Below, one piece after another: positions 1-64,000 of a DNA stretch of 64,000 nucleotides. The notes under the pieces were generated by a model. The model searched no databases and was not told where the DNA came from. It saw only the letters and a list, made by a program, of their open reading frames with translations. Position numbers and translations under genes: made by a program. The stretch's first letter is position 1. Every line of letters begins with the position of its first letter. The stretch covers positions 248,001 to 312,000 of the forward strand of contig SCRD01000028.1 in the NCBI GenBank assembly GCA_004298155.1, in the 5' to 3' direction. The DNA is from Acidobacteriota bacterium (GTDB lineage Bacteria; Acidobacteriota; Terriglobia; UBA7540).

Positions 1-275
1 AACGGCCGGCGGGGAACGCCGGGATCAAGCGGGCGCAGCATGTGCAGGTAAGTCTGGCCGCCTTCGGTCTTGCTCGCCCAATCCTCGCCGTGCGGAAAAA
101 TCCACTCGCTGAGCTCCTTCGGGCTAAAATTGCACTGGAAACTGAGCTTTTGCAAGGCCGCAAGCGCGCTGCTTGAGTAGCCGAGGCCGAACGCGACAAG
201 GCCTGCGCCGAGAAGTGCGCCAAACAAAACGGGCGCCCGCCGACGATGATGCGCAACTCTTTCAATGGATTTCAT
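1..275 (-). CDS. Hypothetical exported or membrane-anchored protein, 3' end cut off by the window
   Basis: An open frame runs leftward from an ATG at 275 off the window edge, giving about 91 residues of N-terminal sequence. A TGGAGG ribosome-binding site at 285-290 lies 9 bases before the ATG and supports this start. The protein begins with a basic stretch (MKSIERVAHHRRRAP) followed by an Ala/Gly/Leu-rich hydrophobic segment at about residues 16-38, which looks like a signal peptide or membrane anchor. The visible rest is polar with one Cys. I do not recognise a family. The tRNA-Leu gene lies upstream on the same strand. Confidence 0.6.
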   Translation of the reverse strand, partial: MKSIERVAHHRRRAPVLFGALLGAGLVAFGLGYSSSALAALQKLSFQCNFSPKELSEWIFPHGEDWASKTEGGQTYLHMLRPLDPGVPRRP

Positions 276-435
276 TTGGGGATACCTCCATCCTTTTCTA
301 CGGAGTATGGAACTGTAACTCAGTGTTCTCGAGGGAATGCATCAGTTGTTGTGCCGTGAGGACAGACCGGCCGGCGATAGATTTGTCAACGTCAGTCTGC
401 CTGGAGTGTAGCAACAACGCGGGGAACCAAATACC

Positions 436-522
436 TGGTGCCGAAGAGAGGACTCGAACCTCCACGCCCTGACGGGCACTACACCCTGAATGTAGCGCGT
501 CTGCCAATTCCGCCACTTCGGC
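436..522 (-). tRNA. tRNA-Leu (anticodon CAG)
   Basis: The minus strand from 522 to 436 folds as a class II (long variable arm) tRNA. The acceptor stem is GCCGAAG paired with CTTCGGC, with discriminator A and an encoded CCA (436-438). The D arm has GGCGGAATTGGCAGACGC, the anticodon stem CTACA/TGTAG encloses loop TTCAGGG with anticodon CAG, the variable arm is TGCCCGTCAGGGCG, and the T arm contains GGTTCGAGTCC. CAG reads CUG leucine codons. The tRNA is not within any credible protein gene. Confidence 0.97.
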
Positions 523-773
523 GCAATGTTTCGCGGGAGCCGCCACCGATCAACAACCTCCGGCGGAGGCAGCGTTGATGTTAACGGCAGTTTTCATGTT
601 GCCATTGGCCTCATATCGTGTCAAGCAGCGCAAGGCGCTCGCTACTGACTCCGCCATGCGAAAGGCCGCTTTTATAGTCCTTTCTTCAGATCTTCCGTTG
701 CGGCCCTCATCACACTACAGCGGCTGAATTCCAAAAAGCTCGCGGGTTGGCAGCCACCTATTCAGGGCCTGCC

Positions 774-1295
774 TCACGAAAGCGCAATCAATCGAATCAT
801 GAGAAAGATTCCACACAGCAGTTTAGTGCCGTCAAGCCCCGTAAACGTCATGTGCAGCTTCCAAAACCGCTGGTAGCCGGGTGGCGGCGGAGTCCGGGGA
901 AGGAAGTCAATATTCCTGCCCAGCGCAATGATCTGCGGCATCACGCCCAGTGTCAGGATGATCACGATGAAGAGCATGATGGCGGCGATGGCCGCATTCA
1001 GGCCATTCCGCGGCGTTTTCCATGCCAGGAGGAAAAGCAGGACCGTCCCAAGCACGAGTTGCCCCCAGCCATAGGCCCGGAAATAGGTGCGGTTAATTTC
1101 CGAGGCGAGGTAGCGCAGGACCTCCCGTGTCTGCCCAGGCTTCATGCTCTGCGCGTCGCTGCTGAATTGGGCCGGCGGCAATTTGAGCACTTCGTCAACA
1201 GTCCGAAAGCTCCGCGTGGCCGCGAACCACATGAAAAGGGTCCACCCGACCCACATGCCGAGAACTGCAATCGATAAAGCATGGATTCGTGTCAT
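774..1295 (-). CDS. Four-helix integral membrane protein of unknown function
   Basis: A 173-residue protein with about four predicted membrane segments at residues 5-25, 78-93, 97-121 and 152-170. A polar stretch between the first two contains TVDEVLKLPPAQF. The ATG at 1295 has GGAAGAG five bases upstream. The size and helix layout resemble small DUF4149/TMEM205-like proteins, but this is only a topological likeness and I do not assign a function. It stands alone between tRNA-Leu and the serine hydrolase gene, about 150 bases downstream of the latter on the same strand. Confidence 0.6.
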   Translation of the reverse strand: MTRIHALSIAVLGMWVGWTLFMWFAATRSFRTVDEVLKLPPAQFSSDAQSMKPGQTREVLRYLASEINRTYFRAYGWGQLVLGTVLLFLLAWKTPRNGLNAAIAAIMLFIVIILTLGVMPQIIALGRNIDFLPRTPPPPGYQRFWKLHMTFTGLDGTKLLCGIFLMIRLIALS

Positions 1296-1451
1296 TCTCT
1301 TCCGCTCGCCTCACGTGGCCCGTCTGGCAGGCGTCCTGTAATGCGCCAAGAAGCATACTACAGCGGCCTGAAAGCTCAAACTCCGAAGTCGGGCGCCCGG
1401 GAGGACCGGGCTTATTGTCGGCCGCAGCTTCTGCAAGCTGGATTTTTCGCC

Positions 1452-3569
1452 TCAGGTAGAGAACTCCAGGCCGAGGCGGCGCACGCAGAAAGCATCGTAT
1501 TCAACACCGCTATACTCTCTGCCAGAGAAGACCAGCGCCATTGTTTTCCCATCATCGCTGATCCATCTCGAGGGGAGTCGATAGTCGTGGGTCTGCCCAA
1601 GCCCCCAGCCGTCCGTGAAGAAGGCCGTAGTCCATGGCCCCCAGGGTTCAGGCGCGTCGAAGATTCCCCATCCTCCCGACTGGTCAAAGCCAAGGGACAG
1701 CAGGTATCGCCTGCAAACTGGATTGTAAACGGCTCCAACGCGCTGGCAATGGCCCGGAAAAGAGAAAACGGGGCCCCGGCGGCGAATATCCCTTGTCCAC
1801 ACTGGTTTCCCGGACGGATCCACATGCGAGAAGAATTCGTAGGCCTCTGGCCGGCGTATCCGGTCTTTCGCGACCCTTGCCAGGATGATGCCGTCCGAGG
1901 CTTCATAGGCGCTGGGGCCATCCTGCGAATAGACGTATACAAATCCATCGCGCGCACCGGCATAATTTCTCCCAAACTGAAGGAAGGCGGGAGAGCCGAA
2001 GCTCTCTTCGAGGCGAAACTCCCAGGTCCACGTCAATGCGTGATCATCCGACCACGCAAGCTGAGCATTGCCGCAGTTTCGTGCCCACATGTATAGCGTT
2101 CCATCGACCATCAGCAGGCCGCAGGCCTTGGCGCCGGCGGGACCGTCTCCCGTGCGCTCACCACTGGAAGAGCGAATGTTGGTTCCCTCAAAATTGTCCG
2201 GCGTGCCGGTGACCCGCGCGAAGCCGAGGCTCAGTTTCTTCTCCATGTGCGGCTCAAACCCCCAGCCATCGCCGTAAGCGGTGTATTGCGCATCGTCATC
2301 TGCCCAGGTTAGGGGCCAGATGTCGCTGCCCAACGCTTTTTGGACAATCGACGTTGAGGGAGCGAAAGTGACTTTGTGGATGACAGAGCTTGCAGAATAT
2401 GGAGGTTCCAGAGGCTTGCTCTGGACGGCCGCATCGGGGCGAATGGCTTTCATCAAAGGTTTGATGAGGTACTCGAACATCGCGCCCCAGTAGGTTGGGG
2501 CATCCATCGCCAGCACATTCCCATTCCGCACGACGACCAGGTCAAGGCTCGGAACCACCAGCAGCATCTGGTGGCCGGCACCGGCCCCCACGAATGCATC
2601 GCGCGGGACCTGTGGCCAGACTCCATCAAAGTTGACGTACCAGCCCAGGCCGCTTCCCAGAAAATGACCCTCCTTCTGGCGGTCAGGGAGCGGCATGCCG
2701 GCATACTCCACTACGGTTTCAGCCCACTTGCGGGTGATTATCTGGAGGCCATTCCATTCGCCACGCTGCAACATCAATTGCCCAACTTTTGCCGTGGCGC
2801 GCGCCGTGTAAGAAGCGCCGCCCCAGGTGGCATAAATCTTCAGGCCATCCAGTTCGGTGGGCCTGCCATAGCCGATTGACCAGTCGTCAGCAGGGATTCC
2901 GACCGGGTCCATGATGCGTTCTTTCAGCAATGTGTAAATATCCGGCTGCGGCCCACCACGAAGGCTGTCCGTGATGGCATAGGCGAGCGCTGCAAAGCCG
3001 GGGTTGCTGTAAGCGAACTTTGTTCCGGGCTGGCCGATCACAGGTGTTTCGTGGATTGCGATCCAGAATGGATTCTGGCTGCTCTTCCAGAAGTCCCCCT
3101 TCCAGCCGGTTAATTTCGCGTGCGGTTTGGCGCCTTCCTCGGCATCCTCCAAGCCGGAAGTGTGCGTGGCCAGTTGACGGATGGTAATCTGCGATTTCAA
3201 GGGGTCCGCTTTCCAGTGGGGGATGTACTTCCAGGCCGGATCGCCGGCGGCTATGCGCCCGTCGCTCAGGGCCATCAGCAATGACATTCCGCCCACGAGG
3301 GACTTTGCCATCGAGGCCGTGTAGTGGGGCTTCTGCGGCCCCCATCCGTCCGCGTACCATTCGTAAATGGTGCGGCCGTGGCGACGCACCAACAGGCCGG
3401 TGGTTTGCCGTGCCGCAAGCGAATCTTTCAGCTTTTCGAAGGTTGGGATGTCCGGACCTTCCCGAACATCGGAGGTCCTCAATATCGCCGGGCTGGCCGA
3501 AGCAATCCAGGCGGCACCTGTCGCGGCCAGCGAATCCTTGATGAAATTTCGCCGGGCGGTTTTGCTCAC
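1452..3569 (-). CDS. Tat-exported class C beta-lactamase-like serine hydrolase fused to a DUF4185-like domain
   Basis: About 705 residues. The GTG at 3569 follows GGAGAAG and places a twin-arginine signal (TARRNFIKDSLAAT) at the N terminus; the frame stays open further upstream, but that sequence is not signal-like. Residues ~40-360 are a beta-lactamase class C / penicillin-binding fold with the nucleophile motif SMAK (SxxK), a YSN (YxN) motif, and the GHQM segment near the third catalytic box. The C-terminal ~300 residues (WARNCGNAQLAWSDDHAL and the ending SGREYSGVEYDAF) resemble DUF4185, a beta-propeller-like carbohydrate-associated domain. The fusion suggests a periplasmic or surface esterase/amidase with a substrate-binding module. 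The substrate is unknown. Confidence 0.82.
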   Translation of the reverse strand: MSKTARRNFIKDSLAATGAAWIASASPAILRTSDVREGPDIPTFEKLKDSLAARQTTGLLVRRHGRTIYEWYADGWGPQKPHYTASMAKSLVGGMSLLMALSDGRIAAGDPAWKYIPHWKADPLKSQITIRQLATHTSGLEDAEEGAKPHAKLTGWKGDFWKSSQNPFWIAIHETPVIGQPGTKFAYSNPGFAALAYAITDSLRGGPQPDIYTLLKERIMDPVGIPADDWSIGYGRPTELDGLKIYATWGGASYTARATAKVGQLMLQRGEWNGLQIITRKWAETVVEYAGMPLPDRQKEGHFLGSGLGWYVNFDGVWPQVPRDAFVGAGAGHQMLLVVPSLDLVVVRNGNVLAMDAPTYWGAMFEYLIKPLMKAIRPDAAVQSKPLEPPYSASSVIHKVTFAPSTSIVQKALGSDIWPLTWADDDAQYTAYGDGWGFEPHMEKKLSLGFARVTGTPDNFEGTNIRSSSGERTGDGPAGAKACGLLMVDGTLYMWARNCGNAQLAWSDDHALTWTWEFRLEESFGSPAFLQFGRNYAGARDGFVYVYSQDGPSAYEASDGIILARVAKDRIRRPEAYEFFSHVDPSGKPVWTRDIRRRGPVFSFPGHCQRVGAVYNPVCRRYLLSLGFDQSGGWGIFDAPEPWGPWTTAFFTDGWGLGQTHDYRLPSRWISDDGKTMALVFSGREYSGVEYDAFCVRRLGLEFST

Positions 3570-3903
3570 CAGATCTTCTCCATAGATGGCAACTCGTGGG
3601 GTGCAAGAGCCATGAGCCACGCTAAGGGGTTGCCGCTGACGGGCTCGGGCGATTATCGACCACGCACGGGCGGCTGTGCAAAGCAATTTCACGGATGTGC
3701 CGAGACCGAAGCGAGATCCTGCTCCGGGCCGGTAAGGGTTCGGCAATCTGCGACGGGCGCCGGCGATTCCTTGCCCCGGTCTGGGATTGCGGATATTCTG
3801 GATTGAGCCGGTAATCTGCGAGGTCCGTCAATTCAAGCTGCCGTCGAATATGGGTTGAGTCGCACGAATCCGCGTGTTGATTCCCAAAGGGAGGAATTGC
3901 AGT

Positions 3904-5238
3904 TTGCCTGAACAGGTTTCGCTCGAAAAGGGAATTCACACCACGCCGCAAGCGGCAAAACGCGTGCTGGTCCTGCATTACCACGAGATCTGGCTGAAAG
4001 GTGGAAACAAGCGTTTTTTCCAAAGCCGGTTGGTGGCTGCGGTGAAGCGCAGCCTGGAGGACCTGTCGCCCTGCCCGCTGGAAGTTGTGCTGGACCGCCT
4101 GCTGGTCCCTGTGTCCGACGAAAGTCTGTTGCCCCAGATGGTGGAGCGCCTGCAAAAAGTTTTTGGCCTTGCCTATATCGGGATGGCATGGGAAATCTCG
4201 GGGGGAATGCCGGAACTGGCCCGTGGCGCCTGCCAGGTGATGGAGCGGGCCAATCCTCGCAGCTTTGCGGTGCGCGCCAAGATTGCCGACTCCGCCCTTG
4301 GAGTGAGCTCGATGGAGGTCGAGCGAGAGCTCGGGGCGGAGATTCTGACTGCCTTGCGCGCGAAAGGCAGCGGGATCCGGGTGAACCTGTCTGAGCCAGA
4401 AGTAACCTGCCAGGTGGAAGTGATTCCGGGCCGGATGCTGCTCTATGCGGAGCGCGCCGAGGGACCGGGCGGCCTTCCTGCAGCCACTGGCGGCCGCCTG
4501 GTGGTGCTGCTTTCGGGCGGGTTCGACTCCGGCGTGGCGGCCTACAAGATGATGCGGCGGGGCGCCCACCTGGCCTTCGTCCACTTTTTCGGCAGCGCCT
4601 CGCCGGCCAGTGGGCCTTCGAGTCCGGTGGCTGAGCGCATGGTTCGCGTGCTGACGCCTTATCAATTTACCTCCCGGCTTTTTGTTGTTCCTTTCGATGC
4701 CGTGCAGCGCCAGATTGTGGCCGGTGCCCCGGAGAATCTGCGAGTGCTTCTTTACCGCCGCATGATGGCCCGCATCAGCCGTGAGATCTGCCGCGTGGAA
4801 CGCGGGCTCGGCCTTGTGACCGGTGACAGCGTTTCACAAGTGGCCTCCCAGACCCTCCACAATCTGGCCGCCGTTGACCGCGGCATCGACGTTCCCATCT
4901 ACCGGCCGCTGGCGGGAGATGACAAAGAGGATATCCTGCGCGTGGCGCGTCGCGTCGGGACTTATGAGATCTCCTGTGAGCCGTTCGAGGATTGCTGCCC
5001 GCGTTTCATGCCTCGCTCGCCGGCCATCTTCGCAAGCCCCGAGCAACTGGATAGCGCCGAAGAGGCACTTGACGTCCAGGCGCTAACAACAATGGGGCTT
5101 GATGGTGCACGCGCCTTTGACTTCAAGTATGAACGCGGTGAGGTCACAAGATGCGAAGGGTTGCCGCGACGGTTCGAGAAGTTCCTCGAGTATCGGAAGG
5201 CCCTCGCCGCGGGGAAAGTTGAACACCACGAAGCCTGA
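3904..5238 (+). CDS. thiI: tRNA 4-thiouridine / thiamine sulfur transferase ThiI (no rhodanese domain)
   Basis: A 444-residue cytoplasmic enzyme that adenylates uridine-8 of tRNA and transfers persulfide sulfur to make s4U; in many bacteria it also donates sulfur for thiamine synthesis. An N-terminal ferredoxin-like region (LHYHEIWLKGGNKRFF) leads into a THUMP domain (~residues 50-165), then a PP-loop ATPase domain with SGGFDSG. SVSQVASQTLHNL and the late EPFEDCCPRF box are typical of ThiI. No C-terminal rhodanese domain follows, as in Bacillus-type ThiI. The TTG at 3904 is preferred because AAAGGGAGGAA sits 7-8 bases before it; a GTG at 3874 is in frame but lacks such a site. Confidence 0.9.
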   Translation: MPEQVSLEKGIHTTPQAAKRVLVLHYHEIWLKGGNKRFFQSRLVAAVKRSLEDLSPCPLEVVLDRLLVPVSDESLLPQMVERLQKVFGLAYIGMAWEISGGMPELARGACQVMERANPRSFAVRAKIADSALGVSSMEVERELGAEILTALRAKGSGIRVNLSEPEVTCQVEVIPGRMLLYAERAEGPGGLPAATGGRLVVLLSGGFDSGVAAYKMMRRGAHLAFVHFFGSASPASGPSSPVAERMVRVLTPYQFTSRLFVVPFDAVQRQIVAGAPENLRVLLYRRMMARISREICRVERGLGLVTGDSVSQVASQTLHNLAAVDRGIDVPIYRPLAGDDKEDILRVARRVGTYEISCEPFEDCCPRFMPRSPAIFASPEQLDSAEEALDVQALTTMGLDGARAFDFKYERGEVTRCEGLPRRFEKFLEYRKALAAGKVEHHEA

Positions 5239-5345
5239 TGGCCGTTGCGCCCTCGCCAGCGTTCCCCCGCAGCGCGTTCGGGCGGGATTTGGGCAGAGGA
5301 GATTGGTCCACTTCCTGCCTCTGGTTCGCTTTTGGCTCACTTTTA

Positions 5346-5496
5346 TTTTCAACGACTTGGCCAGGTTCGTTTTTCGGTTCGATTTTTTAGCCCTCCAGCG
5401 TTTTCAACAACTTCTCCGCTTCGTTTTCCGGTTCGTTCCGGTTCGTTTTTGAGGCCCGACCCATTATTTTCAACAACTTCTCCGGTTCGTTTTTCG
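5346..5496 (+). repeat. Three imperfect ~30-bp direct repeats (TTTTCAACAACTTCTCCG type)
   Basis: Copies lie at about 5346-5376, 5401-5430 and 5467-5496. Each starts TTTTCAAC(A/G)ACTT and ends with a GTTCGTTTTTCG-like block; copies 2 and 3 differ at only two or three bases. Extra GGTTCG units lie between them, and copy 3 ends in a short palindrome TTTTTCGAAAAACG. The rest of 5239-5845 holds no credible gene. On the minus strand the repeats read as NEPEKLLK-like peptides, but the frame has no start site or codon pattern that makes it convincing. Confidence 0.7.
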
Positions 5497-5845
5497 AAAA
5501 ACGTATTTTTTGTCCCACAATTTTATGGCCAAAACCTACTCGGCCGGTTGATTCCTCTGAATCGAGGAGACAAATTAAACGCCTGTCGAGAACCATTGGG
5601 TTGCGCCTCGCATCCCCTTTGCCCGTACTCTAGAAGGCTACCATGCTAGGCCAGACATGTCAAGCAAAATCGATTGCGACCGGCCTCCGGCGAGCGCCCT
5701 GGCAACGCATGGCGGAAGCTGGCATCCAACTGAACACGAAGCAGACTGCTGCCGGGGCGAAGGCCCTGGCGCGCAAGCCTTGTGCGTGTGCGGAAAGCCC
5801 CGGCGCATGTGCAATGGGTTGAAAATCCAGAAGGGAGGATGCAGG

Positions 5846-6196
5846 ATGACCGATCCAAATCTTGAAATTGGCCGTCTCTCTGAGCGCGTCAGCGCGCTCG
5901 AAAACGCGAACCGCCGCTGGAAGATGGGTGGACTGTTCCTGTTCATCGTTTTCGTGGCCGTCGCATCTCTGACCGGCTACAGGGCCTACGCGCAACTGAG
6001 CGCACCGTCAATTCTCAAGCCTGTAGCCAACGCAGTTGCCGCCCATGAATTCGTTTTGATGGGGCCACACGGTGAGCTCCGGGGGAGGATCAGCGTGATT
6101 GACGGCAAACCTGCGCTGCAGTTTTACGACAGCTCCGGCCGATTGTGGTGGTACGCACCGCCGAAGATGGGCGTTGTTCCTGTGAAGGACAAGTAG
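5846..6196 (+). CDS. Small coiled-coil membrane-anchored protein
   Basis: 116 residues. The ATG at 5846 follows GGGAGGATGCAGG, which is preferred over an in-frame ATG at 5657 whose extension is Cys-rich and unlike a protein N terminus. Residues 8-25 (IGRLSERVSALENANRRW) form a short heptad coiled coil. Residues ~30-50 are a single hydrophobic membrane segment. The rest is predicted outside the cytoplasm, with a beta-rich EFVLMGPHGELRGRISV...LQFYDSSGRLWW pattern. I do not know its function; it is monocistronic. Confidence 0.7.
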   Translation: MTDPNLEIGRLSERVSALENANRRWKMGGLFLFIVFVAVASLTGYRAYAQLSAPSILKPVANAVAAHEFVLMGPHGELRGRISVIDGKPALQFYDSSGRLWWYAPPKMGVVPVKDK

Positions 6197-6391
6197 GGTT
6201 CGTCATGAGGCGGTGCGGGCTGGATGCAGTTCGAAGGATGCCCTCGTTTGACGTTTTCGTCGGAAGCCGATTGAAACATCAGCGCCTGAAAATGCCACCG
6301 AGACCAGCAGTTTTAAATGCAGGGCTGAAAACTTCGCGCGGCTGAAACTCTGGCGCAGGGACTTGAAAGACAAAACACAAAAGCAGCGGTG

Positions 6392-7348
6392 CTACGACTT
6401 GCCGATCAGGACGCCTGCGAGAAAGACGAGCGCGCCGCCCAGCAGGACCTGAACTCCGGCGGAGAGGGCCGGGGTATCCATGTAACGGTGGCGCACCCAG
6501 GAGATGGTGCTCAGTTCCGCCAGGACGACCAGGACGGCGACGGTCATGGCCGCCTGAAAATTACCAATGAGAAAAGGCAGGGTGTGGCCGATGCCGCCCA
6601 GGGTGGTCATCAATCCGCAGACGGCGCCGCGGAGCCATGGATGGCCACGCCCGGTGAGGTTGCCGTCATCTGAAAGCGCCTCAGCAAAACCCATGCTGAT
6701 GCCCGCGCCCACCGAGGCTGCCAGTCCCACGGTGAAGGCGTCGTGGCTGCTCATTGTGGCGAAGGCCGCTGCGAAGATTGGCGCCAGCGTCGAGACCGAA
6801 CCGTCCATCAATCCGGCAAGCCCCGGCTGAACAATCTGGAGCACAAACAGGCGCCGCTGCGCCTCTTCCTCCTTCTCAACCTGGCCAGGGCCGAGCTTTT
6901 CGCGTTCCAGCGCCTCGGCGCGCGTGGAATGCGTGCGTTCCACCTGGGCGAGATCGTCGAGCAGTTGCCGGATGCCTGCATCGGTGGCGCGAGCGGCTGC
7001 CCGCTCATAGAAGCGGCGGGTCTCCACTTCCATGGCGCTCACCTGGTTGCGGATTTTCTTCAGGTTGAGCGGCTGGATCAGCCATACAGGCTGGCGCTGG
7101 ACAAAGCCCTTCACATCCTGGCGGCGAATCAGCGGGATGTGTTCTCCAAACTTTTGCCGGAAGAGTTCGATGAGGCGGTGGCGATGGTCGGACTCTTCCG
7201 CGCGCATGCCGTCGAACACTTCCGCGGAGCCGGGAAAATTCTCCCGCAATCCTTCGGCCAAGTCCGCGTAGATGCGTTCGTCCTCTTCTTCAAGAGAAAT
7301 GGCCAGCGCCAGAATTTCCCTTTCAGAAAGGCTGCTGAAGTTTCTCAT
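6392..7348 (-). CDS. mbfA: MbfA-type membrane-bound ferritin (ferritin-like domain plus VIT1/CCC1 domain)
   Basis: 318 residues. Residues 1-150 form a ferritin-like di-iron helical domain, with [13 protein letters not shown], an E..E-S-DHRH pattern and a second [12 protein letters not shown] helix carrying the expected Glu/His ligands. Residues ~165-318 are a VIT1/CCC1-like membrane domain ([42 protein letters not shown]). The family exports iron under iron or peroxide stress in Alphaproteobacteria (established for MbfA). The ATG at 7348 is preceded by AAGGAGAAATTCAG; the longer open frame upstream is not conserved-looking. It is divergent from the iron-rich succinate dehydrogenase operon, sharing a ~230-base intergenic region. 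Confidence 0.9.
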
Positions 7349-7487
7349 CTGAATTTCTCCTTGATCGGTACAGGATTGTTGATTCGCTTCGGGGACAACG
7401 GCCGGAAATAAGTCTAAATGGAAACGGGCCAAATAGCGATGGGCTTTCCGGGAAGCCAGCGGTTTGCGGCATGTAAGCCTCAACCCA

Positions 7488-7517
7488 TTGCCAACCGCAG
7501 AGTGTTTGCCATACAAT
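7488..7517 (+). promoter_or_regulatory. Candidate sigma-70 promoter for sdhCDAB
   Basis: TTGCCA (7488-7493) and TACAAT (7512-7517) are separated by 18 bases and lie 61 bases before the sdhC start, in the region shared with divergent mbfA. Both hexamers match the consensus at most positions. This is by pattern only. Confidence 0.45.
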
Positions 7518-7577
7518 GAGCAGTCAACCGGAAAGACCCTTCACCAAGTCGTCTTCCATAGGGAGCACCGCACCACC

Positions 7578-7952
7578 ATGGGTAAAATCACAAAGTACAT
7601 CACTTATCGCGGGGGCGAGGGCCAGTGGTCCTGGCTGCTGCACCGCATCACCGGGATCGGCGTTTTTGTTTTTTTGCTGGCGCACATCATTGACACTGCG
7701 ATGATCGGCTGGGGACCTCGATATTATAACGAGGCCATGGCCATCTACCGGCATCCGCTGTTCCGAGTGGGGGAAGTGATGCTGGCCGGCGCCGTGTTGT
7801 ACCACGCGCTGAACGGCGTTCGGATTATCATCATCGATTTCTGGCCGGAATCCACTGTGGCGCAGAAAAAGCTTTTTTACGCCGTGGTGGCGGCGTTTGT
7901 ATTGATCTTTGTGCCTGCCGCGATCTACATGCTGGCGTGGATGATGAAGTAG
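7578..7952 (+). CDS. sdhC: Succinate dehydrogenase cytochrome b subunit SdhC
   Basis: 124 residues with three membrane helices. It anchors the SdhAB dimer to the inner membrane, binds haem b with its partner, and helps form the quinone site. WSWLLHRITGIGVFVFLLAH matches the SdhC first helix with the conserved H-R-x-T-G, and LYHALNGVRIIIID carries the usual haem-region His. The ATG at 7578 is chosen because the family N terminus is short; the preceding bases (AGGGAGCACC) contain a GGGAG at modest distance. First gene of sdhCDAB, 9 bases before sdhD. Confidence 0.88.
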   Translation: MGKITKYITYRGGEGQWSWLLHRITGIGVFVFLLAHIIDTAMIGWGPRYYNEAMAIYRHPLFRVGEVMLAGAVLYHALNGVRIIIIDFWPESTVAQKKLFYAVVAAFVLIFVPAAIYMLAWMMK

Positions 7953-7961
7953 GAGGAAGAG

Positions 7962-8342
7962 ATGAATGGAGCGGGGCGGCCAAGGCCGCAAGGCGGAATC
8001 GAACTGGGGGCATGGATTTTCATGCGCGTGTCGGGCGTCGTGCTATTGTTCATGGTGCTTGCGCATCTCGCCATCATGCACATCATTAACAACATTGAGG
8101 TGATCAACTACCACTTTGTTGCCGAGCGCTATGCCACGCCCTTCTGGAGGACCTATGACGTGGTCATGCTTTGGCTGGCGTTCATCCACGGGCTGAACGG
8201 CGTGCGTGTGATGATTGATGACTACGTAGGTTCGAGCGGCTGGCGGATATTTTCACTGGCCGCGCTCTACGTGCTGGGATTCATGTTCCTGACGCTGGGT
8301 TCCCTCGTGGTTTTGACGTTCAATCCAGCGCACCCTTTTTAA
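7962..8342 (+). CDS. sdhD: Succinate dehydrogenase membrane anchor subunit SdhD
   Basis: 126 residues with three membrane helices, the second hydrophobic subunit of the succinate:quinone oxidoreductase. Helix 1 (ELGAWIFMRVSGVVLLFMVLAH) carries the R-x-S-G motif and a haem-side His. WLAFIHGLNGVRVMIDDY repeats the H-G-x-N-G-x-R pattern of SdhC, as expected for paired anchors. AGGAGGAAGAG directly precedes the ATG. Having two distinct anchors fits a type with separate SdhC and SdhD rather than a single cytochrome b558. Confidence 0.88.
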   Translation: MNGAGRPRPQGGIELGAWIFMRVSGVVLLFMVLAHLAIMHIINNIEVINYHFVAERYATPFWRTYDVVMLWLAFIHGLNGVRVMIDDYVGSSGWRIFSLAALYVLGFMFLTLGSLVVLTFNPAHPF

Positions 8343-8378
8343 CGGACTGCTACGTATATAAGGAACTGAGGTTTAGGG

Positions 8379-10103
<1,725 letters not shown>

Positions 10104-10106
10104 TCC

Positions 10107-10805
10107 ATGCAGATGACGCTGAAAATCCGGCGCTTTAATCCGGAGAAGGATGCGGAACCGTGGTGGGGTGAGTATCAGTTTGAAGCTGAACCCACCGACC
10201 GGCTGCTTGATGCCCTGAATCACGTGAAGTGGTATCTCGACGGGACGCTGACGTATCGCCGCTCGTGCGCGCACGGCGTGTGCGGGTCAGATGCCATGCT
10301 GATCAACGGTCGCAACGGCCTGGCCTGCAAGTTACTGCTCAAAAACCTGGGAAGCAGGATCACCGTGGAGCCTATGCGCGGCTTTCGCGTAATCAAGGAC
10401 CTGCTGGTCGATATGGAGTTTTTCTTTGACAAATATCGAGCCATTAAGCCCTATCTAATTACGAACTCGCCGGAGCCTGACCAGGAACGATTGCAGTCGC
10501 CGGAAGACCGCGAAAAATTTGACGACACCACAAAATGCATCCTTTGCGGCGCCTGTACAACCGCCTGCCCATCGTTCTGGGCCAATCCCGATTACGTGGG
10601 GCCGGCGGCCATTGTCAACGCGCACCGATTTATTTTTGACAGCCGCGACGAGGGAAAGGAAGAACGGCTGGACATCATGAACTCCACTGAAGGCGTCTGG
10701 CGCTGCCGCACGATCTTTAACTGCGTTGAAGCCTGCCCGCGCGGCATCAACGTGACCCGCGCCATCGGGGAAGTCAAGAAGGCCTTGCTTTTCCGCAAGG
10801 CTTGA
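10107..10805 (+). CDS. sdhB: Succinate dehydrogenase iron-sulfur subunit SdhB
   Basis: 232 residues with three Fe-S clusters. The N-terminal [2Fe-2S] domain has Cys54, Cys59, Asp62 and Cys74 (the Asp in the third ligand position, as in E. coli). CILCGACTTACP binds the [4Fe-4S] cluster, and the later Cys box ending CVEACPRGIN supplies ligands for the [3Fe-4S] cluster. It passes electrons from SdhA to the quinone site in SdhCD. Last sdh gene; a 53-base gap separates it from the amidohydrolase. Confidence 0.97.
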   Translation: MQMTLKIRRFNPEKDAEPWWGEYQFEAEPTDRLLDALNHVKWYLDGTLTYRRSCAHGVCGSDAMLINGRNGLACKLLLKNLGSRITVEPMRGFRVIKDLLVDMEFFFDKYRAIKPYLITNSPEPDQERLQSPEDREKFDDTTKCILCGACTTACPSFWANPDYVGPAAIVNAHRFIFDSRDEGKEERLDIMNSTEGVWRCRTIFNCVEACPRGINVTRAIGEVKKALLFRKA

Positions 10806-10858
10806 GCGCGGCATGAAGGGCCTTCCCTGTTTGACAAAATTCCACCAGGAGGATTTTT

Positions 10859-12142
10859 ATGTCCTTCCAGAGTTCCAACTCACTCACGCGGCGTGAACTG
10901 CTGGCCGGAATGGGAGCTTCTATGGCGCTAGGCGGCGCAGGCCGTAAAGCAGGGAGCAACCCGGTGAAATCCAGCGGCAAACAGGACCCTGCCGCGGGCA
11001 AGCCCTACGACCTGGTGATCCGTGGCGGCAGGGTAATTGATCCCTCGCAGGACCTTGACGCTGTGCGTGATGTGGCGATTACAGGTGGCAAAATTGCCCG
11101 GGTGAAATCTGATATTCCCTCGAGCCAGGCGCGGGAGGTGATCAACGCCAGCGGAAAAATTGTGACGCCGGGGTTGATTGACATCCACACACATGTTTTT
11201 CCATATGTGGGCCCCTACGGAATCGAGCCTGACCCATACTGTGTGCACCGCGGCGTAACCACGGTAGTGGATGCGGGCACATCCGGGTCGCTGGCATTTC
11301 CAGCCTTCCGAAAATTCATTATCGAGCGGGCCGCCACGCGCATCCGGCCGCTGCTTCACGTGGTTTCGATTGGCATGATTGCGGGGAGCACCCCGAACAT
11401 GGGCGAGCTCGAAGATTTAAGATATTGCGTCCCAAAGCTCGCTGTTCAGGCCGCTAACAGGAACCGGGACCTGGTAGTTGGTTTCAAGATTCGGTTTTCC
11501 AGGGACTATACCGGCCCGAATGATTACGAGGGGATGAAGCGCGCTCGCGAGACCGCCGATGAAGCCCGTCTGCCGCTGATGATCCACATCGGCGGTTCCT
11601 ATACGCCTCTGCCCAAATTGCTGGCGCTGATGAAGAAAGGCGACGTGGTAACCCACGCATTTAACGGCCATCCAGACGGCATTGTCGACAGCCGCGGAAA
11701 GCTTCTTCCGGAAGTGTTGGAAGCCCGCCGGCGCGGCGTCCTTTTCGACGTGGGGCACGGAGCCGGTAGTTTCTCGTTTGACGTGATGGAGGAGTGCCTA
11801 AAGCAGGATTTTCTGCCCGACACAATTTCAAGCGATCTCTATTCCGCTAACATTAATGGTCCCGTATTTGATCTTGTCACCACGTTGTCCAAATTTCTTC
11901 TGTTGGGCTTGAGCTTGCGCCAGGTGGTAGAACGTGTGACCGTAAATTCCGCGAGGGTGTTCGATTTCGGGGCCGAAATTGGCACTCTGCGTCCTGGTGC
12001 CGAAGCTGACGTCAGCGTGCTCGATCTGCGGGAAGGGAATTTTGTCTTTGTCGATTCCGGCAGGAAAACCCGGACCGGCCGACAGAAGATTGAACCTGTT
12101 GTGACCATCCGGGGTGGGAAAGCCTTTTACCCGGCAGCATAG
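10859..12142 (+). CDS. Exported amidohydrolase/deacetylase-family metallohydrolase
   Basis: 427 residues in the dihydroorotase/D-aminoacylase-like branch of the amidohydrolase superfamily. An N-terminal twin-arginine-like signal (LTRRELLAGMGASMAL) suggests export. PYDLVIRGGRVIDPSQD opens the beta-sandwich; IDIHTH is the metal HxH motif. GFKIRF contains the likely carboxylated bridging Lys, MIHIGG and THAFNGHPDG carry the other His ligands, and SSDLYS the catalytic Asp. CAGGAGGATTTTT directly precedes the ATG. Its substrate is not deducible. Its position 53 bases after sdhB could allow co-transcription, but no functional link is apparent. Confidence 0.85.
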   Translation: MSFQSSNSLTRRELLAGMGASMALGGAGRKAGSNPVKSSGKQDPAAGKPYDLVIRGGRVIDPSQDLDAVRDVAITGGKIARVKSDIPSSQAREVINASGKIVTPGLIDIHTHVFPYVGPYGIEPDPYCVHRGVTTVVDAGTSGSLAFPAFRKFIIERAATRIRPLLHVVSIGMIAGSTPNMGELEDLRYCVPKLAVQAANRNRDLVVGFKIRFSRDYTGPNDYEGMKRARETADEARLPLMIHIGGSYTPLPKLLALMKKGDVVTHAFNGHPDGIVDSRGKLLPEVLEARRRGVLFDVGHGAGSFSFDVMEECLKQDFLPDTISSDLYSANINGPVFDLVTTLSKFLLLGLSLRQVVERVTVNSARVFDFGAEIGTLRPGAEADVSVLDLREGNFVFVDSGRKTRTGRQKIEPVVTIRGGKAFYPAA

Positions 12143-12208
12143 GCTAGCGGTGAAGGATCCAGGGTCAAGGATGAAGGATGAAATTCCGGCGGTGGCGCTG
12201 CGATATGC

Positions 12209-12477
12209 GTAGAGGCGCGTTTACCGCGCCATCTCTGCAATGGCGGCATAAAGCCGCCGCTACGGTTTTGAATTGTGAGCAAAGTAGCGCGGACCTCCGA
12301 GTGTGAGGTCCACGGTTTTCCGCGGATCAGGATAAAATCCGCAGATGCCACGCCGGCGGTCGGCGCTGCCAGGCTGTAGTATAATTGGGACTTTGTTGTT
12401 GACTGACGCGTGAGCGACGCTTGGGAATTTATGTAGCGGCGAATTTATTTCGCCATGTCGCGGCGCCGATGGCGCCG
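12209..12477. repeat. Cluster of REP-like palindromes in an intergenic region
   Basis: The gap 12143-12536 holds at least five short inverted repeats. These include GGCGCGTTTACCGCGCC within 12209-12232, TGGCGGCATAAAGCCGCC within 12239-12263, GGACCTCCGAGTGTGAGGTCC at 12291-12311, GGCGAATTTATTTCGCC at 12438-12454, and CGGCGCCGATGGCGCCG at 12461-12477. Two are bordered by GTAGCGGC or its complement. A TATAAT at 12380-12385 may be part of a promoter for the downstream gene, but no good -35 is seen. No protein gene is credible here. Confidence 0.75.
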
Positions 12478-12536
12478 CTGCCGAAGTAGCCCGGCTGAGG
12501 CATCGCTTGCCGGATGGCCGGCATCCTAATTTGCTC

Positions 12537-14321
12537 ATGAAACTTTCTCGCCGCCACATCCTGGGCTCGGGAGCAGCCCTTCTCGGTTCCAAACTGATGG
12601 AAGTTGTGACCACGCCCATCTGGAAATGGTCGGGGATTCCTGTGCTGGAGGCCGCCCAAGTCCCAAATCCCGAGGCCTCAATCCCGGTGACATACGTTGA
12701 TGTGGCGAAAGAGGCGGGTCTGCACGCGGTGAACGTGTGGGGCGGAGCAGAGCACAAAAAATACATTATTGAAGCCAAGGGAAACGGGATTGCCTTTTTT
12801 GATTACGACAATGATGGCTGGATTGACATCTACCTGACGAATGGAAACCGGCTGGATACCAAATGGCCTCCGGGCCAGGCTCCTACGACTCACCTCTACA
12901 AAAACAACCGCGACGGGACTTTTACCGACGTGACGGAGCATTCCGGCCTTGGGCGGACAGGCTGGCAAACGGGGGTTTGCGTCGGCGATTATGACAACGA
13001 CGGTTGGGACGACCTTTTCCTGACTTTCTGGGGCCAAAATGTCCTTTTCCACAACAACGGCGACGGAACGTTTACTGACGTCACCAAAAAGGCTGGCCTG
13101 TATCAGGATGAAGTGCGATGGGGCTCCGGCTGCACCTGGATTGATTACGACCGCGATGGCCACTTGGATTTGTTTGTCTGCAACTATATAGTTCTGGACC
13201 TCGCCAAGGTCCCCGTTCCCGGACAATCCGGCTACTGCCAGTGGAAAGGCATTCCGGTGATGTGCGGACCTCGCGGCCTGCCGGGCGGGTCGAACATTCT
13301 GTTCCACAACAATGGTAACGGGACCTTCACGGATGTGTCCGAGAAGTCGGGAATCCTGAAACCAGGTCCGCGGTACTCGATCACAGCCGTGGCCTATGAT
13401 TTTGACAACGACGGCTGGCCTGATATCTACGTGGCAGTCGATTCCGAACCGAGCATGCTGCTCCAAAACAAGCATGACGGCACATTTGAGGACATCGGCG
13501 TAATGGCCGGCTGCGCTTACAACGAAGACGGCCAGGAACAGGCCGGCATGGGCGTCGGTGTAGCTGACTACGACTGCGACGGCTGGTTCGACATTTTCAA
13601 AACTAATTTTTCCGATGACACGTCGGACCTTTATCGTAACAACGGCGATGGCACCTTTACCGATGTCACGTTTATGGCGGGAGTAGGCCAGGATACCCAG
13701 GACGTGAAATGGGGCTGCGGCTTTGTGGATTATGACAATGACGGCTGGCCGGATATTGTCCAGGTAAATGGCCACGTTTACCCCGAAGTTGACCAGCATC
13801 ACCTGAGCCAGACGTTCAGAGAACCCCGTATTGTCTATCGCAATCTGGGGAATGGCCGGTTCAAGAATGTCTCTGCGGAGATGGGGCCGGGAATCAACGA
13901 ACGTTTTTCCAGCCGGGGATGTGCGCTTGGTGATTACGACAACGACGGCGACATCGACATCGTAATCAACAACATGAATGAGGCACCATCGCTGCTTCGC
14001 AACGACGGCGGGAACAAGAACAACTGGATCAAGATCAAGCTGATGGGAACCGTGTGCAACCGCACGGCGATCGGCGCGCGGGCCTATGTAACAACCGGAA
14101 AGCACCGGCAGATGGACGAAGTCCACAGTGGAACCAGTGTGATGTCACAGAGTGATCTTCGTCTGCATTTTGGCGTGGGCAAAGCCGCCAAAATCGATCT
14201 GATTGAAGTGAAGTGGCCCACCACGCAGAAAATCGAAAAATTCACGAACATTGATGTCAACCAGATTCTGACCATCCGCGAAGGCCAAGGTATCGTCAAG
14301 AAGTCGAAGCCTGGAACGTAA
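12537..14321 (+). CDS. Exported CRTAC1-family protein: FG-GAP/VCBS repeats with ASPIC/UnbV domain
   Basis: 594 residues. The ATG at 12537 gives a twin-arginine-type signal (SRRHILGSGAALLG); a TTG at 12507 is in frame but less likely. The body is a beta-propeller of FG-GAP repeats, each with a calcium-binding loop of the form DYDNDGWDDLF; at least six such loops are seen (for example DFDNDGWPDIY, DYDCDGWFDIF, DYDNDGDIDIV). The C-terminal ~100 residues (NNWIKIKLMGTVCNRTAIGARA, VHSGTSVMSQSDLRLHFG, VKWPT) are the ASPIC/UnbV domain. The family is common in soil bacteria and is thought to be extracellular; the role is unknown. The stop overlaps the next start. Confidence 0.9.
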   Translation: MKLSRRHILGSGAALLGSKLMEVVTTPIWKWSGIPVLEAAQVPNPEASIPVTYVDVAKEAGLHAVNVWGGAEHKKYIIEAKGNGIAFFDYDNDGWIDIYLTNGNRLDTKWPPGQAPTTHLYKNNRDGTFTDVTEHSGLGRTGWQTGVCVGDYDNDGWDDLFLTFWGQNVLFHNNGDGTFTDVTKKAGLYQDEVRWGSGCTWIDYDRDGHLDLFVCNYIVLDLAKVPVPGQSGYCQWKGIPVMCGPRGLPGGSNILFHNNGNGTFTDVSEKSGILKPGPRYSITAVAYDFDNDGWPDIYVAVDSEPSMLLQNKHDGTFEDIGVMAGCAYNEDGQEQAGMGVGVADYDCDGWFDIFKTNFSDDTSDLYRNNGDGTFTDVTFMAGVGQDTQDVKWGCGFVDYDNDGWPDIVQVNGHVYPEVDQHHLSQTFREPRIVYRNLGNGRFKNVSAEMGPGINERFSSRGCALGDYDNDGDIDIVINNMNEAPSLLRNDGGNKNNWIKIKLMGTVCNRTAIGARAYVTTGKHRQMDEVHSGTSVMSQSDLRLHFGVGKAAKIDLIEVKWPTTQKIEKFTNIDVNQILTIREGQGIVKKSKPGT

Positions 14322-15526
14322 TGGGGCCTGGTGGCCCTGCAGCCGCCTATCAACTGAAGCTGGTTGTGAGTAAAATTGAATGGTTGAAGGAAGGGCCTGC
14401 GAAAGGTATTGCCGGCTTCCTCATTTTGCCGGCTTGTTTTGGCTTGGCGGTAGTTGGAGGCAGTGGTTTGCGTTTATTTCGGATTACAGCCATCGGGCTG
14501 GCATTCGCCGTGGTCGCTACCTTCGCTGATAGCACTGTCGGCTGGGCCTATGCCCGTCCGCCTGATTCTACTGCGGCAGACGCAGTCCCGAAGATTGTAA
14601 GTGTTCAGCCTTCCAGTGCCCAGCCGGGCAACCGGATTACTGTCAAGATCGCGGGAGTTAACCTCCTTTCTGGCGCATACGTTTCATTTTCGGATCCTGC
14701 CATTCATGTCCTCGCAACGCGGCGCACGAGCGAAACAGAGTTGGAAGTGGACATCGCTGTCGGCGAGATGGCAAAGCCGCAATCAGTGGTTCTCTATGTT
14801 TCAAACCCTTCGGGCGCCTCAGCACAAACCGCTTTCGCAATTACAGCGGCAACTCCCGCCGCAAGCCCGCCGCAGCAGAGCCAGTCCACCTCGGCAAATG
14901 GGCCCGTCGTGACTAAAGTTGATCCGCCCCGGGCTGCGCCCGGCAGCGAGCAGAGCATAAAAGTGACGGGCAAAAACTTCAAGGAAGGCGCCAAAATCGC
15001 TTTTACAAACCCCGGTATTCGTGTCAAAAAAACCGAGTTCAAGAAGTCAACACAACTGATTGCCCAAATCGAAGTTGCGCCCAATGCTCCGGCGGGCAAG
15101 ACCAGCCTGTTTGTCATCAATCCCGACGATAGCGAAGTTGAGGCTGCTTTCGAGGTTGGCGGAGGAAGTTCGACGGGCACAGAGACTGCTGGGAAGAAGA
15201 CCTCAACTCCTCCGGCCACGACGACACAACAATTCAGCGTCTACAACCTTGGTGATGCCACCAGCATTTTCCAGGATCCGGGCAAAGCCAAGGGCGAGTT
15301 GGGGGTTAAAAGCGGAAAGCTCCAGTACGAACAGGACGGCCAGGTTGTTTTCACGGCCAAGCCTGCCGAAATCCAGGAGATTGCTCCGAACGTGTTTTTT
15401 GGTCTAAACACCGGAACTTTCCACATCATCCTCACTTCAGGAAAGAGGTACAACTTTGTTGCCTCGTCCCTGGCCCCGGCTGACACCAATTCGATTATCG
15501 AATCCCTGCGAAGTGCATTGAAGTAA
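14321..15526 (+). CDS. Secreted protein with two IPT/TIG domains
   Basis: 401 residues. The ATG shares one base with the previous stop (TAATG), suggesting translational coupling with the CRTAC1-family gene. Hydrophobic segments at residues ~28-47 and ~51-70 act as signal or anchor. Two IPT/TIG immunoglobulin-like repeats follow, beginning PKIVSVQPSSAQPGNRITVKI and VVTKVDPPRAAPGSEQSIKV, joined by an Ala/Pro/Ser/Gln linker. After a second Thr-rich linker, the C-terminal ~100 residues resemble a pleckstrin-like or membrane-associated beta domain (SGKLQYEQDGQVVFTAKPAEIQEI). Probably a surface or envelope protein working with its neighbour; function unknown. Confidence 0.8.
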   Translation: MGPGGPAAAYQLKLVVSKIEWLKEGPAKGIAGFLILPACFGLAVVGGSGLRLFRITAIGLAFAVVATFADSTVGWAYARPPDSTAADAVPKIVSVQPSSAQPGNRITVKIAGVNLLSGAYVSFSDPAIHVLATRRTSETELEVDIAVGEMAKPQSVVLYVSNPSGASAQTAFAITAATPAASPPQQSQSTSANGPVVTKVDPPRAAPGSEQSIKVTGKNFKEGAKIAFTNPGIRVKKTEFKKSTQLIAQIEVAPNAPAGKTSLFVINPDDSEVEAAFEVGGGSSTGTETAGKKTSTPPATTTQQFSVYNLGDATSIFQDPGKAKGELGVKSGKLQYEQDGQVVFTAKPAEIQEIAPNVFFGLNTGTFHIILTSGKRYNFVASSLAPADTNSIIESLRSALK

Positions 15527-15596
15527 AGCCCTTCCGACGGTGCCTTCGGCCGTGGCGCAACCGGATTTCTGGCACACACCGAGCTCCCCTTTGAAC

Positions 15597-15612
15597 GGCC
15601 GCCACGGCGGCC
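15597..15612. repeat. Perfect 7-bp-stem hairpin GGCCGCC-AC-GGCGGCC
   Basis: A perfect inverted repeat with a two-base centre lies after the IPT/TIG gene. It lacks a following T run, so it is not a typical intrinsic terminator; it may be a REP-type hairpin that stabilises the upstream transcript. Confidence 0.6.
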
Positions 15613-15618
15613 AGCGCT

Positions 15619-15647
15619 TTCGACGCCGCTCTTCCGTATGTTATAGT
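15619..15647 (+). promoter_or_regulatory. Candidate sigma-70 promoter for the thymidylate-kinase-like pair
   Basis: TTCGAC (15619-15624) and TATAGT (15642-15647) are spaced by exactly 17 bases. A start near 15654 would give a leader of about 37 bases before the GTG at 15691, which has no clear ribosome-binding site. Confidence 0.5.
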
Positions 15648-15690
15648 AAATACTGGTCTCACATCTTCATAGTGCACACAGAGTTCTCGC

Positions 15691-16374
15691 GTGAAACGCT
15701 ACGGTGAACATCGCTTTCCAGGAAAGTTGTTTGTCGTTGAAGGCATAGACGGCTCCGGGAAATCGACCCAGCTTAACCTTCTTCATCAATGGCTTCGAGC
15801 GGAAGGGTACGGGACAGTTTTCAGTGAATGGAACTCTTCGCCTCTGGTGCGTGACACGACTCGACGCGGCAAGAAGAGAAAAATGCTGACCCCGGCCAGC
15901 TTCTGCCTGATTCATGCCACGGACTTTGCAGACCGCATTGAGCACAACATTATCCCGCTGCTGAAGGCGGGCGCGGTTGTGCTCTGTGACCGATACATCT
16001 ACACAGCCTTTGCGCGAGACGTCGCGCGCGGCATGGATCCTGCCTGGGTAAGAGAGCTATATGCGTTTGCCGTGAAGCCCACCCTGGCTTTCTATTTCCG
16101 GGTGCCCCTGGAAGTTGCCATGAAGCGGCTGCTGGATGGCCGCAGCGGCTTCAAATTTTACGAGGCGGGCATGGATATGGAACTGAGTGACAATCCAGTG
16201 GAAAGCTTTGAAATTTTTCAGGGCCAGATTATTGAAGAGTACGACAAGATGATTTCTGAGTTCGACCTGACCGTGGTGGACGCCACCCTGCCAATCGAGG
16301 AACAGCAGACCCGGATGCGACAGTTGGTGAAAGCGAAATTGGCGGCGGCCAAACGGCTGAGGGTAGCACCGTGA
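15691..16374 (+). CDS. Thymidylate-kinase-like P-loop kinase, intact Walker A
   Basis: 227 residues, the size of a dTMP kinase. Walker A is GIDGSGKST at residues 18-26 and the kinase motif DRYIY follows KAGAVVLC. The usual TMP-site motif (REPGGT in canonical enzymes) is absent; the corresponding segment reads SEWNSSPLVRD. HATDFADR replaces the common AADRAQH. These changes suggest a substrate other than dTMP or a changed role, although databases would likely call it dTMP kinase. The GTG start has no strong ribosome-binding site. The stop overlaps the next start by four bases (GTGA), so the two kinase-like proteins are probably made together and may pair. Confidence 0.82.
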   Translation: MKRYGEHRFPGKLFVVEGIDGSGKSTQLNLLHQWLRAEGYGTVFSEWNSSPLVRDTTRRGKKRKMLTPASFCLIHATDFADRIEHNIIPLLKAGAVVLCDRYIYTAFARDVARGMDPAWVRELYAFAVKPTLAFYFRVPLEVAMKRLLDGRSGFKFYEAGMDMELSDNPVESFEIFQGQIIEEYDKMISEFDLTVVDATLPIEEQQTRMRQLVKAKLAAAKRLRVAP

Positions 16375-17150
16375 GATCAACCTATGGAGTGGTCTTGCCG
16401 GAGATGAGGCTGGAGAGCCTGCCGGGCAAGCTGATTGTAATCGAAGGGACCGACGGCGTTGGGCGTTCAACCCAGATCCAGTTGCTGAAGCCGTGGCTCG
16501 AACAACAGGGACGGGCGGTTGTGGATACCGGGATGACGCGGTCCAAACTGGCCGGAAAGGGAATCAAACAGGCCAAGCAGGGCCATACGATGGGCCGGGT
16601 GACACTGAACCTGTTTTATGCCACGGACTTTGCCGACCGCCTGGAAAATGAAATCGTTCCTGCGTTGCGCGCAGGCTTCGTGGTCCTCACAGACCGCTAC
16701 ATTTACTCTCTGATCGCGCGGGCGTCTGTCCGCGGAATTGATCCTTCCTGGGTCCGGAACGTTTATCGCTTTGCGCTGGTTCCTGACGCTGTTTTTTACC
16801 TCAGGATCGGCGTGGATGAACTGATTCCTCGCGTGGTCTTCTCAACAGGTTTTGATTACTGGGAATCCGGCATGGATCTCCACCCCAGCGAAGACATGTA
16901 TGAGAGCTTCCAGAAGTACCAGACTGCCCTGTTGTCGGAGTTCGAAAAACTTGTGGAAGAATATCAATTCAAGGTTATTGAGGCCACTCGGGATATTCCT
17001 GAGGTTTTTGAAGACCTCCGGCAAGGGATCAGCGATGTGCTGGCAGGGAGCGAACCACCGTCACTCGATACAATGACCGCACAAGCCCCTCGCGAGGAGC
17101 TGCCTCCCGGAACTTCCTTGCCGGCAGACAACAATGGGGCCGGAAACTGA
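16371..17150 (+). CDS. Thymidylate-kinase-like paralogue with Walker A Lys replaced by Arg
   Basis: 259 residues, clearly paralogous to the preceding protein (shared ATDFADR, DRYIY, RG(M/I)DP(A/S)WVR and (Y/W)E(A/S)GMD segments). Walker A reads GTDGVGRST, so the catalytic Lys is Arg32. As in its partner, no REPG-type TMP motif is present (DTGMTRSKLAG instead). A ~35-residue Pro/Ala-rich tail extends the C terminus. The Lys-to-Arg change usually weakens phosphoryl transfer, so this may be a regulatory or pseudo-kinase subunit of a heterodimer. Start GTG at 16371 overlaps the upstream stop. It is convergent with the CHAD gene, 11 bases apart. Confidence 0.8.
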   Translation: MRSTYGVVLPEMRLESLPGKLIVIEGTDGVGRSTQIQLLKPWLEQQGRAVVDTGMTRSKLAGKGIKQAKQGHTMGRVTLNLFYATDFADRLENEIVPALRAGFVVLTDRYIYSLIARASVRGIDPSWVRNVYRFALVPDAVFYLRIGVDELIPRVVFSTGFDYWESGMDLHPSEDMYESFQKYQTALLSEFEKLVEEYQFKVIEATRDIPEVFEDLRQGISDVLAGSEPPSLDTMTAQAPREELPPGTSLPADNNGAGN

Positions 17151-17161
17151 AAGGCTCTGGC

Positions 17162-18286
17162 CTAGGAATCGGCAAACAGGGCGGCCGGTGAATCCACCAT
17201 ACGGCGCACCCACTCCCTCGTTTTAAGGAAGCCTGTCCTGTCCCGGATCATTTCAAAGTATTTCTTCTCTAACTTTGATTTCAACGTCCGGTTCCTCATG
17301 ATCAAGCGTTCAACCTGGATCGCCATTTCCAGGTGATCGCGCAGAAAGTTGCGGTCAGCGAGCATTCCTATGACGGATTCCTCAAACACAACCAGATCGT
17401 GCCAGTCGCCCAGTTGGGTCTGGAGACTTCGCAGCCAGATCAAGGCTTCTCTGCTTCCCGGCGCCTCGAACGCATGAATCACCTCAATCAGGTAGCGCGC
17501 ACGTTTGGCAGCTATGCGAGTACGGTGCAAAACCGAAGCGTCACGCTCGTGGTGTGAATGCGCGATTTCTCGTTCGAGCTCTGCCCAAACGTCTTCCAGT
17601 GCATGGCCGATACGCTCGTAGAATTGCTCAGCCTCAAGATGATGTTCTGCGCCATTGCTGGCGGAGGGATCGACCACGCAGGCAGAGGTTCCGTCGGCAG
17701 GAAGGAATTCTTTCAAGCGCACATAGATAGAAGAAAGGTTGGCTTTCGCCAGCTTGCGCAAAGATTTTTCCAGCCTGACCGAACGCAAGCCTCTCAGGTA
17801 TTCTCCAATGGCTTCCCATGCTTGCCGGCGAGCGGTGTGCTTACGGGCAAGCGCTGCGCCAACCCTTTCAAGCAATACGTCATAATTCCGAATTTCAGAC
17901 AGCGACTTTCGGCAGCGCTTAAGGCCCCGATACAATTTCCGAACCTCTCCCGAACGCGGAGAAGGATAAATAAGGCTAATTGCCTGCTGAAGGCGCCGGG
18001 TAGCTACGCGTAGATCATGGATGGCATCAGGATCATCACCCTGAAGGACCTTGGGTTCCAGAGAGACGCAGCGGTCAAGGTGCTTGAGGGCCAGCTCGGA
18101 CACCCGCGCCCATTCACCCTGCCGTGCGCCCTTGTTTTCCCCGCCTGAAACTTCCCGCTCGGCGTCCGCATCTTGTGATTGGACCTGGTCCTTACGGGCT
18201 TCCAGCGCGCCTCCGTTCCGCGGAAGCGCGGTTGGCGAACCATCCGGGAGGGTATTGTGTCCTGCATGTCCGTTTAAGTGAGCCAT
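17162..18286 (-). CDS. CHAD-domain protein (polyphosphate-binding helical domain)
   Basis: About 374 residues from the ATG at 18286, which has AGGCGG upstream; the open frame extends further but with no convincing start. CHAD is an alpha-helical, basic domain that binds inorganic polyphosphate. Two helical repeats are visible: AIHDLRVATRRLQQAISLI (around residue 85) and VLHRTRIAAKRARYLIEVI (around residue 250), each with the signature HxxR and basic residues. The first ~60 residues are polar and probably disordered. No CYTH domain is fused. Convergent with the kinase-like pair and ~330 bases from nifJ on the opposite strand. Confidence 0.88.
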   Translation of the reverse strand: MAHLNGHAGHNTLPDGSPTALPRNGGALEARKDQVQSQDADAEREVSGGENKGARQGEWARVSELALKHLDRCVSLEPKVLQGDDPDAIHDLRVATRRLQQAISLIYPSPRSGEVRKLYRGLKRCRKSLSEIRNYDVLLERVGAALARKHTARRQAWEAIGEYLRGLRSVRLEKSLRKLAKANLSSIYVRLKEFLPADGTSACVVDPSASNGAEHHLEAEQFYERIGHALEDVWAELEREIAHSHHERDASVLHRTRIAAKRARYLIEVIHAFEAPGSREALIWLRSLQTQLGDWHDLVVFEESVIGMLADRNFLRDHLEMAIQVERLIMRNRTLKSKLEKKYFEMIRDRTGFLKTREWVRRMVDSPAALFADS

Positions 18287-18536
18287 CCATGCCGCCTGAT
18301 GAGATGAAATCTGTTGCCCGGGGCGCGTGGCTGCCAGCAGAAGATGCCGCCTGCAGTTGACGGGCAGGACCCAAACAAACGCATATACCGATATAGACAG
18401 TCTACAGGCGATTGAGAGCCAATTCAACGGTTTCCCTTCGCTCCCGGTGGGCCTGGTCAAGCGGATTTAGGTTCCTGCAAAACACGCAAAAAATACAACA
18501 TTTTGGGCATTTTCGAAAGTCCTGTTACTCCCAAAG

Positions 18537-18552
18537 TGTGACGCTGATCACT
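18537..18552. promoter_or_regulatory. CRP/FNR-superfamily-type operator upstream of nifJ
   Basis: TGTGA-CGCTGA-TCACT matches the CRP consensus TGTGA-N6-TCACA in nine of ten positions and lies 65 bases before the nifJ start. The remainder of 18287-18616 has no gene and no other clear signal apart from the GGGAGG ribosome-binding site at 18605-18610. Confidence 0.5.
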
Positions 18553-18616
18553 GCGTGTGGTGTTCCTCTGCCCTAACCTGTGATGTTGGAGATCTCTCAT
18601 CCCAGGGAGGAAGATG

Positions 18617-21600
18617 ATGGCAAGAGTCAAGCGCACCATTGACGGCAATGAGGCTACTGCATCCATAGCCTATGCATCTAGTGAAGTAATTGCCATCTAC
18701 CCGATCACGCCTTCGTCACCCATGGGCGAATTGGCCGACCAGTGGGCGGTGGAAGGCAGGCCGAACATTTGGGGTGTAGTTCCCAAAGTGATGGAAATGC
18801 AGAGCGAGGGCGGGGCTGCGGGGGCGCTGCATGGTGCAATCCAGGCAGGAGCGCTAGGCACAACTTTCACTTCATCCCAGGGGCTCCTCCTGATGATTCC
18901 AAACATGTACAAGATTGCAGGTGAATTGACGCCCACGGTGCTTCACGTAGCAGCCCGGACTGTGGCGACTCACGCACTCTCGATTTTTGGGGACCACAGC
19001 GACGTGATGGCCACACGCGCCACAGGCTTTGCGTTACTGGCTTCCAACACCGTTCAGGAATCCATGGATCTCGGACTGGTAGCCCACGCCGCCACACTGG
19101 AAGCAAGGGTCCCGTTCCTCCACTTCTTTGATGGATTCCGCACTTCCCATGAGATTTCCAAGGTCGAGGAGATTACAGAGGCTGATATCAAGGCCCTGAT
19201 TAATCAGGATGCCGTGCGGGCCCACCGGGAACGCGCGTTGTCCCCAGACCATCCGCTTATCAGGGGCACGGCCCAAAACCCCGATGTCTTTTTCCAGGCA
19301 CGGGAGGCTGCCAATCCGTTCTACCTGGCTTGCCCAACTATCGTCCAGGACGTGATGGATCGCTTCGCTAGCATTATCGGGCGGTCCTACCACCTGTTTG
19401 ACTACGTGGGCACACCCGACGCGGAGCGCGTGGTTGTGATGATGGGCTCTGGAGCGGAGGCGGCACAGGAAGCCGTGGAACATCTCATTGAAGAAGGTGA
19501 AAGGGTCGGCTTGGTCAAAGTTCGCCTCTACCGTCCTTTTTCTGTGGAGCATTTTGTTGCAGTCCTGCCGCCGACCGTTAAAACCATCGCTGTACTTGAC
19601 CGCACCAAGGAGCCGGGCGCAGTGGGCGAACCGCTTTACATGGATGTTGTGACGGCGCTTCATGAGGGTGCCGGGGCCCCCGAAGCGAAATTCAGCCCGC
19701 AGCCAGCCGTTGTGGGCGGGCGTTACGGACTCTCTTCCAAGGAATTCACGCCGGCAATGGTGAAGGGCATTCTCGATGAAATTTTGAGTAGCAAGCCAAG
19801 AAACCACTTTACTGTTGGCATTGTCGATGACGTCTCTCACACCAGCCTTTCTTATGATCCCGAGTTCTCAACGGAAAACCCCGGCACCGTAAGGGCCATC
19901 TTTTACGGTTTGGGTTCTGACGGCACGGTGAGTGCCAATAAGAACTCCATCAAGATCATCGGAGAAGAAACTGAAAACTATGCCCAGGGTTACTTTGTCT
20001 ACGACTCAAAAAAGTCCGGCTCAGTGACGGTTTCGCACCTGCGCTTTGGAAAGAAGCCCATTCATTCCACCTACCTCATCTCCAGGGCCAACTTTGTGGC
20101 ATGTCATCAGTTCAGATTCCTCGAGCGGTTCGATGTTCTGGGAGCGGCTGAGCAGGGATCGACGTTTCTGTTGAACTCTCCTTATGGGCCTGAGGACGTC
20201 TGGGAACACCTTCCGCGTACGACCCAGGAACACATCGTCAACAAGAAGCTGAAATTCTACGTGATAGACGGGGTTAAGGTCGCCCGGGACGCGGGCATGG
20301 GCGGGCGGATTAATACCGTCATGCAAACCTGCTTTTTCGCTCTCAGTGGAGTGCTTCCCCGTGATGAAGCCATTCAACAGATCAAACACTCGATCGAAAA
20401 GTCCTACGGCAAGCGCGGAGAATCGATCGTTCAAAAGAATTTTGCGGCAGTCGACCAGACCCTAGACAATCTCCATGAGGTTCACGTGAGTCAACAGGCG
20501 ACCAGCAGGTTTGACATTCAGCCGCCCATTCCGGCCCAGGCGCCGGAATTTCTCCGGAACGTGACTTCAAAAATCATTGCCGGCGAGGGTGATTCGCTGC
20601 CCGTTAGCGCCTTCAGTCCCGATGGCACATTCCCAACGGGAACTGCCCAATGGGAGAAAAGGAATATAGCGCTTGAAATTCCGGTGTGGGACAAAGACTT
20701 GTGCATCCAATGCGGCAAGTGCGTTCTGGTCTGTCCCCACTCAGTGATACGGGCGAAAATATACGACCCAAAGTGGCTGATAGAGGCGCCGCCCGGCTTC
20801 AAATCAACCGGAGCGCGTTGGAAGGACTTCAAGGAATACCGCTACACGCTGGCAGTTGCGCCCGAAGATTGCACGGGTTGTGCTCTGTGCGTTCAGGTTT
20901 GCCCGGCGAAGAGCAAGAGCGAAGCCCGCTACAAAGCGATCAACATGGCGCCCCAGCCGCCATTGCGGGAACAGGAGCACGAAAACTGGGAATTCTTCCT
21001 GCAATTACCTGAAATGGACCGCTCGCCTCTCAGTCTCGGACAGGTGAAGGATGCCCAACTGCTGGAGCCGCTGTTTGAGTTTTCCGGCGCCTGCGCGGGG
21101 TGCGGCGAGACCCCCTATATCAAGCTAATGACTCAATTGTTCGGAGACCGCTGCCTGATCGCCAATGCCACCGGGTGCTCGTCGATATACGGCGCGAATC
21201 TTCCCACCACCCCGTACACAACAAACCATGCGGGGCTGGGGCCATCGTGGTCAAACTCCCTTTTTGAGGACAACGCGGAGTTCGGCCTTGGCATGCGGCT
21301 GGCAGTGGACAAGCAGGCTGATTACGCCCGGTTCCTGGTGGAGCATCTTGCAGGACAGCTTGGAGAAGAACTGGCAGCCGAAATCCTTGCAGCCGACCAG
21401 GCAACGGGGGATGAAATCGGTAGGCAGCGCGAGCGCGTGCATGCTCTCAAGGAAAAGCTTGGCCGACTCGATACGCTTGAAGCGCGTGACCTGCTGAAAG
21501 TTGCGGATTATCTGGTGAAAAAGGACGTCTGGATCGTGGGAGGAGACGGCTGGGCCTATGATATTGGCTACGGCGGACTCGACCATGTGCTGGCCTCCGG

Positions 21601-22195
21601 CAAAAACATCAATGTCCTGGTGCTGGATACCGAAGTCTACTCCAACACGGGTGGCCAGATGTCCAAAGCGACGCCGCGTGCGGCTGTCGCCAAATTCGCT
21701 GCTGGCGGCAAGGAGACGCGCAAAAAAGACCTGGCAATGATGGCCATGACTTACGGCAACGTCTACGTGGCCTGCGTGGCCATGGGCGGGAACGATACCC
21801 ACACCATCAGGGCGTTTCTTGAGGCTGAAGCGTATGACGGACCTTCGCTGATCATCGCATACAGCCACTGCATCGCTCACGGTTATGACCTGGCCTTTGG
21901 CATGGAACAGCAGAAAGCCGCAGTCCTGTCCGGTTATTGGCCGCTGTTCCGCTTCAATCCTGCGCTGGCCAAAGAAGGGAAGAACCCTTTGCATATTGAT
22001 TCCCGGCCGCCTTCGCTTCCGCTTGAGAAATACGTTTATAACGAAGCCCGTTACACCATGCTCGTCAAGTCCCGGCCGGACGTTGCGAGCCAGGCTTTAA
22101 AAATTGCCCAGGATGACGTTAAGGCACGCTGGGAGTTGTACGAAAAGTGGGCGGCTTCACCTGCAGCCGAAGTTCCGAAGGAAGTGAAAAAATGA
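18617..22195 (+). CDS. nifJ: Pyruvate:ferredoxin (flavodoxin) oxidoreductase, single-chain
   Basis: 1192 residues, the full length of the fused NifJ/POR type. It converts pyruvate and CoA to acetyl-CoA and CO2 and reduces ferredoxin or flavodoxin. The N-terminal half has the TPP pyrimidine domain ([25 protein letters not shown]), followed by domains II and III. A two-cluster ferredoxin domain has [13 protein letters not shown] (~residue 695) and [13 protein letters not shown] (~residue 752). The C-terminal TPP pyrophosphate domain begins CAGCGETPY (~825) with the metal/TPP motif [16 protein letters not shown] at 18605-18610 fits the second ATG (18617) better than 18614. Its stop overlaps the next start (ATGA). 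Confidence 0.97.
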
Positions 22196-23283
22196 TAGAT
22201 CTCCGCACATCTTACCTCGGTTGTGAATTGAAGAGTCCGCTTGTTGCTTCGGCTTCGCCCTTGTCGGAAGAGATCGATAACATTCGCAGAATGGAAGATG
22301 CCGGCGCAGGAGCAGTCGTGCTGCATTCATTGTTCGAAGAGCAAATTATCAGAGAAAGCGAAGCCCTGCACCGTAGCCTTTCGGCGGGCACCGAAAGTTT
22401 TGCAGAGTCTTTGACTTACCTGCCTGAGATCATCCACTACAAGCAGGTCCCTGATTTTGGCTTGCCGGGTAGAACTCCGGATATGACCCGTTACAACCGC
22501 GGACAGGAGGGCTATCTGGAACACGTTCGCCGGGCGGCGGAGGCCGTCGGTATCCCGGTGATCGCAAGCTTAAACGCGACTTCGCCGGGTGGATGGGTGG
22601 AATATGCGAGGAGAATCGAAGATGCAGGGGCGACAGCACTAGAACTCAATATTTATTTCATGCCGACTGACCTGAACGTGACCGGCTCTGACATCGAAAA
22701 GAACTACTGTGACCTGGTCAGGCAGGTGAAGAATACCATTCGTATTCCCATCGCAGTCAAGCTCGGACCTTATTTCAGCGCGATGGCGCACTTTGCGGGA
22801 AAACTTGACGAGGCCGGCGCGGACGCCCTTGTGCTTTTCAACCGGTTCTATCAACCTGACTTTGATATTGAAAACCTTGAAGTGGTGCCCACGGTGGCTC
22901 TAAGCACGTCGCAGGAGCTCCTTCTGAGATTACACTGGGTGGCAATTCTTTACGGGCGCGTCAGGCCGGACTTGGCGATTACCGGGGGAGTACACACGGC
23001 CGAGGACGTGCTGAAGGCCATGATGGCAGGCGCTCGCGTGGCAATGATGACCTCCGCATTGCTGCGGAATGGGATTGGCCACTTGCAGCGGATTCGCGGG
23101 GACCTGATTAACTGGATGGAAGAACATGAATATGAATCAGTCCGCCAGATGCAGGGGAGTTTGGCCCTGAGATCGGTCCCGAATCCGGCCGATTTTGAGC
23201 GAGCCAATTATATGCGTGTGCTCGGTTCCTACACGCTGCGTAGCTTCAGTTCCCCGGAGATGGGATCGATGAGCAGAGAATGA
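22192..23283 (+). CDS. Dihydroorotate-dehydrogenase-like FMN protein coupled to nifJ
   Basis: 363 residues, a TIM-barrel flavoprotein related to PyrD and dihydropyrimidine dehydrogenase. [25 protein letters not shown] is the typical N terminus, [32 protein letters not shown] corresponds to the FMN/substrate strand region, and [10 protein letters not shown] and [24 protein letters not shown] to later FMN-phosphate sites. The ATG overlaps the nifJ stop by four bases, showing translational coupling. This pairing suggests an electron-transfer partner of ferredoxin rather than a pyrimidine-synthesis enzyme; that is inference. Confidence 0.85.
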
Positions 23284-23385
23284 GGCACAAAGAGCGCTCT
23301 GCGACATCCGATAGTTTGATGGAACGATGCCAAAGCCCCAAACCTCGAAGCACTGGGTAGAGATTTGAAAGCGAGGTGACCGGTC

Positions 23386-23907
23386 ATGCGTACGTTTTAT
23401 GCGTTAAGCATTTGTCTCTTTCTGCTGGTTCCCGGAATTTCCCAGAGTCAGGAAAAGCAACCACAGCAAGGCAATCAACAGACCCAGACGGCAGGTCCTT
23501 CAACGGCGGCCTCGCCGGCGAAGACCGCTCCACACGAGTTTGTCATTTCGCCGGAGCAAAAGGCACGCAAGAATCCAGAAAAGTTTACTGAGGAATCGAC
23601 AGAAAAAGGGAAGAGCCTGTACATGACGCAATGCGCCATGTGCCACGGAAAGACCGGCGATGGGAAGGGTGACCTTGCGGAAGTGATGCACGTAAGCCCT
23701 CCTGACTTCACCGTGCCAGATACGCTGGGCAAACGAACTGATGGAGAGTTGTTCGCTATTATCAATGCCGGATCAGATTCGATGCCGGCCGAGGAGAAGC
23801 GGCTTAAGGAATTTCAGACCTGGAATCTGGTTAATTTCTTACGTACCCTGGAGGGAAAGAAGCCTGCCAAATCCGTGGGAATGGAGGCTGGGACCACAAA
23901 ACAGTAG
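23386..23907 (+). CDS. Secreted monohaem c-type cytochrome
   Basis: 173 residues. A signal peptide (MRTFYALSICLFLLVPGISQS) is followed by a Gln/Pro/Ala-rich linker and one cytochrome c domain. The haem motif CAMCH is at residues ~82-86 and the distal Met is probably in the SMPAEEKRL segment; IWNLVNFLRTLEG-like C-terminal helix is typical of class I cytochromes. GAGGTGA precedes the ATG. It lies ahead of a dihaem peroxidase gene and could be its electron donor. Confidence 0.88.
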   Translation: MRTFYALSICLFLLVPGISQSQEKQPQQGNQQTQTAGPSTAASPAKTAPHEFVISPEQKARKNPEKFTEESTEKGKSLYMTQCAMCHGKTGDGKGDLAEVMHVSPPDFTVPDTLGKRTDGELFAIINAGSDSMPAEEKRLKEFQTWNLVNFLRTLEGKKPAKSVGMEAGTTKQ

Positions 23908-24044
23908 CAGTTTTCAGAGCCTCATATTTATAGCTTTTTTCGTTCATATCCGCACTGCGCAGAGTCATGCCAGGGACCGCGAGTCATTACGTGGCAACGG
24001 CGCGTGTTGAGAAGAAGGACTCGATTGAATTGGAGGTTCTGTAT

Positions 24045-25082
24045 ATGTTTGGCGTTTCACTATGGAAAAAACTAGGACTGGTTTGTGGTCCATTGATTGC
24101 ATCGTCAGCCCTGTTGTGGGCCCAGATGCCGTCACATGTTCATGTTCCCAAAGACAATCCACTAACACCTGCCAAGATTGAATTGGGTAAAAAACTTTTC
24201 TTCGATCCTCGAATTTCTATAACGGGGACCGTTTCCTGTAACTCCTGCCATAACGTTATGACCAACGGAACAGACAATCGACCTGTTTCCGCTGGCGCAC
24301 ATGGAGAACTCGGCGATCGCAACGCTCCAACGGTTTTCAACTCGGCCTTTCGCAGTGTTCAATTCTGGGACGGACGCGCCGGGAGCCTTGAAGACCAGGC
24401 AAAGGGTCCGCCGACGAACCCGGTTGAAATGGGGATGCCAAGCGGTGAGGCGATAGCAGAACGGATCCGCGCCATCCCGGGATATCGCCAGCAGTTTGCG
24501 GAAGTGTTTGGCGGCAGTCAGCCCATCACTTATGATCATATCGCGCAGGCCATCGCCAGCTTTGAGCGCACATTAACCACCCCGGGCAGTGCCTACGATC
24601 ATTTTATGTCGGGCGACAAGACTGCATTGAGCCCTGCTGCACAACGCGGGTTGAAGCTTATGGATTCGGTGGGTTGTACCGGTTGTCACAGTGGGCCACA
24701 GTTTAGTGGGCCTGAACAGCCGATGGGGACGGGTTTTTATATGAAGTTCCCAATGAATTCTGACAATGCATATGTGACGAAATACAACCTGGCGGCGGAC
24801 ATAGGACGCAAGAGAGTCACCCACCGGCAAGCGGATGAGCATATGTTTGTCGTGCAGTCGCTACGAAATGTCGAATTGACAGCACCCTATTTCCATAACG
24901 GGTCAGTGAAGACACTTGACGAAGCTGTCAGGGTGATGGCATCGGCGCAGCTTGGCCAAACGCTTACGGTAAGCCAGGTGCAGGATATTGTGGCGTTTCT
25001 CGACAGCCTGACGGGCGAATTCCCTCAGATTGCCCTGCCACGGTTGCCAGAAACACCAAATACCACTTTGCTTGAAAAATGA
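24045..25082 (+). CDS. Dihaem cytochrome c peroxidase (CcpA/MauG family)
   Basis: 345 residues. It reduces hydrogen peroxide in the periplasm using electrons from a small cytochrome. A signal peptide spans residues ~1-27 (ending SSALLWAQ). The two haem motifs are CNSCH (~residue 64) and CTGCH (~210). LTPAKIELGKKLFFDPRIS, SAPTVFNSAFRSVQFWDGRAGSLEDQA-type segments and VELTAPYFHNGSVKTLDEAV are typical of the family. The ATG at 24045 has TTGGAGG nine bases upstream; an in-frame start at 23967 lacks a site and would hide the signal peptide. Confidence 0.93.
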   Translation: MFGVSLWKKLGLVCGPLIASSALLWAQMPSHVHVPKDNPLTPAKIELGKKLFFDPRISITGTVSCNSCHNVMTNGTDNRPVSAGAHGELGDRNAPTVFNSAFRSVQFWDGRAGSLEDQAKGPPTNPVEMGMPSGEAIAERIRAIPGYRQQFAEVFGGSQPITYDHIAQAIASFERTLTTPGSAYDHFMSGDKTALSPAAQRGLKLMDSVGCTGCHSGPQFSGPEQPMGTGFYMKFPMNSDNAYVTKYNLAADIGRKRVTHRQADEHMFVVQSLRNVELTAPYFHNGSVKTLDEAVRVMASAQLGQTLTVSQVQDIVAFLDSLTGEFPQIALPRLPETPNTTLLEK

Positions 25083-25151
25083 GTGCTGGCATTAAGGGGG
25101 CTGTTGCGAGCCAGGAAGCCGCAGGGCAGCGTCCGGGGCGGAGAGGTTCTT

Positions 25152-25694
25152 TCAACCAATCTTCCGCATGACCCGCGGTGTGAGCCACCATATGAGTTTT
25201 CCCGGAGGACGAGGAGGAAATTTGTCGAAATCGATACGGCAACATCCTCCTTTCTTGAACTGAAAACTGGCACGGGTGTTCCCGATCAGTCTTGCCACGC
25301 CCTCACTGAGGTCTGGCTCATGCCCGACCACGAGAACGCTGCGGTGGTCATTCCGCTTGCCGAGAGAAGTCAGCAACGCCTGCAATGACCCGCCCGGCCG
25401 CAGGAAATCCGAAGACTCAACCTTGATGCCGGGGCCAAAAACCTCCGCGACGATTGCGGCCGTTTCAGAGGCCCGGACCAGCGGACTGCTGATGATGGAG
25501 TCCACGCAAAGCCCAAGGCGGAAAAGTCCTTTTGCTATCGCCCGCAACTTCTTCTTACCCTCTGACGTTAGTGGGCGTTGCGCATCATCAGGAAAATTGG
25601 GGTCGCCCCGGGCAACCGCAATCCCGTGTCGCATTACGTAGAATTGATAGCCTTGTGTATCTTTACTTTCGTTGGTGTCATTGACCGAAGGCAT
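25152..25694 (-). CDS. sixA: SixA-type histidine phosphatase
   Basis: 180 residues in the histidine phosphatase superfamily. The catalytic RHG motif is at residues 22-24 (VMRHGIA), the second catalytic His is in VVGHEPDLS, and SSPLVRASETAAIV supplies the usual Arg. SixA removes phosphate from phosphohistidine proteins in signalling or PTS-type relays. GAGG precedes the ATG at 25694. Monocistronic or first of a short minus-strand set; the CHAD gene lies ~7 kb away. Confidence 0.87.
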   Translation of the reverse strand: MPSVNDTNESKDTQGYQFYVMRHGIAVARGDPNFPDDAQRPLTSEGKKKLRAIAKGLFRLGLCVDSIISSPLVRASETAAIVAEVFGPGIKVESSDFLRPGGSLQALLTSLGKRNDHRSVLVVGHEPDLSEGVARLIGNTRASFQFKKGGCCRIDFDKFPPRPPGKLIWWLTPRVMRKIG

Positions 25695-25750
25695 TTTTCC
25701 TCTTTTAACCTGCGATAGAATTCCCGCGCCATGCTTCCGCTCGTCAAGAC

Positions 25751-26206
25751 CTAGGCTTCAACGGGCCAGAGCCGTTCAAATTCCTGTTGATAAGCGAGAA
25801 CAAGGTCTGGATCCCTGAGAATTAGCAAATGATCAAAATTCTGCTCTTCCGATTCAACTGTCCAATTATAACTTCCAGTCAGGACTATCTGGCGGTCAAG
25901 AACAGCAAATTTGTGGTGCAATTTTGAACCCTTTTTCTTCCGTCCGTAAATCGCCTGGAAACGGAGTGAGTTGTCAGCGAGAAGTTGGCGAGTGATCGCC
26001 GTTTCCTGGTATTTGTTCCGGTCAACCAGCATTCGGACAGGAATTCCGCGATCGTGGACCTGCCCGAGGGCCCGGGCCAGGCGGGGATTTGTAATCCGGT
26101 ACAATGCCGCGTCCACACTAAGACGAGTCTCCAGTAGCAACCGTTCGATCGTTTCTGCGAGGGGGCCCTGGGAGGTGAAGAACGTCTGATTAACTGGTTC
26201 GGGCAT
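25751..26206 (-). CDS. Single-HKD phospholipase D-like protein
   Basis: 151 residues with one PLD catalytic motif, LHHKFAVLDRQIVLTGSYNWT (HxK...GSxN), in the second half. The first half (SVDAALYRITNPRLARALGQVHDRGIPVRMLVDR) is the usual strand-helix start of the fold. Single-motif members act as dimers, as in the Nuc endonuclease and mitoPLD, and cleave nucleic acid or phosphodiester bonds. No signal peptide is seen, so it is probably cytoplasmic. Same strand as the SixA and GNAT genes, but with gaps of 57 and 101 bases. Confidence 0.85.
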   Translation of the reverse strand: MPEPVNQTFFTSQGPLAETIERLLLETRLSVDAALYRITNPRLARALGQVHDRGIPVRMLVDRNKYQETAITRQLLADNSLRFQAIYGRKKKGSKLHHKFAVLDRQIVLTGSYNWTVESEEQNFDHLLILRDPDLVLAYQQEFERLWPVEA

Positions 26207-26306
26207 ATGGCTCTATTGTATTTTGTGTGCCGGGCCAGATTCAAGAACAGCGAGTGGGCCCGTCCCACCGATATTGCCTTCACCATGTAAAACGAGAACC
26301 TGGTTT

Positions 26307-27125
26307 TTATTTACGTAGAAGGAGATAGAAACATCGCGGACTGGAGGAGTTCTGATTTTCCGTAAGGAAGCCGCGCACAGAATAGCCCTTCGAAAAGTAG
26401 CCCAGAAAGATCTCCCGTGTTTGAATCCGCCAACGTTTTGCGAGTGCCAACGCCTTCGCTCGCATAAGGTCTGTATCAGCAGGAATTTCAACCAGTAGTC
26501 CGGCCTCACGGCGGCTAAGATTGACCTCCTGATTCACCAGAAATCCCCTATGGTTCGTGGTGGTCAGGTTGATTTTCGGCACATGCGGTAGTTTCACAGT
26601 TTTTTTACCCCCCGCGAGGAGCTGAGCTACGGTCCCTGAAGCAATCGGCCATTTCACAACAAACCGGTCGCTCGGTAGCCCTTGCTCAATAATGCTGTGA
26701 AACCGGCCGTAGTAGTTGATGACATATTCTTCAACACGGGCGCCCAGCTTGCTCAAGTTCAGGCTTGCGTTGCGGCTTTGGAGAGGGTCATAGGTCCAGC
26801 AGATGGACTTGATCCCTTGGGACAACGCGAGTTCCCGGTGAGCCAGTTTCAGACGGAGGCCCAGTCCCCGGCTGCGGTACCCAGGCAGTATTCCCATCAT
26901 GTGAGACCAGTGAACGATTTCTCCATTTCGGCGGGCCAGGAGAGCATAAACGAACCCGACCAGTCTTCCATTGATAAACGCTCCCAACACAGCCCCGCCA
27001 GACTTTTGGGTCACCAGCATGACTTCTGCCGCCACGCTAAGGCTTCCCCAGATGGCCCTTTGGGCGTATTCGCATTTCTTGTATTCTTCATGCTTCTCAA
27101 GCAATCTAATTTCAGACCTTAACAT
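26307..27125 (-). CDS. GNAT-superfamily acetyltransferase (COG3375-like)
   Basis: 272 residues. The N-terminal ~150 residues form a GNAT fold: GAVLGAFINGRLVGFVYALLAR is the beta-strand pair, SHMMGILPGYRSRGLGLRLKLAHRELA is the acetyl-CoA pyrophosphate loop (Q/R-x-x-G-x-G/A pattern), and TYDPLQSRNASLNLSKLGA is characteristic of the COG3375 group. The C-terminal ~120 residues are specific to this group. Acceptor unknown. The start ATG at 27125 lies in a region without a clear ribosome-binding site. Confidence 0.85.
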   Translation of the reverse strand: MLRSEIRLLEKHEEYKKCEYAQRAIWGSLSVAAEVMLVTQKSGGAVLGAFINGRLVGFVYALLARRNGEIVHWSHMMGILPGYRSRGLGLRLKLAHRELALSQGIKSICWTYDPLQSRNASLNLSKLGARVEEYVINYYGRFHSIIEQGLPSDRFVVKWPIASGTVAQLLAGGKKTVKLPHVPKINLTTTNHRGFLVNQEVNLSRREAGLLVEIPADTDLMRAKALALAKRWRIQTREIFLGYFSKGYSVRGFLTENQNSSSPRCFYLLLRK

Positions 27126-27383
27126 CGGACCTCATGATGGCTTCACGCAGGATAGGGATGGCGGAGCAACGGTATCGTTTCCTCAATAAACAGACCCACA
27201 GGACCTTTTCCGGTTGCAGGCCCTGGCTCGTTGCCTTGAGGGAACAGGCTCCGCGCGTTGCTTTGGGGAACCATCCCCTCGGAGTGAGTCTCCTATGGTC
27301 TCAAGAGTATAGCAAGCGGCAGGTTGGAGCCGAAAGTCTGCGGGGGCCTTCAGGGAACCATCTTAATGAACGCAGCAACCTTG

Positions 27384-27602
27384 CTATTCACCGCACATGC
27401 CGCGGCGAGGCGCACCGCATGGGCAGGGGCCTGGTTCGCTCGAAAGCCCTTCATGAGGAGTTCCCGCAACGGCAAACACCGACAAAAGCTTCTCGACCTT
27501 CGGACTTGAGCAATTCTTGCAGAGGATTTCTGCACTTGAAGTGTACGAAATCTTCTCGAATTCCGAACCGCAATCCCGGCACTTATACTCAAAAATAGGC
27601 AT
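27384..27602 (-). CDS. FmdB-type zinc-ribbon protein
   Basis: 72 residues. MPIFEYKCRDCGSEFEKI is the FmdB/regulatory zinc-ribbon signature, with CxxC (residues 8-11) and a second CKNC pair forming a zinc site. The tail holds extra Cys residues (CPCGAP, CGE). The ATG at 27602 is preceded by AAGGAGGG. The name FmdB comes from a putative regulator of formamidase; the real role is unknown. No gene is seen in 27603-27926 upstream of it. Confidence 0.85.
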   Translation of the reverse strand: MPIFEYKCRDCGSEFEKISYTSSAEILCKNCSSPKVEKLLSVFAVAGTPHEGLSSEPGPCPCGAPRRGMCGE

Positions 27603-27926
27603 AAAAACCCTCCTTGATGAATATAGCCAAGCTCGGCAATGTTTTCAAACAGATGCCGGCGACAAGGCATGTTAAGGAAAAGGATTGCGGCGAGCTTTAA
27701 TGGCCCTTAACGAATCACGCGAGGGCTGAGTGTGCCGTCCAATTCCAGTAACCAGAGAACCTGCGGCAACGGATCGAGAAGTAGCGTATCAGCCAACGGT
27801 AAGTTCTTTGCAGTGGTTTGGTGGAGCAAGGATTTTTTCTATTCAGCTCGCTTGAGCTGCTCGATAGTCAGCCCCTGTTCCCCGGATCCTGTCCCAAAAT
27901 GGCACAAGTCGCCGATATGGTCAGCT

Positions 27927-28853
27927 CTACGCGCTGGAGTATTTCCGGCAGAGCGTTTTGACCTTGTCCATCAATTTAGGTATGCCCGTCATGGGGTCGT
28001 CCTTCCCCTCGTATTCGACGGACATGTAGCCTTTGTAGCCGCCTTCCTGGAACATTTTCCACACGCGATCCATGTCGATTGGCGTGCCATCATCAAAATG
28101 GTCACGGATGTGAGTTTGGGTGGCGTACGGAATGCAGGCTTTGATCTGGGTGTAAGGATCCTCAGACCCTGTGCGGATAAAGTGCGTGATATCGAGGTTG
28201 ATCCCGGCGTAAGGCGAGTTTACCCGGTGCATGATTTCCAGGCAAACGTCCGCGCTTTGGGTGACGCCGGCATGGTCCTCGATGCCAAGCGTGATGCCTT
28301 TCTTGCCCGCATAATCACAGGCAGGCTTCATGGTTTCGACCACCCAATCGGTTCCTTGCTTCACGGTTGCTCCGGGGGGAAGCTTGCCCCCGAAAATGCG
28401 CAGGTGTGAAACACCCAGACAGTTCGCAACATCCACCCACTTCTTGATGTCTTCGAGCACTTCGCGTCGTTTATCAGTGCTGGCCTGCACCATACTGGAT
28501 CCGCAAGCCGCGCCTGAAAGCGGCACGCCGCTTCTGAAGGCCAGATGGCGAAGATCGTCCAGGTAAGCTGGATCAGTGGACTTGAACCAGTAGACCGTCA
28601 TGTCTGCTCCTACTGATCCGATCTTTACCATCTGACGAATAAAATCCTCCATGCTCATCTGGCCACCCTTAAGATATTTCCGGTAGGAATACGCGCAACA
28701 CCCCGGGAACATCCTGGGCTCGGATTGTACATTTTGGGGATCGACTCCTCTTGCGAGAGCCTGTACCTGCGATGGAAGGGCGAGTCCGGCCCCCGCATAG
28801 GCTGCTGCTCCCGATGATTGCAGGAAACGTCTCCGTGTGAACTTATTATTCAT
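27927..28853 (-). CDS. Tat-exported sugar isomerase/epimerase-like TIM-barrel protein
   Basis: 308 residues. A twin-arginine signal (FTRRRFLQSSGAAAYAG) precedes an AP-endonuclease-2-type TIM barrel. Segments such as GVSHLRIFGG, ITLGIEDHAGVTQSADVCLEIMHRV and YAGINLDITHF supply the usual Glu/His/Asp metal ligands, and YKGYMSVEYEGKDDP the last Glu. GGGAG precedes the ATG. Twenty-three bases downstream lies a DUF1080 gene, a pairing seen in loci that handle 3-keto-glycosides. Export suggests a periplasmic sugar lyase, isomerase or epimerase; the substrate is unknown. Confidence 0.85.
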   Translation of the reverse strand: MNNKFTRRRFLQSSGAAAYAGAGLALPSQVQALARGVDPQNVQSEPRMFPGCCAYSYRKYLKGGQMSMEDFIRQMVKIGSVGADMTVYWFKSTDPAYLDDLRHLAFRSGVPLSGAACGSSMVQASTDKRREVLEDIKKWVDVANCLGVSHLRIFGGKLPPGATVKQGTDWVVETMKPACDYAGKKGITLGIEDHAGVTQSADVCLEIMHRVNSPYAGINLDITHFIRTGSEDPYTQIKACIPYATQTHIRDHFDDGTPIDMDRVWKMFQEGGYKGYMSVEYEGKDDPMTGIPKLMDKVKTLCRKYSSA

Positions 28854-28876
28854 TTTCGTCTCCCGGAAGCTAATGT

Positions 28877-29536
28877 TTATTTTTGCAACGGCCGTACGGC
28901 AACTTCCTTAAAGAACACAATGTCATTATTGCTGTGGTTCTGGAGTCCGATGTAGCCTTCGTTGGGGCGGGGGCCACGGTAGGGTTCAAAATCGAACTTG
29001 CGAGGCGGCGCTGGCTGGCCTTCGGTATAATCTGTAACTTTGACGCCATTCACCGTGACGATCGTATGTGGACCATCGAGCGTGATCAGCATGGTGTTCC
29101 ACTGGCCCGACCCCTTCCCTGGATAGGCCAATGCCTTCGAGATGGAGTAAAGGCTTCCGGTAGAATGATACTCTTTGGTTTCATTACCTGGGTCATTGTC
29201 GATCTGAACTTCGTAGCCGTAATGGACGGGCATCCAGGGTTCGCGCGGCTTGATCGGAATTCGTATAAAAACACCGGAATTGTCATTCTTGTCACGCATC
29301 TTGTAGACAGCACGAATCTCGGAATTGCCAAACTTCTGCCCGGTATACCACAACAGCCCCATCCCACCGTAAGATTCGAGCATGCCATCAACCACCTTGA
29401 AGCCGCCCGGACCGACGTGCTCCCAACCGTCCATATTCTTCCCGTTAAAAAGCTGCTTCCAGCCGTTACTTTGGGCCATTCCGGGAGTTGTGAAGAGTCC
29501 AAGAATAGCAAAGCACAACAATAAGTATTTCACCAT
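28877..29536 (-). CDS. Secreted DUF1080 (3-keto-disaccharide hydrolase-type) protein
   Basis: 219 residues. A signal peptide (MVKYLLLCFAILGLFTTPGMAQS) precedes one DUF1080 beta-sandwich: WKQLFNGKNMDGWEHVG, DGMLESYGGMGLLWYTGQKFGNSEIRAVYKM, NSGVFIRIP, YEVQIDNDPG and GYIGLQNHSNNDIVFFKEVAVRPL are all typical. The family (PF06439) has been linked to hydrolysis of 3-keto-glycosides. GAGGTG precedes the ATG at 29536. First gene of a two-gene unit with the TIM-barrel gene, by direction of transcription. Confidence 0.9.
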   Translation of the reverse strand: MVKYLLLCFAILGLFTTPGMAQSNGWKQLFNGKNMDGWEHVGPGGFKVVDGMLESYGGMGLLWYTGQKFGNSEIRAVYKMRDKNDNSGVFIRIPIKPREPWMPVHYGYEVQIDNDPGNETKEYHSTGSLYSISKALAYPGKGSGQWNTMLITLDGPHTIVTVNGVKVTDYTEGQPAPPRKFDFEPYRGPRPNEGYIGLQNHSNNDIVFFKEVAVRPLQK

Positions 29537-30412
29537 TTTGCACCTCGATCTGATTGAGAGACGTGTCCTAATGTCTTAAGCAGAATCCCTTATTAACAGC
29601 GGGCGAGCAGCCATGCAGCCAATATTTGCAGCACGCCGCGCAAATTCAGCAGCCCGAAACGAATATCTTAGTTCTCGCGACTCGGTAGTGTAGCATACTT
29701 GGCACTCCACGCAAGTAAATGCGGAGGAAGTATTCTACCGATTCGCGGTGCTTCCACCGCTCGACTGGGCACTGCCAGAGGCGCCGCTGAGGGTCCGTCC
29801 GAATGCCAGCACGTTTGGAGGGTGGACTTCCCAGTCGTGGATCAGGCGGTCATGAAAGTATGGGATTGGGATAGCGCCGGGCATTGCCGGACCGGTTGGC
29901 GCAATAACTCATTTCTGCTGCGGGGCGGCATGCCTGTACTTAAGCGGGAACTGGATTGACCTTAAATAGTACAGATATTCCGGCCGCTGATCAAAGTGCT
30001 CAGATTCTGAAGCCGGGTGGAAACCGGGCGCTTGCGGAGTCGTCCACTCCCCTGAAAATTCTTGGGTGTCCTTACCATGCTGCCGGGGTCAGTGGCGATA
30101 GTCTCTTTATCGCTCGGATGCTTCTTATTCTTACGGATCAGCCTCCTTGATCGCGGAGTTTGAGAGAGATCCCCACTATGGTCCCCGTTTGCGTGTTCAT
30201 TTGTCCGCGGCCTCTGGCACTTTGGGCCGGTAGTGCCTCGTGTATAATCAAAGAAGGCAAAACAGCGACCAGGGCCGCCTGAGGAGACAAGAAAGGGTGG
30301 CTTGAGATGCGCCGAAACCAGATTCCGGGAATTTGTCGAGCAACCTTTTTGTCTGGAGATGTCCTCTACATAATTAAGCCCCAAGCGAAGTGGATGGGGA
30401 CCGGCACATTTA
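29537..30412. other. Long intergenic region without a convincing gene
   Basis: This 876-base stretch separates the divergent DUF1080 and LolA-like genes. Short open frames exist on both strands but lack ribosome-binding sites and resemble nothing I know. The only signal seen is the candidate promoter at 30221-30248. Confidence 0.6.
30221..30248 (+). promoter_or_regulatory. Candidate sigma-70 promoter for the LolA-like gene at 30413
   Basis: TTTGGG (30221-30226) and a perfect TATAAT (30243-30248) are spaced by 16 bases; a TG two bases before the -10 also helps. The -35 is weak. A leader of ~160 bases would result. Confidence 0.4.
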
Positions 30413-31741
30413 ATGGATAACAAGTCAAACCATCAAACAAGACCGTATCTCAAGTCATTGGCACTTCTAGTGGCGCTGGTTGGCTTTTTTGTCCTTCCAT
30501 TACGGGGCGCGCAGCCACTGAGCCAGGATGACATCACTCTGCTTCTGATTGGCGGCGCGTCCGAATCGAAGATGATCACGCTGGTGGAGCAGAGGGGCGT
30601 CGACTTTCAATTGACCTCCGAACTGATTCAGAAATTCCAGAAACAGGGTGCTACGCAGGCGTTGATTGACGCTATCGTTAACAGCAATCGTCAAAAAGCG
30701 CCATCAAATACGCCTTCTGCGACTGCAGCACCACGTAGCGTTTCGAGTGCGAATTCGGGGATAAGCCCTGAACTACCCGGTTCCGCTCCCCGCGTTTCAA
30801 ATATTTCCAATCCGCCTCCTTCGACTGCCCCGCCGCAGGATTCGAAGAATGCTGCCGTGAATCAGAAGGTCAATGAGGTAATGGCCGGTCTTGCCAGCGG
30901 TTCTGGGCAGGCCGGCGAAGGCGAGGCTCCGCCGCCTCTGGCGCCAGGATCAAAACAGGCAGCAGAGGCCCTTTCACCTAACCTGAGCGATCCCAGCCCT
31001 GCCGAGATCCAGAATATCATTCACGCCTTTGCAGCCAAGGAACTGATGTTCAAAGAGGCCAGAGATAATTACACGTATCGCCAGATTAATAAGGTTGAAA
31101 CGCTGGACGCGGACGGCAAGGTCAACGGTTACTGGCAACAGAATTGGGATATTCTCTTTGACGACCAGGGTCATCGAATTGAAAAGGTCACGTATGCGCC
31201 TCCCGGAACGCTGCAGGGTGTATTGATGACGGAGCAGGACCTGGATGCGATGCGCAGCATCCAGCCTTTCGTGCTCACAAGCAATGAGCTTGATGAATAC
31301 GACATCAAGTATCTCGGTCACGTGAAAGTGGATTACATTACGGCCTATGTTTTCTCTATCCGTCCAAAGGTAATCCAGAAGCGCCGCCAGTATTTCCAGG
31401 GTGTGATATGGGTGGATGACCGCGATCTGCAGATTGTCAAAACGGAAGGTCGGCAGGTCCCTGAGATTCGAAACAAGAACGGTGAAAATCTTTTCCCGCG
31501 GTTTAAAACCTGGCGGCAGCAGATCGACGGCAAATTCTGGTTTCCAACATTCACCCTGGCGGAGGACACTCTTTATTTCCCATCGGGGCCTGTCCGGATT
31601 AAAGAGGTCATTCGCTATACGGATTACAAGCAGTTTAAGTCAAGTTCTGTGATCAAGGCTGTTCAGGCAATTGATCCGGGCAAGTCAGTGCCGGTGCCGA
31701 ATAGTGCCCCGCCACCACCTGATTCCACTCCAAAGAATTAG
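30413..31741 (+). CDS. Exported protein with LolA-like C-terminal domain
   Basis: 442 residues. A hydrophobic signal segment lies at ~15-33 (LALLVALVGFFVLPLRGAQ). Residues ~35-90 form a helical pair (LSQDDITLLLIGGASESKMITLVEQRG, LIQKFQKQGATQALIDAIV), then a long Pro/Ser/Ala linker (~95-195). The C-terminal ~240 residues have the pattern of LolA/LolB-like outer-membrane sorting folds (RDNYTYRQINKVETLDADG, WVDDRDLQIVKTEGRQVPE, FPRFKTWRQQIDGKFWFPTFTLAED). Probably periplasmic. Divergent from the DUF1080 gene and upstream of the trmJ-like gene. Confidence 0.75.
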   Translation: MDNKSNHQTRPYLKSLALLVALVGFFVLPLRGAQPLSQDDITLLLIGGASESKMITLVEQRGVDFQLTSELIQKFQKQGATQALIDAIVNSNRQKAPSNTPSATAAPRSVSSANSGISPELPGSAPRVSNISNPPPSTAPPQDSKNAAVNQKVNEVMAGLASGSGQAGEGEAPPPLAPGSKQAAEALSPNLSDPSPAEIQNIIHAFAAKELMFKEARDNYTYRQINKVETLDADGKVNGYWQQNWDILFDDQGHRIEKVTYAPPGTLQGVLMTEQDLDAMRSIQPFVLTSNELDEYDIKYLGHVKVDYITAYVFSIRPKVIQKRRQYFQGVIWVDDRDLQIVKTEGRQVPEIRNKNGENLFPRFKTWRQQIDGKFWFPTFTLAEDTLYFPSGPVRIKEVIRYTDYKQFKSSSVIKAVQAIDPGKSVPVPNSAPPPPDSTPKN

Positions 31742-31785
31742 CTTAGTTCAATGGGTTGGTCAATTCTGCTGGTAAAATCTCGTTC

Positions 31786-32562
31786 ATGAAAACATCTGGA
31801 GCGAATTGGCGCATTGTGCTGGTGCGGCCGCGCAACCCGCTCAATATCGGCGCCGCGGCCCGCGCAATGGCCAACTTTGGTTTTGATGACCTGGTGGTGG
31901 TTTGTCCCTTTGACCCTGTATGGAGAGAAGCCCGTTCGGCCGTCGGTGCTGGCCATGTTCTTAAAGCTGCACGCATGGCAGACCATCTTCCGGAAGCAAT
32001 TAGCGACTGTCATTTCGTGGTGGGAACCACAACCGGCTCGCGAAGAAATCTTGATCGGGACCCAGTCCCGCTCACAGAACTCACGGCACCTGCTTTGAAG
32101 GTTCCCTCCCGGACACGCGCTGCCGTGTTGTTCGGTTCTGAAAAGACAGGCCTATTGAATGATCATTTGAGTTACTGCCACATGCTGGTACGGATTCCCA
32201 CAACCGCAGGCTGCCCCTCGATGAACCTGGGACAATCCGTGGCAGTTTTCTGTTATGAACTGGCGCGTGCTGCAGGGTTTTCCCGGGCCGCTGCCACTGG
32301 GCGCGTGCACTCCTCGTTGCCGGCAAACATCCAGGCGCTTGACCACGTTCTTGACCGTGCCGCCAGACTCCTGGACCTTTCGGGGTATTTCAAGCCAAAG
32401 GGAAAGCAGGCGCAGCTTCTGAAGCTTCGTCGGCTGGTGCTTGACCTTGGATTGAGCAATCACGATGTGCGCGTACTTGGTGGCATCCTCGCGCAGTTGG
32501 AATGGAAGCTGAAGACGGACCCGTCAATCGGCAAAGGAGACCGCCTTGGTGGGGAAGATTAA
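31786..32562 (+). CDS. TrmJ-like SPOUT tRNA/rRNA methyltransferase
   Basis: About 258 residues. The N-terminal SPOUT domain shows motif 1 ([24 protein letters not shown]), motif 2 ([16 protein letters not shown]) and motif 3 ([23 protein letters not shown]) of the TrmH/TrmJ class, which bind SAM in a trefoil knot. The C-terminal ~80 residues are a helical extension like that of TrmJ, which 2'-O-methylates position 32 of tRNA. The first ATG (31786) fits the family N terminus. It overlaps the convergent radical SAM gene by four bases. Confidence 0.85.
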
Positions 32563-33590
32563 CTTTCTGGAAGAGTCGGCTGCAGTTCTCCGACAGGCTC
32601 GATGGGCTTTTCAAAACCAGGCCGGGTTTGGGGGTCACGCCAGTTGTCGAGCAGAGCGATATGCTGCACGCACTGAATGGTACAGCGTGGAGCGCAGGAC
32701 TTGACGGTGTGATACTCGTGGTAAAGGTGTTGGGGGGTGTAGTTTTCGAGAGGGATGCCGGGATAACCACGTTGCTGCGAACAGTAATGGACCAGACCGT
32801 CCTCGCAGACATAAAGGTACCGGCTACCTGCACGGCATCGCCAGGCGCGCGGGATGCCTTGGGCAACATACTTCTGATAACGATTAAAGCGTGAGTACGA
32901 GCGCTTCCCCATGTCCATAATGGTGCCGAATATTGTCTGTTGCTGCGCGCTTAGTGGACGCAACTGCCCTTCATGGTCGTGAATGACGCCGACCGTGGAT
33001 GTAAAACCGAGTTCGATCGCACGGCGCGCAACAGCGAGCGCATCTTCAGGATTGTTCACAGCACTGCCTAAAACAGAATTGATATTGACCTGAAATATCG
33101 CGTGCTCAGCAAGGAGCTTCAACTTCTGGTCAAGCACTTTCAGGCTTTTCTTTGAGATATCATCGGGCTTGACATTGTCGATGCTGATCTGTAGATGTTC
33201 AAGCCCCGCCTTGTTCAGAGAATCGATTCGCGCCCGCGTCAGCAGATAGCCGTTAGTAATCATGCCGGCAATCATGCCGCGACTGCGGATATGCTGGATG
33301 ATTTCTTCAAGCTGGGGATGGAGCAGCGGCTCGCCCCCGCTGATAGTGATGATACTTGTTCCTAAATCGGCCAACTGATCAAGCCTGCGAATCATGGTTT
33401 CAGGCGGCAAAGGTTTGGAAAAATTATCGTACTCGTTGCAATATGCACACGAAAGATTGCAGCGGCGAATAGGTATGACGTGTGCAAGGACAGGATGGCC
33501 AGTGGAAAGCAAAGCTCTTGTGATCACCCGCAGCTCTCGCCCTCTTGTACGAATAAACCGAGCTTTTCGCTTCAGAGCGACTTTATTCAT
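32559..33590 (-). CDS. Radical SAM/SPASM-type protein
   Basis: 343 residues. Cys44, Cys48 and Cys51 (CNLSCAYC) bind the SAM [4Fe-4S] cluster, [12 protein letters not shown] is the GGE motif, and GMITNGYLL and HLQISID the later strands of the barrel. The C-terminal part ([21 protein letters not shown], then CAPRCTIQC) has the Cys arrangement of a SPASM/twitch domain with an extra cluster. Such proteins modify peptides or small molecules. No precursor peptide gene was found next to it. The ATG at 33590 was chosen over a TTG at 33611. Confidence 0.85.
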
Positions 33591-33850
33591 GATGGTTAGG
33601 CGCCAGGACAAAACCCGCGAATGGTGGAATCAACGCTCCCATAGTCTACGATAATTTCTGCCAAACACGCCCTTCGGGATCGCAAAACCCCTCAAGCCTC
33701 CAATTATCTCCTGTTGAATTATAGATATACGACAAGACAGCGCATTCTGCAACAATTTCGGCCTCAAGTGTGGAAAGAAACGGTCGAACCGCAAGAACTG
33801 GTCTTCGATCGGTGGGAGCGGCCCGCTGCAAGCCGCCTTTTGACAGAGTC

Positions 33851-34573
33851 TTACATCCTGACCCGCTTCGCGTCTCTTGCGGCGTGGAGCTGAAAAGTGG
33901 AGGATGGCAGGTTGCGATTGACTTTGACGGAACTGTAACGGGCCACTGAGTAATCACCACCTGCCTCAAAAAACTTCTGCTGTACTGGAAGCCAAGATTC
34001 CTCGCTAACCCAAAGTTGGATTTTTGAAAGCTGTGTCGTGAGGCTTTCCCCCAAGGGAGACAATTCCAGAAGGGCAGTCGTGTCCCCCCCCAGTTGTTCC
34101 TCTTTCAAGTACTTCACGTCATAGACCTTCCGTATCGCTTTGGACTCGGTCCCGAACCCCAGCAGCAGAAACTGCTGGATCAGTTGAGAATGCTTGCTGA
34201 GATCAAATTCCTGAATCTCATTGATCTTTGGCTGGTAGATTTCTGCTTTGTCTTTCTTGAACAAGATGACTTTAGGCGCCGGCGCCTGGAAGTTAATCAG
34301 GATATCGGGTGTTTTGGCATTTCGAAAATACATCTGGCCTGATTCTGTGGCAAAGTCGTTAACTAGAACGGTCACCTTGGTGTACTCGATGTCCGCGGAG
34401 AGCGTCTTGAGGTGTTTAGCACTTTCGTTCATGTGAGAAAGTATTTGGTCGAGATCCAGGCGCTCTTTCCTCATTTTTGAAAAAACCGGCGGGACAGCCA
34501 CGGCCAGCAAAAAGAAAGGCAGAAGGACGCCAACACTCTTTGATTTAAATCTGGACATGCTCATAACACACAT
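33851..34573 (-). CDS. LolA-like periplasmic carrier protein
   Basis: 240 residues. The signal segment is at ~13-32 (SVGVLLPFFLLAVAVPPVFS). The mature part matches the LolA/outer-membrane lipoprotein-sorting fold (LDLDQILSHMNESAKHLKTLSADIEYTKV, GQMYFRNAKTPDILINF, KIQLWVSEESWLPVQQKFFEAGGDYSVARYSSVKVN). It probably ferries lipoproteins or lipids across the periplasm and belongs with the ABC genes transcribed upstream of it. ATGs at residues 4 and 6 are also possible starts. Confidence 0.8.
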   Translation of the reverse strand: MCVMSMSRFKSKSVGVLLPFFLLAVAVPPVFSKMRKERLDLDQILSHMNESAKHLKTLSADIEYTKVTVLVNDFATESGQMYFRNAKTPDILINFQAPAPKVILFKKDKAEIYQPKINEIQEFDLSKHSQLIQQFLLLGFGTESKAIRKVYDVKYLKEEQLGGDTTALLELSPLGESLTTQLSKIQLWVSEESWLPVQQKFFEAGGDYSVARYSSVKVNRNLPSSTFQLHAARDAKRVRM

Positions 34574-34619
34574 TGGGTCTGCTTGTTAAGATTCCTCCCT
34601 GCACTCGAGAGATGCCTTT

Positions 34620-35081
34620 TCAGCGTTCCACCGCGACGGTGTAGCCGAGAATTACATCCCCTGTTCCCAGGATCGGCTTGATGGATTTTATTTCGAAAGG
34701 CGGCGTGACGCGTTGGTGGAGCAACTGGCGGACGGCATCGTTAAAGGGAATTTGCCCAAGTGATTCCACAAGCCTGGCATCCAGTTGATATACCCACACT
34801 CTGTCCGTATGGCTCACTTCAACAATGCCCTGCACATGCCGTAAATCGCTTAACTGGAGACGAGGACGATCGTGGAACCATCGGATCGGAGTAAGAAAAA
34901 TGAAGGCCAGAATAAGCACACAAATGATGTCATACTGCCAGCTGCCCCGCTCATACGACCAAAAGATCGCTCGCTTGATAATCAGTCTGGTTTTGAAGCC
35001 CAATGACGAGTGTTCGCTATCCGCCCCCCGGCTGCGGGGGCGCGGAACGGTTGGTTCGTCGAACTCAGTGCCGGGTGCCAT
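34620..35081 (-). CDS. Single-pass membrane protein of the Lol-like cluster
   Basis: About 153 residues. An N-terminal polar tail (~55 residues) is followed by one membrane segment (YDIICVLILAFIFLTPIRWF) and a ~90-residue periplasmic domain (LQLSDLRHVQGIVEVSHTDRVWVYQLDARLVE). I do not recognise a family. Position between the ABC ATPase and the LolA-like gene suggests an accessory envelope factor. The ATG at 35081 was chosen; a start at 35111 is also possible. Confidence 0.65.
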   Translation of the reverse strand: MAPGTEFDEPTVPRPRSRGADSEHSSLGFKTRLIIKRAIFWSYERGSWQYDIICVLILAFIFLTPIRWFHDRPRLQLSDLRHVQGIVEVSHTDRVWVYQLDARLVESLGQIPFNDAVRQLLHQRVTPPFEIKSIKPILGTGDVILGYTVAVER

Positions 35082-35123
35082 ACAACTGTTAATTGAGTAA
35101 GATATCGGCAAATGGCGGATGGA

Positions 35124-35795
35124 TCAATCGGATACGATCCGGCCGTCACGCATACGAACAATCCGGTCGCCGACAGAAGCCGCCTCCGGATTGTGGGTAA
35201 TCATCAGGATCGTCTGGCGAAAGTCCCGGTTCAGGTTTCGCAGCATATTCAGAACAACTTGAGAGTTTTCCGTGTCCAGATTGCCGGTGGGCTCATCAGC
35301 AAGCAGCAGCTTGGGCTCGCAGATTACAGCACGGGCAATCGCTACCCGTTGCTGCTCGCCACCCGAAAGCGCATAAGGTTTGCGGTCAAGCTTGTCTTTG
35401 ATACCCAGCATATCTGCCACCGAGTCAAACCTGTGCGGATTAAACCCATCACCCTGGATGTGCTGCGCAATTGCGATGTTGTGTCTCGCTGTCAGCGTGG
35501 GCAAAAGATTATATCGCTGGAAAACGAATCCGATTTTATGGCGGCGAAACTTAGTACGCTCCCCATCGTTCATCTGAAGGAAGTTGTTCCCATCCACGAG
35601 CACCTGCCCACCGCTGGGCCGGGTTAAGCCTCCCAAAACGTGCAATAAAGTTGATTTGCCACAGCCGGAGGGACCTACTACTGCGAGGAATTCTCCTTCC
35701 TGGACTATAAGATCCACTCCACGCAGCGCCGGAACATCGACTTTTCCGACTCGATAGGTTTTTGACAGGTTCTCAGTTGCTATAATCGGTTCCAT
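35124..35795 (-). CDS. LolD/MacB-type ABC transporter ATP-binding protein
   Basis: 223 residues from the ATG at 35795. Walker [10 protein letters not shown] is at residues 41-49, the signature is [14 protein letters not shown], and Walker B is [12 protein letters not shown] followed by a His-switch [25 protein letters not shown] is typical of LolD/MacB/FtsE-type ATPases that power mechanotransmission rather than import. It pairs with the FtsX-like permease upstream (75-base gap). With the flanking lipoprotein and LolA-like genes it probably drives lipoprotein or lipid extraction. Confidence 0.9.
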
Positions 35796-35869
35796 ACAGC
35801 CAATTCTATTTCTGGTTCCCTCCGCTGCTATTTCCACAAAGATGGATTCCATCGATATCCAATAGCCTT

Positions 35870-36970
35870 CTACTCGTATGCCAGTGAATCCACTGGATCG
35901 AGGCGAGCCGCCCGTATTGCCGGATAAAAGGCGCCTATTAGTGAGCCCCCAAGAGCCAGCAGGCCGGCCCAGAGCGCCCAGTTTAATGTTAATTCAACGG
36001 TTAAAGTAGGGAACGCTGCCAAAATGACTTTCTTTGCCAGCCACGTCCCTCCGTATCCTGCGAGGATTCCTATAATACTCAGCAGGCCTGCCTCTCGCAG
36101 TATCACTTCTATGATATACCTTTTGCCAGCTCCCAGTGATTTCAAAATGCCGATTTCGCGGGTTCGCTCAGTGATTGTGGTGTACATCGAAAGAAAAATG
36201 ACCAGAAAACCGATTCCAACGGCTACAGCAATCATGGCCGTAATAAATGCATCCAACGCGGGAAGGTCATTCGACGTCATCAGTGAAACATACTCCTTGA
36301 CGGCAAGAACCTGGTGTGTCGGAAGAAGATTACGAATCGAGGTGGAGACAGACTGGATGTAACCTGGATCAGTGCATTTGATATAAAAAATCGACGCTTT
36401 ATCATGTGCGCCGGTGAGGTCCTGGGCCGTGGGCAAGGGGATGAATATCCGTGCTCCCATTCCATGCTCGACGATACCTGAGACACGGAAATTGTTGTTT
36501 AACAAATTCACTTTTTCTCCAACTTTCACGTTATTAGCCCGGGCATACCAGTCATCCACAAGCATGTCATACGGGTGTTCGAACGGCCCGCCCTTAAGGT
36601 AGACAAATCCTCCGCTTACCCCTTTAAAGGTAGGCATATCAACGCCATAGATGAGATTTATTCCTCCGCGAGTATTGAGAAACAATAGTACAGGTGTAAC
36701 CGCCAGAACATGGGGGATTTCAGAAAGACGATCACCGACTTGGACAGGCATTGGAGCCTGGGTCAGTCCGAGAAATAATGAAGCTCCCGGAGGCTGCACC
36801 ATGATATCCGCACCCACGCCCTGGACCCGTTTGGCTGTTTCATGCAACATGCCATGAGTCATTCCGACGACGAGCATGACCATCCCTACCTCTATGGCCA
36901 CGGCCAGAACACTCACGAGCGTTCGGATCGGCCTGTGAAGAACGTTCTCGAAGATCATCCTGTTGACCAC
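35870..36970 (-). CDS. FtsX/LolC/MacB-type ABC permease
   Basis: 366 residues with four membrane helices: one at ~20-37, then a large periplasmic MacB-like domain (~40-235), and three FtsX-type helices at ~245-270, 290-318 and 330-352. [32 protein letters not shown] is the usual C-terminal end with the coupling motif. The start is GTG at 36970 with GAGGGAG nearby; an ATG four codons later is an alternative. It works with the ATPase encoded just downstream, and its start is 13 bases after the lipoprotein stop. Confidence 0.88.
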
Positions 36971-36983
36971 GATGCTCCCTCGG

Positions 36984-37889
36984 CTACTTGCTTTCGCCCA
37001 GTTCTACTACCGTTGAGTTCGGCGGCTTCTTCAACACAAATTTATCCGCAGGAATCGGTTGGTTGAAAGTGGCCTTTTCCACGGTGATCGAGAGCGTGTA
37101 GCCTTCTTCCGGGCGATTCAGCGTGATTTGAGTAGGATAACGGATTCCCTGGAAGTTTTGATAATCGTTATATTCGACACCTTCGATGAGGGCCCCTCCC
37201 GGTCCGTAAAGCTGAAGGCCCGATATATTCAGATTGGATCTGTCAAACCACACTTTCCGATTCAGGCCCAGCTCGCCCGATTTGTTTGGCTCAACAATGT
37301 TGAGGACATAATAATACTGACCGGTGGATGCGTGGACCTCCTCATTGAAAAACTTCTCTTTTGTTTCGTCGACGGCTGGAATGACCAACGCATCCAGGAT
37401 ATGGGAAGGCCTGAGGTTTTCCAGGGGCTGCTTGGGTGACCCTCGATAGTTGACGTCTCCCACAATGAACTTATTTTTTGGAGGAATGGAAACCCAAAAC
37501 TGCCGTCCGTCGGAAACCATATCAAAGATCTCGGTCTTAACCACCGGCGCCTGCCCAAGAATGCGGATCATGGCTGGTTTCTCCATGAGGATAAAGCCGC
37601 CGACGGTCTGGTACTCATTGATGACTCCTGTATAAACTGAGCCTGTCGTCGGTTTAAACTCAACGGTCGCCGTCAGTGTACTGATGCCACCACTCCACGC
37701 ATTTACCTCCCGTACAAGCTCGGCAACAGTGGCTTGCCTGGGAGGAGCTGAAACTGACGGTGGAGAAAGGCGGATCCTGTGTTTAACGGCGCAGCCCCAT
37801 GCTCCCAAAATCACGGTTAGAAGCAGTGGAACAGCGGCGAAACGTTCGGTCAAAAGTAGGGACTTCCGGCATGATTCACACAAATTCAT
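36984..37889 (-). CDS. Lipoprotein with LolA/DUF4292-like fold
   Basis: 301 residues. A signal with lipobox-like LGAWGC places the lipidated Cys near residue 33. The mature domain (WSGGISTLTATVEFKPTTG, GGFILMEKPAMIRILGQAPVV, FDMVSDGRQFWVSIPPKNKFIVG) follows the LolA/DUF4292 pattern, with a C-terminal strand set (RYPTQITLNRPEEGYTLSITVEKATFNQPIP). First gene of the putative envelope-transport operon, 13 bases before the permease. It could be a LolB-like acceptor, but this is inference. Confidence 0.8.
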   Translation of the reverse strand: MNLCESCRKSLLLTERFAAVPLLLTVILGAWGCAVKHRIRLSPPSVSAPPRQATVAELVREVNAWSGGISTLTATVEFKPTTGSVYTGVINEYQTVGGFILMEKPAMIRILGQAPVVKTEIFDMVSDGRQFWVSIPPKNKFIVGDVNYRGSPKQPLENLRPSHILDALVIPAVDETKEKFFNEEVHASTGQYYYVLNIVEPNKSGELGLNRKVWFDRSNLNISGLQLYGPGGALIEGVEYNDYQNFQGIRYPTQITLNRPEEGYTLSITVEKATFNQPIPADKFVLKKPPNSTVVELGESK

Positions 37890-38065
37890 AGGTTAGCACA
37901 GGCAATAATTAGCGTCAATCCGCGCCTTTTGTTGCGGATGCGCAGATACTGCTTGCCCTTTTGCCCCGGTACCTTGCCTTTCGACTCGCTAGTGTTTTAG
38001 CTGGCCGACACTGGAGACGCGAACTAACAGGGATGATTAGGAACTTGGAGTCCGTCGGGGTCGAA

Positions 38066-39175
38066 TCAACGGCTATTCAAACAATACTGATAGGCGTCAA
38101 TATGCATTCTCGCCAGGTTTTCCCAATTGAATTTTTTAGACCGTTGCTTCCCGCTCCAGCCTAACCCGCGTTTGAGTTCCTGATCGTTCAGAACTTCAAT
38201 TATCTTTCCAGCTAGTGCGTCATGGTTCGGCGGGCTGTCGTAATAGACTGCTGCACCGTCCGCGATTTCTACTGTGGAGGGGATGCGTGAGGCGACAATG
38301 GGTAGCCCGAAACACATCGCCTCGACCAAGGGAGTACCAAATCCCTCATACCAGGAGGGAAATACAAAAAGTTCAGCATGTGCGTATAGCAAGGCTAGGT
38401 CCTGGTCAGTTACAAACCCAGCCAGAATATACCGGTCACGACAACTTTGGCGTTCGATTGAACTCTGGATTTCCTGAAACCCGTAGCCTGCCTTGCCAAC
38501 CATTACACACTGTAGATCCAGCACATCGGCCACGCGAGCAAATGCCTCCACCAGGGTGGCCACATTCTTCCGCCGTTCGAGCGTCCCAACAAAAAGGAGA
38601 TAGGGCTTTTGAAGCCCTAATCGACTGCTAAGCTGACGGCGAAGCTCTCCGCACCTTTCAGCCGGGGGTTCTGGCAAACGCGAATCGCCGTTCCAGGCGC
38701 TTCGAACCCTTTCTTCGGTCAGATTGAAATGTTCAATTACCTCTTTCCTTATCGAATCTGAGGGGCAAAGAATGAGATCAGCAATATTGACAGCCCGCCA
38801 AGTGGCTTTCCGAATATACCTCGCATACATAGGTGGGAGAGCCTCGGGCAGTTTCCAAGCCGTCAAATCGTGAATGGACGCCACATATTTGGCTTTGGAC
38901 TTGCGATTGCGTGGCACAAGGTAATTCGTAAAATGGACCAAATCGGCTTCAAGCCTATGAACCCGAGTTTGGAAAGCAGTTTCCAGCCAGGCTGCGTAAG
39001 CGATGCGCCGGACGCTGGATGGACGAATTTCCCGGATCAGGCCTCTTGCGGGCAGCGGCAGAATCTCAACTTCCGGATATTTCCGCAGCTCTCGTGCCAG
39101 ATTTTGGGTGTACCTGCCTACGCCCGTTGCTTTTTCAACGGAGAACCCATCCTCGAGCACAAGTCTCATCTTCAT
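38066..39175 (-). CDS. GT4-family glycosyltransferase
   Basis: 369 residues with a GT-B fold. The N-terminal acceptor domain shows VGRYTQNLARELRKYP; the C-terminal nucleotide-sugar domain includes YLLFVGTLERRKNVATLVEAF and the E-x7-E motif within SWYEGFGTPLVEAMCFGLPIVAS. It probably adds one sugar to a lipid-linked repeat unit. Last gene (by transcription) of the minus-strand exopolysaccharide locus. Confidence 0.9.
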   Translation of the reverse strand: MKMRLVLEDGFSVEKATGVGRYTQNLARELRKYPEVEILPLPARGLIREIRPSSVRRIAYAAWLETAFQTRVHRLEADLVHFTNYLVPRNRKSKAKYVASIHDLTAWKLPEALPPMYARYIRKATWRAVNIADLILCPSDSIRKEVIEHFNLTEERVRSAWNGDSRLPEPPAERCGELRRQLSSRLGLQKPYLLFVGTLERRKNVATLVEAFARVADVLDLQCVMVGKAGYGFQEIQSSIERQSCRDRYILAGFVTDQDLALLYAHAELFVFPSWYEGFGTPLVEAMCFGLPIVASRIPSTVEIADGAAVYYDSPPNHDALAGKIIEVLNDQELKRGLGWSGKQRSKKFNWENLARMHIDAYQYCLNSR

Positions 39176-39268
39176 ACGCCTGCCTTTGTCGCAGCCGGGG
39201 AGTCAATTCACAGCGAGTGATTGCGATTCTGCAAATGCAGAAAAGATCCGCCACTCTCCAGAAAGCTT

Positions 39269-40255
39269 TCAGGCGTCGTCTGGGGTTAAAGCTGATCCGG
39301 CGGTGCGTGCAAGAAGTTCGTTCCAACGTTCCTGAAAAACATTCAACGAAAACTTTCGTTCAATCGTGTCTCGAGCGCACCTTCCCAACCTTTGAGCGAG
39401 TTCACGGTCGGCCAAGAGCTGCTTCGCCCGGTCGACTGCCTCCGATACATTTTCCACCAGGAAGCCATTTTCGCCGTTCTTAATGGGCGTAGAAGGATGT
39501 TCCAGCGAGATCGCAGGCATTCCGGAAGCCATTGCCTCCAACAAAGCCAGGTTGTGACCGGCTTCGGGCTCACGGGTAAGGTTCAGATACGCTCGGTTAC
39601 GGGAGTAGAACGACCGCAATTCATCCCAGTTCCTGGAAGGGCAACAGCCAGGAATATCGGGATTCACGCCAACAATACTGACGGGGACCTGCTTTTGGAT
39701 CTGCATCAGTTCATCGAACGCAAAATGCTCCCTGTGAAGTGTGTTGCCGACAATTAAGAGGGATGTTTCGATGCCTTCGTAAGCCTTCATTTCATCCAAA
39801 GGTATGCCCTGGTCGATCGTCGTCCCGTCCAAACCCCAGTCAGACCGCGCATAGGGTGAGATGAACACGACGCGCATCAATCCCAGATTGATCAGAGGTC
39901 GTAAGATGATGTTAGAGTACAACTGCTTTGCAAATTTGCGAACTCTGCTGCGGCTGAATCCGCCGCGTGCTCTTCTGCCGTGGATGACCTGGATGTAAGG
40001 TTTGTGGTAGCAAAGACAATAAGGAAGAAACATCCACAGGTCATGCCGGATATCGTGCCCGATAACTGCATCAAACTGAGCAAAGTCCCGCCGGGCGATT
40101 TCCCATTTCGCGAGCCTGAAATTCTCGGGTAAAGGACGGTTCCAGTTCTGCCAGTCGCCCAAAACGATCCACTGATGTCCGATCTTGGACAGATTGTAAA
40201 GATAGCCCGTGTGCCTGTTAAAGGTCAGAAGGTTAAGGCTTGAAACCTGCTTCAT
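39269..40255 (-). CDS. Glycosyltransferase (GT-B, GT4-like)
   Basis: 328 residues. QFDAVIGHDIRHDLW and KPYIQVIHGRRARGGFSR lie in the first half; the second half contains LLIVGNTLHREHFAF and a retaining-GT motif PEAGHNLALLEAMASGMPAISLEH with the E-x7-E spacing. It is shorter than its neighbours, with an abbreviated N-terminal domain. Only 13 bases separate it from the upstream glycosyltransferase. Donor and acceptor sugars are unknown. Confidence 0.85.
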   Translation of the reverse strand: MKQVSSLNLLTFNRHTGYLYNLSKIGHQWIVLGDWQNWNRPLPENFRLAKWEIARRDFAQFDAVIGHDIRHDLWMFLPYCLCYHKPYIQVIHGRRARGGFSRSRVRKFAKQLYSNIILRPLINLGLMRVVFISPYARSDWGLDGTTIDQGIPLDEMKAYEGIETSLLIVGNTLHREHFAFDELMQIQKQVPVSIVGVNPDIPGCCPSRNWDELRSFYSRNRAYLNLTREPEAGHNLALLEAMASGMPAISLEHPSTPIKNGENGFLVENVSEAVDRAKQLLADRELAQRLGRCARDTIERKFSLNVFQERWNELLARTAGSALTPDDA

Positions 40256-40267
40256 TTCAGGATTATC

Positions 40268-41464
40268 TCAGTTGGTGTCGGGTAATTTCTTTCGGCGCGC
40301 GGCCTGAACGGAACCATGAATTCCACGATCATTGCTTAATTCCAGAAAGAGCCGCTCATAGGAGGCAATCACTTTAGCCGGCTCGAAATCAGCTATCCGC
40401 TCCATCGCAGCCGAGATAAGTCGTTCACGGAGGGCAGTGTCGGTAAGAAGAGAAATGATCCCTCGCGCCATGGCTTCCTCATCGGCCACCGGAACAAGGA
40501 TCCCACATTTTCCGCCCAAAAGGACTTCGGAGGGTCCAGCCACGCAGTCCGTTGCTACAATTGGAAGCCCGCACGCCATGGCCTCCACCAGAACCATTCC
40601 GAACCCTTCGCTAAGGGAGGGAAACGCGAAGACGGAACTCCGGGACATGTAGCGATAGGGGTTACTCTGAAAGCCTGCAAAGCGAACCTTATCCTGGAGA
40701 CCTTTCCGTCTGACCGAATCTCGAATTGCGTTTTCCAGCGACCCCTCGCCGACTATGATCAGCCGGGCGTCGATTTCCCTTTGCACACGCTCAAAAACAC
40801 CAATCAGGTGTTCTAGTCCCTTTACCGCCGCCATTCTGCCAACCCAAAGGACCACCGGCTTGTCTCCACCGCGCAACCATGGATCATCGACCTGTTCTCG
40901 AGCAAGCTTCTGAATTCTTCCGATGTCAACTGGATTATGAATCGTGACGACCTTCTCCTTGCGTATCCTTCGGTCTCGCACAAGGTATTCCCGCACCCCG
41001 TCGGAGATGGCAACGATCCGATCAGCGAATGGATATAGGAACCTGTTTAGGAGGCTGATGACCCATGAGGTCACCCGATCTGTACGGTAATCCAGGGCTC
41101 CGGCCCCGTGCTCGCCGATGATGACAGCCATTCTGCCTCTTGCCAATCCCGCGGCAAGGATTAATCCCCAATTGGTCATTCCGCCCATCCCGACAGCAAT
41201 CTGGGGCTTTTCCAGGCGAAGCACCCGCCGCAGACGGAGTACAGCAGTCAGATTGGCCTTCAATTTCCGGACAAGATTGCCGCCCCCCTTGGCCCGGAGA
41301 ATATGTTCGGTGACGCCTTCAGGGATTGGGAAAACTCTTGCGCCTGAATAAGTGACCAAGACTGGCTCAAATTCATTTCGGTTCAAGTGGTTGAGAATGC
41401 CTGACAGTACCTGCGGAGATCCCCCGTCTTTCAGGTCATAACAGAGAAATAGAACCTTGCGCAT
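40268..41464 (-). CDS. GT4-family glycosyltransferase
   Basis: 398 residues. A GT-B fold starting RKVLFLCYDLKDGGSPQVLSGILNHL. The donor-binding half has VVLWVGRMAAVKGLEHLIGVFERV and FPSLSEGFGMVLVEAMACGLPIVATD with the E-x7-E motif, typical of WbnK/PglJ-type transferases. Cytoplasmic face of the inner membrane. Part of the exopolysaccharide operon. Confidence 0.92.
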   Translation of the reverse strand: MRKVLFLCYDLKDGGSPQVLSGILNHLNRNEFEPVLVTYSGARVFPIPEGVTEHILRAKGGGNLVRKLKANLTAVLRLRRVLRLEKPQIAVGMGGMTNWGLILAAGLARGRMAVIIGEHGAGALDYRTDRVTSWVISLLNRFLYPFADRIVAISDGVREYLVRDRRIRKEKVVTIHNPVDIGRIQKLAREQVDDPWLRGGDKPVVLWVGRMAAVKGLEHLIGVFERVQREIDARLIIVGEGSLENAIRDSVRRKGLQDKVRFAGFQSNPYRYMSRSSVFAFPSLSEGFGMVLVEAMACGLPIVATDCVAGPSEVLLGGKCGILVPVADEEAMARGIISLLTDTALRERLISAAMERIADFEPAKVIASYERLFLELSNDRGIHGSVQAARRKKLPDTN

Positions 41465-41503
41465 CGGCGGTGTATCTCTTGGCTCAACCGTGGGGGTTGG
41501 AAT

Positions 41504-42913
41504 TCACCTTTCCACTCCGCGGCTGGCATGCACATGCATTTGAGGAAGCTTGGGAATTCTTCTGCCGGCCGAACCGCGATACCTTCGGGCCATCGGCAAC
41601 AGGAAGAAAAGGCCAAATGGTATGAGCAGGGCTAAGGCTGGCACCGACGACAACAGAATACCCTCCAGACCAACCAGGATGGTTCCTGTGCTGCTGAGCT
41701 GAATGCCATAACTAAGGACTGCGCCCCACACAACGAGCGAGACAAGGTTCATCGTTTCCTTGTGGAAAAGATACCTATGGAATAGGCCGAATCCCACCCC
41801 CTGAAGGAATGAGTATAACAACAGCCCTGCCATTCCCCACTCGATATAACCCACCCCCTGGGGCGTCAAAGTCACAGACAAATCCACACTATCCGGAGGC
41901 AAGCCCTCAATAAGGTTGTATACAGACTCTGAAAGGATCGGTGTTTTGGGCTCGCCTGTCAGTTGCTCCCTGATTCTCTTCGCTTCCAGACGAAATCCCC
42001 GGCCACGCACGGGGCCGAAGCGATTCATGTACTTGAAGGAAAAGTCCAGAGGCTCCGCTGCTAAGGTTGTAAGCCGCTCGTAGTAGGTTTCATAGATGCC
42101 CGCCGTCTCCCAGTATCCTTGTGTTGACACCATTCGGACCGCAACGATGGCTGCTGATATTGGAACAACGATGATGATCAAGGGCAATAAAGTTCTCCAC
42201 AATTCCCGTTTCTTGTTCATATAAAAAAGCAAAATGTTAAACCAGACAAAAATCATGATTGCTGCGCTCTTGGTCGCAAGCAACCCCTGGGCGACGATTG
42301 CAAGTCCAAGCCCCAGGTACATCATCCACTTTGATATGGGGGAACCCTTTTCACGGTGAACGGCCCAGGCAATAAGCCCGAGACTTGCATAACAACCGGG
42401 ACCAAATACACTCATGAGCCGATTGACGATACCGCTTGTGGATTGAACCCAGGCGAGGGCAGGATTACTTGCAAGGATCGGGAATCCGCTTACCGAAAAA
42501 AAGATGATTGTCACAAACGTTGCGGCAGAAAGCGACACAAACAGTCCCACATTCAAGGGCAAGGCCGGAAACAGCAGCCTAATCCTGGTAAGTTGGGGTT
42601 GTCGAGTGAGCTTGGAATTTGGCTCCTCAGGTTGGTGATGTCCACGCTGGTGCCTGCTCCTGAATCTTTTGCCACTGGGTTGGTAGAAAAAGAGAAAGTC
42701 GGACGCAAGAAGCCCCACAAAGTACATTCCAAAACCCTCGGCTGCATACAGATAAGAGGAGCCGCCGAACTGAGCACGGATTTGCAAGAGCCCCAAGTAT
42801 ATGAACGCGAACATGGCCGCCCAGAAAAATGGGAGACTGAAAATGGTTTTGTATCGCCAGACTATCAGAACGATAATTGCAAGCACCCCGACTGAAACAA
42901 TGAACTCAATCAC
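41504..42913 (-). CDS. Wzy-type oligosaccharide repeat-unit polymerase
   Basis: 469 residues with about 11-12 hydrophobic segments and a large extracytoplasmic loop around residues 270-370. No recognisable motif is expected, since Wzy proteins share topology more than sequence; the polytopic pattern and its place among GT genes with a flippase support the call. It would join lipid-linked repeat units on the periplasmic side. The start is GTG at 42913. Confidence 0.75.
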   Translation of the reverse strand: MIEFIVSVGVLAIIVLIVWRYKTIFSLPFFWAAMFAFIYLGLLQIRAQFGGSSYLYAAEGFGMYFVGLLASDFLFFYQPSGKRFRSRHQRGHHQPEEPNSKLTRQPQLTRIRLLFPALPLNVGLFVSLSAATFVTIIFFSVSGFPILASNPALAWVQSTSGIVNRLMSVFGPGCYASLGLIAWAVHREKGSPISKWMMYLGLGLAIVAQGLLATKSAAIMIFVWFNILLFYMNKKRELWRTLLPLIIIVVPISAAIVAVRMVSTQGYWETAGIYETYYERLTTLAAEPLDFSFKYMNRFGPVRGRGFRLEAKRIREQLTGEPKTPILSESVYNLIEGLPPDSVDLSVTLTPQGVGYIEWGMAGLLLYSFLQGVGFGLFHRYLFHKETMNLVSLVVWGAVLSYGIQLSSTGTILVGLEGILLSSVPALALLIPFGLFFLLPMARRYRGSAGRRIPKLPQMHVHASRGVER

Positions 42914-42922
42914 GTTGACTTC

Positions 42923-43765
42923 CTATCGACGGCCACAAAGAGCGTTATTCTCAAAATATAAGATATGTGAACGTGTCGGGCTGGACGCTTGCTGCATTCG
43001 AAAGCCCTTTTGTTGGAGAAGCCTTATGACTTGTTCACCAAGCGTCGGCGAATGATATTCTAGAACAATCCTCCGGATTGATCCGAGTTGTTTGGCCGCG
43101 CCGGAAAGGACCCTGGCCTCAAAACCCTCGACGTCAATTTTTAAGAGGTCGATCTTCGTGAGGCTATAGGCTGTCATCAATTCCTCAATAGTGACCTGAT
43201 CAACCTCTGCAATGCCGGGCCCGGGTTCACTCCCGTCGACCACGCACCCGGTTCCGCTCGAGTCGCCTTTTCTAAAATATGCCTTGCCGGTTCGATCCCC
43301 AACACACTTGGGGATCACGGTTGCATTAGAAATCTGATTTAACTCGAGATGAGTCTTAAGCCATAGCACGTTGTCGATGTCTGGTTCAATGGCATACACC
43401 CAACCGCACTGAGCTCGCTTTGCCGCATAGCATGTGAAGATCCCCTGGTTGGCTCCGATGTCCATTATAATGTCACAATTTCGAGGCTCAAAACCTTGGA
43501 AAAAGGAATATGCATGAGCTCCAAAAATTTCGTAGTACATAGATACTGCGTGGTTGTCGCAATAAAAGGAGATATCGAAATTCACAACATTCTGTTTCCG
43601 CGCCCCAATCCTTCGCGGCCATCTCAGCTTTTCTACGAGCACCTCGTCTTCCAACTTAACTAAAAAGGCGTTGTAAAAACTCTTCACGTCCCTGGCAGTC
43701 AGCAACGTTTTCGCATAAAGCAGCAACTTTTCTAGGAACATATCGGTTTGGCTGCTAACTCTCAT
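42923..43765 (-). CDS. FkbM-family methyltransferase
   Basis: About 280 residues from the first ATG. The SAM-binding motif is CDIIMDIGANQGIFTCYAAK, and LLKIDVEGFEARVLSGA is the second FkbM signature. Such enzymes O-methylate sugars or related groups. An upstream TTG at 43837 overlaps the stop of the GT2 gene (TTGA) and would add 24 residues; the choice is uncertain. The C terminus ends within 10 bases of the polymerase start. Confidence 0.87.
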   Translation of the reverse strand: MRVSSQTDMFLEKLLLYAKTLLTARDVKSFYNAFLVKLEDEVLVEKLRWPRRIGARKQNVVNFDISFYCDNHAVSMYYEIFGAHAYSFFQGFEPRNCDIIMDIGANQGIFTCYAAKRAQCGWVYAIEPDIDNVLWLKTHLELNQISNATVIPKCVGDRTGKAYFRKGDSSGTGCVVDGSEPGPGIAEVDQVTIEELMTAYSLTKIDLLKIDVEGFEARVLSGAAKQLGSIRRIVLEYHSPTLGEQVIRLLQQKGFRMQQASSPTRSHILYFENNALCGRR

Positions 43766-43833
43766 GCAACAGGTCCAACCGGCTTTATTTTTTATCAAAG
43801 CAGGTCGGCTGGAAATTCCAAGCGCCTCTTTTT

Positions 43834-44808
43834 TCAAAGGCTGATCCGCTTGCCGAGTCGGCCTAAAATTCCGTCAAACGCCGCCCGGCAAAGGATTTTA
43901 CACCGGGCAATCTTATGATCGTGGAAGACGATCACGGCTCCAAGGGGCCTCGAAAGGGCTAGCACTGGAACCAAAGGGGCCAGCCATGGTTTCACGTACC
44001 GCGTTCTGATGAAAATCGAGTTGCGAAGATTGTAATAAAACCTCCAGGCTTCTGTCAGCGGCAACGCCGATCCCCTCTTTATGACTTCCAAGATGCTGCT
44101 TCTGGGCGGTGGCGCCCAGACGTACTTGTGGACGACTTTGCTTGCGGGAACCAGGAAGACCTTAAACCGCCTCGAAATGCGATAGATAAACTCTGTATCG
44201 TCCCAGTAAATGAACAGGTCTTTGAGCGGAAGCCCAACAGCGTCAATTGCCTCCCGCCGGATCATTCCACCAAGGAAACCCGCTGCTTCGATGGGGACAA
44301 GAGGCTGGCCCAGGGAATCTTCGTTGATTGCCGGGCATGCTGCCATCAGCCGATTGAATCGTCTGTAGGGAAAGGTCTGAGCTTTCAGATTCGAGTCAAG
44401 CACAAGCGATGCCAGGAACCCCACAGAGGGGTCGTTAAACGCCGGGGATTCGGTTAATGCTCTTAGCGAGTCACTTACGGCCTCTATGTCGTCGTCCATC
44501 ACCCAGATCCAGTCGTGGCCTTTTTCGTATGCCAGGCGAATCCCTTCGTAAAAACCACCCGCTCCCCCTACGTTCTCCTCCAACCGAACATGTGTGACCT
44601 TGCCATTATACTTTTCACCTAATGCTTTTGCCGTGTCATCGGTAGAGGCGTTGTCGATCACCAGAATTTCATTAAGAGAACGATCCTGGCGAATGAGGGA
44701 ATTCAGACAGGCCTCGAGCAGAGCGCGACGATTATAGGTGACGACCACGGCAGCAATACGCGGGGGGGTGCCACAAGGTGCTGCAGTCGGCCTTTTTTTG
44801 TTTTTCAT
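43834..44808 (-). CDS. GT2-family glycosyltransferase (rhamnosyltransferase-like)
   Basis: 324 residues. A GT-A fold opening RIAAVVVTYNRRALLEACLNSLIRQ, with LVIDNASTDDT and the metal-binding region WIWVMDDDIEA. FLGGMIRREAIDAVGLP and YWDDTEFIYRISRRF match the GlfT2/rhamnosyltransferase-like group. C-terminal hydrophobic stretch may sit at the membrane. Next downstream gene overlaps or abuts its stop. Confidence 0.9.
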   Translation of the reverse strand: MKNKKRPTAAPCGTPPRIAAVVVTYNRRALLEACLNSLIRQDRSLNEILVIDNASTDDTAKALGEKYNGKVTHVRLEENVGGAGGFYEGIRLAYEKGHDWIWVMDDDIEAVSDSLRALTESPAFNDPSVGFLASLVLDSNLKAQTFPYRRFNRLMAACPAINEDSLGQPLVPIEAAGFLGGMIRREAIDAVGLPLKDLFIYWDDTEFIYRISRRFKVFLVPASKVVHKYVWAPPPRSSILEVIKRGSALPLTEAWRFYYNLRNSIFIRTRYVKPWLAPLVPVLALSRPLGAVIVFHDHKIARCKILCRAAFDGILGRLGKRISL

Positions 44809-44916
44809 AACGCGCTACTATTTATTCTGCAGGCTCCATTCCGCCTGGACTGGTCGTATCTATTTTCTGACCAACATAGACTCGAATAGTAATTTTGTCA
44901 TCCCGTACGTTGGCCT

Positions 44917-45624
44917 TCAGGCGGGCCGCTTTTGAATAAAAAGAATGTGCTTTTCCTTGTCAACGAAACAATTTGAAATCTCGTCGCGGTGTTGAGCGCA
45001 CAATTCATCCAGGATGGCGGTTACCTCCGGCAGGTCGCTTCCGTAGTCGTGGAAGGCCGCTACTCCACCACGCGTCAGCTTTCCCCACGCCAGCCTGAAA
45101 TCATTTAGGACGTATGCGGGGGCGTGATTGCCGTCCACGAACGCAAAGCAGATGGCGTCTGTGGGAATGACTGCTAACTTGGAATCTTCCGGGATGACTT
45201 GAACGTTTTGGAGTCCTCTGGTGACCCCACAGAATAGCTCCTTTTGCGATTTTCCCTTTAAGTACTCTGCGTACAATTGGGCCATCTGGATGCCCGCCGT
45301 GCATTCCGTCTTGTCATAATCAATGTCAAAACAGTCGATCACATAAATCTTTTTCCCTTCGGCTTTTCGCGTCACGAATTTGGCGAGCTTGTAGGTGCCG
45401 CCCCCACAGAAAGCGCCGACCTCGAGCACGTCACCAGGCAGATTAAGTATCCGGTTTGCCTTTATGAATTCTATAAGCGCCTCATATCCCACAAGGTCCG
45501 TTCCGAGAGGAGGCGGGAGAAAGCCGTATTTGACCCGATACCAGGCGCAGCCGAAAAGCCAATAAACTGGTCTCAAGGCGTTCACAAGTGGTTTTGGCAA
45601 CAGGTCACGAACTTTTCTCAGCAT
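44917..45624 (-). CDS. Class I SAM-dependent methyltransferase (Methyltransf_24-like)
   Basis: About 235 residues. GDVLEVGAFCGGGTYKLAKFV is the SAM motif I, YVIDCFDIDYDKTE motif II, and CFAFVDGNHAPAYVLNDF plus GGVAAFHDYG match the TylF/Methyltransf_24 pattern. An N-terminal amphipathic helix precedes the fold. It may methylate a sugar or an acceptor group. The ATG at 45624 was chosen over a GTG at 45639. Confidence 0.8.
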   Translation of the reverse strand: MLRKVRDLLPKPLVNALRPVYWLFGCAWYRVKYGFLPPPLGTDLVGYEALIEFIKANRILNLPGDVLEVGAFCGGGTYKLAKFVTRKAEGKKIYVIDCFDIDYDKTECTAGIQMAQLYAEYLKGKSQKELFCGVTRGLQNVQVIPEDSKLAVIPTDAICFAFVDGNHAPAYVLNDFRLAWGKLTRGGVAAFHDYGSDLPEVTAILDELCAQHRDEISNCFVDKEKHILFIQKRPA

Positions 45625-45647
45625 ACGACTCTTCAGCACGGTCTGTC

Positions 45648-46952
45648 TTATTCTGGATTAGGTCGCGCACCCGGCTTCTGCAACGGACTTAGTCCAGACC
45701 TCGATAAATAGGCAAAATACATTGTCGAGACAAATATTTCTGCCAACAAAACCGATACCGCCATCCCGTTAGCTTTCCAACCAGGAGCCAATAAGAGTGC
45801 GAATGCCACGTTCAGGCAACCGGCCCCCAGGACTATGAGGAAAATTGCCTTCTCGCGTCCAAACGGGATCATTAGTTGCACGCCCAGCACACTGCTCACG
45901 GCAACCAAAAAAGGCAGCAACGCAAGAATTCGGACTACGGATATCGATGGGTGGTAGTTATGGCCCAGCACGATCCTCACGACGGGCGCAGCGCTTATGA
46001 AAGTTATCGCTGACAGGACTAGCCCAGTCCCACCCACGGCGAAAAGGAGCTTTTTGCCCCAATAAAGAGTCCTGGCCCTGGATTCTTCTGCCAGCCTGCT
46101 AAACCTCGGAAATAATGCCTGTGACAGCGGGCCTAATATGCCGACCATCGCCCTTACGATTTTCTCCCCCGCAGTGTAATAGCCGACCACTGTGTCGTTA
46201 GCCATCAAACCCAGGATGAAAGCGTTTCCAGAGGAGTAGAGAACAATAGCTGAACTGGACAGGAAAAGGACTGATCCTTCCCGCAGGCTTTCCAGTATAC
46301 CCGCCCAAGTGGGCAAAGTGAGCCGTAACCCAAGGCTTTGGAAAGCGACCCCAACTCCCAACATGCCCGCGATGATGGCCGCAGCGGAACTAAGTCCCGC
46401 GTAGATTATGAAATCTTGAGGTTTCCGTACAAGGACAAACATTCCCACAACCACGAGCGTTCGAAGCGATAGGTTAATCCACGAAATGGGGCCCATCCGT
46501 TCCAACCCCTGGAACAGCCAAGTTGGGAAAAGGACATTGCCTAAAACTCCACCAAACAGGACCACCATGAGGGTCGAAACATAATGCACCCTCGGCACCA
46601 GCTGAATCAGCAGGAGCAGGCACACAAAGCTCAAGACACAGAGCAACGACTTTGCTCCCCAGACATTTGCAGACACCCGGCTGACGATGTCGACCCGCTC
46701 CCTTTCGACAGATATTTTCCTGGTTGCGGACCAATCAAATCCGAAACTTACTGCCGTGCTGAAGTACGCCATCAATCCCTGCCCAAAGGCTAGAGTTCCG
46801 AACCTTTCAGCCCCCAGGACACGGACCAGATATGGGATTGTGATTAGAGGGAGGAAGTAATTGGCGAATTGGATGGAATAAAGAGACAGTGTGTTCTTGC
46901 CGACTGAACTCTTCAAGCCCCGGCTAAGAAATGACTTTAAACCTTCCGACAT
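45648..46952 (-). CDS. Wzx-type polysaccharide flippase (oligosaccharide translocase)
   Basis: 434 residues with about 12 membrane helices. LYSIQFANYFLPLITIPYLVRVLGAERFGTLAFGQGLMAYF at the N terminus is typical of the RfbX/Wzx (PST, MOP) family. It flips lipid-linked repeat units to the periplasm for polymerisation by the Wzy-type protein encoded in the same operon. Confidence 0.92.
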   Translation of the reverse strand: MSEGLKSFLSRGLKSSVGKNTLSLYSIQFANYFLPLITIPYLVRVLGAERFGTLAFGQGLMAYFSTAVSFGFDWSATRKISVERERVDIVSRVSANVWGAKSLLCVLSFVCLLLLIQLVPRVHYVSTLMVVLFGGVLGNVLFPTWLFQGLERMGPISWINLSLRTLVVVGMFVLVRKPQDFIIYAGLSSAAAIIAGMLGVGVAFQSLGLRLTLPTWAGILESLREGSVLFLSSSAIVLYSSGNAFILGLMANDTVVGYYTAGEKIVRAMVGILGPLSQALFPRFSRLAEESRARTLYWGKKLLFAVGGTGLVLSAITFISAAPVVRIVLGHNYHPSISVVRILALLPFLVAVSSVLGVQLMIPFGREKAIFLIVLGAGCLNVAFALLLAPGWKANGMAVSVLLAEIFVSTMYFAYLSRSGLSPLQKPGARPNPE

Positions 46953-46976
46953 ACCGAATGGCGCCCAGAATTCTGA

Positions 46977-48347
46977 TCAACGTGAAATCGCCTCTTTGGC
47001 GCAATATGGGTTTCCACTTTTGCCTTTAAGCGCCGCCATTGCCGCGCCGGCCATCAGTCCGTCGCGAATCGAGTCTGCAATGCCCTGGAACGCCCAGCGG
47101 GCGTATCTTCCAACGGGGTAAATATTGTGCTCCTCCAGGGCGGAGAGCGCCTGTGGCTTCCAATAGGAGCCAGCCCACGACCAGGTATATGCTACCTCGA
47201 TCCAGGTTGGGTCAATAACATCCACTTCGCGTAGCCAGTCCCACTCCTGTAATTCCCGGATTACGTTCTGGCTATACGCCGCAATTTCAGTGGCATCCGG
47301 TTTCTTGCCTTCAGGATAGGCACGTTCCACGTAGGCGCTCACGCGTTCGCCCTTTCCTCGCAAAGACTTCGGCAGGAATGACGTGTCCACATTACTGTAA
47401 AATCCAACTCGATGAAATGCAGACTTGCTTTCTGGGACGTAGATCCAGTGATCAGACGGGCAACGCGGTCCCCTGACAGCTCCGATGTTGAGTACTAAAA
47501 CTGAAGGAGATGGGTCCGGTTCCGCAGGCACATCCAGGTCTGCCATCTCAAGCGTCCGATTCAGTGGGAGAGTTGAAACCAGCGTGCCGTATCGAACCTT
47601 GCTTCCGTCGGAGAAAAAAACCTCTTTATCGACTGGATTGATTTTTGCAGCACGTTTAGAGTAGCGTACGTCACAGGCTGCCGCCATCCTCTCCGCTAGC
47701 ACATTGAGCCCGCGTGCGGGGTAAATAAACGTCGTGTTATATCCAACCACTGGTGTGGAGTTAAAGGCACCCTGGATGACGTGGCCCAGATTGACGGGTG
47801 ACTTATACGGGTCTTGAGGTGCAATCCTATCATAAAGGCCAGCGGTATAAAGGTTGTGGAACGGCAGAAAGAAAAGCTCGCATAGTGTGGGTCCAAAATT
47901 GATCTGCAGCCAGTCGCCCATCGTGCGAATCTTCTGACGCGCGTTAGCAGCCTCAATAATTTCGATTAAACATTGGGCAGCGAGGTCGCCACCCAGGCGC
48001 CCCAGATGATTTTGAATGGGGTAGGAGACCAGGAGGTCTTTCTGTGGAAGCCACACCGAGGCTTTCCTCGAATATGAGCAGACCTCCGTAACTGATCGAA
48101 TGAGGCCGTGGACAGCGGGGTCGCCGCCGAAGATCCAGTGCCCGCCACCCACCTCGAATCGGTAGCATTCGTCATCCGCCGGCGCGCTGGAATACCGTTT
48201 ATGGTGTCCCGGCCGCATGTAATACGATGAACAAATCCCTCCCGGACTCTCTGCGACTTCAAATACGGGGAGACCAGACAGACCTGCGGCCAGCCCGGTC
48301 ATGCCCGCTCCCAGCACTGCTACGTCATGATTTACAACTTCTTTCAT
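46977..48347 (-). CDS. FAD-dependent amine-oxidase/protoporphyrinogen-oxidase-like protein
   Basis: About 456 residues from the ATG at 48347. An N-terminal dinucleotide motif HDVAVLGAGMTGLAAG and ESPGGI segment bind FAD; the body (GGGHWIFGGDPAVHGLI, IYPARGLNVLAERMAA, VSTLPLNRTLEM) and a C-terminal GRYARWAFQGIADSIRDGLMAGAAMA segment match the NAD(P)/FAD amine oxidoreductase and UDP-galactopyranose-mutase-like group found in polysaccharide loci. The likely role is sugar modification or ring contraction of a nucleotide sugar, but the true UGM motifs are not certain. A longer start at 48386 is possible. Confidence 0.8.
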   Translation of the reverse strand: MKEVVNHDVAVLGAGMTGLAAGLSGLPVFEVAESPGGICSSYYMRPGHHKRYSSAPADDECYRFEVGGGHWIFGGDPAVHGLIRSVTEVCSYSRKASVWLPQKDLLVSYPIQNHLGRLGGDLAAQCLIEIIEAANARQKIRTMGDWLQINFGPTLCELFFLPFHNLYTAGLYDRIAPQDPYKSPVNLGHVIQGAFNSTPVVGYNTTFIYPARGLNVLAERMAAACDVRYSKRAAKINPVDKEVFFSDGSKVRYGTLVSTLPLNRTLEMADLDVPAEPDPSPSVLVLNIGAVRGPRCPSDHWIYVPESKSAFHRVGFYSNVDTSFLPKSLRGKGERVSAYVERAYPEGKKPDATEIAAYSQNVIRELQEWDWLREVDVIDPTWIEVAYTWSWAGSYWKPQALSALEEHNIYPVGRYARWAFQGIADSIRDGLMAGAAMAALKGKSGNPYCAKEAISR

Positions 48348-48658
48348 TTGGCCGGTTTTGATTCTATCATGACCCGGAATTCCCATCTGGCGCCATAACC
48401 AGTCAATAACACGGCTCGAAGCAATCCCCAGCTGGCTTCTTAAATTAACGCAAATCTTCCGCGTTCTTTACTTTTCCGGATTTGGCTTTGTTGTGTCTCT
48501 TCTGCGAAGAAGGTTAGTTTTGCGTCATCATTGCATGACGAAGAGATTACTGCATTTTCTGGCAGGTTGTACCGTGGATTGGAACTTTGCTTTTACCGTT
48601 CTGTTTGCACGCCTTCGCGGCTGGGGGAGTGATATGAGCTGGTTTTTCTACTTTTCGG
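48348..48658. other. Intergenic gap in the exopolysaccharide operon with a short inverted repeat
   Basis: About 310 bases with no credible gene. A 5-bp inverted repeat CGTCA...TGACG spans 48523-48540 within GCGTCATCATTGCATGACG. No clear promoter was seen. Confidence 0.5.
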
Positions 48659-49633
48659 TCAGCCAACACATTTTCTAAAGTAACTGATTGTGGAAGCGAT
48701 TCCATCCTCCAGGAGGACTTTCGGCTCCCACCCGAGCAGGCCACGCGCTCGGGAGATATCTGGGCAGCGGACCTTGGGATCGTCGGCGGGCAAGGGATGA
48801 AAACCTACCGTGCTCGAGCTTCCAGTGATTTCCGTGATGATTCGCGCGATATTAACGATTGTTTCTTCCCTCGGGTTGCCCAAATTGATCGGATAATGGA
48901 TTCCCCAATCTTCTCCCTGTGCGCCCGTCTCGCGGGAGTCAGAGCCAGCCAGCAAGAGGCGGGTCAGGCCGTCGATAAGATCAATGACGTAACAGAAACT
49001 CCTTGTTTGGGTTCCGTCGCCGTAAACTGTCAGTTCCTTCCCCTGCAGGGCCTGAACAATAAAATTCGAAATCACGCGGCCATCGTTCACACGCATCCAC
49101 GGACCGTAAGTATTGAATATTCTCGCGATCCGGGTATCAAGCCCGTGGCATCGATGGTAGGCCATTGTCAAAGCTTCGGAAGCACGCTTGGCTTCATCAT
49201 ACACACTCCTGGGACCAATGGGATTCACGTTGCCCCAATAGCTTTCTGTTTGCGGGCTCACTTTCGGGTCGCCATATACCTCCGAAGTGCTGGTGAGCAG
49301 AAAGCGTGCATTTTTAGCTAAGGCTAACGCCAGCAAGTTGCGGGTTCCGATAGTCCCCACCTCGAGGGTTTGAATTGGGAACCGAAGATAATCAGGCGGG
49401 CTGGCCGGACAGGCCATGTGAACGACAGCATCCAAGGGTCCTTCAATTTGAAAGGGAGTAGTGGCCTCCTGAAGAATAAAACGGAATGACGGGCCTTGTT
49501 CAAACTGTTCTATGTTTTCGTGCCGCCCCGTCAGGAGATTGTCCACGCAAAGAACTTCATGGCCCTGCTTAAGCATCGCTGCGCAAAGGTGTCTGCCGAG
49601 AAAACCTGCACCCCCCGTAATCAGAATTCGCAT
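48659..49633 (-). CDS. UDP-glucuronate decarboxylase-like SDR epimerase
   Basis: 324 residues, an extended SDR enzyme. [14 protein letters not shown] (residues 7-20) binds NAD; the catalytic Y-x3-K is YDEAK, with TSEVYGDP the catalytic Ser/Thr region. [22 protein letters not shown] and [19 protein letters not shown] match UXS enzymes that convert UDP-glucuronate to UDP-xylose. It would supply a pentose donor to the locus. GAGG precedes the ATG. Confidence 0.9.
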
Positions 49634-49897
49634 GTGTCCTCTCGTGGCCCTGCTGAGCCGTGTGCCTCTAATTTCCCTTCCCTTACTTCCGTAAACAATT
49701 TAAGACCGCGGCCACGCTTATCTCAGTGTCTGCGCGCCACATTACTGGAGAGATTATAATGCCCGGTCGCAAGACCAGACAACAATCAGTCAATTTGTTC
49801 AAGTAAGAAGCGAGACTGTATCGGGCATTGAAGGTAGGAGTTCCACAGGTCAAAACTCTGGCGGCAGGTATCAGCTTTCGGGTTGATTTAGTTTCCC

Positions 49898-52207
49898 TTA
49901 TGCCTCCGGGCCGTTCGCCTCGTGGTTGTTGCCATATCCATAACCATATTGCTGGTAGTAGCCGTACTTGCCGCCGTAGTTCGATCTGTGTATCTGGACC
50001 TCATTCAGCGCCACACCGAGAATACGTGCCCCCGCCCCATACAGCAATGCCCTGGCCCTGCGAACAATGTCATAAGGCGTTTCACAGGCCCGTGTGACCA
50101 GGACCACTGCATCAGTGATGGTAGCAAGGATACGGCTGTCAGCGACGCTCAAAATGGGTGGAGAATCTACGAGCACATACTCAAATTCTGTGTGGAGCCT
50201 CTTAAGCAGTTCCACCGTCAGTGGCGACGACAGCACCTCCGCAGGATTTGGAGGGACGGGTCCGCAGGGGATGATGGAAAGATTGGGAATTCCGTTGACC
50301 GGCAAAATGGCCTCTGACAATTGGACCCTTCTCGTCAGGCATTGGACAAATCCCGGGCTGTTTCTTACCCCTGTGGCCCGATGGCAGGCAGGCCGCCGCA
50401 TATCGCAATCCAAAATTAAAACTTTGCTGCCGAGGCTGGCCAGCGTCGCACCCAGGTTTACCGTTGTAGTGGTTTTGCCTTCACCCGGAAGAGCGCTGGT
50501 TACAAGCAAAACTTTGGGTACAGGATGAGCGGACAAAAGGATCGAAGTTCGCAGCGAGCGAAAAGCCTCTACAGCGGTAGGATCCTTCTGCAATGCAAGG
50601 CCGTATAGTCCATTGGACCCTTTCCCGATGGCGGTGATTCCATGCTCCAATGATTTTGATGAACCATTCAGATGGACCGATGGGATAAGACCCAGAGAAG
50701 GCAGTCGAAGCAGGAACTCCACTTCATCAGGCGTCTTGAGTGTATTGTCGAGATATTCCTGCAAGAATGCCAGGCCGACGCCCAGACTCAGGCCCAGGAT
50801 AAAACCAACGGCAAGGTTGAGTATGACACGAGGCTTGGCCGGTCCTTTGGGCACCTGGGCCGGATCCACCACCATGATATTACTGGCATTCAACCCTGCA
50901 GCAACCTGGGCTTCCTTCATCCGCTGGAGCACCCCGTCGTATAGCGACCGGTTCGTGTCTACCTCGCGCTTCAGGATGTTGTACTGGATGGTTTTTTGAG
51001 AGACGACGTCCACAAGGCTTTCTTGCTGGCTAACCAGGCTGTTCAGATACTTCTCCCGCACGACGGCAGCGTCGTACTGTTGCGCGATGTTCTGCGTGAG
51101 TGCCTGCTTCTGGTGGTCGAGATTAGCCTGAAGCGTTTCAATCTGCTTTTTGAGGGCCATCGCTTTCGGATATCCGGGTTTTACGGTAGCAGTCAGTTCT
51201 GAATATTGGCGCCTTAGGTCAGAGAGGTTTTGCTCGAGTGTTTGAATGAGTCTGTTGTCAAGAACTCCTGGAAGATCCTGTACCTTCCCTGTGTGGACCA
51301 GGCTGTATTGAGCTTCCTTCTGGGCCCGGTCAGCCTGAGCCCTGGTGTACTCTTCCTCAAGCTGTTCCAGACGAGCATTGGCCATGCTTTGCGCCTGCGC
51401 ATTCACGGCGTTCTGAATGAAAAGGATTGAATTCTTCGCCGCATATGCCTGCAGGGCGTCTTCAGAAGCTTTGAGCTTTGCCTTCAACTCAACCAGGCGT
51501 CCGGAGAGCCATTCCGACGCCTTCAAAGCTTCATTCCACTTCACTTGAAGATTCTGATCGATATAGTCTTCCCCTAGCTGATTGGCGACGCGCGCCGCCA
51601 CCGCCGCGTCCTGAGAATAGAAGGCGACTTCTACAAGATTGCTGCGTTCAATAGGATTGACCACCACAGCTCTCATGAAATTGGTCACGCTGTTAAGATA
51701 CGCATCCGAGTTGGGGTCCGGCGGGTTCGGGTCTGATGCGGAAGGAATTTTTTCAGGATCTTTTGCGACCAGACCCAAAAAACTCCGGCTTTGATAAAAC
51801 TCGGGGTACCGGTAGAGGCGTAAGTCGCGCACCACGCGTTCTGCAAGCGAACGGCTCTTTAGAATCTGGTACTGCGTTTCGCGATAGCTCTGAAGGTCCC
51901 ACGAGGGTCCGGCCTGAGCGATCTGCTGGAAGCTCAGCACTTGAGGCTCTTCTGGATTAATCTCAATCAGAATTTTGCCGGCGTAAATGGGTTTTTGCTT
52001 GAAAGTTCCGATTGCCACAGTTGTGAAGACTATCAGCAGGCAAGTCAGGACAGCCCACCGCCGCTTCAACATCACATGCCAATAGTCAAGCAGCCGTGGC
52101 GACTCTTCGGGCAAGACATCCAGAACATCCTCTTCGCGCAAGTAATGCCCGTTGAGGCGCTCTACGTTACCCGTCTGATTGATCGGCGTTATTTCGTTTG
52201 AGTCCAT
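49898..52207 (-). CDS. Wzc-type chain-length regulator fused to a BY-type tyrosine kinase
   Basis: 769 residues. A Wzz domain with a membrane helix near residues 50-70 (AVLTCLLIVFTTVAIG) is followed by a long coiled coil (~200-420) and a second helix near 455-475 (VILNLAVGFILGLSLGVGLAF). The C-terminal kinase domain has Walker A SALPGEGKTTT (~570), Walker A' ILDCDMRRP, and Walker B YVLVDSPP. The tail is Tyr-rich (GGKYGYYQQYGYGYG), the usual autophosphorylation cluster. Such proteins set polymer length and coordinate export. GGAGGAG precedes the ATG. First gene of the minus-strand locus. Confidence 0.95.
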   Translation of the reverse strand: MDSNEITPINQTGNVERLNGHYLREEDVLDVLPEESPRLLDYWHVMLKRRWAVLTCLLIVFTTVAIGTFKQKPIYAGKILIEINPEEPQVLSFQQIAQAGPSWDLQSYRETQYQILKSRSLAERVVRDLRLYRYPEFYQSRSFLGLVAKDPEKIPSASDPNPPDPNSDAYLNSVTNFMRAVVVNPIERSNLVEVAFYSQDAAVAARVANQLGEDYIDQNLQVKWNEALKASEWLSGRLVELKAKLKASEDALQAYAAKNSILFIQNAVNAQAQSMANARLEQLEEEYTRAQADRAQKEAQYSLVHTGKVQDLPGVLDNRLIQTLEQNLSDLRRQYSELTATVKPGYPKAMALKKQIETLQANLDHQKQALTQNIAQQYDAAVVREKYLNSLVSQQESLVDVVSQKTIQYNILKREVDTNRSLYDGVLQRMKEAQVAAGLNASNIMVVDPAQVPKGPAKPRVILNLAVGFILGLSLGVGLAFLQEYLDNTLKTPDEVEFLLRLPSLGLIPSVHLNGSSKSLEHGITAIGKGSNGLYGLALQKDPTAVEAFRSLRTSILLSAHPVPKVLLVTSALPGEGKTTTTVNLGATLASLGSKVLILDCDMRRPACHRATGVRNSPGFVQCLTRRVQLSEAILPVNGIPNLSIIPCGPVPPNPAEVLSSPLTVELLKRLHTEFEYVLVDSPPILSVADSRILATITDAVVLVTRACETPYDIVRRARALLYGAGARILGVALNEVQIHRSNYGGKYGYYQQYGYGYGNNHEANGPEA

Positions 52208-53099
52208 ACAACTCCTCCACTGCCGAGGGGTGGCCTAGATCTATCAGACGTAACTTTTCATCGCCCCTGGTCCCTGGTAGGCCTCACTAATCTTGCTAAT
52301 GCCAGGCTGAATTGAGCAGGGCAAAGGATTGAATCTCAGCCCACTGTGAGAATGAGCACTGGCTTCCGCGTCCTCCATTGCTTTCTCCCGGACTGGTTGA
52401 GGACGCTGATTTCCGCTTTCATTGCAGAGACTTATTCAGTCTTGCAAGCAGGCAATCCAAATTCAGTCCGAGCCGAATTCTCGCGCCAAATCCCAGCCTC
52501 GAATGGGTGAGGGTTGAACCCGCTTTGTCTCTGCTATCCTTTGGATACGGATGTTCCCGCTGGCACGCCTCCCTTGCCGCCGGCGGCACTCATTAGAACT
52601 CACTAATCATCAATGAGCCTAACAGACGATTTCTGCCCTTGTCAATTTGTGTACTAGATTGAAATTAAAACTCTTGCAACAAGTTTGAGATGAGGCAGAG
52701 GTTCTCGACGGTTAGGTGGAAATAGGTGCTTCTCCGGCGGCTAAGCATTCAATCGACCCTATAATAGCCTCGTCAAAGCTCGGCCGCTGAGATGTGGAGG
52801 ATTGTCCAGCACGCTTTCCCGCGCTGAAGACGCTTTCTAGTAGCGTTGCATGTGGAGGCGCGTCCAGCGAATCTCCTTGCCTGAAGCCGGCAAAACGATG
52901 CAAGCACTATTTTAGGAATCCTTTGAGGTTGTGGAGCTTGTATGTCTTTCACGTGATTGAACTCACTCCTCTTTGATGTTAGAATTCGCAGTTTCCTGAA
53001 TAGGCGATTGACGATAAACTCCAGATGGTCTAGAAGCATAATGCCGAACCTTTGTTCATCGCCAGATGGGCTTCTTTCAAATTCAATCAGGATGGGTTC
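52208..53099. other. Long intergenic region between divergent loci
   Basis: 892 bases between the wzc-type gene and the DUF6807 gene. A TTGACA on the minus strand near 52635 with TTAGGC 17 bases on is a possible but poor promoter for the exopolysaccharide locus. A long minus-strand open frame starting inside the DUF6807 gene ends at 52773; its codons here are not convincing, and no ribosome-binding site is seen. Nothing else supports a gene. Confidence 0.5.
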
Positions 53100-54110
53100 A
53101 TGACAAAAAGGAAATTCGCGCAGATATTGGCTGGGACCAGTGCTCTGTTTTTTGGGGCGAGCACGCTGCTTCGGGGGCAGGAACCCGTAAAGGTCACGCG
53201 AAGTGGTCATACGATTTCCGTCGAAATTGGGGGCAGCCCGTTCACCACTTATTACTTTGGCACTGAATCCCCCAAACCTTATCTCTCCCCGCTTCGAAGC
53301 GCTCAGGGGACAATTGTGACGCGAAGCTGGCCTATGGTGACCGACATCCCGGGCGAGGACCACGATCATCCTCACCAGCGGGCTATGTATTTTGCTCACG
53401 GCGACATCAACAGAATTGACTTCTGGGCGGAGAAGAACCTGACGCGGGCGGAACAGACGGTAAACGGTGTTTTCTATCCGAGCGAAGACCTCCCTAAAGG
53501 GCGGACGGTCATTCGCCGGATCGAAGAAATGCACGGAGGGTCTCATTCTGGTACTGTCAAGGCAACATTTGATCTTGTTAAACCAGATGGAGAAGTCATA
53601 GGGGAAGAAGTTCAAGCCTACACTTTTACTGGGGACAGGCACAATCGGACCATCGACTGTGGTTTCACACTCAGGGCGACACACGGACCTCTCAAAATTG
53701 CCGATACCAAGGAGGGGACATTTGCCATCCGTGTGGTTCACGGACTTGATTCGCCGCCGGGCCGGATGGTCAACTCAGGCGGCGGGATAGGCGAAAAGGA
53801 AGTCTGGGGCAAAAAGGCGAATTGGGTGGATTACAACAGCAAGGTGGATGGCGAAGAGGTTGGTATTGCTATTTTTGATAACCCTCAAAATCTCCAGCAT
53901 CCGACTACCTGGATGGCAAGGGGCTACGGGTTGTTTTCGGTCAATCCGTTCGGCCTGAAAGAGTTTTTCAATGACCCCAAGCTGGATGGCAGTTACACAA
54001 TTTCATCGGGCGGCAGTCTCACCCTGCGTTATCGCGTCCTGATTCATCACGGTGACGAAAAGCAAGCCGATGTCGCCGGAGCCTGGCGGCGATATGCTGC
54101 CGGACGTTAA
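53100..54110 (+). CDS. Exported DUF6807 (PmoA-family) protein
   Basis: 336 residues. The ATG at 53100 yields a signal peptide (FAQILAGTSALFFGASTLLRG). The mature protein matches the DUF6807 family (often mis-named methane oxygenase PmoA): YFGTESPKPYLSPLRSAQGTIVTRSWP, DHDHPHQRAMYFAHGDINRIDFW and the C-terminal GLFSVNPFGLKEF. The conserved DHDHPHQ block looks like a metal or sugar site. It precedes an IolB/KduI-like gene, suggesting sugar or uronate processing in the periplasm; the function is not known. Confidence 0.87.
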   Translation: MTKRKFAQILAGTSALFFGASTLLRGQEPVKVTRSGHTISVEIGGSPFTTYYFGTESPKPYLSPLRSAQGTIVTRSWPMVTDIPGEDHDHPHQRAMYFAHGDINRIDFWAEKNLTRAEQTVNGVFYPSEDLPKGRTVIRRIEEMHGGSHSGTVKATFDLVKPDGEVIGEEVQAYTFTGDRHNRTIDCGFTLRATHGPLKIADTKEGTFAIRVVHGLDSPPGRMVNSGGGIGEKEVWGKKANWVDYNSKVDGEEVGIAIFDNPQNLQHPTTWMARGYGLFSVNPFGLKEFFNDPKLDGSYTISSGGSLTLRYRVLIHHGDEKQADVAGAWRRYAAGR

Positions 54111-54229
54111 GCCATCGACGCGCGAATGCCATGAGGAGGTATCGTTCCCGCCTGCATAGCAATCCGGCAGCTCCTCAGGGAGATTTAAAGGAACGGTGAG
54201 CATGACGATCTTGAAAAAGGAGAGGTTCT

Positions 54230-55045
54230 ATGGAACGTCACATAAAAGCCATGGCCGACGGAAAATATCAGCAGATTATTGCTCCAGGAACCATGAGATA
54301 TTTGGATTTCGCGCGTGCGCGGCTGAAAAGTGGAGAGACGCAACCCGGCGCGACGGGTGATCACGAGTACGTGCTGGACATTTTTTCTGGAACGGTGACG
54401 ATCTCGGTCCTGAGCGGCCAGAGCGGGAAGCAGGTTTATGAAAAGGTGGGTGGTCGCGCCGATGTCTTTTCAGGCCCGCCGGTCATGGTTTACATTCCCG
54501 TGAATTCGACATTTGAAATCGCCGCCACTTCAGACGCCGCGGACATCGGCATTTTCTCCGCGCCTTCCGGTAGTGCAACCGCGCCACGGCTGCTGCAGGG
54601 TGCAGACGTAACCGTCAACCATCCCGGCCGCGAAAACTGGCAAAGGACAGTCTATTCCGCACTCGACTTGAATACCAAAGCCGAGCGGTTGCTCGCCGGT
54701 GAAACTCTGAACCCTTCGGGCAACTGGTCAAGTTATCCTCCACACAAACACGACCGCAAGAACCCTCCCAATGAAGCGGTGCTTGAAGAGGTTTACTTCT
54801 TCCGCATCAAGCCATCGCAAGGCTTCGGTTTTATATGGACTTACACGGAGCCGGGCGATCCCGAAGGGTTCTCGACTGTTTTCGTGGTTCGCGACGGCGA
54901 TACAGTTCTGCTACCCAAAGGGTACCATCCTGTGGTGGCAGCACCGGGATACCAGTTACACTACACCTGGGTGCTGGCCGGCGAAGAACGCCGTTACGGA
55001 GCATGGAGCGACCAGCCCGAGCATGCATGGGTCAAACAGCAATAG
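54230..55045 (+). CDS. IolB/KduI-family isomerase (5-deoxy-glucuronate isomerase-like)
   Basis: 271 residues, a bicupin. The metal-binding segment SSYPPHKHDRKNPPNEAVLEEVYFF carries the two His and Glu expected of IolB, and VFVVRDGDTVLLPKGYHPVVAAPGY the second set of ligands. IolB converts 5-deoxy-glucuronate to the keto sugar in myo-inositol breakdown; the relative KduI acts on 5-keto-4-deoxyuronate from pectin. AAGGAGAGG precedes the ATG. No iolC, iolD or iolE is here, and the next gene is a hexuronate-type transporter, so a KduI-like or IolB-like role in uronate use are both possible. Confidence 0.85.
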   Translation: MERHIKAMADGKYQQIIAPGTMRYLDFARARLKSGETQPGATGDHEYVLDIFSGTVTISVLSGQSGKQVYEKVGGRADVFSGPPVMVYIPVNSTFEIAATSDAADIGIFSAPSGSATAPRLLQGADVTVNHPGRENWQRTVYSALDLNTKAERLLAGETLNPSGNWSSYPPHKHDRKNPPNEAVLEEVYFFRIKPSQGFGFIWTYTEPGDPEGFSTVFVVRDGDTVLLPKGYHPVVAAPGYQLHYTWVLAGEERRYGAWSDQPEHAWVKQQ

Positions 55046-55141
55046 GCGCCCACGCTGGCGCTCGAAAGGGCGTCCCACATTCTTATGCCGGAAGAATCCG
55101 GCCGAATTCCGAAGAGACTCATTGGCCTTTGTGGGTTTGTT

Positions 55142-55170
55142 TTGACAAGTTCACTTCACGGACGTAGAAT
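55142..55170 (+). promoter_or_regulatory. Strong candidate sigma-70 promoter of the hexuronate transporter gene
   Basis: A perfect TTGACA (55142-55147) and TAGAAT (55165-55170) are separated by exactly 17 bases. It lies ~195 bases before the ATG at 55364, leaving room for the overlapping palindromes at 55226-55256. Confidence 0.65.
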
Positions 55171-55225
55171 GCCTTCCGCCGCGGTACAAAGGGACCAGCT
55201 TAAAAGCTCAGAAGATGTCTCTAAC

Positions 55226-55256
55226 TTCTGCCGGTCATACGGCAGAATTAATTCTG
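55226..55256. promoter_or_regulatory. Overlapping palindromes: probable operator or leader hairpin
   Basis: TTCTGCCG-GTCATA-CGGCAGAA (55226-55247) is a perfect 8-bp inverted repeat, and CAGAATTAATTCTG (55243-55256) is a perfect 14-bp palindrome overlapping its right half. They sit between the candidate promoter and the transporter gene. Either repressor binding or an RNA hairpin is possible. Confidence 0.6.
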
Positions 55257-55363
55257 AGAGCCTGCTTTCTGGAAAACCCCTGCCGTGACATTACCCTGGC
55301 TCCTCCGTTCCGGCAGTGACGAAAACGCGAGCTGCCGGGCGTTCCGTAACGACCGGATGCCTC

Positions 55364-56677
55364 ATGGCCGATTCAACTCAACCGACGATAGAGCAATCTT
55401 CCGAAAAGCCGCATCGCGGGCTGCCGCATCTCCGATGGTGGATCTGTGGGTTGCTCTTTTGTGGTTCGACAGTCAACTACATTGACCGCGGCACCATCGC
55501 AATTCTGGCCCCTCACCTCCAGCAGCTCTTCCATATCACAGAGGCCGATTACGGCTGGATCATCGCCGCCTTCATGTGGGCGTATGCCATCTTCATGCTG
55601 GTCTCTGGTGGCATTGTTGATTGGCTGGGTACCAAGGTCGGTTATGCGATCTCCATGGGATGGTGGGGATTGGCGACCATCGGCCACGCAATGGCCCGCG
55701 GCGTTTTCTCCTTCGGCTTTGCGAGATTCATGCTGGGCGCCGGTGAGGCTGGCAATTTTCCAGCTTCCATCAAGGCGGTAGCGGAATGGTTTCCCAAGCG
55801 CGAGCGTGCGCTGGCTACCGGCATTTTCAATTCTGGGACTAATATCGGGAATGTCATTGCCTACCCCGTGGTGGGCGTCATCCTATTGCACTGGGGTTGG
55901 AAAGCAGCCTTCATCATCACTGGGCTGTTCGCGCTGGTAATTATGGTGGCGTGGCTGGTGGTCTATCAGACACCGAAGCTGCACCGCTGGATGTCTTTGG
56001 ACGAACTGAAGAAAATCGAACTGCGGGAACCAGAAGAGGAATACGAGCCCGAGTCAAAAATCGAATGGCGCCGATTGCTGGGCTACCGGCAGGCGTGGGG
56101 CTTTACCGTCGCCAAGTTTCTTACCGACCCCATCTGGTGGTTTTACGTTTTCTGGCTGCCCAAGTATCTGATCCAGGCAAGAGGATTCAGTATTGAACAG
56201 CTTGAGTGGTTCGGCACCATCCCTTTTATTGCAGCTATCATTGGCAGCGTGGGTGGCGGATGGCTTTCCGGTTTCCTCATGCGGTGCGGGTGGAGCGTGA
56301 ATGCCAGCCGCAAGACCGCCATGGCCGTCTGCGCTTTCTCCATGCCGGCGGGGATTGCCGCCGTGCTTACCGGCAATATCTGGTTGGCCCTGGCGCTGAT
56401 TTCCGTCTCGACCTCAGCTCATCAGGGGTGGTCGGCCAACCTCTTTACCCTGGCATCGGACACTTTCCCCAAGCGCGACGTAGCATCTGTGGTGGGGATT
56501 GGCGGTGCGGCGGGCGCCGTGGGCGGCATGATTATTGCCCCGCTCGCCGGCTACATTCTGCAGTTCACCCACTCCTACGTGCCGCTTTTTATTATCTGCG
56601 GCACTATGCATCCCATCGCACTGGGCCTCGTGCATCTAATAATTCCCAAGATCAAGCCCATCACATATCGTGCCTGA
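55364..56677 (+). CDS. MFS transporter, hexuronate/ACS family (ExuT-like)
   Basis: 437 residues with 12 membrane helices. STVNYIDRGTIAILAPHLQ and GWIIAAFMWAYAIFMLVSGGIVDWLG are typical of the anion:cation symporter family, and GAGEAGNFPASIKAVAEWFPKRERALATGIFNSGTNIGN is the ACS signature loop. The family takes up hexuronates or related acids with protons. The ATG at 55364 fits the N terminus; a GTG at 55316 is possible. Context of an IolB-like isomerase and a DUF4038 protein supports an uronate or sugar acid substrate. Confidence 0.9.
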   Translation: MADSTQPTIEQSSEKPHRGLPHLRWWICGLLFCGSTVNYIDRGTIAILAPHLQQLFHITEADYGWIIAAFMWAYAIFMLVSGGIVDWLGTKVGYAISMGWWGLATIGHAMARGVFSFGFARFMLGAGEAGNFPASIKAVAEWFPKRERALATGIFNSGTNIGNVIAYPVVGVILLHWGWKAAFIITGLFALVIMVAWLVVYQTPKLHRWMSLDELKKIELREPEEEYEPESKIEWRRLLGYRQAWGFTVAKFLTDPIWWFYVFWLPKYLIQARGFSIEQLEWFGTIPFIAAIIGSVGGGWLSGFLMRCGWSVNASRKTAMAVCAFSMPAGIAAVLTGNIWLALALISVSTSAHQGWSANLFTLASDTFPKRDVASVVGIGGAAGAVGGMIIAPLAGYILQFTHSYVPLFIICGTMHPIALGLVHLIIPKIKPITYRA

Positions 56678-56812
56678 TCTGGAACTCAGGGCATGCGCAC
56701 TTGAAGATATCTGTTTTTTCGCAGCTAGGACATTTTCCGGCAGCAAGGTTTCGCACGCGAGCGAGAGCTGTGATTAACCAGCCTGTGCGCCAGCAAGCGG
56801 CGGGAGGTCCTT

Positions 56813-58723
56813 ATGGGCAAGAAAGACAAAGTGAATCGGCGCAGGTTTCTGCAAGGCGGCGTCTTGATGCCTGCCGCGGTAGCCTTGGCGGCGCGCTCCA
56901 GGAAAACTCTGATCGCGAGCACTCCGCAGGAATGTGCGACGGGTAAAACGCACACCTGGGAGATGCACGAGCTGGCCTTTACGGCCTCGAATTCTTATAC
57001 GAATTCTTACACGGACGTCACGATCTGGGTTGATCTGACCGGGCCCGAATTTAACAAGCGTGTTTATGGGTTCTGGGATGGCGGTCGCACATTTAAGGTG
57101 AGGTTGGTTGCTACCGCTCCGGGGGTCTGGAAATGGCGTAGCGGCTCGACGCCGGACGACCCGGGCCTTTCCGGCAAGGCGGGCAGCTTTGTGGCGACGG
57201 ACTGGAGGGAAGAGGAGAAGCGTCAGAATCCGCTGCGGCGGGGATTCCTTCGACCCTCTACCAATCGGCATGCTCTTGAAACCGCGGACGGCACACCGTT
57301 TTTTGTGCTGGGTGACACCTGGTATTCAGCCGGAACCAACCGGTTTCGGTGGTACGACGATGAAGTGGAGCGGCCGATCGGCCTGGATGCGGGGTTTAAG
57401 GATTACGTCCGATACAGGAAAGGGCAGGGCTTCAACTGGGTGAACATGATTGCGGCGTTTCCCAATTGGGGGACCGATGGACTGCCCTGGCACATCCGAA
57501 TGAATGACGGAACTACGGTGCGTTCGGCATGGCTCGAATTCGGCACAGGCAGCGCGAAGAATATGGACAACGAAGGAGGCCGGCCGTTTTTGTTTCCGGG
57601 TAAGGTGCCTGGATACGAAAAAGTCTTTGCTGACGTGGATCGCATCAATCCCGAGTATTTCAAATATATTGACCGGAAGATTGATTACCTCAACGCGCAA
57701 GGTTTTGTTCCATTCATCGAGGTTTCGCGGCGCGATGCGAGCGAGTGCTGGAAGAAATATTACTCCTGGCCTGATTCCTACGCGCGGTTCATCCAGTACG
57801 TCTGGTCGCGCTACCAGGCCAACAATACTGTGCTGAGCCCGATCCACCTGGACATCCTCGATGAGAGCATCACGGTGCCCGATTTTCTGGAAGCCATCAA
57901 CATGGTTCTGGGCAAGTTCGGGCCGCCGCCTTTCGGAACGCTTCTCTCGGCAAATGCCAACCCTTCAACGCTGGTTAACTGGGGAGATAACTCCTGGGTT
58001 ACCCTCCACCAGACCGGAAACGAACGCGAGCATGAGTACTTTTGGTACATGACAGAAATCTTCCGAGAGGCTCGCTCCCCACGGCCGGCACTGAACGGCG
58101 AGCCATATTACTCAGGCTATGTGGACGCCCGTGGGTTGAATGGCGGATACAAGTACGGTGCGCCCGGTGGCACTGCGCGGGATGACCAGTTTGTTCGCTC
58201 CGCCATGTATGGCAGCGTCCTTTCGGGTGGGCTGGCCGGGCATGTCTACGGAGCGGAAGGCATCTGGGGCGGGGACATCGAGCCCAGCGCTCCCATCAAG
58301 ATGTGGGACGCCTTCCAGTGGAATTCCGCCGCCCAAATGCAGCATTTGCGGACGTTTGTGTTTTCAATTGGCTGGAAATACCAGGAACTGAAGCCGGATG
58401 CAGGGCTGGTGGTTCCCAGCCAGACTCACACCGTGAAAGGATACGAGGGCTGGGCCTATGCCGCGCGAACTCCTGACAAGAAGGTTTTTCTCGCTTACTT
58501 TGAAAAAGGTTGTCCGCCCAGCCTGGTCCGCGGCGCGCGCCTCAGGAGCATCTATCGTGCCCAATGGTTTGATCCCCGGCAGGGAACCTGGTCCGAAGTT
58601 GGGAATGGCACGGCCGAGTCCGACATTACCGGTGAGATCCAGCTTCCGGATTTTCCTTCCAATATCGACTGGGGCCTTAAGCTCGTCTATGAGCGCACCT
58701 TGCCTATGCCAGACCACTTTTAG
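56813..58723 (+). CDS. Tat-exported DUF4038 glycoside hydrolase-like (apiosidase-type) protein
   Basis: 636 residues. A twin-arginine signal (NRRRFLQGGVLMPAAVALAA) is followed by a DUF5060 beta domain (~45-140: TWEMHELAFTA, VTIWVDLTGPEF) and a DUF4038 TIM-barrel (~150-500: LGDTWYSAGTN, HLDILDESITVPDFLEAIN, FIEVSRRD) and a C-terminal beta-sandwich (PF12904-like, ~520-636). DUF4038 proteins include apiosidases and related glycosidases of plant cell-wall polymers. GGGAGG precedes the ATG. Its position fits a plant-sugar utilisation module. Confidence 0.87.
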   Translation: MGKKDKVNRRRFLQGGVLMPAAVALAARSRKTLIASTPQECATGKTHTWEMHELAFTASNSYTNSYTDVTIWVDLTGPEFNKRVYGFWDGGRTFKVRLVATAPGVWKWRSGSTPDDPGLSGKAGSFVATDWREEEKRQNPLRRGFLRPSTNRHALETADGTPFFVLGDTWYSAGTNRFRWYDDEVERPIGLDAGFKDYVRYRKGQGFNWVNMIAAFPNWGTDGLPWHIRMNDGTTVRSAWLEFGTGSAKNMDNEGGRPFLFPGKVPGYEKVFADVDRINPEYFKYIDRKIDYLNAQGFVPFIEVSRRDASECWKKYYSWPDSYARFIQYVWSRYQANNTVLSPIHLDILDESITVPDFLEAINMVLGKFGPPPFGTLLSANANPSTLVNWGDNSWVTLHQTGNEREHEYFWYMTEIFREARSPRPALNGEPYYSGYVDARGLNGGYKYGAPGGTARDDQFVRSAMYGSVLSGGLAGHVYGAEGIWGGDIEPSAPIKMWDAFQWNSAAQMQHLRTFVFSIGWKYQELKPDAGLVVPSQTHTVKGYEGWAYAARTPDKKVFLAYFEKGCPPSLVRGARLRSIYRAQWFDPRQGTWSEVGNGTAESDITGEIQLPDFPSNIDWGLKLVYERTLPMPDHF

Positions 58724-58745
58724 TGAACCACAATGGAAAGATCTT

Positions 58746-59876
58746 TCACGGCATGGGGTGCTGGACGGAAGAGGCTCGCGGGACGAGTTGCTGGTATACA
58801 GAGTCGGACACAGGAGAACTCCAGTGGCCGGTGGCCTTGGCGAATCCGACAATCCCAAGGAAGAGCAAGGCGATTCCAGCCGCCATCGCCCATGCCGGCA
58901 TATCATGGCGTTTACTCTTTGATTCCAGCATCCTGGGCAGCGACATGGCGAGCGCCCCTTCCGATGGGCAGACCGAGACGCATGCCAGACAGCCAGTGCA
59001 CTCGGCCGAAAGAACTCTGGCCACGCGGTCCACGGGCAGCATTGATGGGCAGGCACGGGCGCACTTAGCGCAATCAATGCACACCTCAGGATTGCGCCGA
59101 ATTCGGTGCGGGCTGGCAAGCGAAACCAGACCGAGCATCGCCCCGTAAGGGCACAGGTACCGGCACCAGAAGTTTTCAACGAACAGCGACGCCAGCGCCA
59201 GCACGCCGATGACAACCAGCCCTGTGGTGCCCAAGTAACGGAAAAAGTTGAGCATCTTTACCTCGGCGATTAGGCCATAAGGTGTGCGCATGAAACTCTC
59301 GATGGCCTCGGCCGACATGCTGGCCACTGCCCAGACAAAGAGCCCCAGCAGCAGGTATTTGAGGCCGCGCATGGGTATATCCAGCCATCGTGGAATGTGG
59401 AAATTGCGTGGCAACATCTTGTAGCCCGCGCGCCAGAGATACTCGGAGATTGTTCCCACCGGGCAGAGCCAACTGCAGAAAGCCTTGCGAAATAGAAATG
59501 CCATGGAAAGGAAAGCCAGCAGCAGAAACATGGCAGCGGGATGCATCGCGGGGATGATGCCAGTGGCCAGCCAATATTTAACGTTCATCAAGCCTGCGAT
59601 CGGGAGCCAGCCTTCGACTCCAGCGGGCAGGCCGATTGACGTCGAGGATCCTGGCACTTCAAACTGCCGCACCCAAAGATAGAACTGGCAGCCCAGCCAT
59701 ACGTTCAACAATAGGAAAGCCGCCTGGAAGCCATGGCGAAGTTGTTGCGAGTAATCACGGGTACGCTTTCGCACCAGCTTCCTATTAAATTTGCGGGGTA
59801 ATCTCTGCTTGCCCTCGGGATTTGCCGCAGGAGGTGCGGGGGTTACCGGAATGCCAGAATGGATGCTGATTCCCAT
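58746..59876 (-). CDS. Membrane polyferredoxin (NapH/NosR/YccM-like)
   Basis: 376 residues with about five membrane helices. Two copies of a membrane-adjacent Cys box, FCSWLCPVGTISEY and WCRYLCPYGAMLG, mark the NapH/NosR family, followed by two ferredoxin motifs CIDCAKCARACP and CTGCLACVSVCP that bind [4Fe-4S] clusters. It probably passes electrons from the quinone pool or ferredoxin to a periplasmic partner. No obvious partner reductase is next to it. It is convergent with the DUF4038 gene (22-base gap). Confidence 0.9.
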   Translation of the reverse strand: MGISIHSGIPVTPAPPAANPEGKQRLPRKFNRKLVRKRTRDYSQQLRHGFQAAFLLLNVWLGCQFYLWVRQFEVPGSSTSIGLPAGVEGWLPIAGLMNVKYWLATGIIPAMHPAAMFLLLAFLSMAFLFRKAFCSWLCPVGTISEYLWRAGYKMLPRNFHIPRWLDIPMRGLKYLLLGLFVWAVASMSAEAIESFMRTPYGLIAEVKMLNFFRYLGTTGLVVIGVLALASLFVENFWCRYLCPYGAMLGLVSLASPHRIRRNPEVCIDCAKCARACPSMLPVDRVARVLSAECTGCLACVSVCPSEGALAMSLPRMLESKSKRHDMPAWAMAAGIALLFLGIVGFAKATGHWSSPVSDSVYQQLVPRASSVQHPMP

Positions 59877-60126
59877 ACCTCATCCCTGAAAGATCAGCTT
59901 AAAAGGATGCTTCCACCACATAGTATGACTTTTATCACACGCGGCCGGTAGGCCCGGAGCCTGTCGCCGATCTGGCGCAGGTGATTTGCGAATAAATAAC
60001 TAGGAGGCTTAACCGACTGGGCTACAAAGAATTACAGCAGGCGCGTCATTTAAGGCGAGGAAGCGTTTTGGCCAAAAAAGTTCTTATAGGTGTAACCACA
60101 ATTTTTTACTTGCGTCTAAAGTAGTA

Positions 60127-60150
60127 CGTAGTGGTAGAGTATCCACTACG
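60127..60150. promoter_or_regulatory. Perfect inverted repeat before the 140-aa/ClpB-like unit
   Basis: CGTAGTGG-TAGAGTAT-CCACTACG is a perfect 8-bp-arm palindrome with an 8-base centre, 19 bases before the ATG at 60170. A further GTAGTACGTAG repeat lies at 60121-60131. A likely repressor site or leader stem-loop. The rest of 59877-60169 has no gene. Confidence 0.55.
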
Positions 60151-60169
60151 GAGAGTGCGGCCGTACATT

Positions 60170-60592
60170 ATGGCTTTTATTCGAAAGAGAGGACAGTCGT
60201 ATTACCTGGTTCACAATGTGCGGGAGGACGGGCGCGTCCGCCAGATGCATCTCGCCAATTTGGGCCACCGTCCGCGCATCAGTGATGAACTCATCCGGGG
60301 CGTGAGTTCTCAGCATCCTTTTGTGGAGATTGACTGGAAGGGGCTCCGAAAGAAAGCCTCTCAGGAGTTGGTTCAACCTTTTGAAGACGACTCGCGCCAG
60401 CTTCACGAATTGCTCGCCAGTATTCATAACCTGCACCTCGATATTGGAGACCTTCATTTGCCGGTTCTCGCTATGACGCATGACCGCGAACTGGTCGGGC
60501 AATTAACTTCAAGCCTGAAGCTGCTTCGCACCACACTGGACGTTAAGTTGAATCAACTGCGGCGGGGAAAGGTCCAGCTCTACCCCAGGTAG
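60170..60592 (+). CDS. 140-residue protein of unknown function, paired with an AAA+ ATPase
   Basis: 140 residues from the ATG at 60170; a GTG at 60131 would add 13 residues but lies inside the palindrome. The N terminus MAFIRKRGQSYYLVHNVREDGRV resembles a short beta-hairpin region also met in transposase or integrase N termini, followed by QMHLANLGHRPRI and two helical stretches (~60-95 and ~105-135). No catalytic residues stand out. It ends 18 bases before the AAA+ gene, so it may be an adaptor, substrate or regulator of that ATPase. Confidence 0.7.
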   Translation: MAFIRKRGQSYYLVHNVREDGRVRQMHLANLGHRPRISDELIRGVSSQHPFVEIDWKGLRKKASQELVQPFEDDSRQLHELLASIHNLHLDIGDLHLPVLAMTHDRELVGQLTSSLKLLRTTLDVKLNQLRRGKVQLYPR

Positions 60593-60610
60593 GGCAGGAA
60601 GGACAAGGGA

Positions 60611-61753
60611 ATGGCTCAATTTCAGACGCTTCTGGATCCGACACTACACAGCCCAGAAGTAAAAGACTTTGAACGGTCGCTGACGAGGCGCGTGGTAGGT
60701 CAAGACCGGGCCATACGTCGGCTGGCAAGGATCTATCAGGTTTACAAGGCCGGGCTGGCGGTGGCAGGCCGGCCGTTGGCGAACCTGCTGTTTCTGGGGC
60801 CGACGGGTTCAGGCAAGACCCGGCTGGTCGAGGCGGCCGGTGAAGTGCTATTTGGAAGTGACCATTCGATCCTGAAGATCGATTGCGCGGAGTTCCAGCA
60901 CAGCCACGAGATCGCCAAACTGATTGGCTCACCACCGGGCTATTTGGGCCACCGCGAGACACAGCCGCTGATCACTCAGGAGGCGCTGGAGGCACACTAC
61001 ACCGATACCATCAAGCTGTCCTTTGTGCTTTTTGACGAGATCGAAAAGGCATCAGACGCCCTGTGGCATCTGCTGCTGGGTATTCTGGACAAGGCTACGC
61101 TCACGCTTGGGGACAATCGCCGCGTGGACTTTTCGCACTCGATTATTTTTCTTACATCCAACCTGGGGTCACATGAGGTCTCGAGACTTATGCGGGGCGG
61201 AATGGGGTTCTCTGCTGATTCCCAGATGGATGACGAAGATCTGGACCACAAGATCTATCGGGTGGCTGTGGAGGCCGCACGGCGAAGGTTTTCTCCGGAG
61301 TTCATGAATCGTATTGATAAAGTCATCGTCTTCCGTTCGCTGCGGAAAGAACACCTTGAGAAGATTCTCGATATTGAACTGGCCAAGGTACAGGAACGGA
61401 TCATCGCAGCCGCGCCCGGCAGCCAGTTTGTTTTCAAGTGCACGCGGTCTGCCCGCGATCTTTTGCTGCGCGAAGGGACAGATCTCAAGAGCGGGGCCCG
61501 CCATCTGAAGCGGGCGATTGAACGGCACCTGGTATTTCCGCTTTCAAACCTGATGGCGACCAAGCAGGTATGCCTCGGCGATGTCATAACGGTTGACGCG
61601 GCGCCTGGCCTGTCCAAGCTGGTCTTCATGCGGGAAGAGCAAGGAGCCCTGGTTGGCGCTTCAGCTGCTTCGGTTACGCAAACGGCACTGGTTCCAGTCT
61701 CCACGGGGCACGCTGTCACCCAGGCTCTGGCGTTTAAGGTGTCTGCGGATTGA
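60611..61753 (+). CDS. Single-ring ClpA/ClpB-type AAA+ ATPase (D2-like)
   Basis: 380 residues, equal to only the second ATPase ring of ClpB plus its C-terminal domain. RRVVGQDRAIRRLARI is the D2 entry, Walker A GPTGSGKT is at 63-70, the pore loop reads GSPPGYLG, Walker B is FVLFDEIEKA, and the sensor/Arg-finger region is RRFSPEFMNRIDKVIVF. SARDLLLREGTDLKSGARHLKRAIERHLVFPL is the D2-small domain. The N-domain and D1 ring are missing, and no ClpP tripeptide is evident. AGGAAGGA precedes the ATG. Probable unfoldase or remodeller acting with the 140-residue protein. Confidence 0.88.
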   Translation: MAQFQTLLDPTLHSPEVKDFERSLTRRVVGQDRAIRRLARIYQVYKAGLAVAGRPLANLLFLGPTGSGKTRLVEAAGEVLFGSDHSILKIDCAEFQHSHEIAKLIGSPPGYLGHRETQPLITQEALEAHYTDTIKLSFVLFDEIEKASDALWHLLLGILDKATLTLGDNRRVDFSHSIIFLTSNLGSHEVSRLMRGGMGFSADSQMDDEDLDHKIYRVAVEAARRRFSPEFMNRIDKVIVFRSLRKEHLEKILDIELAKVQERIIAAAPGSQFVFKCTRSARDLLLREGTDLKSGARHLKRAIERHLVFPLSNLMATKQVCLGDVITVDAAPGLSKLVFMREEQGALVGASAASVTQTALVPVSTGHAVTQALAFKVSAD

Positions 61754-62049
61754 AGCCTTCCATCCGAAGTTAAGCGCCTCATGGGTGAAGGCAGGGTTGT
61801 AGTGTCAATCCAGCGAAAGAAGTTTTATAGCAGCACTACCTATTGACGCGGTGAAAACCCGGGCCGGGGCTTTTTGTTGGACCGACAGCGGTGGGCCGAT
61901 CGTGCACCAGCGGGCTGCTGAGAAAACTCATCCTTCCTCCGTGTTCAGGGCCTGCTCAATCCTCATGTTTCGCGGTGAAATTACGCACTGGAAGCCGCGA
62001 TGCCCGTTCTTGACAGAACTTCGAATCCGTCTGACAATATTTGATGCTT

Positions 62050-62125
62050 GCCGCGGTAGCTCAGGTGGTAGAGCGCAGCCCTGAAAAGGCTGGCGTCGGC
62101 GGTTCAACTCCGTCCCGCGGCACCA
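62050..62125 (+). tRNA. tRNA-Phe (anticodon GAA)
   Basis: A 76-base cloverleaf. The acceptor stem GCCGCGG pairs with CCGCGGC, with discriminator A and an encoded CCA. The D arm is GCTCAGGTGGTAGAGC, the anticodon stem CAGCC/GGCTG holds loop CTGAAAA with anticodon GAA, and the T arm contains GGTTCAACTCC. Lies alone on the plus strand, downstream of the AAA+ gene. Confidence 0.97.
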
Positions 62126-62189
62126 TTGTTTTCAACAGCTTACCAGCTTTCCGCATATCAGCCGTGGGGAACAAGATGGAACAATGAGC

Positions 62190-62232
62190 GGGACATCTGT
62201 CCCCAACAACCGCTGTAGGATCACCTACAGCG
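62190..62232. repeat. Two perfect inverted repeats downstream of tRNA-Phe
   Basis: GGGACA-TC-TGTCCC at 62190-62203 and CGCTGTAGG-ATCA-CCTACAGCG at 62211-62232 (9-bp stem, four-base loop) lie back to back. No T run follows, so they are not classic terminators. The rest of 62126-62513 has no gene. They may end the tRNA transcript, act as REP elements, or mark an operator for the downstream MFS gene. Confidence 0.6.
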
Positions 62233-62513
62233 TGGTTCCTGGAAACAATCGCTTCGATCAACCGGCGCTGGGCAGTGTGGTTTTTCGGGAGGGCGCCCCC
62301 TACCGCTGCTGTGGCACTGCCCGGATTCATCGGGTTGAATGACGGCGCACTCCATATCATGCCTGGCCCGCCTCTTTATCCATCGACGTAAGCCAACGCC
62401 GGTTCCAGTGGCGCCGCGCCGTGCCGGTCCCAAATGGCCTTGTCGGAAGACCGCGTGGGGCTGTAGTCTGGTGGCGCAATTGCTGAACCTGCAAGCCACT
62501 ACGGAGATAACAC

Positions 62514-63947
62514 ATGGTCCCGGGCGCAAGATCGGAATTTTCTGTTCCACATATCTCCTACAATATTGCTTACACATGGGGCATTTCGGCGGTGGCGGCC
62601 CTGGGTGGATTGCTGTTCGGTTACGACTGGGTCGTAATTGGCGGCGCCAAGCCGTTCTATGAGAAGTTCTTCCACTTGACGACCGCCTGGCAGCAAGGCT
62701 GGGCGATGAGTTGCGCTCTTGCCGGCTGTCTCATGGGGGCTCTGGTTTCGGGCACACTCAGCGACCGCTTCGGCCGCAAGCCGCTGCTGATTGCTGCGGC
62801 CTCCCTGTTTGGAGCGTCGTCGCTGGGCACTGCGTTCGCCGGCACATTCAGCCACTTTGTATTGGGACGTATTTCGGGTGGATTCGCCATCGGGCTTGCA
62901 TCGAGTCTCTCGCCGATGTATATCGCCGAAGTCGCACCCCCTCAAGTGCGAGGCAGGCTGGTGTCGCTCAACCAGCTTGCTATTGTGAGCGGCATTTTGT
63001 TGGCGCAGTTTTTCAACTGGGTCATTGCCAGACCTGTGCCCGCAGGCGCCACGGCCATGCAGGTCCTGAACTCCTGGAATGGCCAGTTCGGATGGCGGTG
63101 GATGTTTGGCGTGACCGCCATTCCCGCGGCACTGTTCTTTGTTTGCATGTTTGCCGTTCCAGAAAGCCCAAGATGGCTGGCCTGGAAACGGCGACAATAT
63201 GAGGCGCGCAGCATCCTGGCAAGAATCGGCGGTGAAGGGTACGGCGCACAGGCGCTTGCCGAGATCGAAGCCAACCTCCCTCGACAAGGAGCAGGCGGCG
63301 ACACGAACACCAAGAGTGAGCTTGCAGCCCTCCTTGAGATCAGGAACTTGAAAATTCTCCTCCTGGCGGTCGTGCTGGCGGTGTTCCAGCAGTGGTGCGG
63401 CATTAATGTTATCTTCAATTACGCGGAAGAAGTGTTCTCCGCGGCGGGATACAACGTTTCGGGCATCCTCTTTGATATTGTCGTGACCGGCGCCGTTAAC
63501 CTGGTGTTTACGATTGTGGCGATTGCGACCGTGGACAAGACAGGGCGGCGACTTCTGATGCTGCTCGGGTCTGGCGGTCTCGCGGTCACGTACGTCGTGC
63601 TGGGCATTGGTTACCACCATGGGAGTCACGGCCTTTACATGCTGCTGCTGGTTGTGGCGGCAATTGCGTGTTACGCGATGTCGCTGGCGCCGGTTACCTG
63701 GGTGGTGATCGCAGAGATTTTTCCCAATCATATACGCGGAGTTGGAATGTCGTTCGCTGTCAGTTCGCTGTGGATAGCCTCTTTCATTCTGACGTACACA
63801 TTTCCACTGCTCAATCAACGCTTTGGCCCCGCGGTGACGTTCTGGATTTACTCCGGTATTTGCGTCCTGGGATTTGTGTTTATCCATTTTTGGTTGCCGG
63901 AAACAAAGGGCAAGACCCTGGAAGAGATTGAGCAGGTCCTCACTTGA
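62514..63947 (+). CDS. Sugar-porter family MFS transporter (XylE/GLUT-like)
   Basis: 477 residues with 12 membrane helices. GGLLFGYDWVVIGGA, LSDRFGRKP, RISGGFAIGLASSLSPMYIAE, VPESPRWLAW, FQQWCGINVI, DKTGRR and the C-terminal LPETKGKTLEEIE are all signatures of the sugar-porter family of proton-coupled hexose or pentose transporters. The substrate sugar cannot be told from sequence. GGAG precedes the ATG. It is preceded by tRNA-Phe and the two inverted repeats. Confidence 0.92.
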   Translation: MVPGARSEFSVPHISYNIAYTWGISAVAALGGLLFGYDWVVIGGAKPFYEKFFHLTTAWQQGWAMSCALAGCLMGALVSGTLSDRFGRKPLLIAAASLFGASSLGTAFAGTFSHFVLGRISGGFAIGLASSLSPMYIAEVAPPQVRGRLVSLNQLAIVSGILLAQFFNWVIARPVPAGATAMQVLNSWNGQFGWRWMFGVTAIPAALFFVCMFAVPESPRWLAWKRRQYEARSILARIGGEGYGAQALAEIEANLPRQGAGGDTNTKSELAALLEIRNLKILLLAVVLAVFQQWCGINVIFNYAEEVFSAAGYNVSGILFDIVVTGAVNLVFTIVAIATVDKTGRRLLMLLGSGGLAVTYVVLGIGYHHGSHGLYMLLLVVAAIACYAMSLAPVTWVVIAEIFPNHIRGVGMSFAVSSLWIASFILTYTFPLLNQRFGPAVTFWIYSGICVLGFVFIHFWLPETKGKTLEEIEQVLT

Positions 63948-64000
63948 GCTTATTGCCCGCACGGCCCACTTTCCCGTCTGAAGAGGGGGGGCGACCCAGG

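Follow-up and report, generated by a model that had tools for sequence, protein, structure and literature searches.

A conserved tandem pair of thymidylate-kinase-like genes, a candidate two-subunit polyphosphate kinase in Acidobacteriota and other bacteria

Two overlapping genes in an acidobacterial genome, referred to here as A and B, probably encode a two-subunit polyphosphate kinase-like enzyme, in which A would be the catalytic subunit and B a probably non-catalytic partner, a reading that we hold with moderate confidence. We infer the dimer, its substrate and the direction of the reaction, and the pair may represent the bacterial arm of the family 3 polyphosphate kinase of Crenarchaeota. 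In the mechanism that we propose, A, a P-loop kinase with the thymidylate-kinase fold, would transfer phosphate groups between ATP and a terminus of polyphosphate, the polymer in which phosphate is stored, while B, a paralogue retained as a probably non-catalytic partner, would complete or regulate the dimer. In the source genome, where neither PPK1 nor PPX was detected, the pair would supply polyphosphate to be bound by the CHAD-domain protein and used by PPK2. Several lines of evidence support this reading: (i) the conservation of the tandem pair; (ii) the invariant Arg in the Walker A motif of B; (iii) the altered acceptor site of both proteins; (iv) a neighborhood of genes related to polyphosphate; and (v) the depletion of PPK1 in two of the three groups compared.

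Both genes lie on the forward strand of the window, the 64,000-nucleotide stretch of DNA that was analyzed. Gene A (15691-16374, 227 aa) and gene B (16371-17150, 259 aa) each start with GTG, and the stop of A and the start of B share a GTGA overlap (16371..16374, + strand), as the first-pass annotation had described. Its claim that the two are paralogues is borne out by their common thymidylate-kinase fold and by the scores of both against the Pfam model PF02223 (82.5 bits for A and 87.1 bits for B; cut-off of 27). Since both proteins also pass the NCBIfam dTMP kinase model TIGR00041 (87.9 and 85.5 bits, respectively; cut-off of 83.25), a genome that has the pair would be credited by standard annotation with a spare dTMP kinase and, if it lacks PPK1, with no dedicated enzyme for polyphosphate synthesis; three further relatives of A score 83.6, just over the same cut-off, and 77.3 and 75.3, below it. 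Pfam searches of A and B, followed to an E value of 0.1, gave no match to PF03976 (PPK2) or PF02503 (PPK1). Structure prediction, which covered the monomers of A and B only, returned models with a pLDDT of 84.4 for A (Z of 27.4 to 5h70) and 83.5 for B (Z of 25.6 to 5h70). The Walker A motif of A is GIDGSGKST (15742..15768, + strand), and that of B is GTDGVGRST (16446..16472, + strand), with Arg in place of Lys; where thymidylate kinases carry REPG, A reads EWNSS and B reads GMTRS, and on both motifs the initial reading of the locus was correct. A search for another canonical tmk in the source genome, which had been recommended, located one separate from the pair, with REPGG and the thymine-site Arg kept, and this rules out A and B as the housekeeping dTMP kinase of that genome.

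The pair is widespread: a further 107 loci, among which an organism may be represented twice, contain both genes, and A precedes B on one strand in 105/105 two-gene loci, the two of the 107 with broken A frames having been dropped from this count. The distances among A proteins and among B proteins are correlated (Pearson coefficient of 0.905; 0 of 2000 permutations as high), and in the tree A and B each form one side of a branch, with support of 82 and 100. In the alignment of relatives, which left out L001-L005 (the source's own genome) and matches below 150 bits, the Walker A Lys is present in 106/106 unique A rows and Arg takes its place in 108/108 unique B rows, the window included in both; the A rows also hold the DRY Arg (105/106, with one gap) and the LID Arg (106/106). 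Because both genes are found in 107 other loci and Arg in every aligned B, the pair and its substitution exceed what chance would give, and a chance or one-lineage change from Lys to Arg is ruled out by the 108/108 rows. Across all unique rows (106 for A, 108 for B), the position of the REPG Arg holds E, A or Q in A and G, E or A in B, and a second thymine-site Arg has given way to Phe or Leu; in thymidylate kinases the former Arg belongs to the TMP site and the latter reads thymine. The suggestion of an intact kinase paired with a degenerate one, on a changed acceptor site, has thus gained support from relatives, where the pair is conserved and the thymine-site residues are replaced in both proteins. 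As conserved tandem paralogues of which one has a changed Walker A, A and B would, judged by sequence, belong to the active kinase plus pseudo-kinase type, and the invariant Lys-to-Arg partner is well suited to studying why an altered kinase site is retained.

Next to the pair, a gene for a CHAD-domain protein lies convergent on the reverse strand (17162..18460 as the longest ORF; PF05235, 117.9 bits), its end 11 bases from the stop of B; the start codon is uncertain and, as the CHAD match sets in only at residue 124, probably lies lower than 18460. A SixA-like histidine phosphatase, matching PF00300 (His_Phos_1), is encoded on the same reverse strand 8 kb from the pair (25152..25694), so that both neighbors named in the first-pass annotation stand. 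CHAD is reported to be a polyphosphate-binding module (PMC6537752). Of 136 pair loci, the 48 flanked by 4 kb of sequence on either side were used to count neighbors, with duplicates kept (L075 and L140 are apparently one contig, and other doubles are possible). Within 4 kb of the pair, PPX was found at 26/48, CHAD at 29/48 and SixA at 15/48 loci; any of the three was present at 35/48 pair loci versus 0/20 control regions, and all three were absent from 13/48, while PstB was not enriched (4/48 loci versus 2/20 control regions). Operons composed of PPX, A, B, CHAD and SixA were found in different lineages, their SixA being of the same kind as the SixA-like gene of the window. The link to polyphosphate that had been raised as possible at the present locus therefore extends to neighbors that recur across phyla.

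The distribution of polyphosphate kinases provides a further, partial line of support. No PPK1 match was found in the source genome, PPX is absent from it and from 2 more of 18 pair genomes examined, and it does have PPK2, which could itself make polyphosphate. In the Acidobacteriota sample, PPK1 is present in 5/38 pair genomes (one of the 38, G237, has B only) versus 161/259 others. Among the PPK2-positive genomes of that sample, it is present in 5/31 with the pair versus 141/149 without it, the latter becoming 141/159 once the ten weakest PPK2 matches that had been left out (E of 1.5e-6 to 9.3e-4; none in pair or PPK1 genomes) are restored. A second class shows 0/9 pair genomes with PPK1 (G487 having a single match and five of the nine being already in our 80-locus set) versus 118/160 others. 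A third class, that of G297, shows no depletion, with 29/44 pair genomes (eight already in the 80-locus set) versus 67/104 others (p = 1). PPK1 also occurs in 20 of 50 pair genomes chosen across phyla, hand-picked for spread from the 80 loci; 29 of these are acidobacterial by title, and the share of them with PPK1, 13/29, is not significantly lower than in the remaining genomes of the phylum (p of 0.075). The cross-phylum and third-class counts rule out exclusion of PPK1 by the pair as a general rule, and the genera g10 and g43 each contain both pair genomes and PPK1 genomes. We lean somewhat against, while regarding as possible, the wider proposal that a polyphosphate synthase of two subunits, the product of an ancient duplication and invariably with Arg in the Walker A of one subunit, replaces PPK1 in many bacterial lineages (Acidobacteriota, an Ignavibacteriae-like class and others), and that the same family gave rise to another pair, whose partner is fully degenerate. 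Should the pair make polyphosphate, many uncultivated bacteria of soil and groundwater would store phosphate in a way that has been overlooked.

A possible counterpart is found in Crenarchaeota. By sequence, the closest solved structure to both A and B is that of Sulfolobus tokodaii ST1543 (2plr, 4nzy, 4rzx and 5h70; A against 2plr, E of 8.9e-56), which shares EWNSS, LIHATDF and DRYIYTA-ARD with A and is A-like, since it has the Walker A Lys. According to the legend of figure 2 in PMC10892726, the CHAD neighborhood of Sulfolobales contains SixA, PPX and a dTMP kinase, and our control, S. acidocaldarius, gave a PPX match and no PPK1 or PPK2 match. The crenarchaeal family 3 polyphosphate kinase (Hofmann et al., bioRxiv 2024, 10.1101/2024.08.28.610084; J Biol Chem 2026 302(4):111283) is possibly of the same kind as A and B, a likeness drawn from one-line descriptions of that enzyme and from an apparently similar setting, in which S. 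acidocaldarius has no PPK1 or PPK2 match and a Sulfolobales gene annotated as a dTMP kinase lies near CHAD, PPX and SixA. For the bacterial pair, the setting of PPX and CHAD without PPK1, a yardstick that we took from Sulfolobales, is seen in part: the neighborhood counts fit it (35/48 versus 0/20), PPK1 is depleted in two groups and not in a third, and the source genome has CHAD but no PPX. The partial PPK1 depletion, the PPX-A-B-CHAD-SixA operons and the possible crenarchaeal relative all go beyond the first-pass annotation.

Three alternative rationales have to be weighed against the two-subunit polyphosphate enzyme. The pair, or A alone, could be an accessory nucleoside monophosphate kinase of shifted specificity, for dTMP or another NMP, with the polyphosphate neighbors reflecting general phosphate economy; we judge this unlikely, though the best placed of the three. 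The fold and the curated models call a dTMP kinase, ST1543 was deposited as one, and five of the 38 acidobacterial pair genomes show no ordinary tmk, so that A or both proteins might serve there as dTMP kinase; an ordinary tmk is, however, present in the other 33, and the thymine-site residues are replaced in every row, including those of three tmk-less pair genomes that were read (G018, G032 and G109). Canonical thymidylate kinase (TIGR00041) resembles the pair in its fold, in the P-loop of A and in the DRY motif, whereas A and B lack REPG and the thymine-site Arg, include a tandem partner with the Walker A Arg and coexist with a separate tmk. In a viral scan (33 loci), the A/B profile matches in the 18 loci examined were single A-like kinases only; two such lone kinases on phage-like contigs adjoin terminase or scaffold genes and one is fused to a pyrophosphatase domain, which fits nucleotide metabolism. 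A gene read by eye as carbamoyl-phosphate synthase recurs near the pair at 3 loci, and a dihydroorotate-dehydrogenase-family gene lies 5 kb away in the window, but the commonest recurring neighbor families are PPX, CHAD and SixA, in a systematic search that did not extend to nucleotide genes.

It is improbable, in our estimate, that the pair instead runs in the PPK2-like direction as a polyphosphate-driven regenerator of ATP or ADP, with B binding the chain and A transferring the phosphate. PPK2 has a P-loop and a thymidylate-kinase-like fold, and its class II joins an inactive domain to an active one, as described in PMC8776046; the PPX and CHAD neighbors would also suit a regenerator, as would the co-occurrence of PPK1 in the class of G297, where six genomes, noticed by eye, carry it 7 to 15.5 kb from the pair on the same contig. 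On the other side, a role in synthesis is suggested for the two groups in which PPK1 is depleted, and PPK2 is already present in 31/38 pair genomes. A and B share the P-loop fold with PPK2 (PF03976) but are separate genes with no match to that model; PPK2 chains were absent from the PDB sequence-search lists and from the best 50 of each fold search, an absence that excludes nothing.

Least probable of all is that B is not dead, its Arg still coordinating the ATP phosphates for a slow or different phosphotransfer of its own or for sensing: the Arg does not drift but is invariant, B largely retains DRY and the remainder of the P-loop with its Asp, an Arg directly before the LID Asp is kept in 59/107 B, and B occurs without A at two loci (L024 and L090, confirmed by tblastn), but the LID Lys is Asp in 103/108 B and the partner in a second, divergent tandem pair has lost its Walker A wholly. 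The retention of that Arg near the LID in about half of the B proteins slightly strengthens this alternative and slightly weakens the reading of A and B as catalytic and non-catalytic subunits of a polyphosphate kinase. Tandem paralogous kinase genes also encode the deoxyadenosine/deoxyguanosine kinase of Lactobacillus, a single heterodimer that resembles A and B in this arrangement and differs in belonging to another family and in having two active subunits.

A check for a link to defense systems gave only weak matches to one PADLOC candidate model (27.8 and 30.4 bits), which we read as a shared P-loop fold. Among plasmids, distant matches at E 1e-10 were found to A in 6 records and to B in 1.

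The two adjacent thymidylate-kinase-fold genes of the window, A (15691-16374, Walker A GIDGSGKST) and B (16371-17150, Walker A GTDGVGRST), share a GTGA overlap, and a CHAD gene lies convergent on the minus strand 11 bases downstream of B (17162-18460, start uncertain). The two-gene order, whose conservation the first-pass annotation proposed to check, holds in all 105 usable two-gene loci: A comes ahead of B, both on one strand, and their aligned parts are separated by a median of 6 bases. The distance matrices of A and B correlate at 0.905, with none of 2,000 permutations as high. The Lys-to-Arg change in Walker A, first seen in a single B gene, likewise proved general, with Arg in 108/108 unique B sequences and Lys in 106/106 unique A sequences. 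It is kept even in the two loci where B has no neighbouring A in the available DNA (L024, of genome G237, and L090). Of 297 Acidobacteriota genomes, 56 carry a relative of B (E 1e-15 or better); 38 of them were counted as pair genomes, of which 37 hold both genes and G237 holds only B, weaker or divergent single matches being left out. Among the best 80 of 265 loci from the genome-contig scan, record titles include Acidobacteria, Deltaproteobacteria, Proteobacteria, Chloroflexi/Ktedonobacteria, Planctomycetota, Bacteroidetes/Ignavibacteriae and Armatimonadetes.

Judged from the residue patterns at the Walker A, LID, REPG and thymine sites, A appears to have a complete catalytic apparatus and an altered acceptor site, and B, though strictly conserved, appears to be impaired at its ATP side. 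The LID Arg is present in 106/106 unique A sequences, whereas of the 107 B sequences with a readable motif 59 have an Arg one to four residues ahead of the LID Asp and 48 have none there; the LID Lys position holds Lys in 102/106 A and Asp in 103/108 B. On the acceptor side, the Arg position of REPG is occupied in A by Glu (94 unique sequences), Ala (7) or Gln (5), and the position of the Arg that we take to read thymine is Phe or Leu in every unique A and B. Both AlphaFold models are confident (pLDDT 84.4 for A and 83.5 for B) and lie closest to ST1543, an S. tokodaii protein of known structure deposited as dTMP kinase (A, Z 27.4, rmsd 1.6 over 206 residues; B, Z 25.6, rmsd 1.9 over 204 residues), which has the EWNSS and LIHATDF motifs in common with A. 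A quick tree built on 70 rows places A and B each on one side of a branch (support values 82 and 100), and B has the longer branches; because of a long-branch warning, the placement in it of ST1543 and of a divergent pair described below is unsure.

The separate canonical tmk, the ordinary dTMP kinase gene, that the first-pass annotation proposed to look for in this genome is present on contig C1 (REPGG, 165 bits), adjoining an ORF read by eye as holB-like. A separate tmk above 100 bits was found in 33 of the 38 pair genomes and in none of G005, G018, G032, G109 and G136, where the tmk of the window's genome, used as query, matched only the pair. The acceptor-site motif of A in G018, G032 and G109 is the usual EWNSS/HATDF, with no return to REPG. 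The window's genome also holds a fourth, distant family member (weak PF02223 match, contig C6, 30305-30814), beside ORFs read by eye as folK- and panB-like.

The neighbourhood of the pair is rich in polyphosphate-linked families (Pfam names). Among the 48 pair loci flanked by 4 kb or more in each direction, the CHAD adjacency seen in the window recurs within 4 kb in 29, PPX in 26, SixA in 15 and a calcineurin-like phosphatase in 7; PPX, CHAD or SixA accompanies 35 of the 48, versus none of these four families in 20 control regions, each 12 kb long, drawn from three of the pair genomes. PstB showed no enrichment (4/48 loci versus 2/20 controls), and PstS is rare (2/48). The gene string PPX, A, B, CHAD, SixA is complete in L132 and L147, and strings with one member missing, cut or inverted occur elsewhere, the set spanning the class of genome G297 (L129-L132) and seven acidobacterial families (L142-L148).

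In Acidobacteriota, the polyphosphate kinase PPK1 is found in 5/38 pair genomes versus 161/259 others (p 8.7e-9 by Fisher test, with no correction for kinship). When the comparison is limited to genomes with PPK2, the figures are 5/31 versus 141/149, or 141/159 once ten weak PPK2 matches are put back. The pair genomes represent 28 genera, in 5 of which the pair genome itself has PPK1; over the whole acidobacterial sample, PPK1 occurs in 93 of 167 genera. Depletion is also seen in the class of genome G307 (0/9 versus 118/160, p 1.2e-5) and is absent from the class of G297 (29/44 versus 67/104), where in six genomes, spotted by eye, the contig with the pair also carries PPK1 at a distance of 7 to 15.5 kb (e.g., G533:C27, G532:C91 and G544:C30). 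Of 50 pair genomes hand-picked across phyla, 20 have PPK1; the 29 acidobacterial ones among them (13 with PPK1, p 0.075 versus the phylum's other genomes) show a weaker depletion than the phylum sample. A PPX match was obtained in 15 of 18 pair genomes checked (14 over the cut-off); in the window's own genome, the search gave one PPK2 match and neither PPK1 nor PPX.

The best reading, on balance a probable one, is that the pair forms a two-subunit enzyme of polyphosphate metabolism, with one intact and one impaired kinase subunit. Passages of PMC10892726 describe a CHAD neighbourhood in Sulfolobales that includes SixA, PPX, dTMP kinase and CHAD among others, and give the polyphosphate-making enzyme of Crenarchaeota as still unknown at that time; according to PMC7831078 and PMC6864096, Crenarchaeota have no known homologue of PPK1 or PPK2. 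PMC11677633 and PMC13318637 state that Hofmann et al. (bioRxiv 2024; J Biol Chem 2026) have since characterised such an enzyme, which represents a distinct family. A review of PPK2 (PMC8776046) gives that kinase a thymidylate-kinase-like fold, with an inactive and an active domain fused in one class, and PMC6537752 treats CHAD as a polyphosphate-binding module. Going by the citing papers' descriptions, the enzyme of Hofmann et al. may belong to the same family as A and B, and the pair may well be the bacterial branch of the kind reported for Crenarchaeota. That enzyme may be a thymidylate-kinase relative, a point given no weight here. Among the matches listed in full-text searches, in a collection that excludes most subscription papers and all preprints, the bacterial pair is not described; neither its strictly conserved Walker A Arg partner nor its spread through bacteria was found in the readable literature.

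Divergent matches inspected in seven Acidobacteriota genomes include, in five (L133 and L136-L139; G107, G116, G167, G062 and G213), a second tandem pair, in which the gene after an A-like kinase, overlapping or adjoining it, encodes a partner that lacks any Walker A and has APY in place of DRY. A scan of six proteins encoded next to the pair in four of these loci showed no polyphosphate gene; the second pair thus speaks for the idea that an active kinase goes with a broken partner, and not for the polyphosphate link. IMG/VR contigs carry A-like kinases singly, two of them next to genes for scaffold or terminase; in L178 (4920-6086) a thymidylate-kinase-like and an inorganic pyrophosphatase domain share one ORF (Pfam). 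These lone phage kinases, one of them pyrophosphatase-fused, argue that the wider family includes nucleotide kinases. ORFs in L179-L182 (IMG/VR) resemble the fusion by length and kinase match only.

Several further neighbours were noted. A short conserved protein directly follows B in four loci (cluster c11, e.g., L030 2259-2642; no Pfam match at E 1e-5), and a gene read by eye as carbamoyl-phosphate synthase large subunit lies near the pair in L089, L108 and L113 (cluster c26). Immediately upstream of A in the window is an IPT/TIG-domain protein (14321-15526), relatives of which (cluster c5) also precede the pair in several loci of Acidobacteriota.
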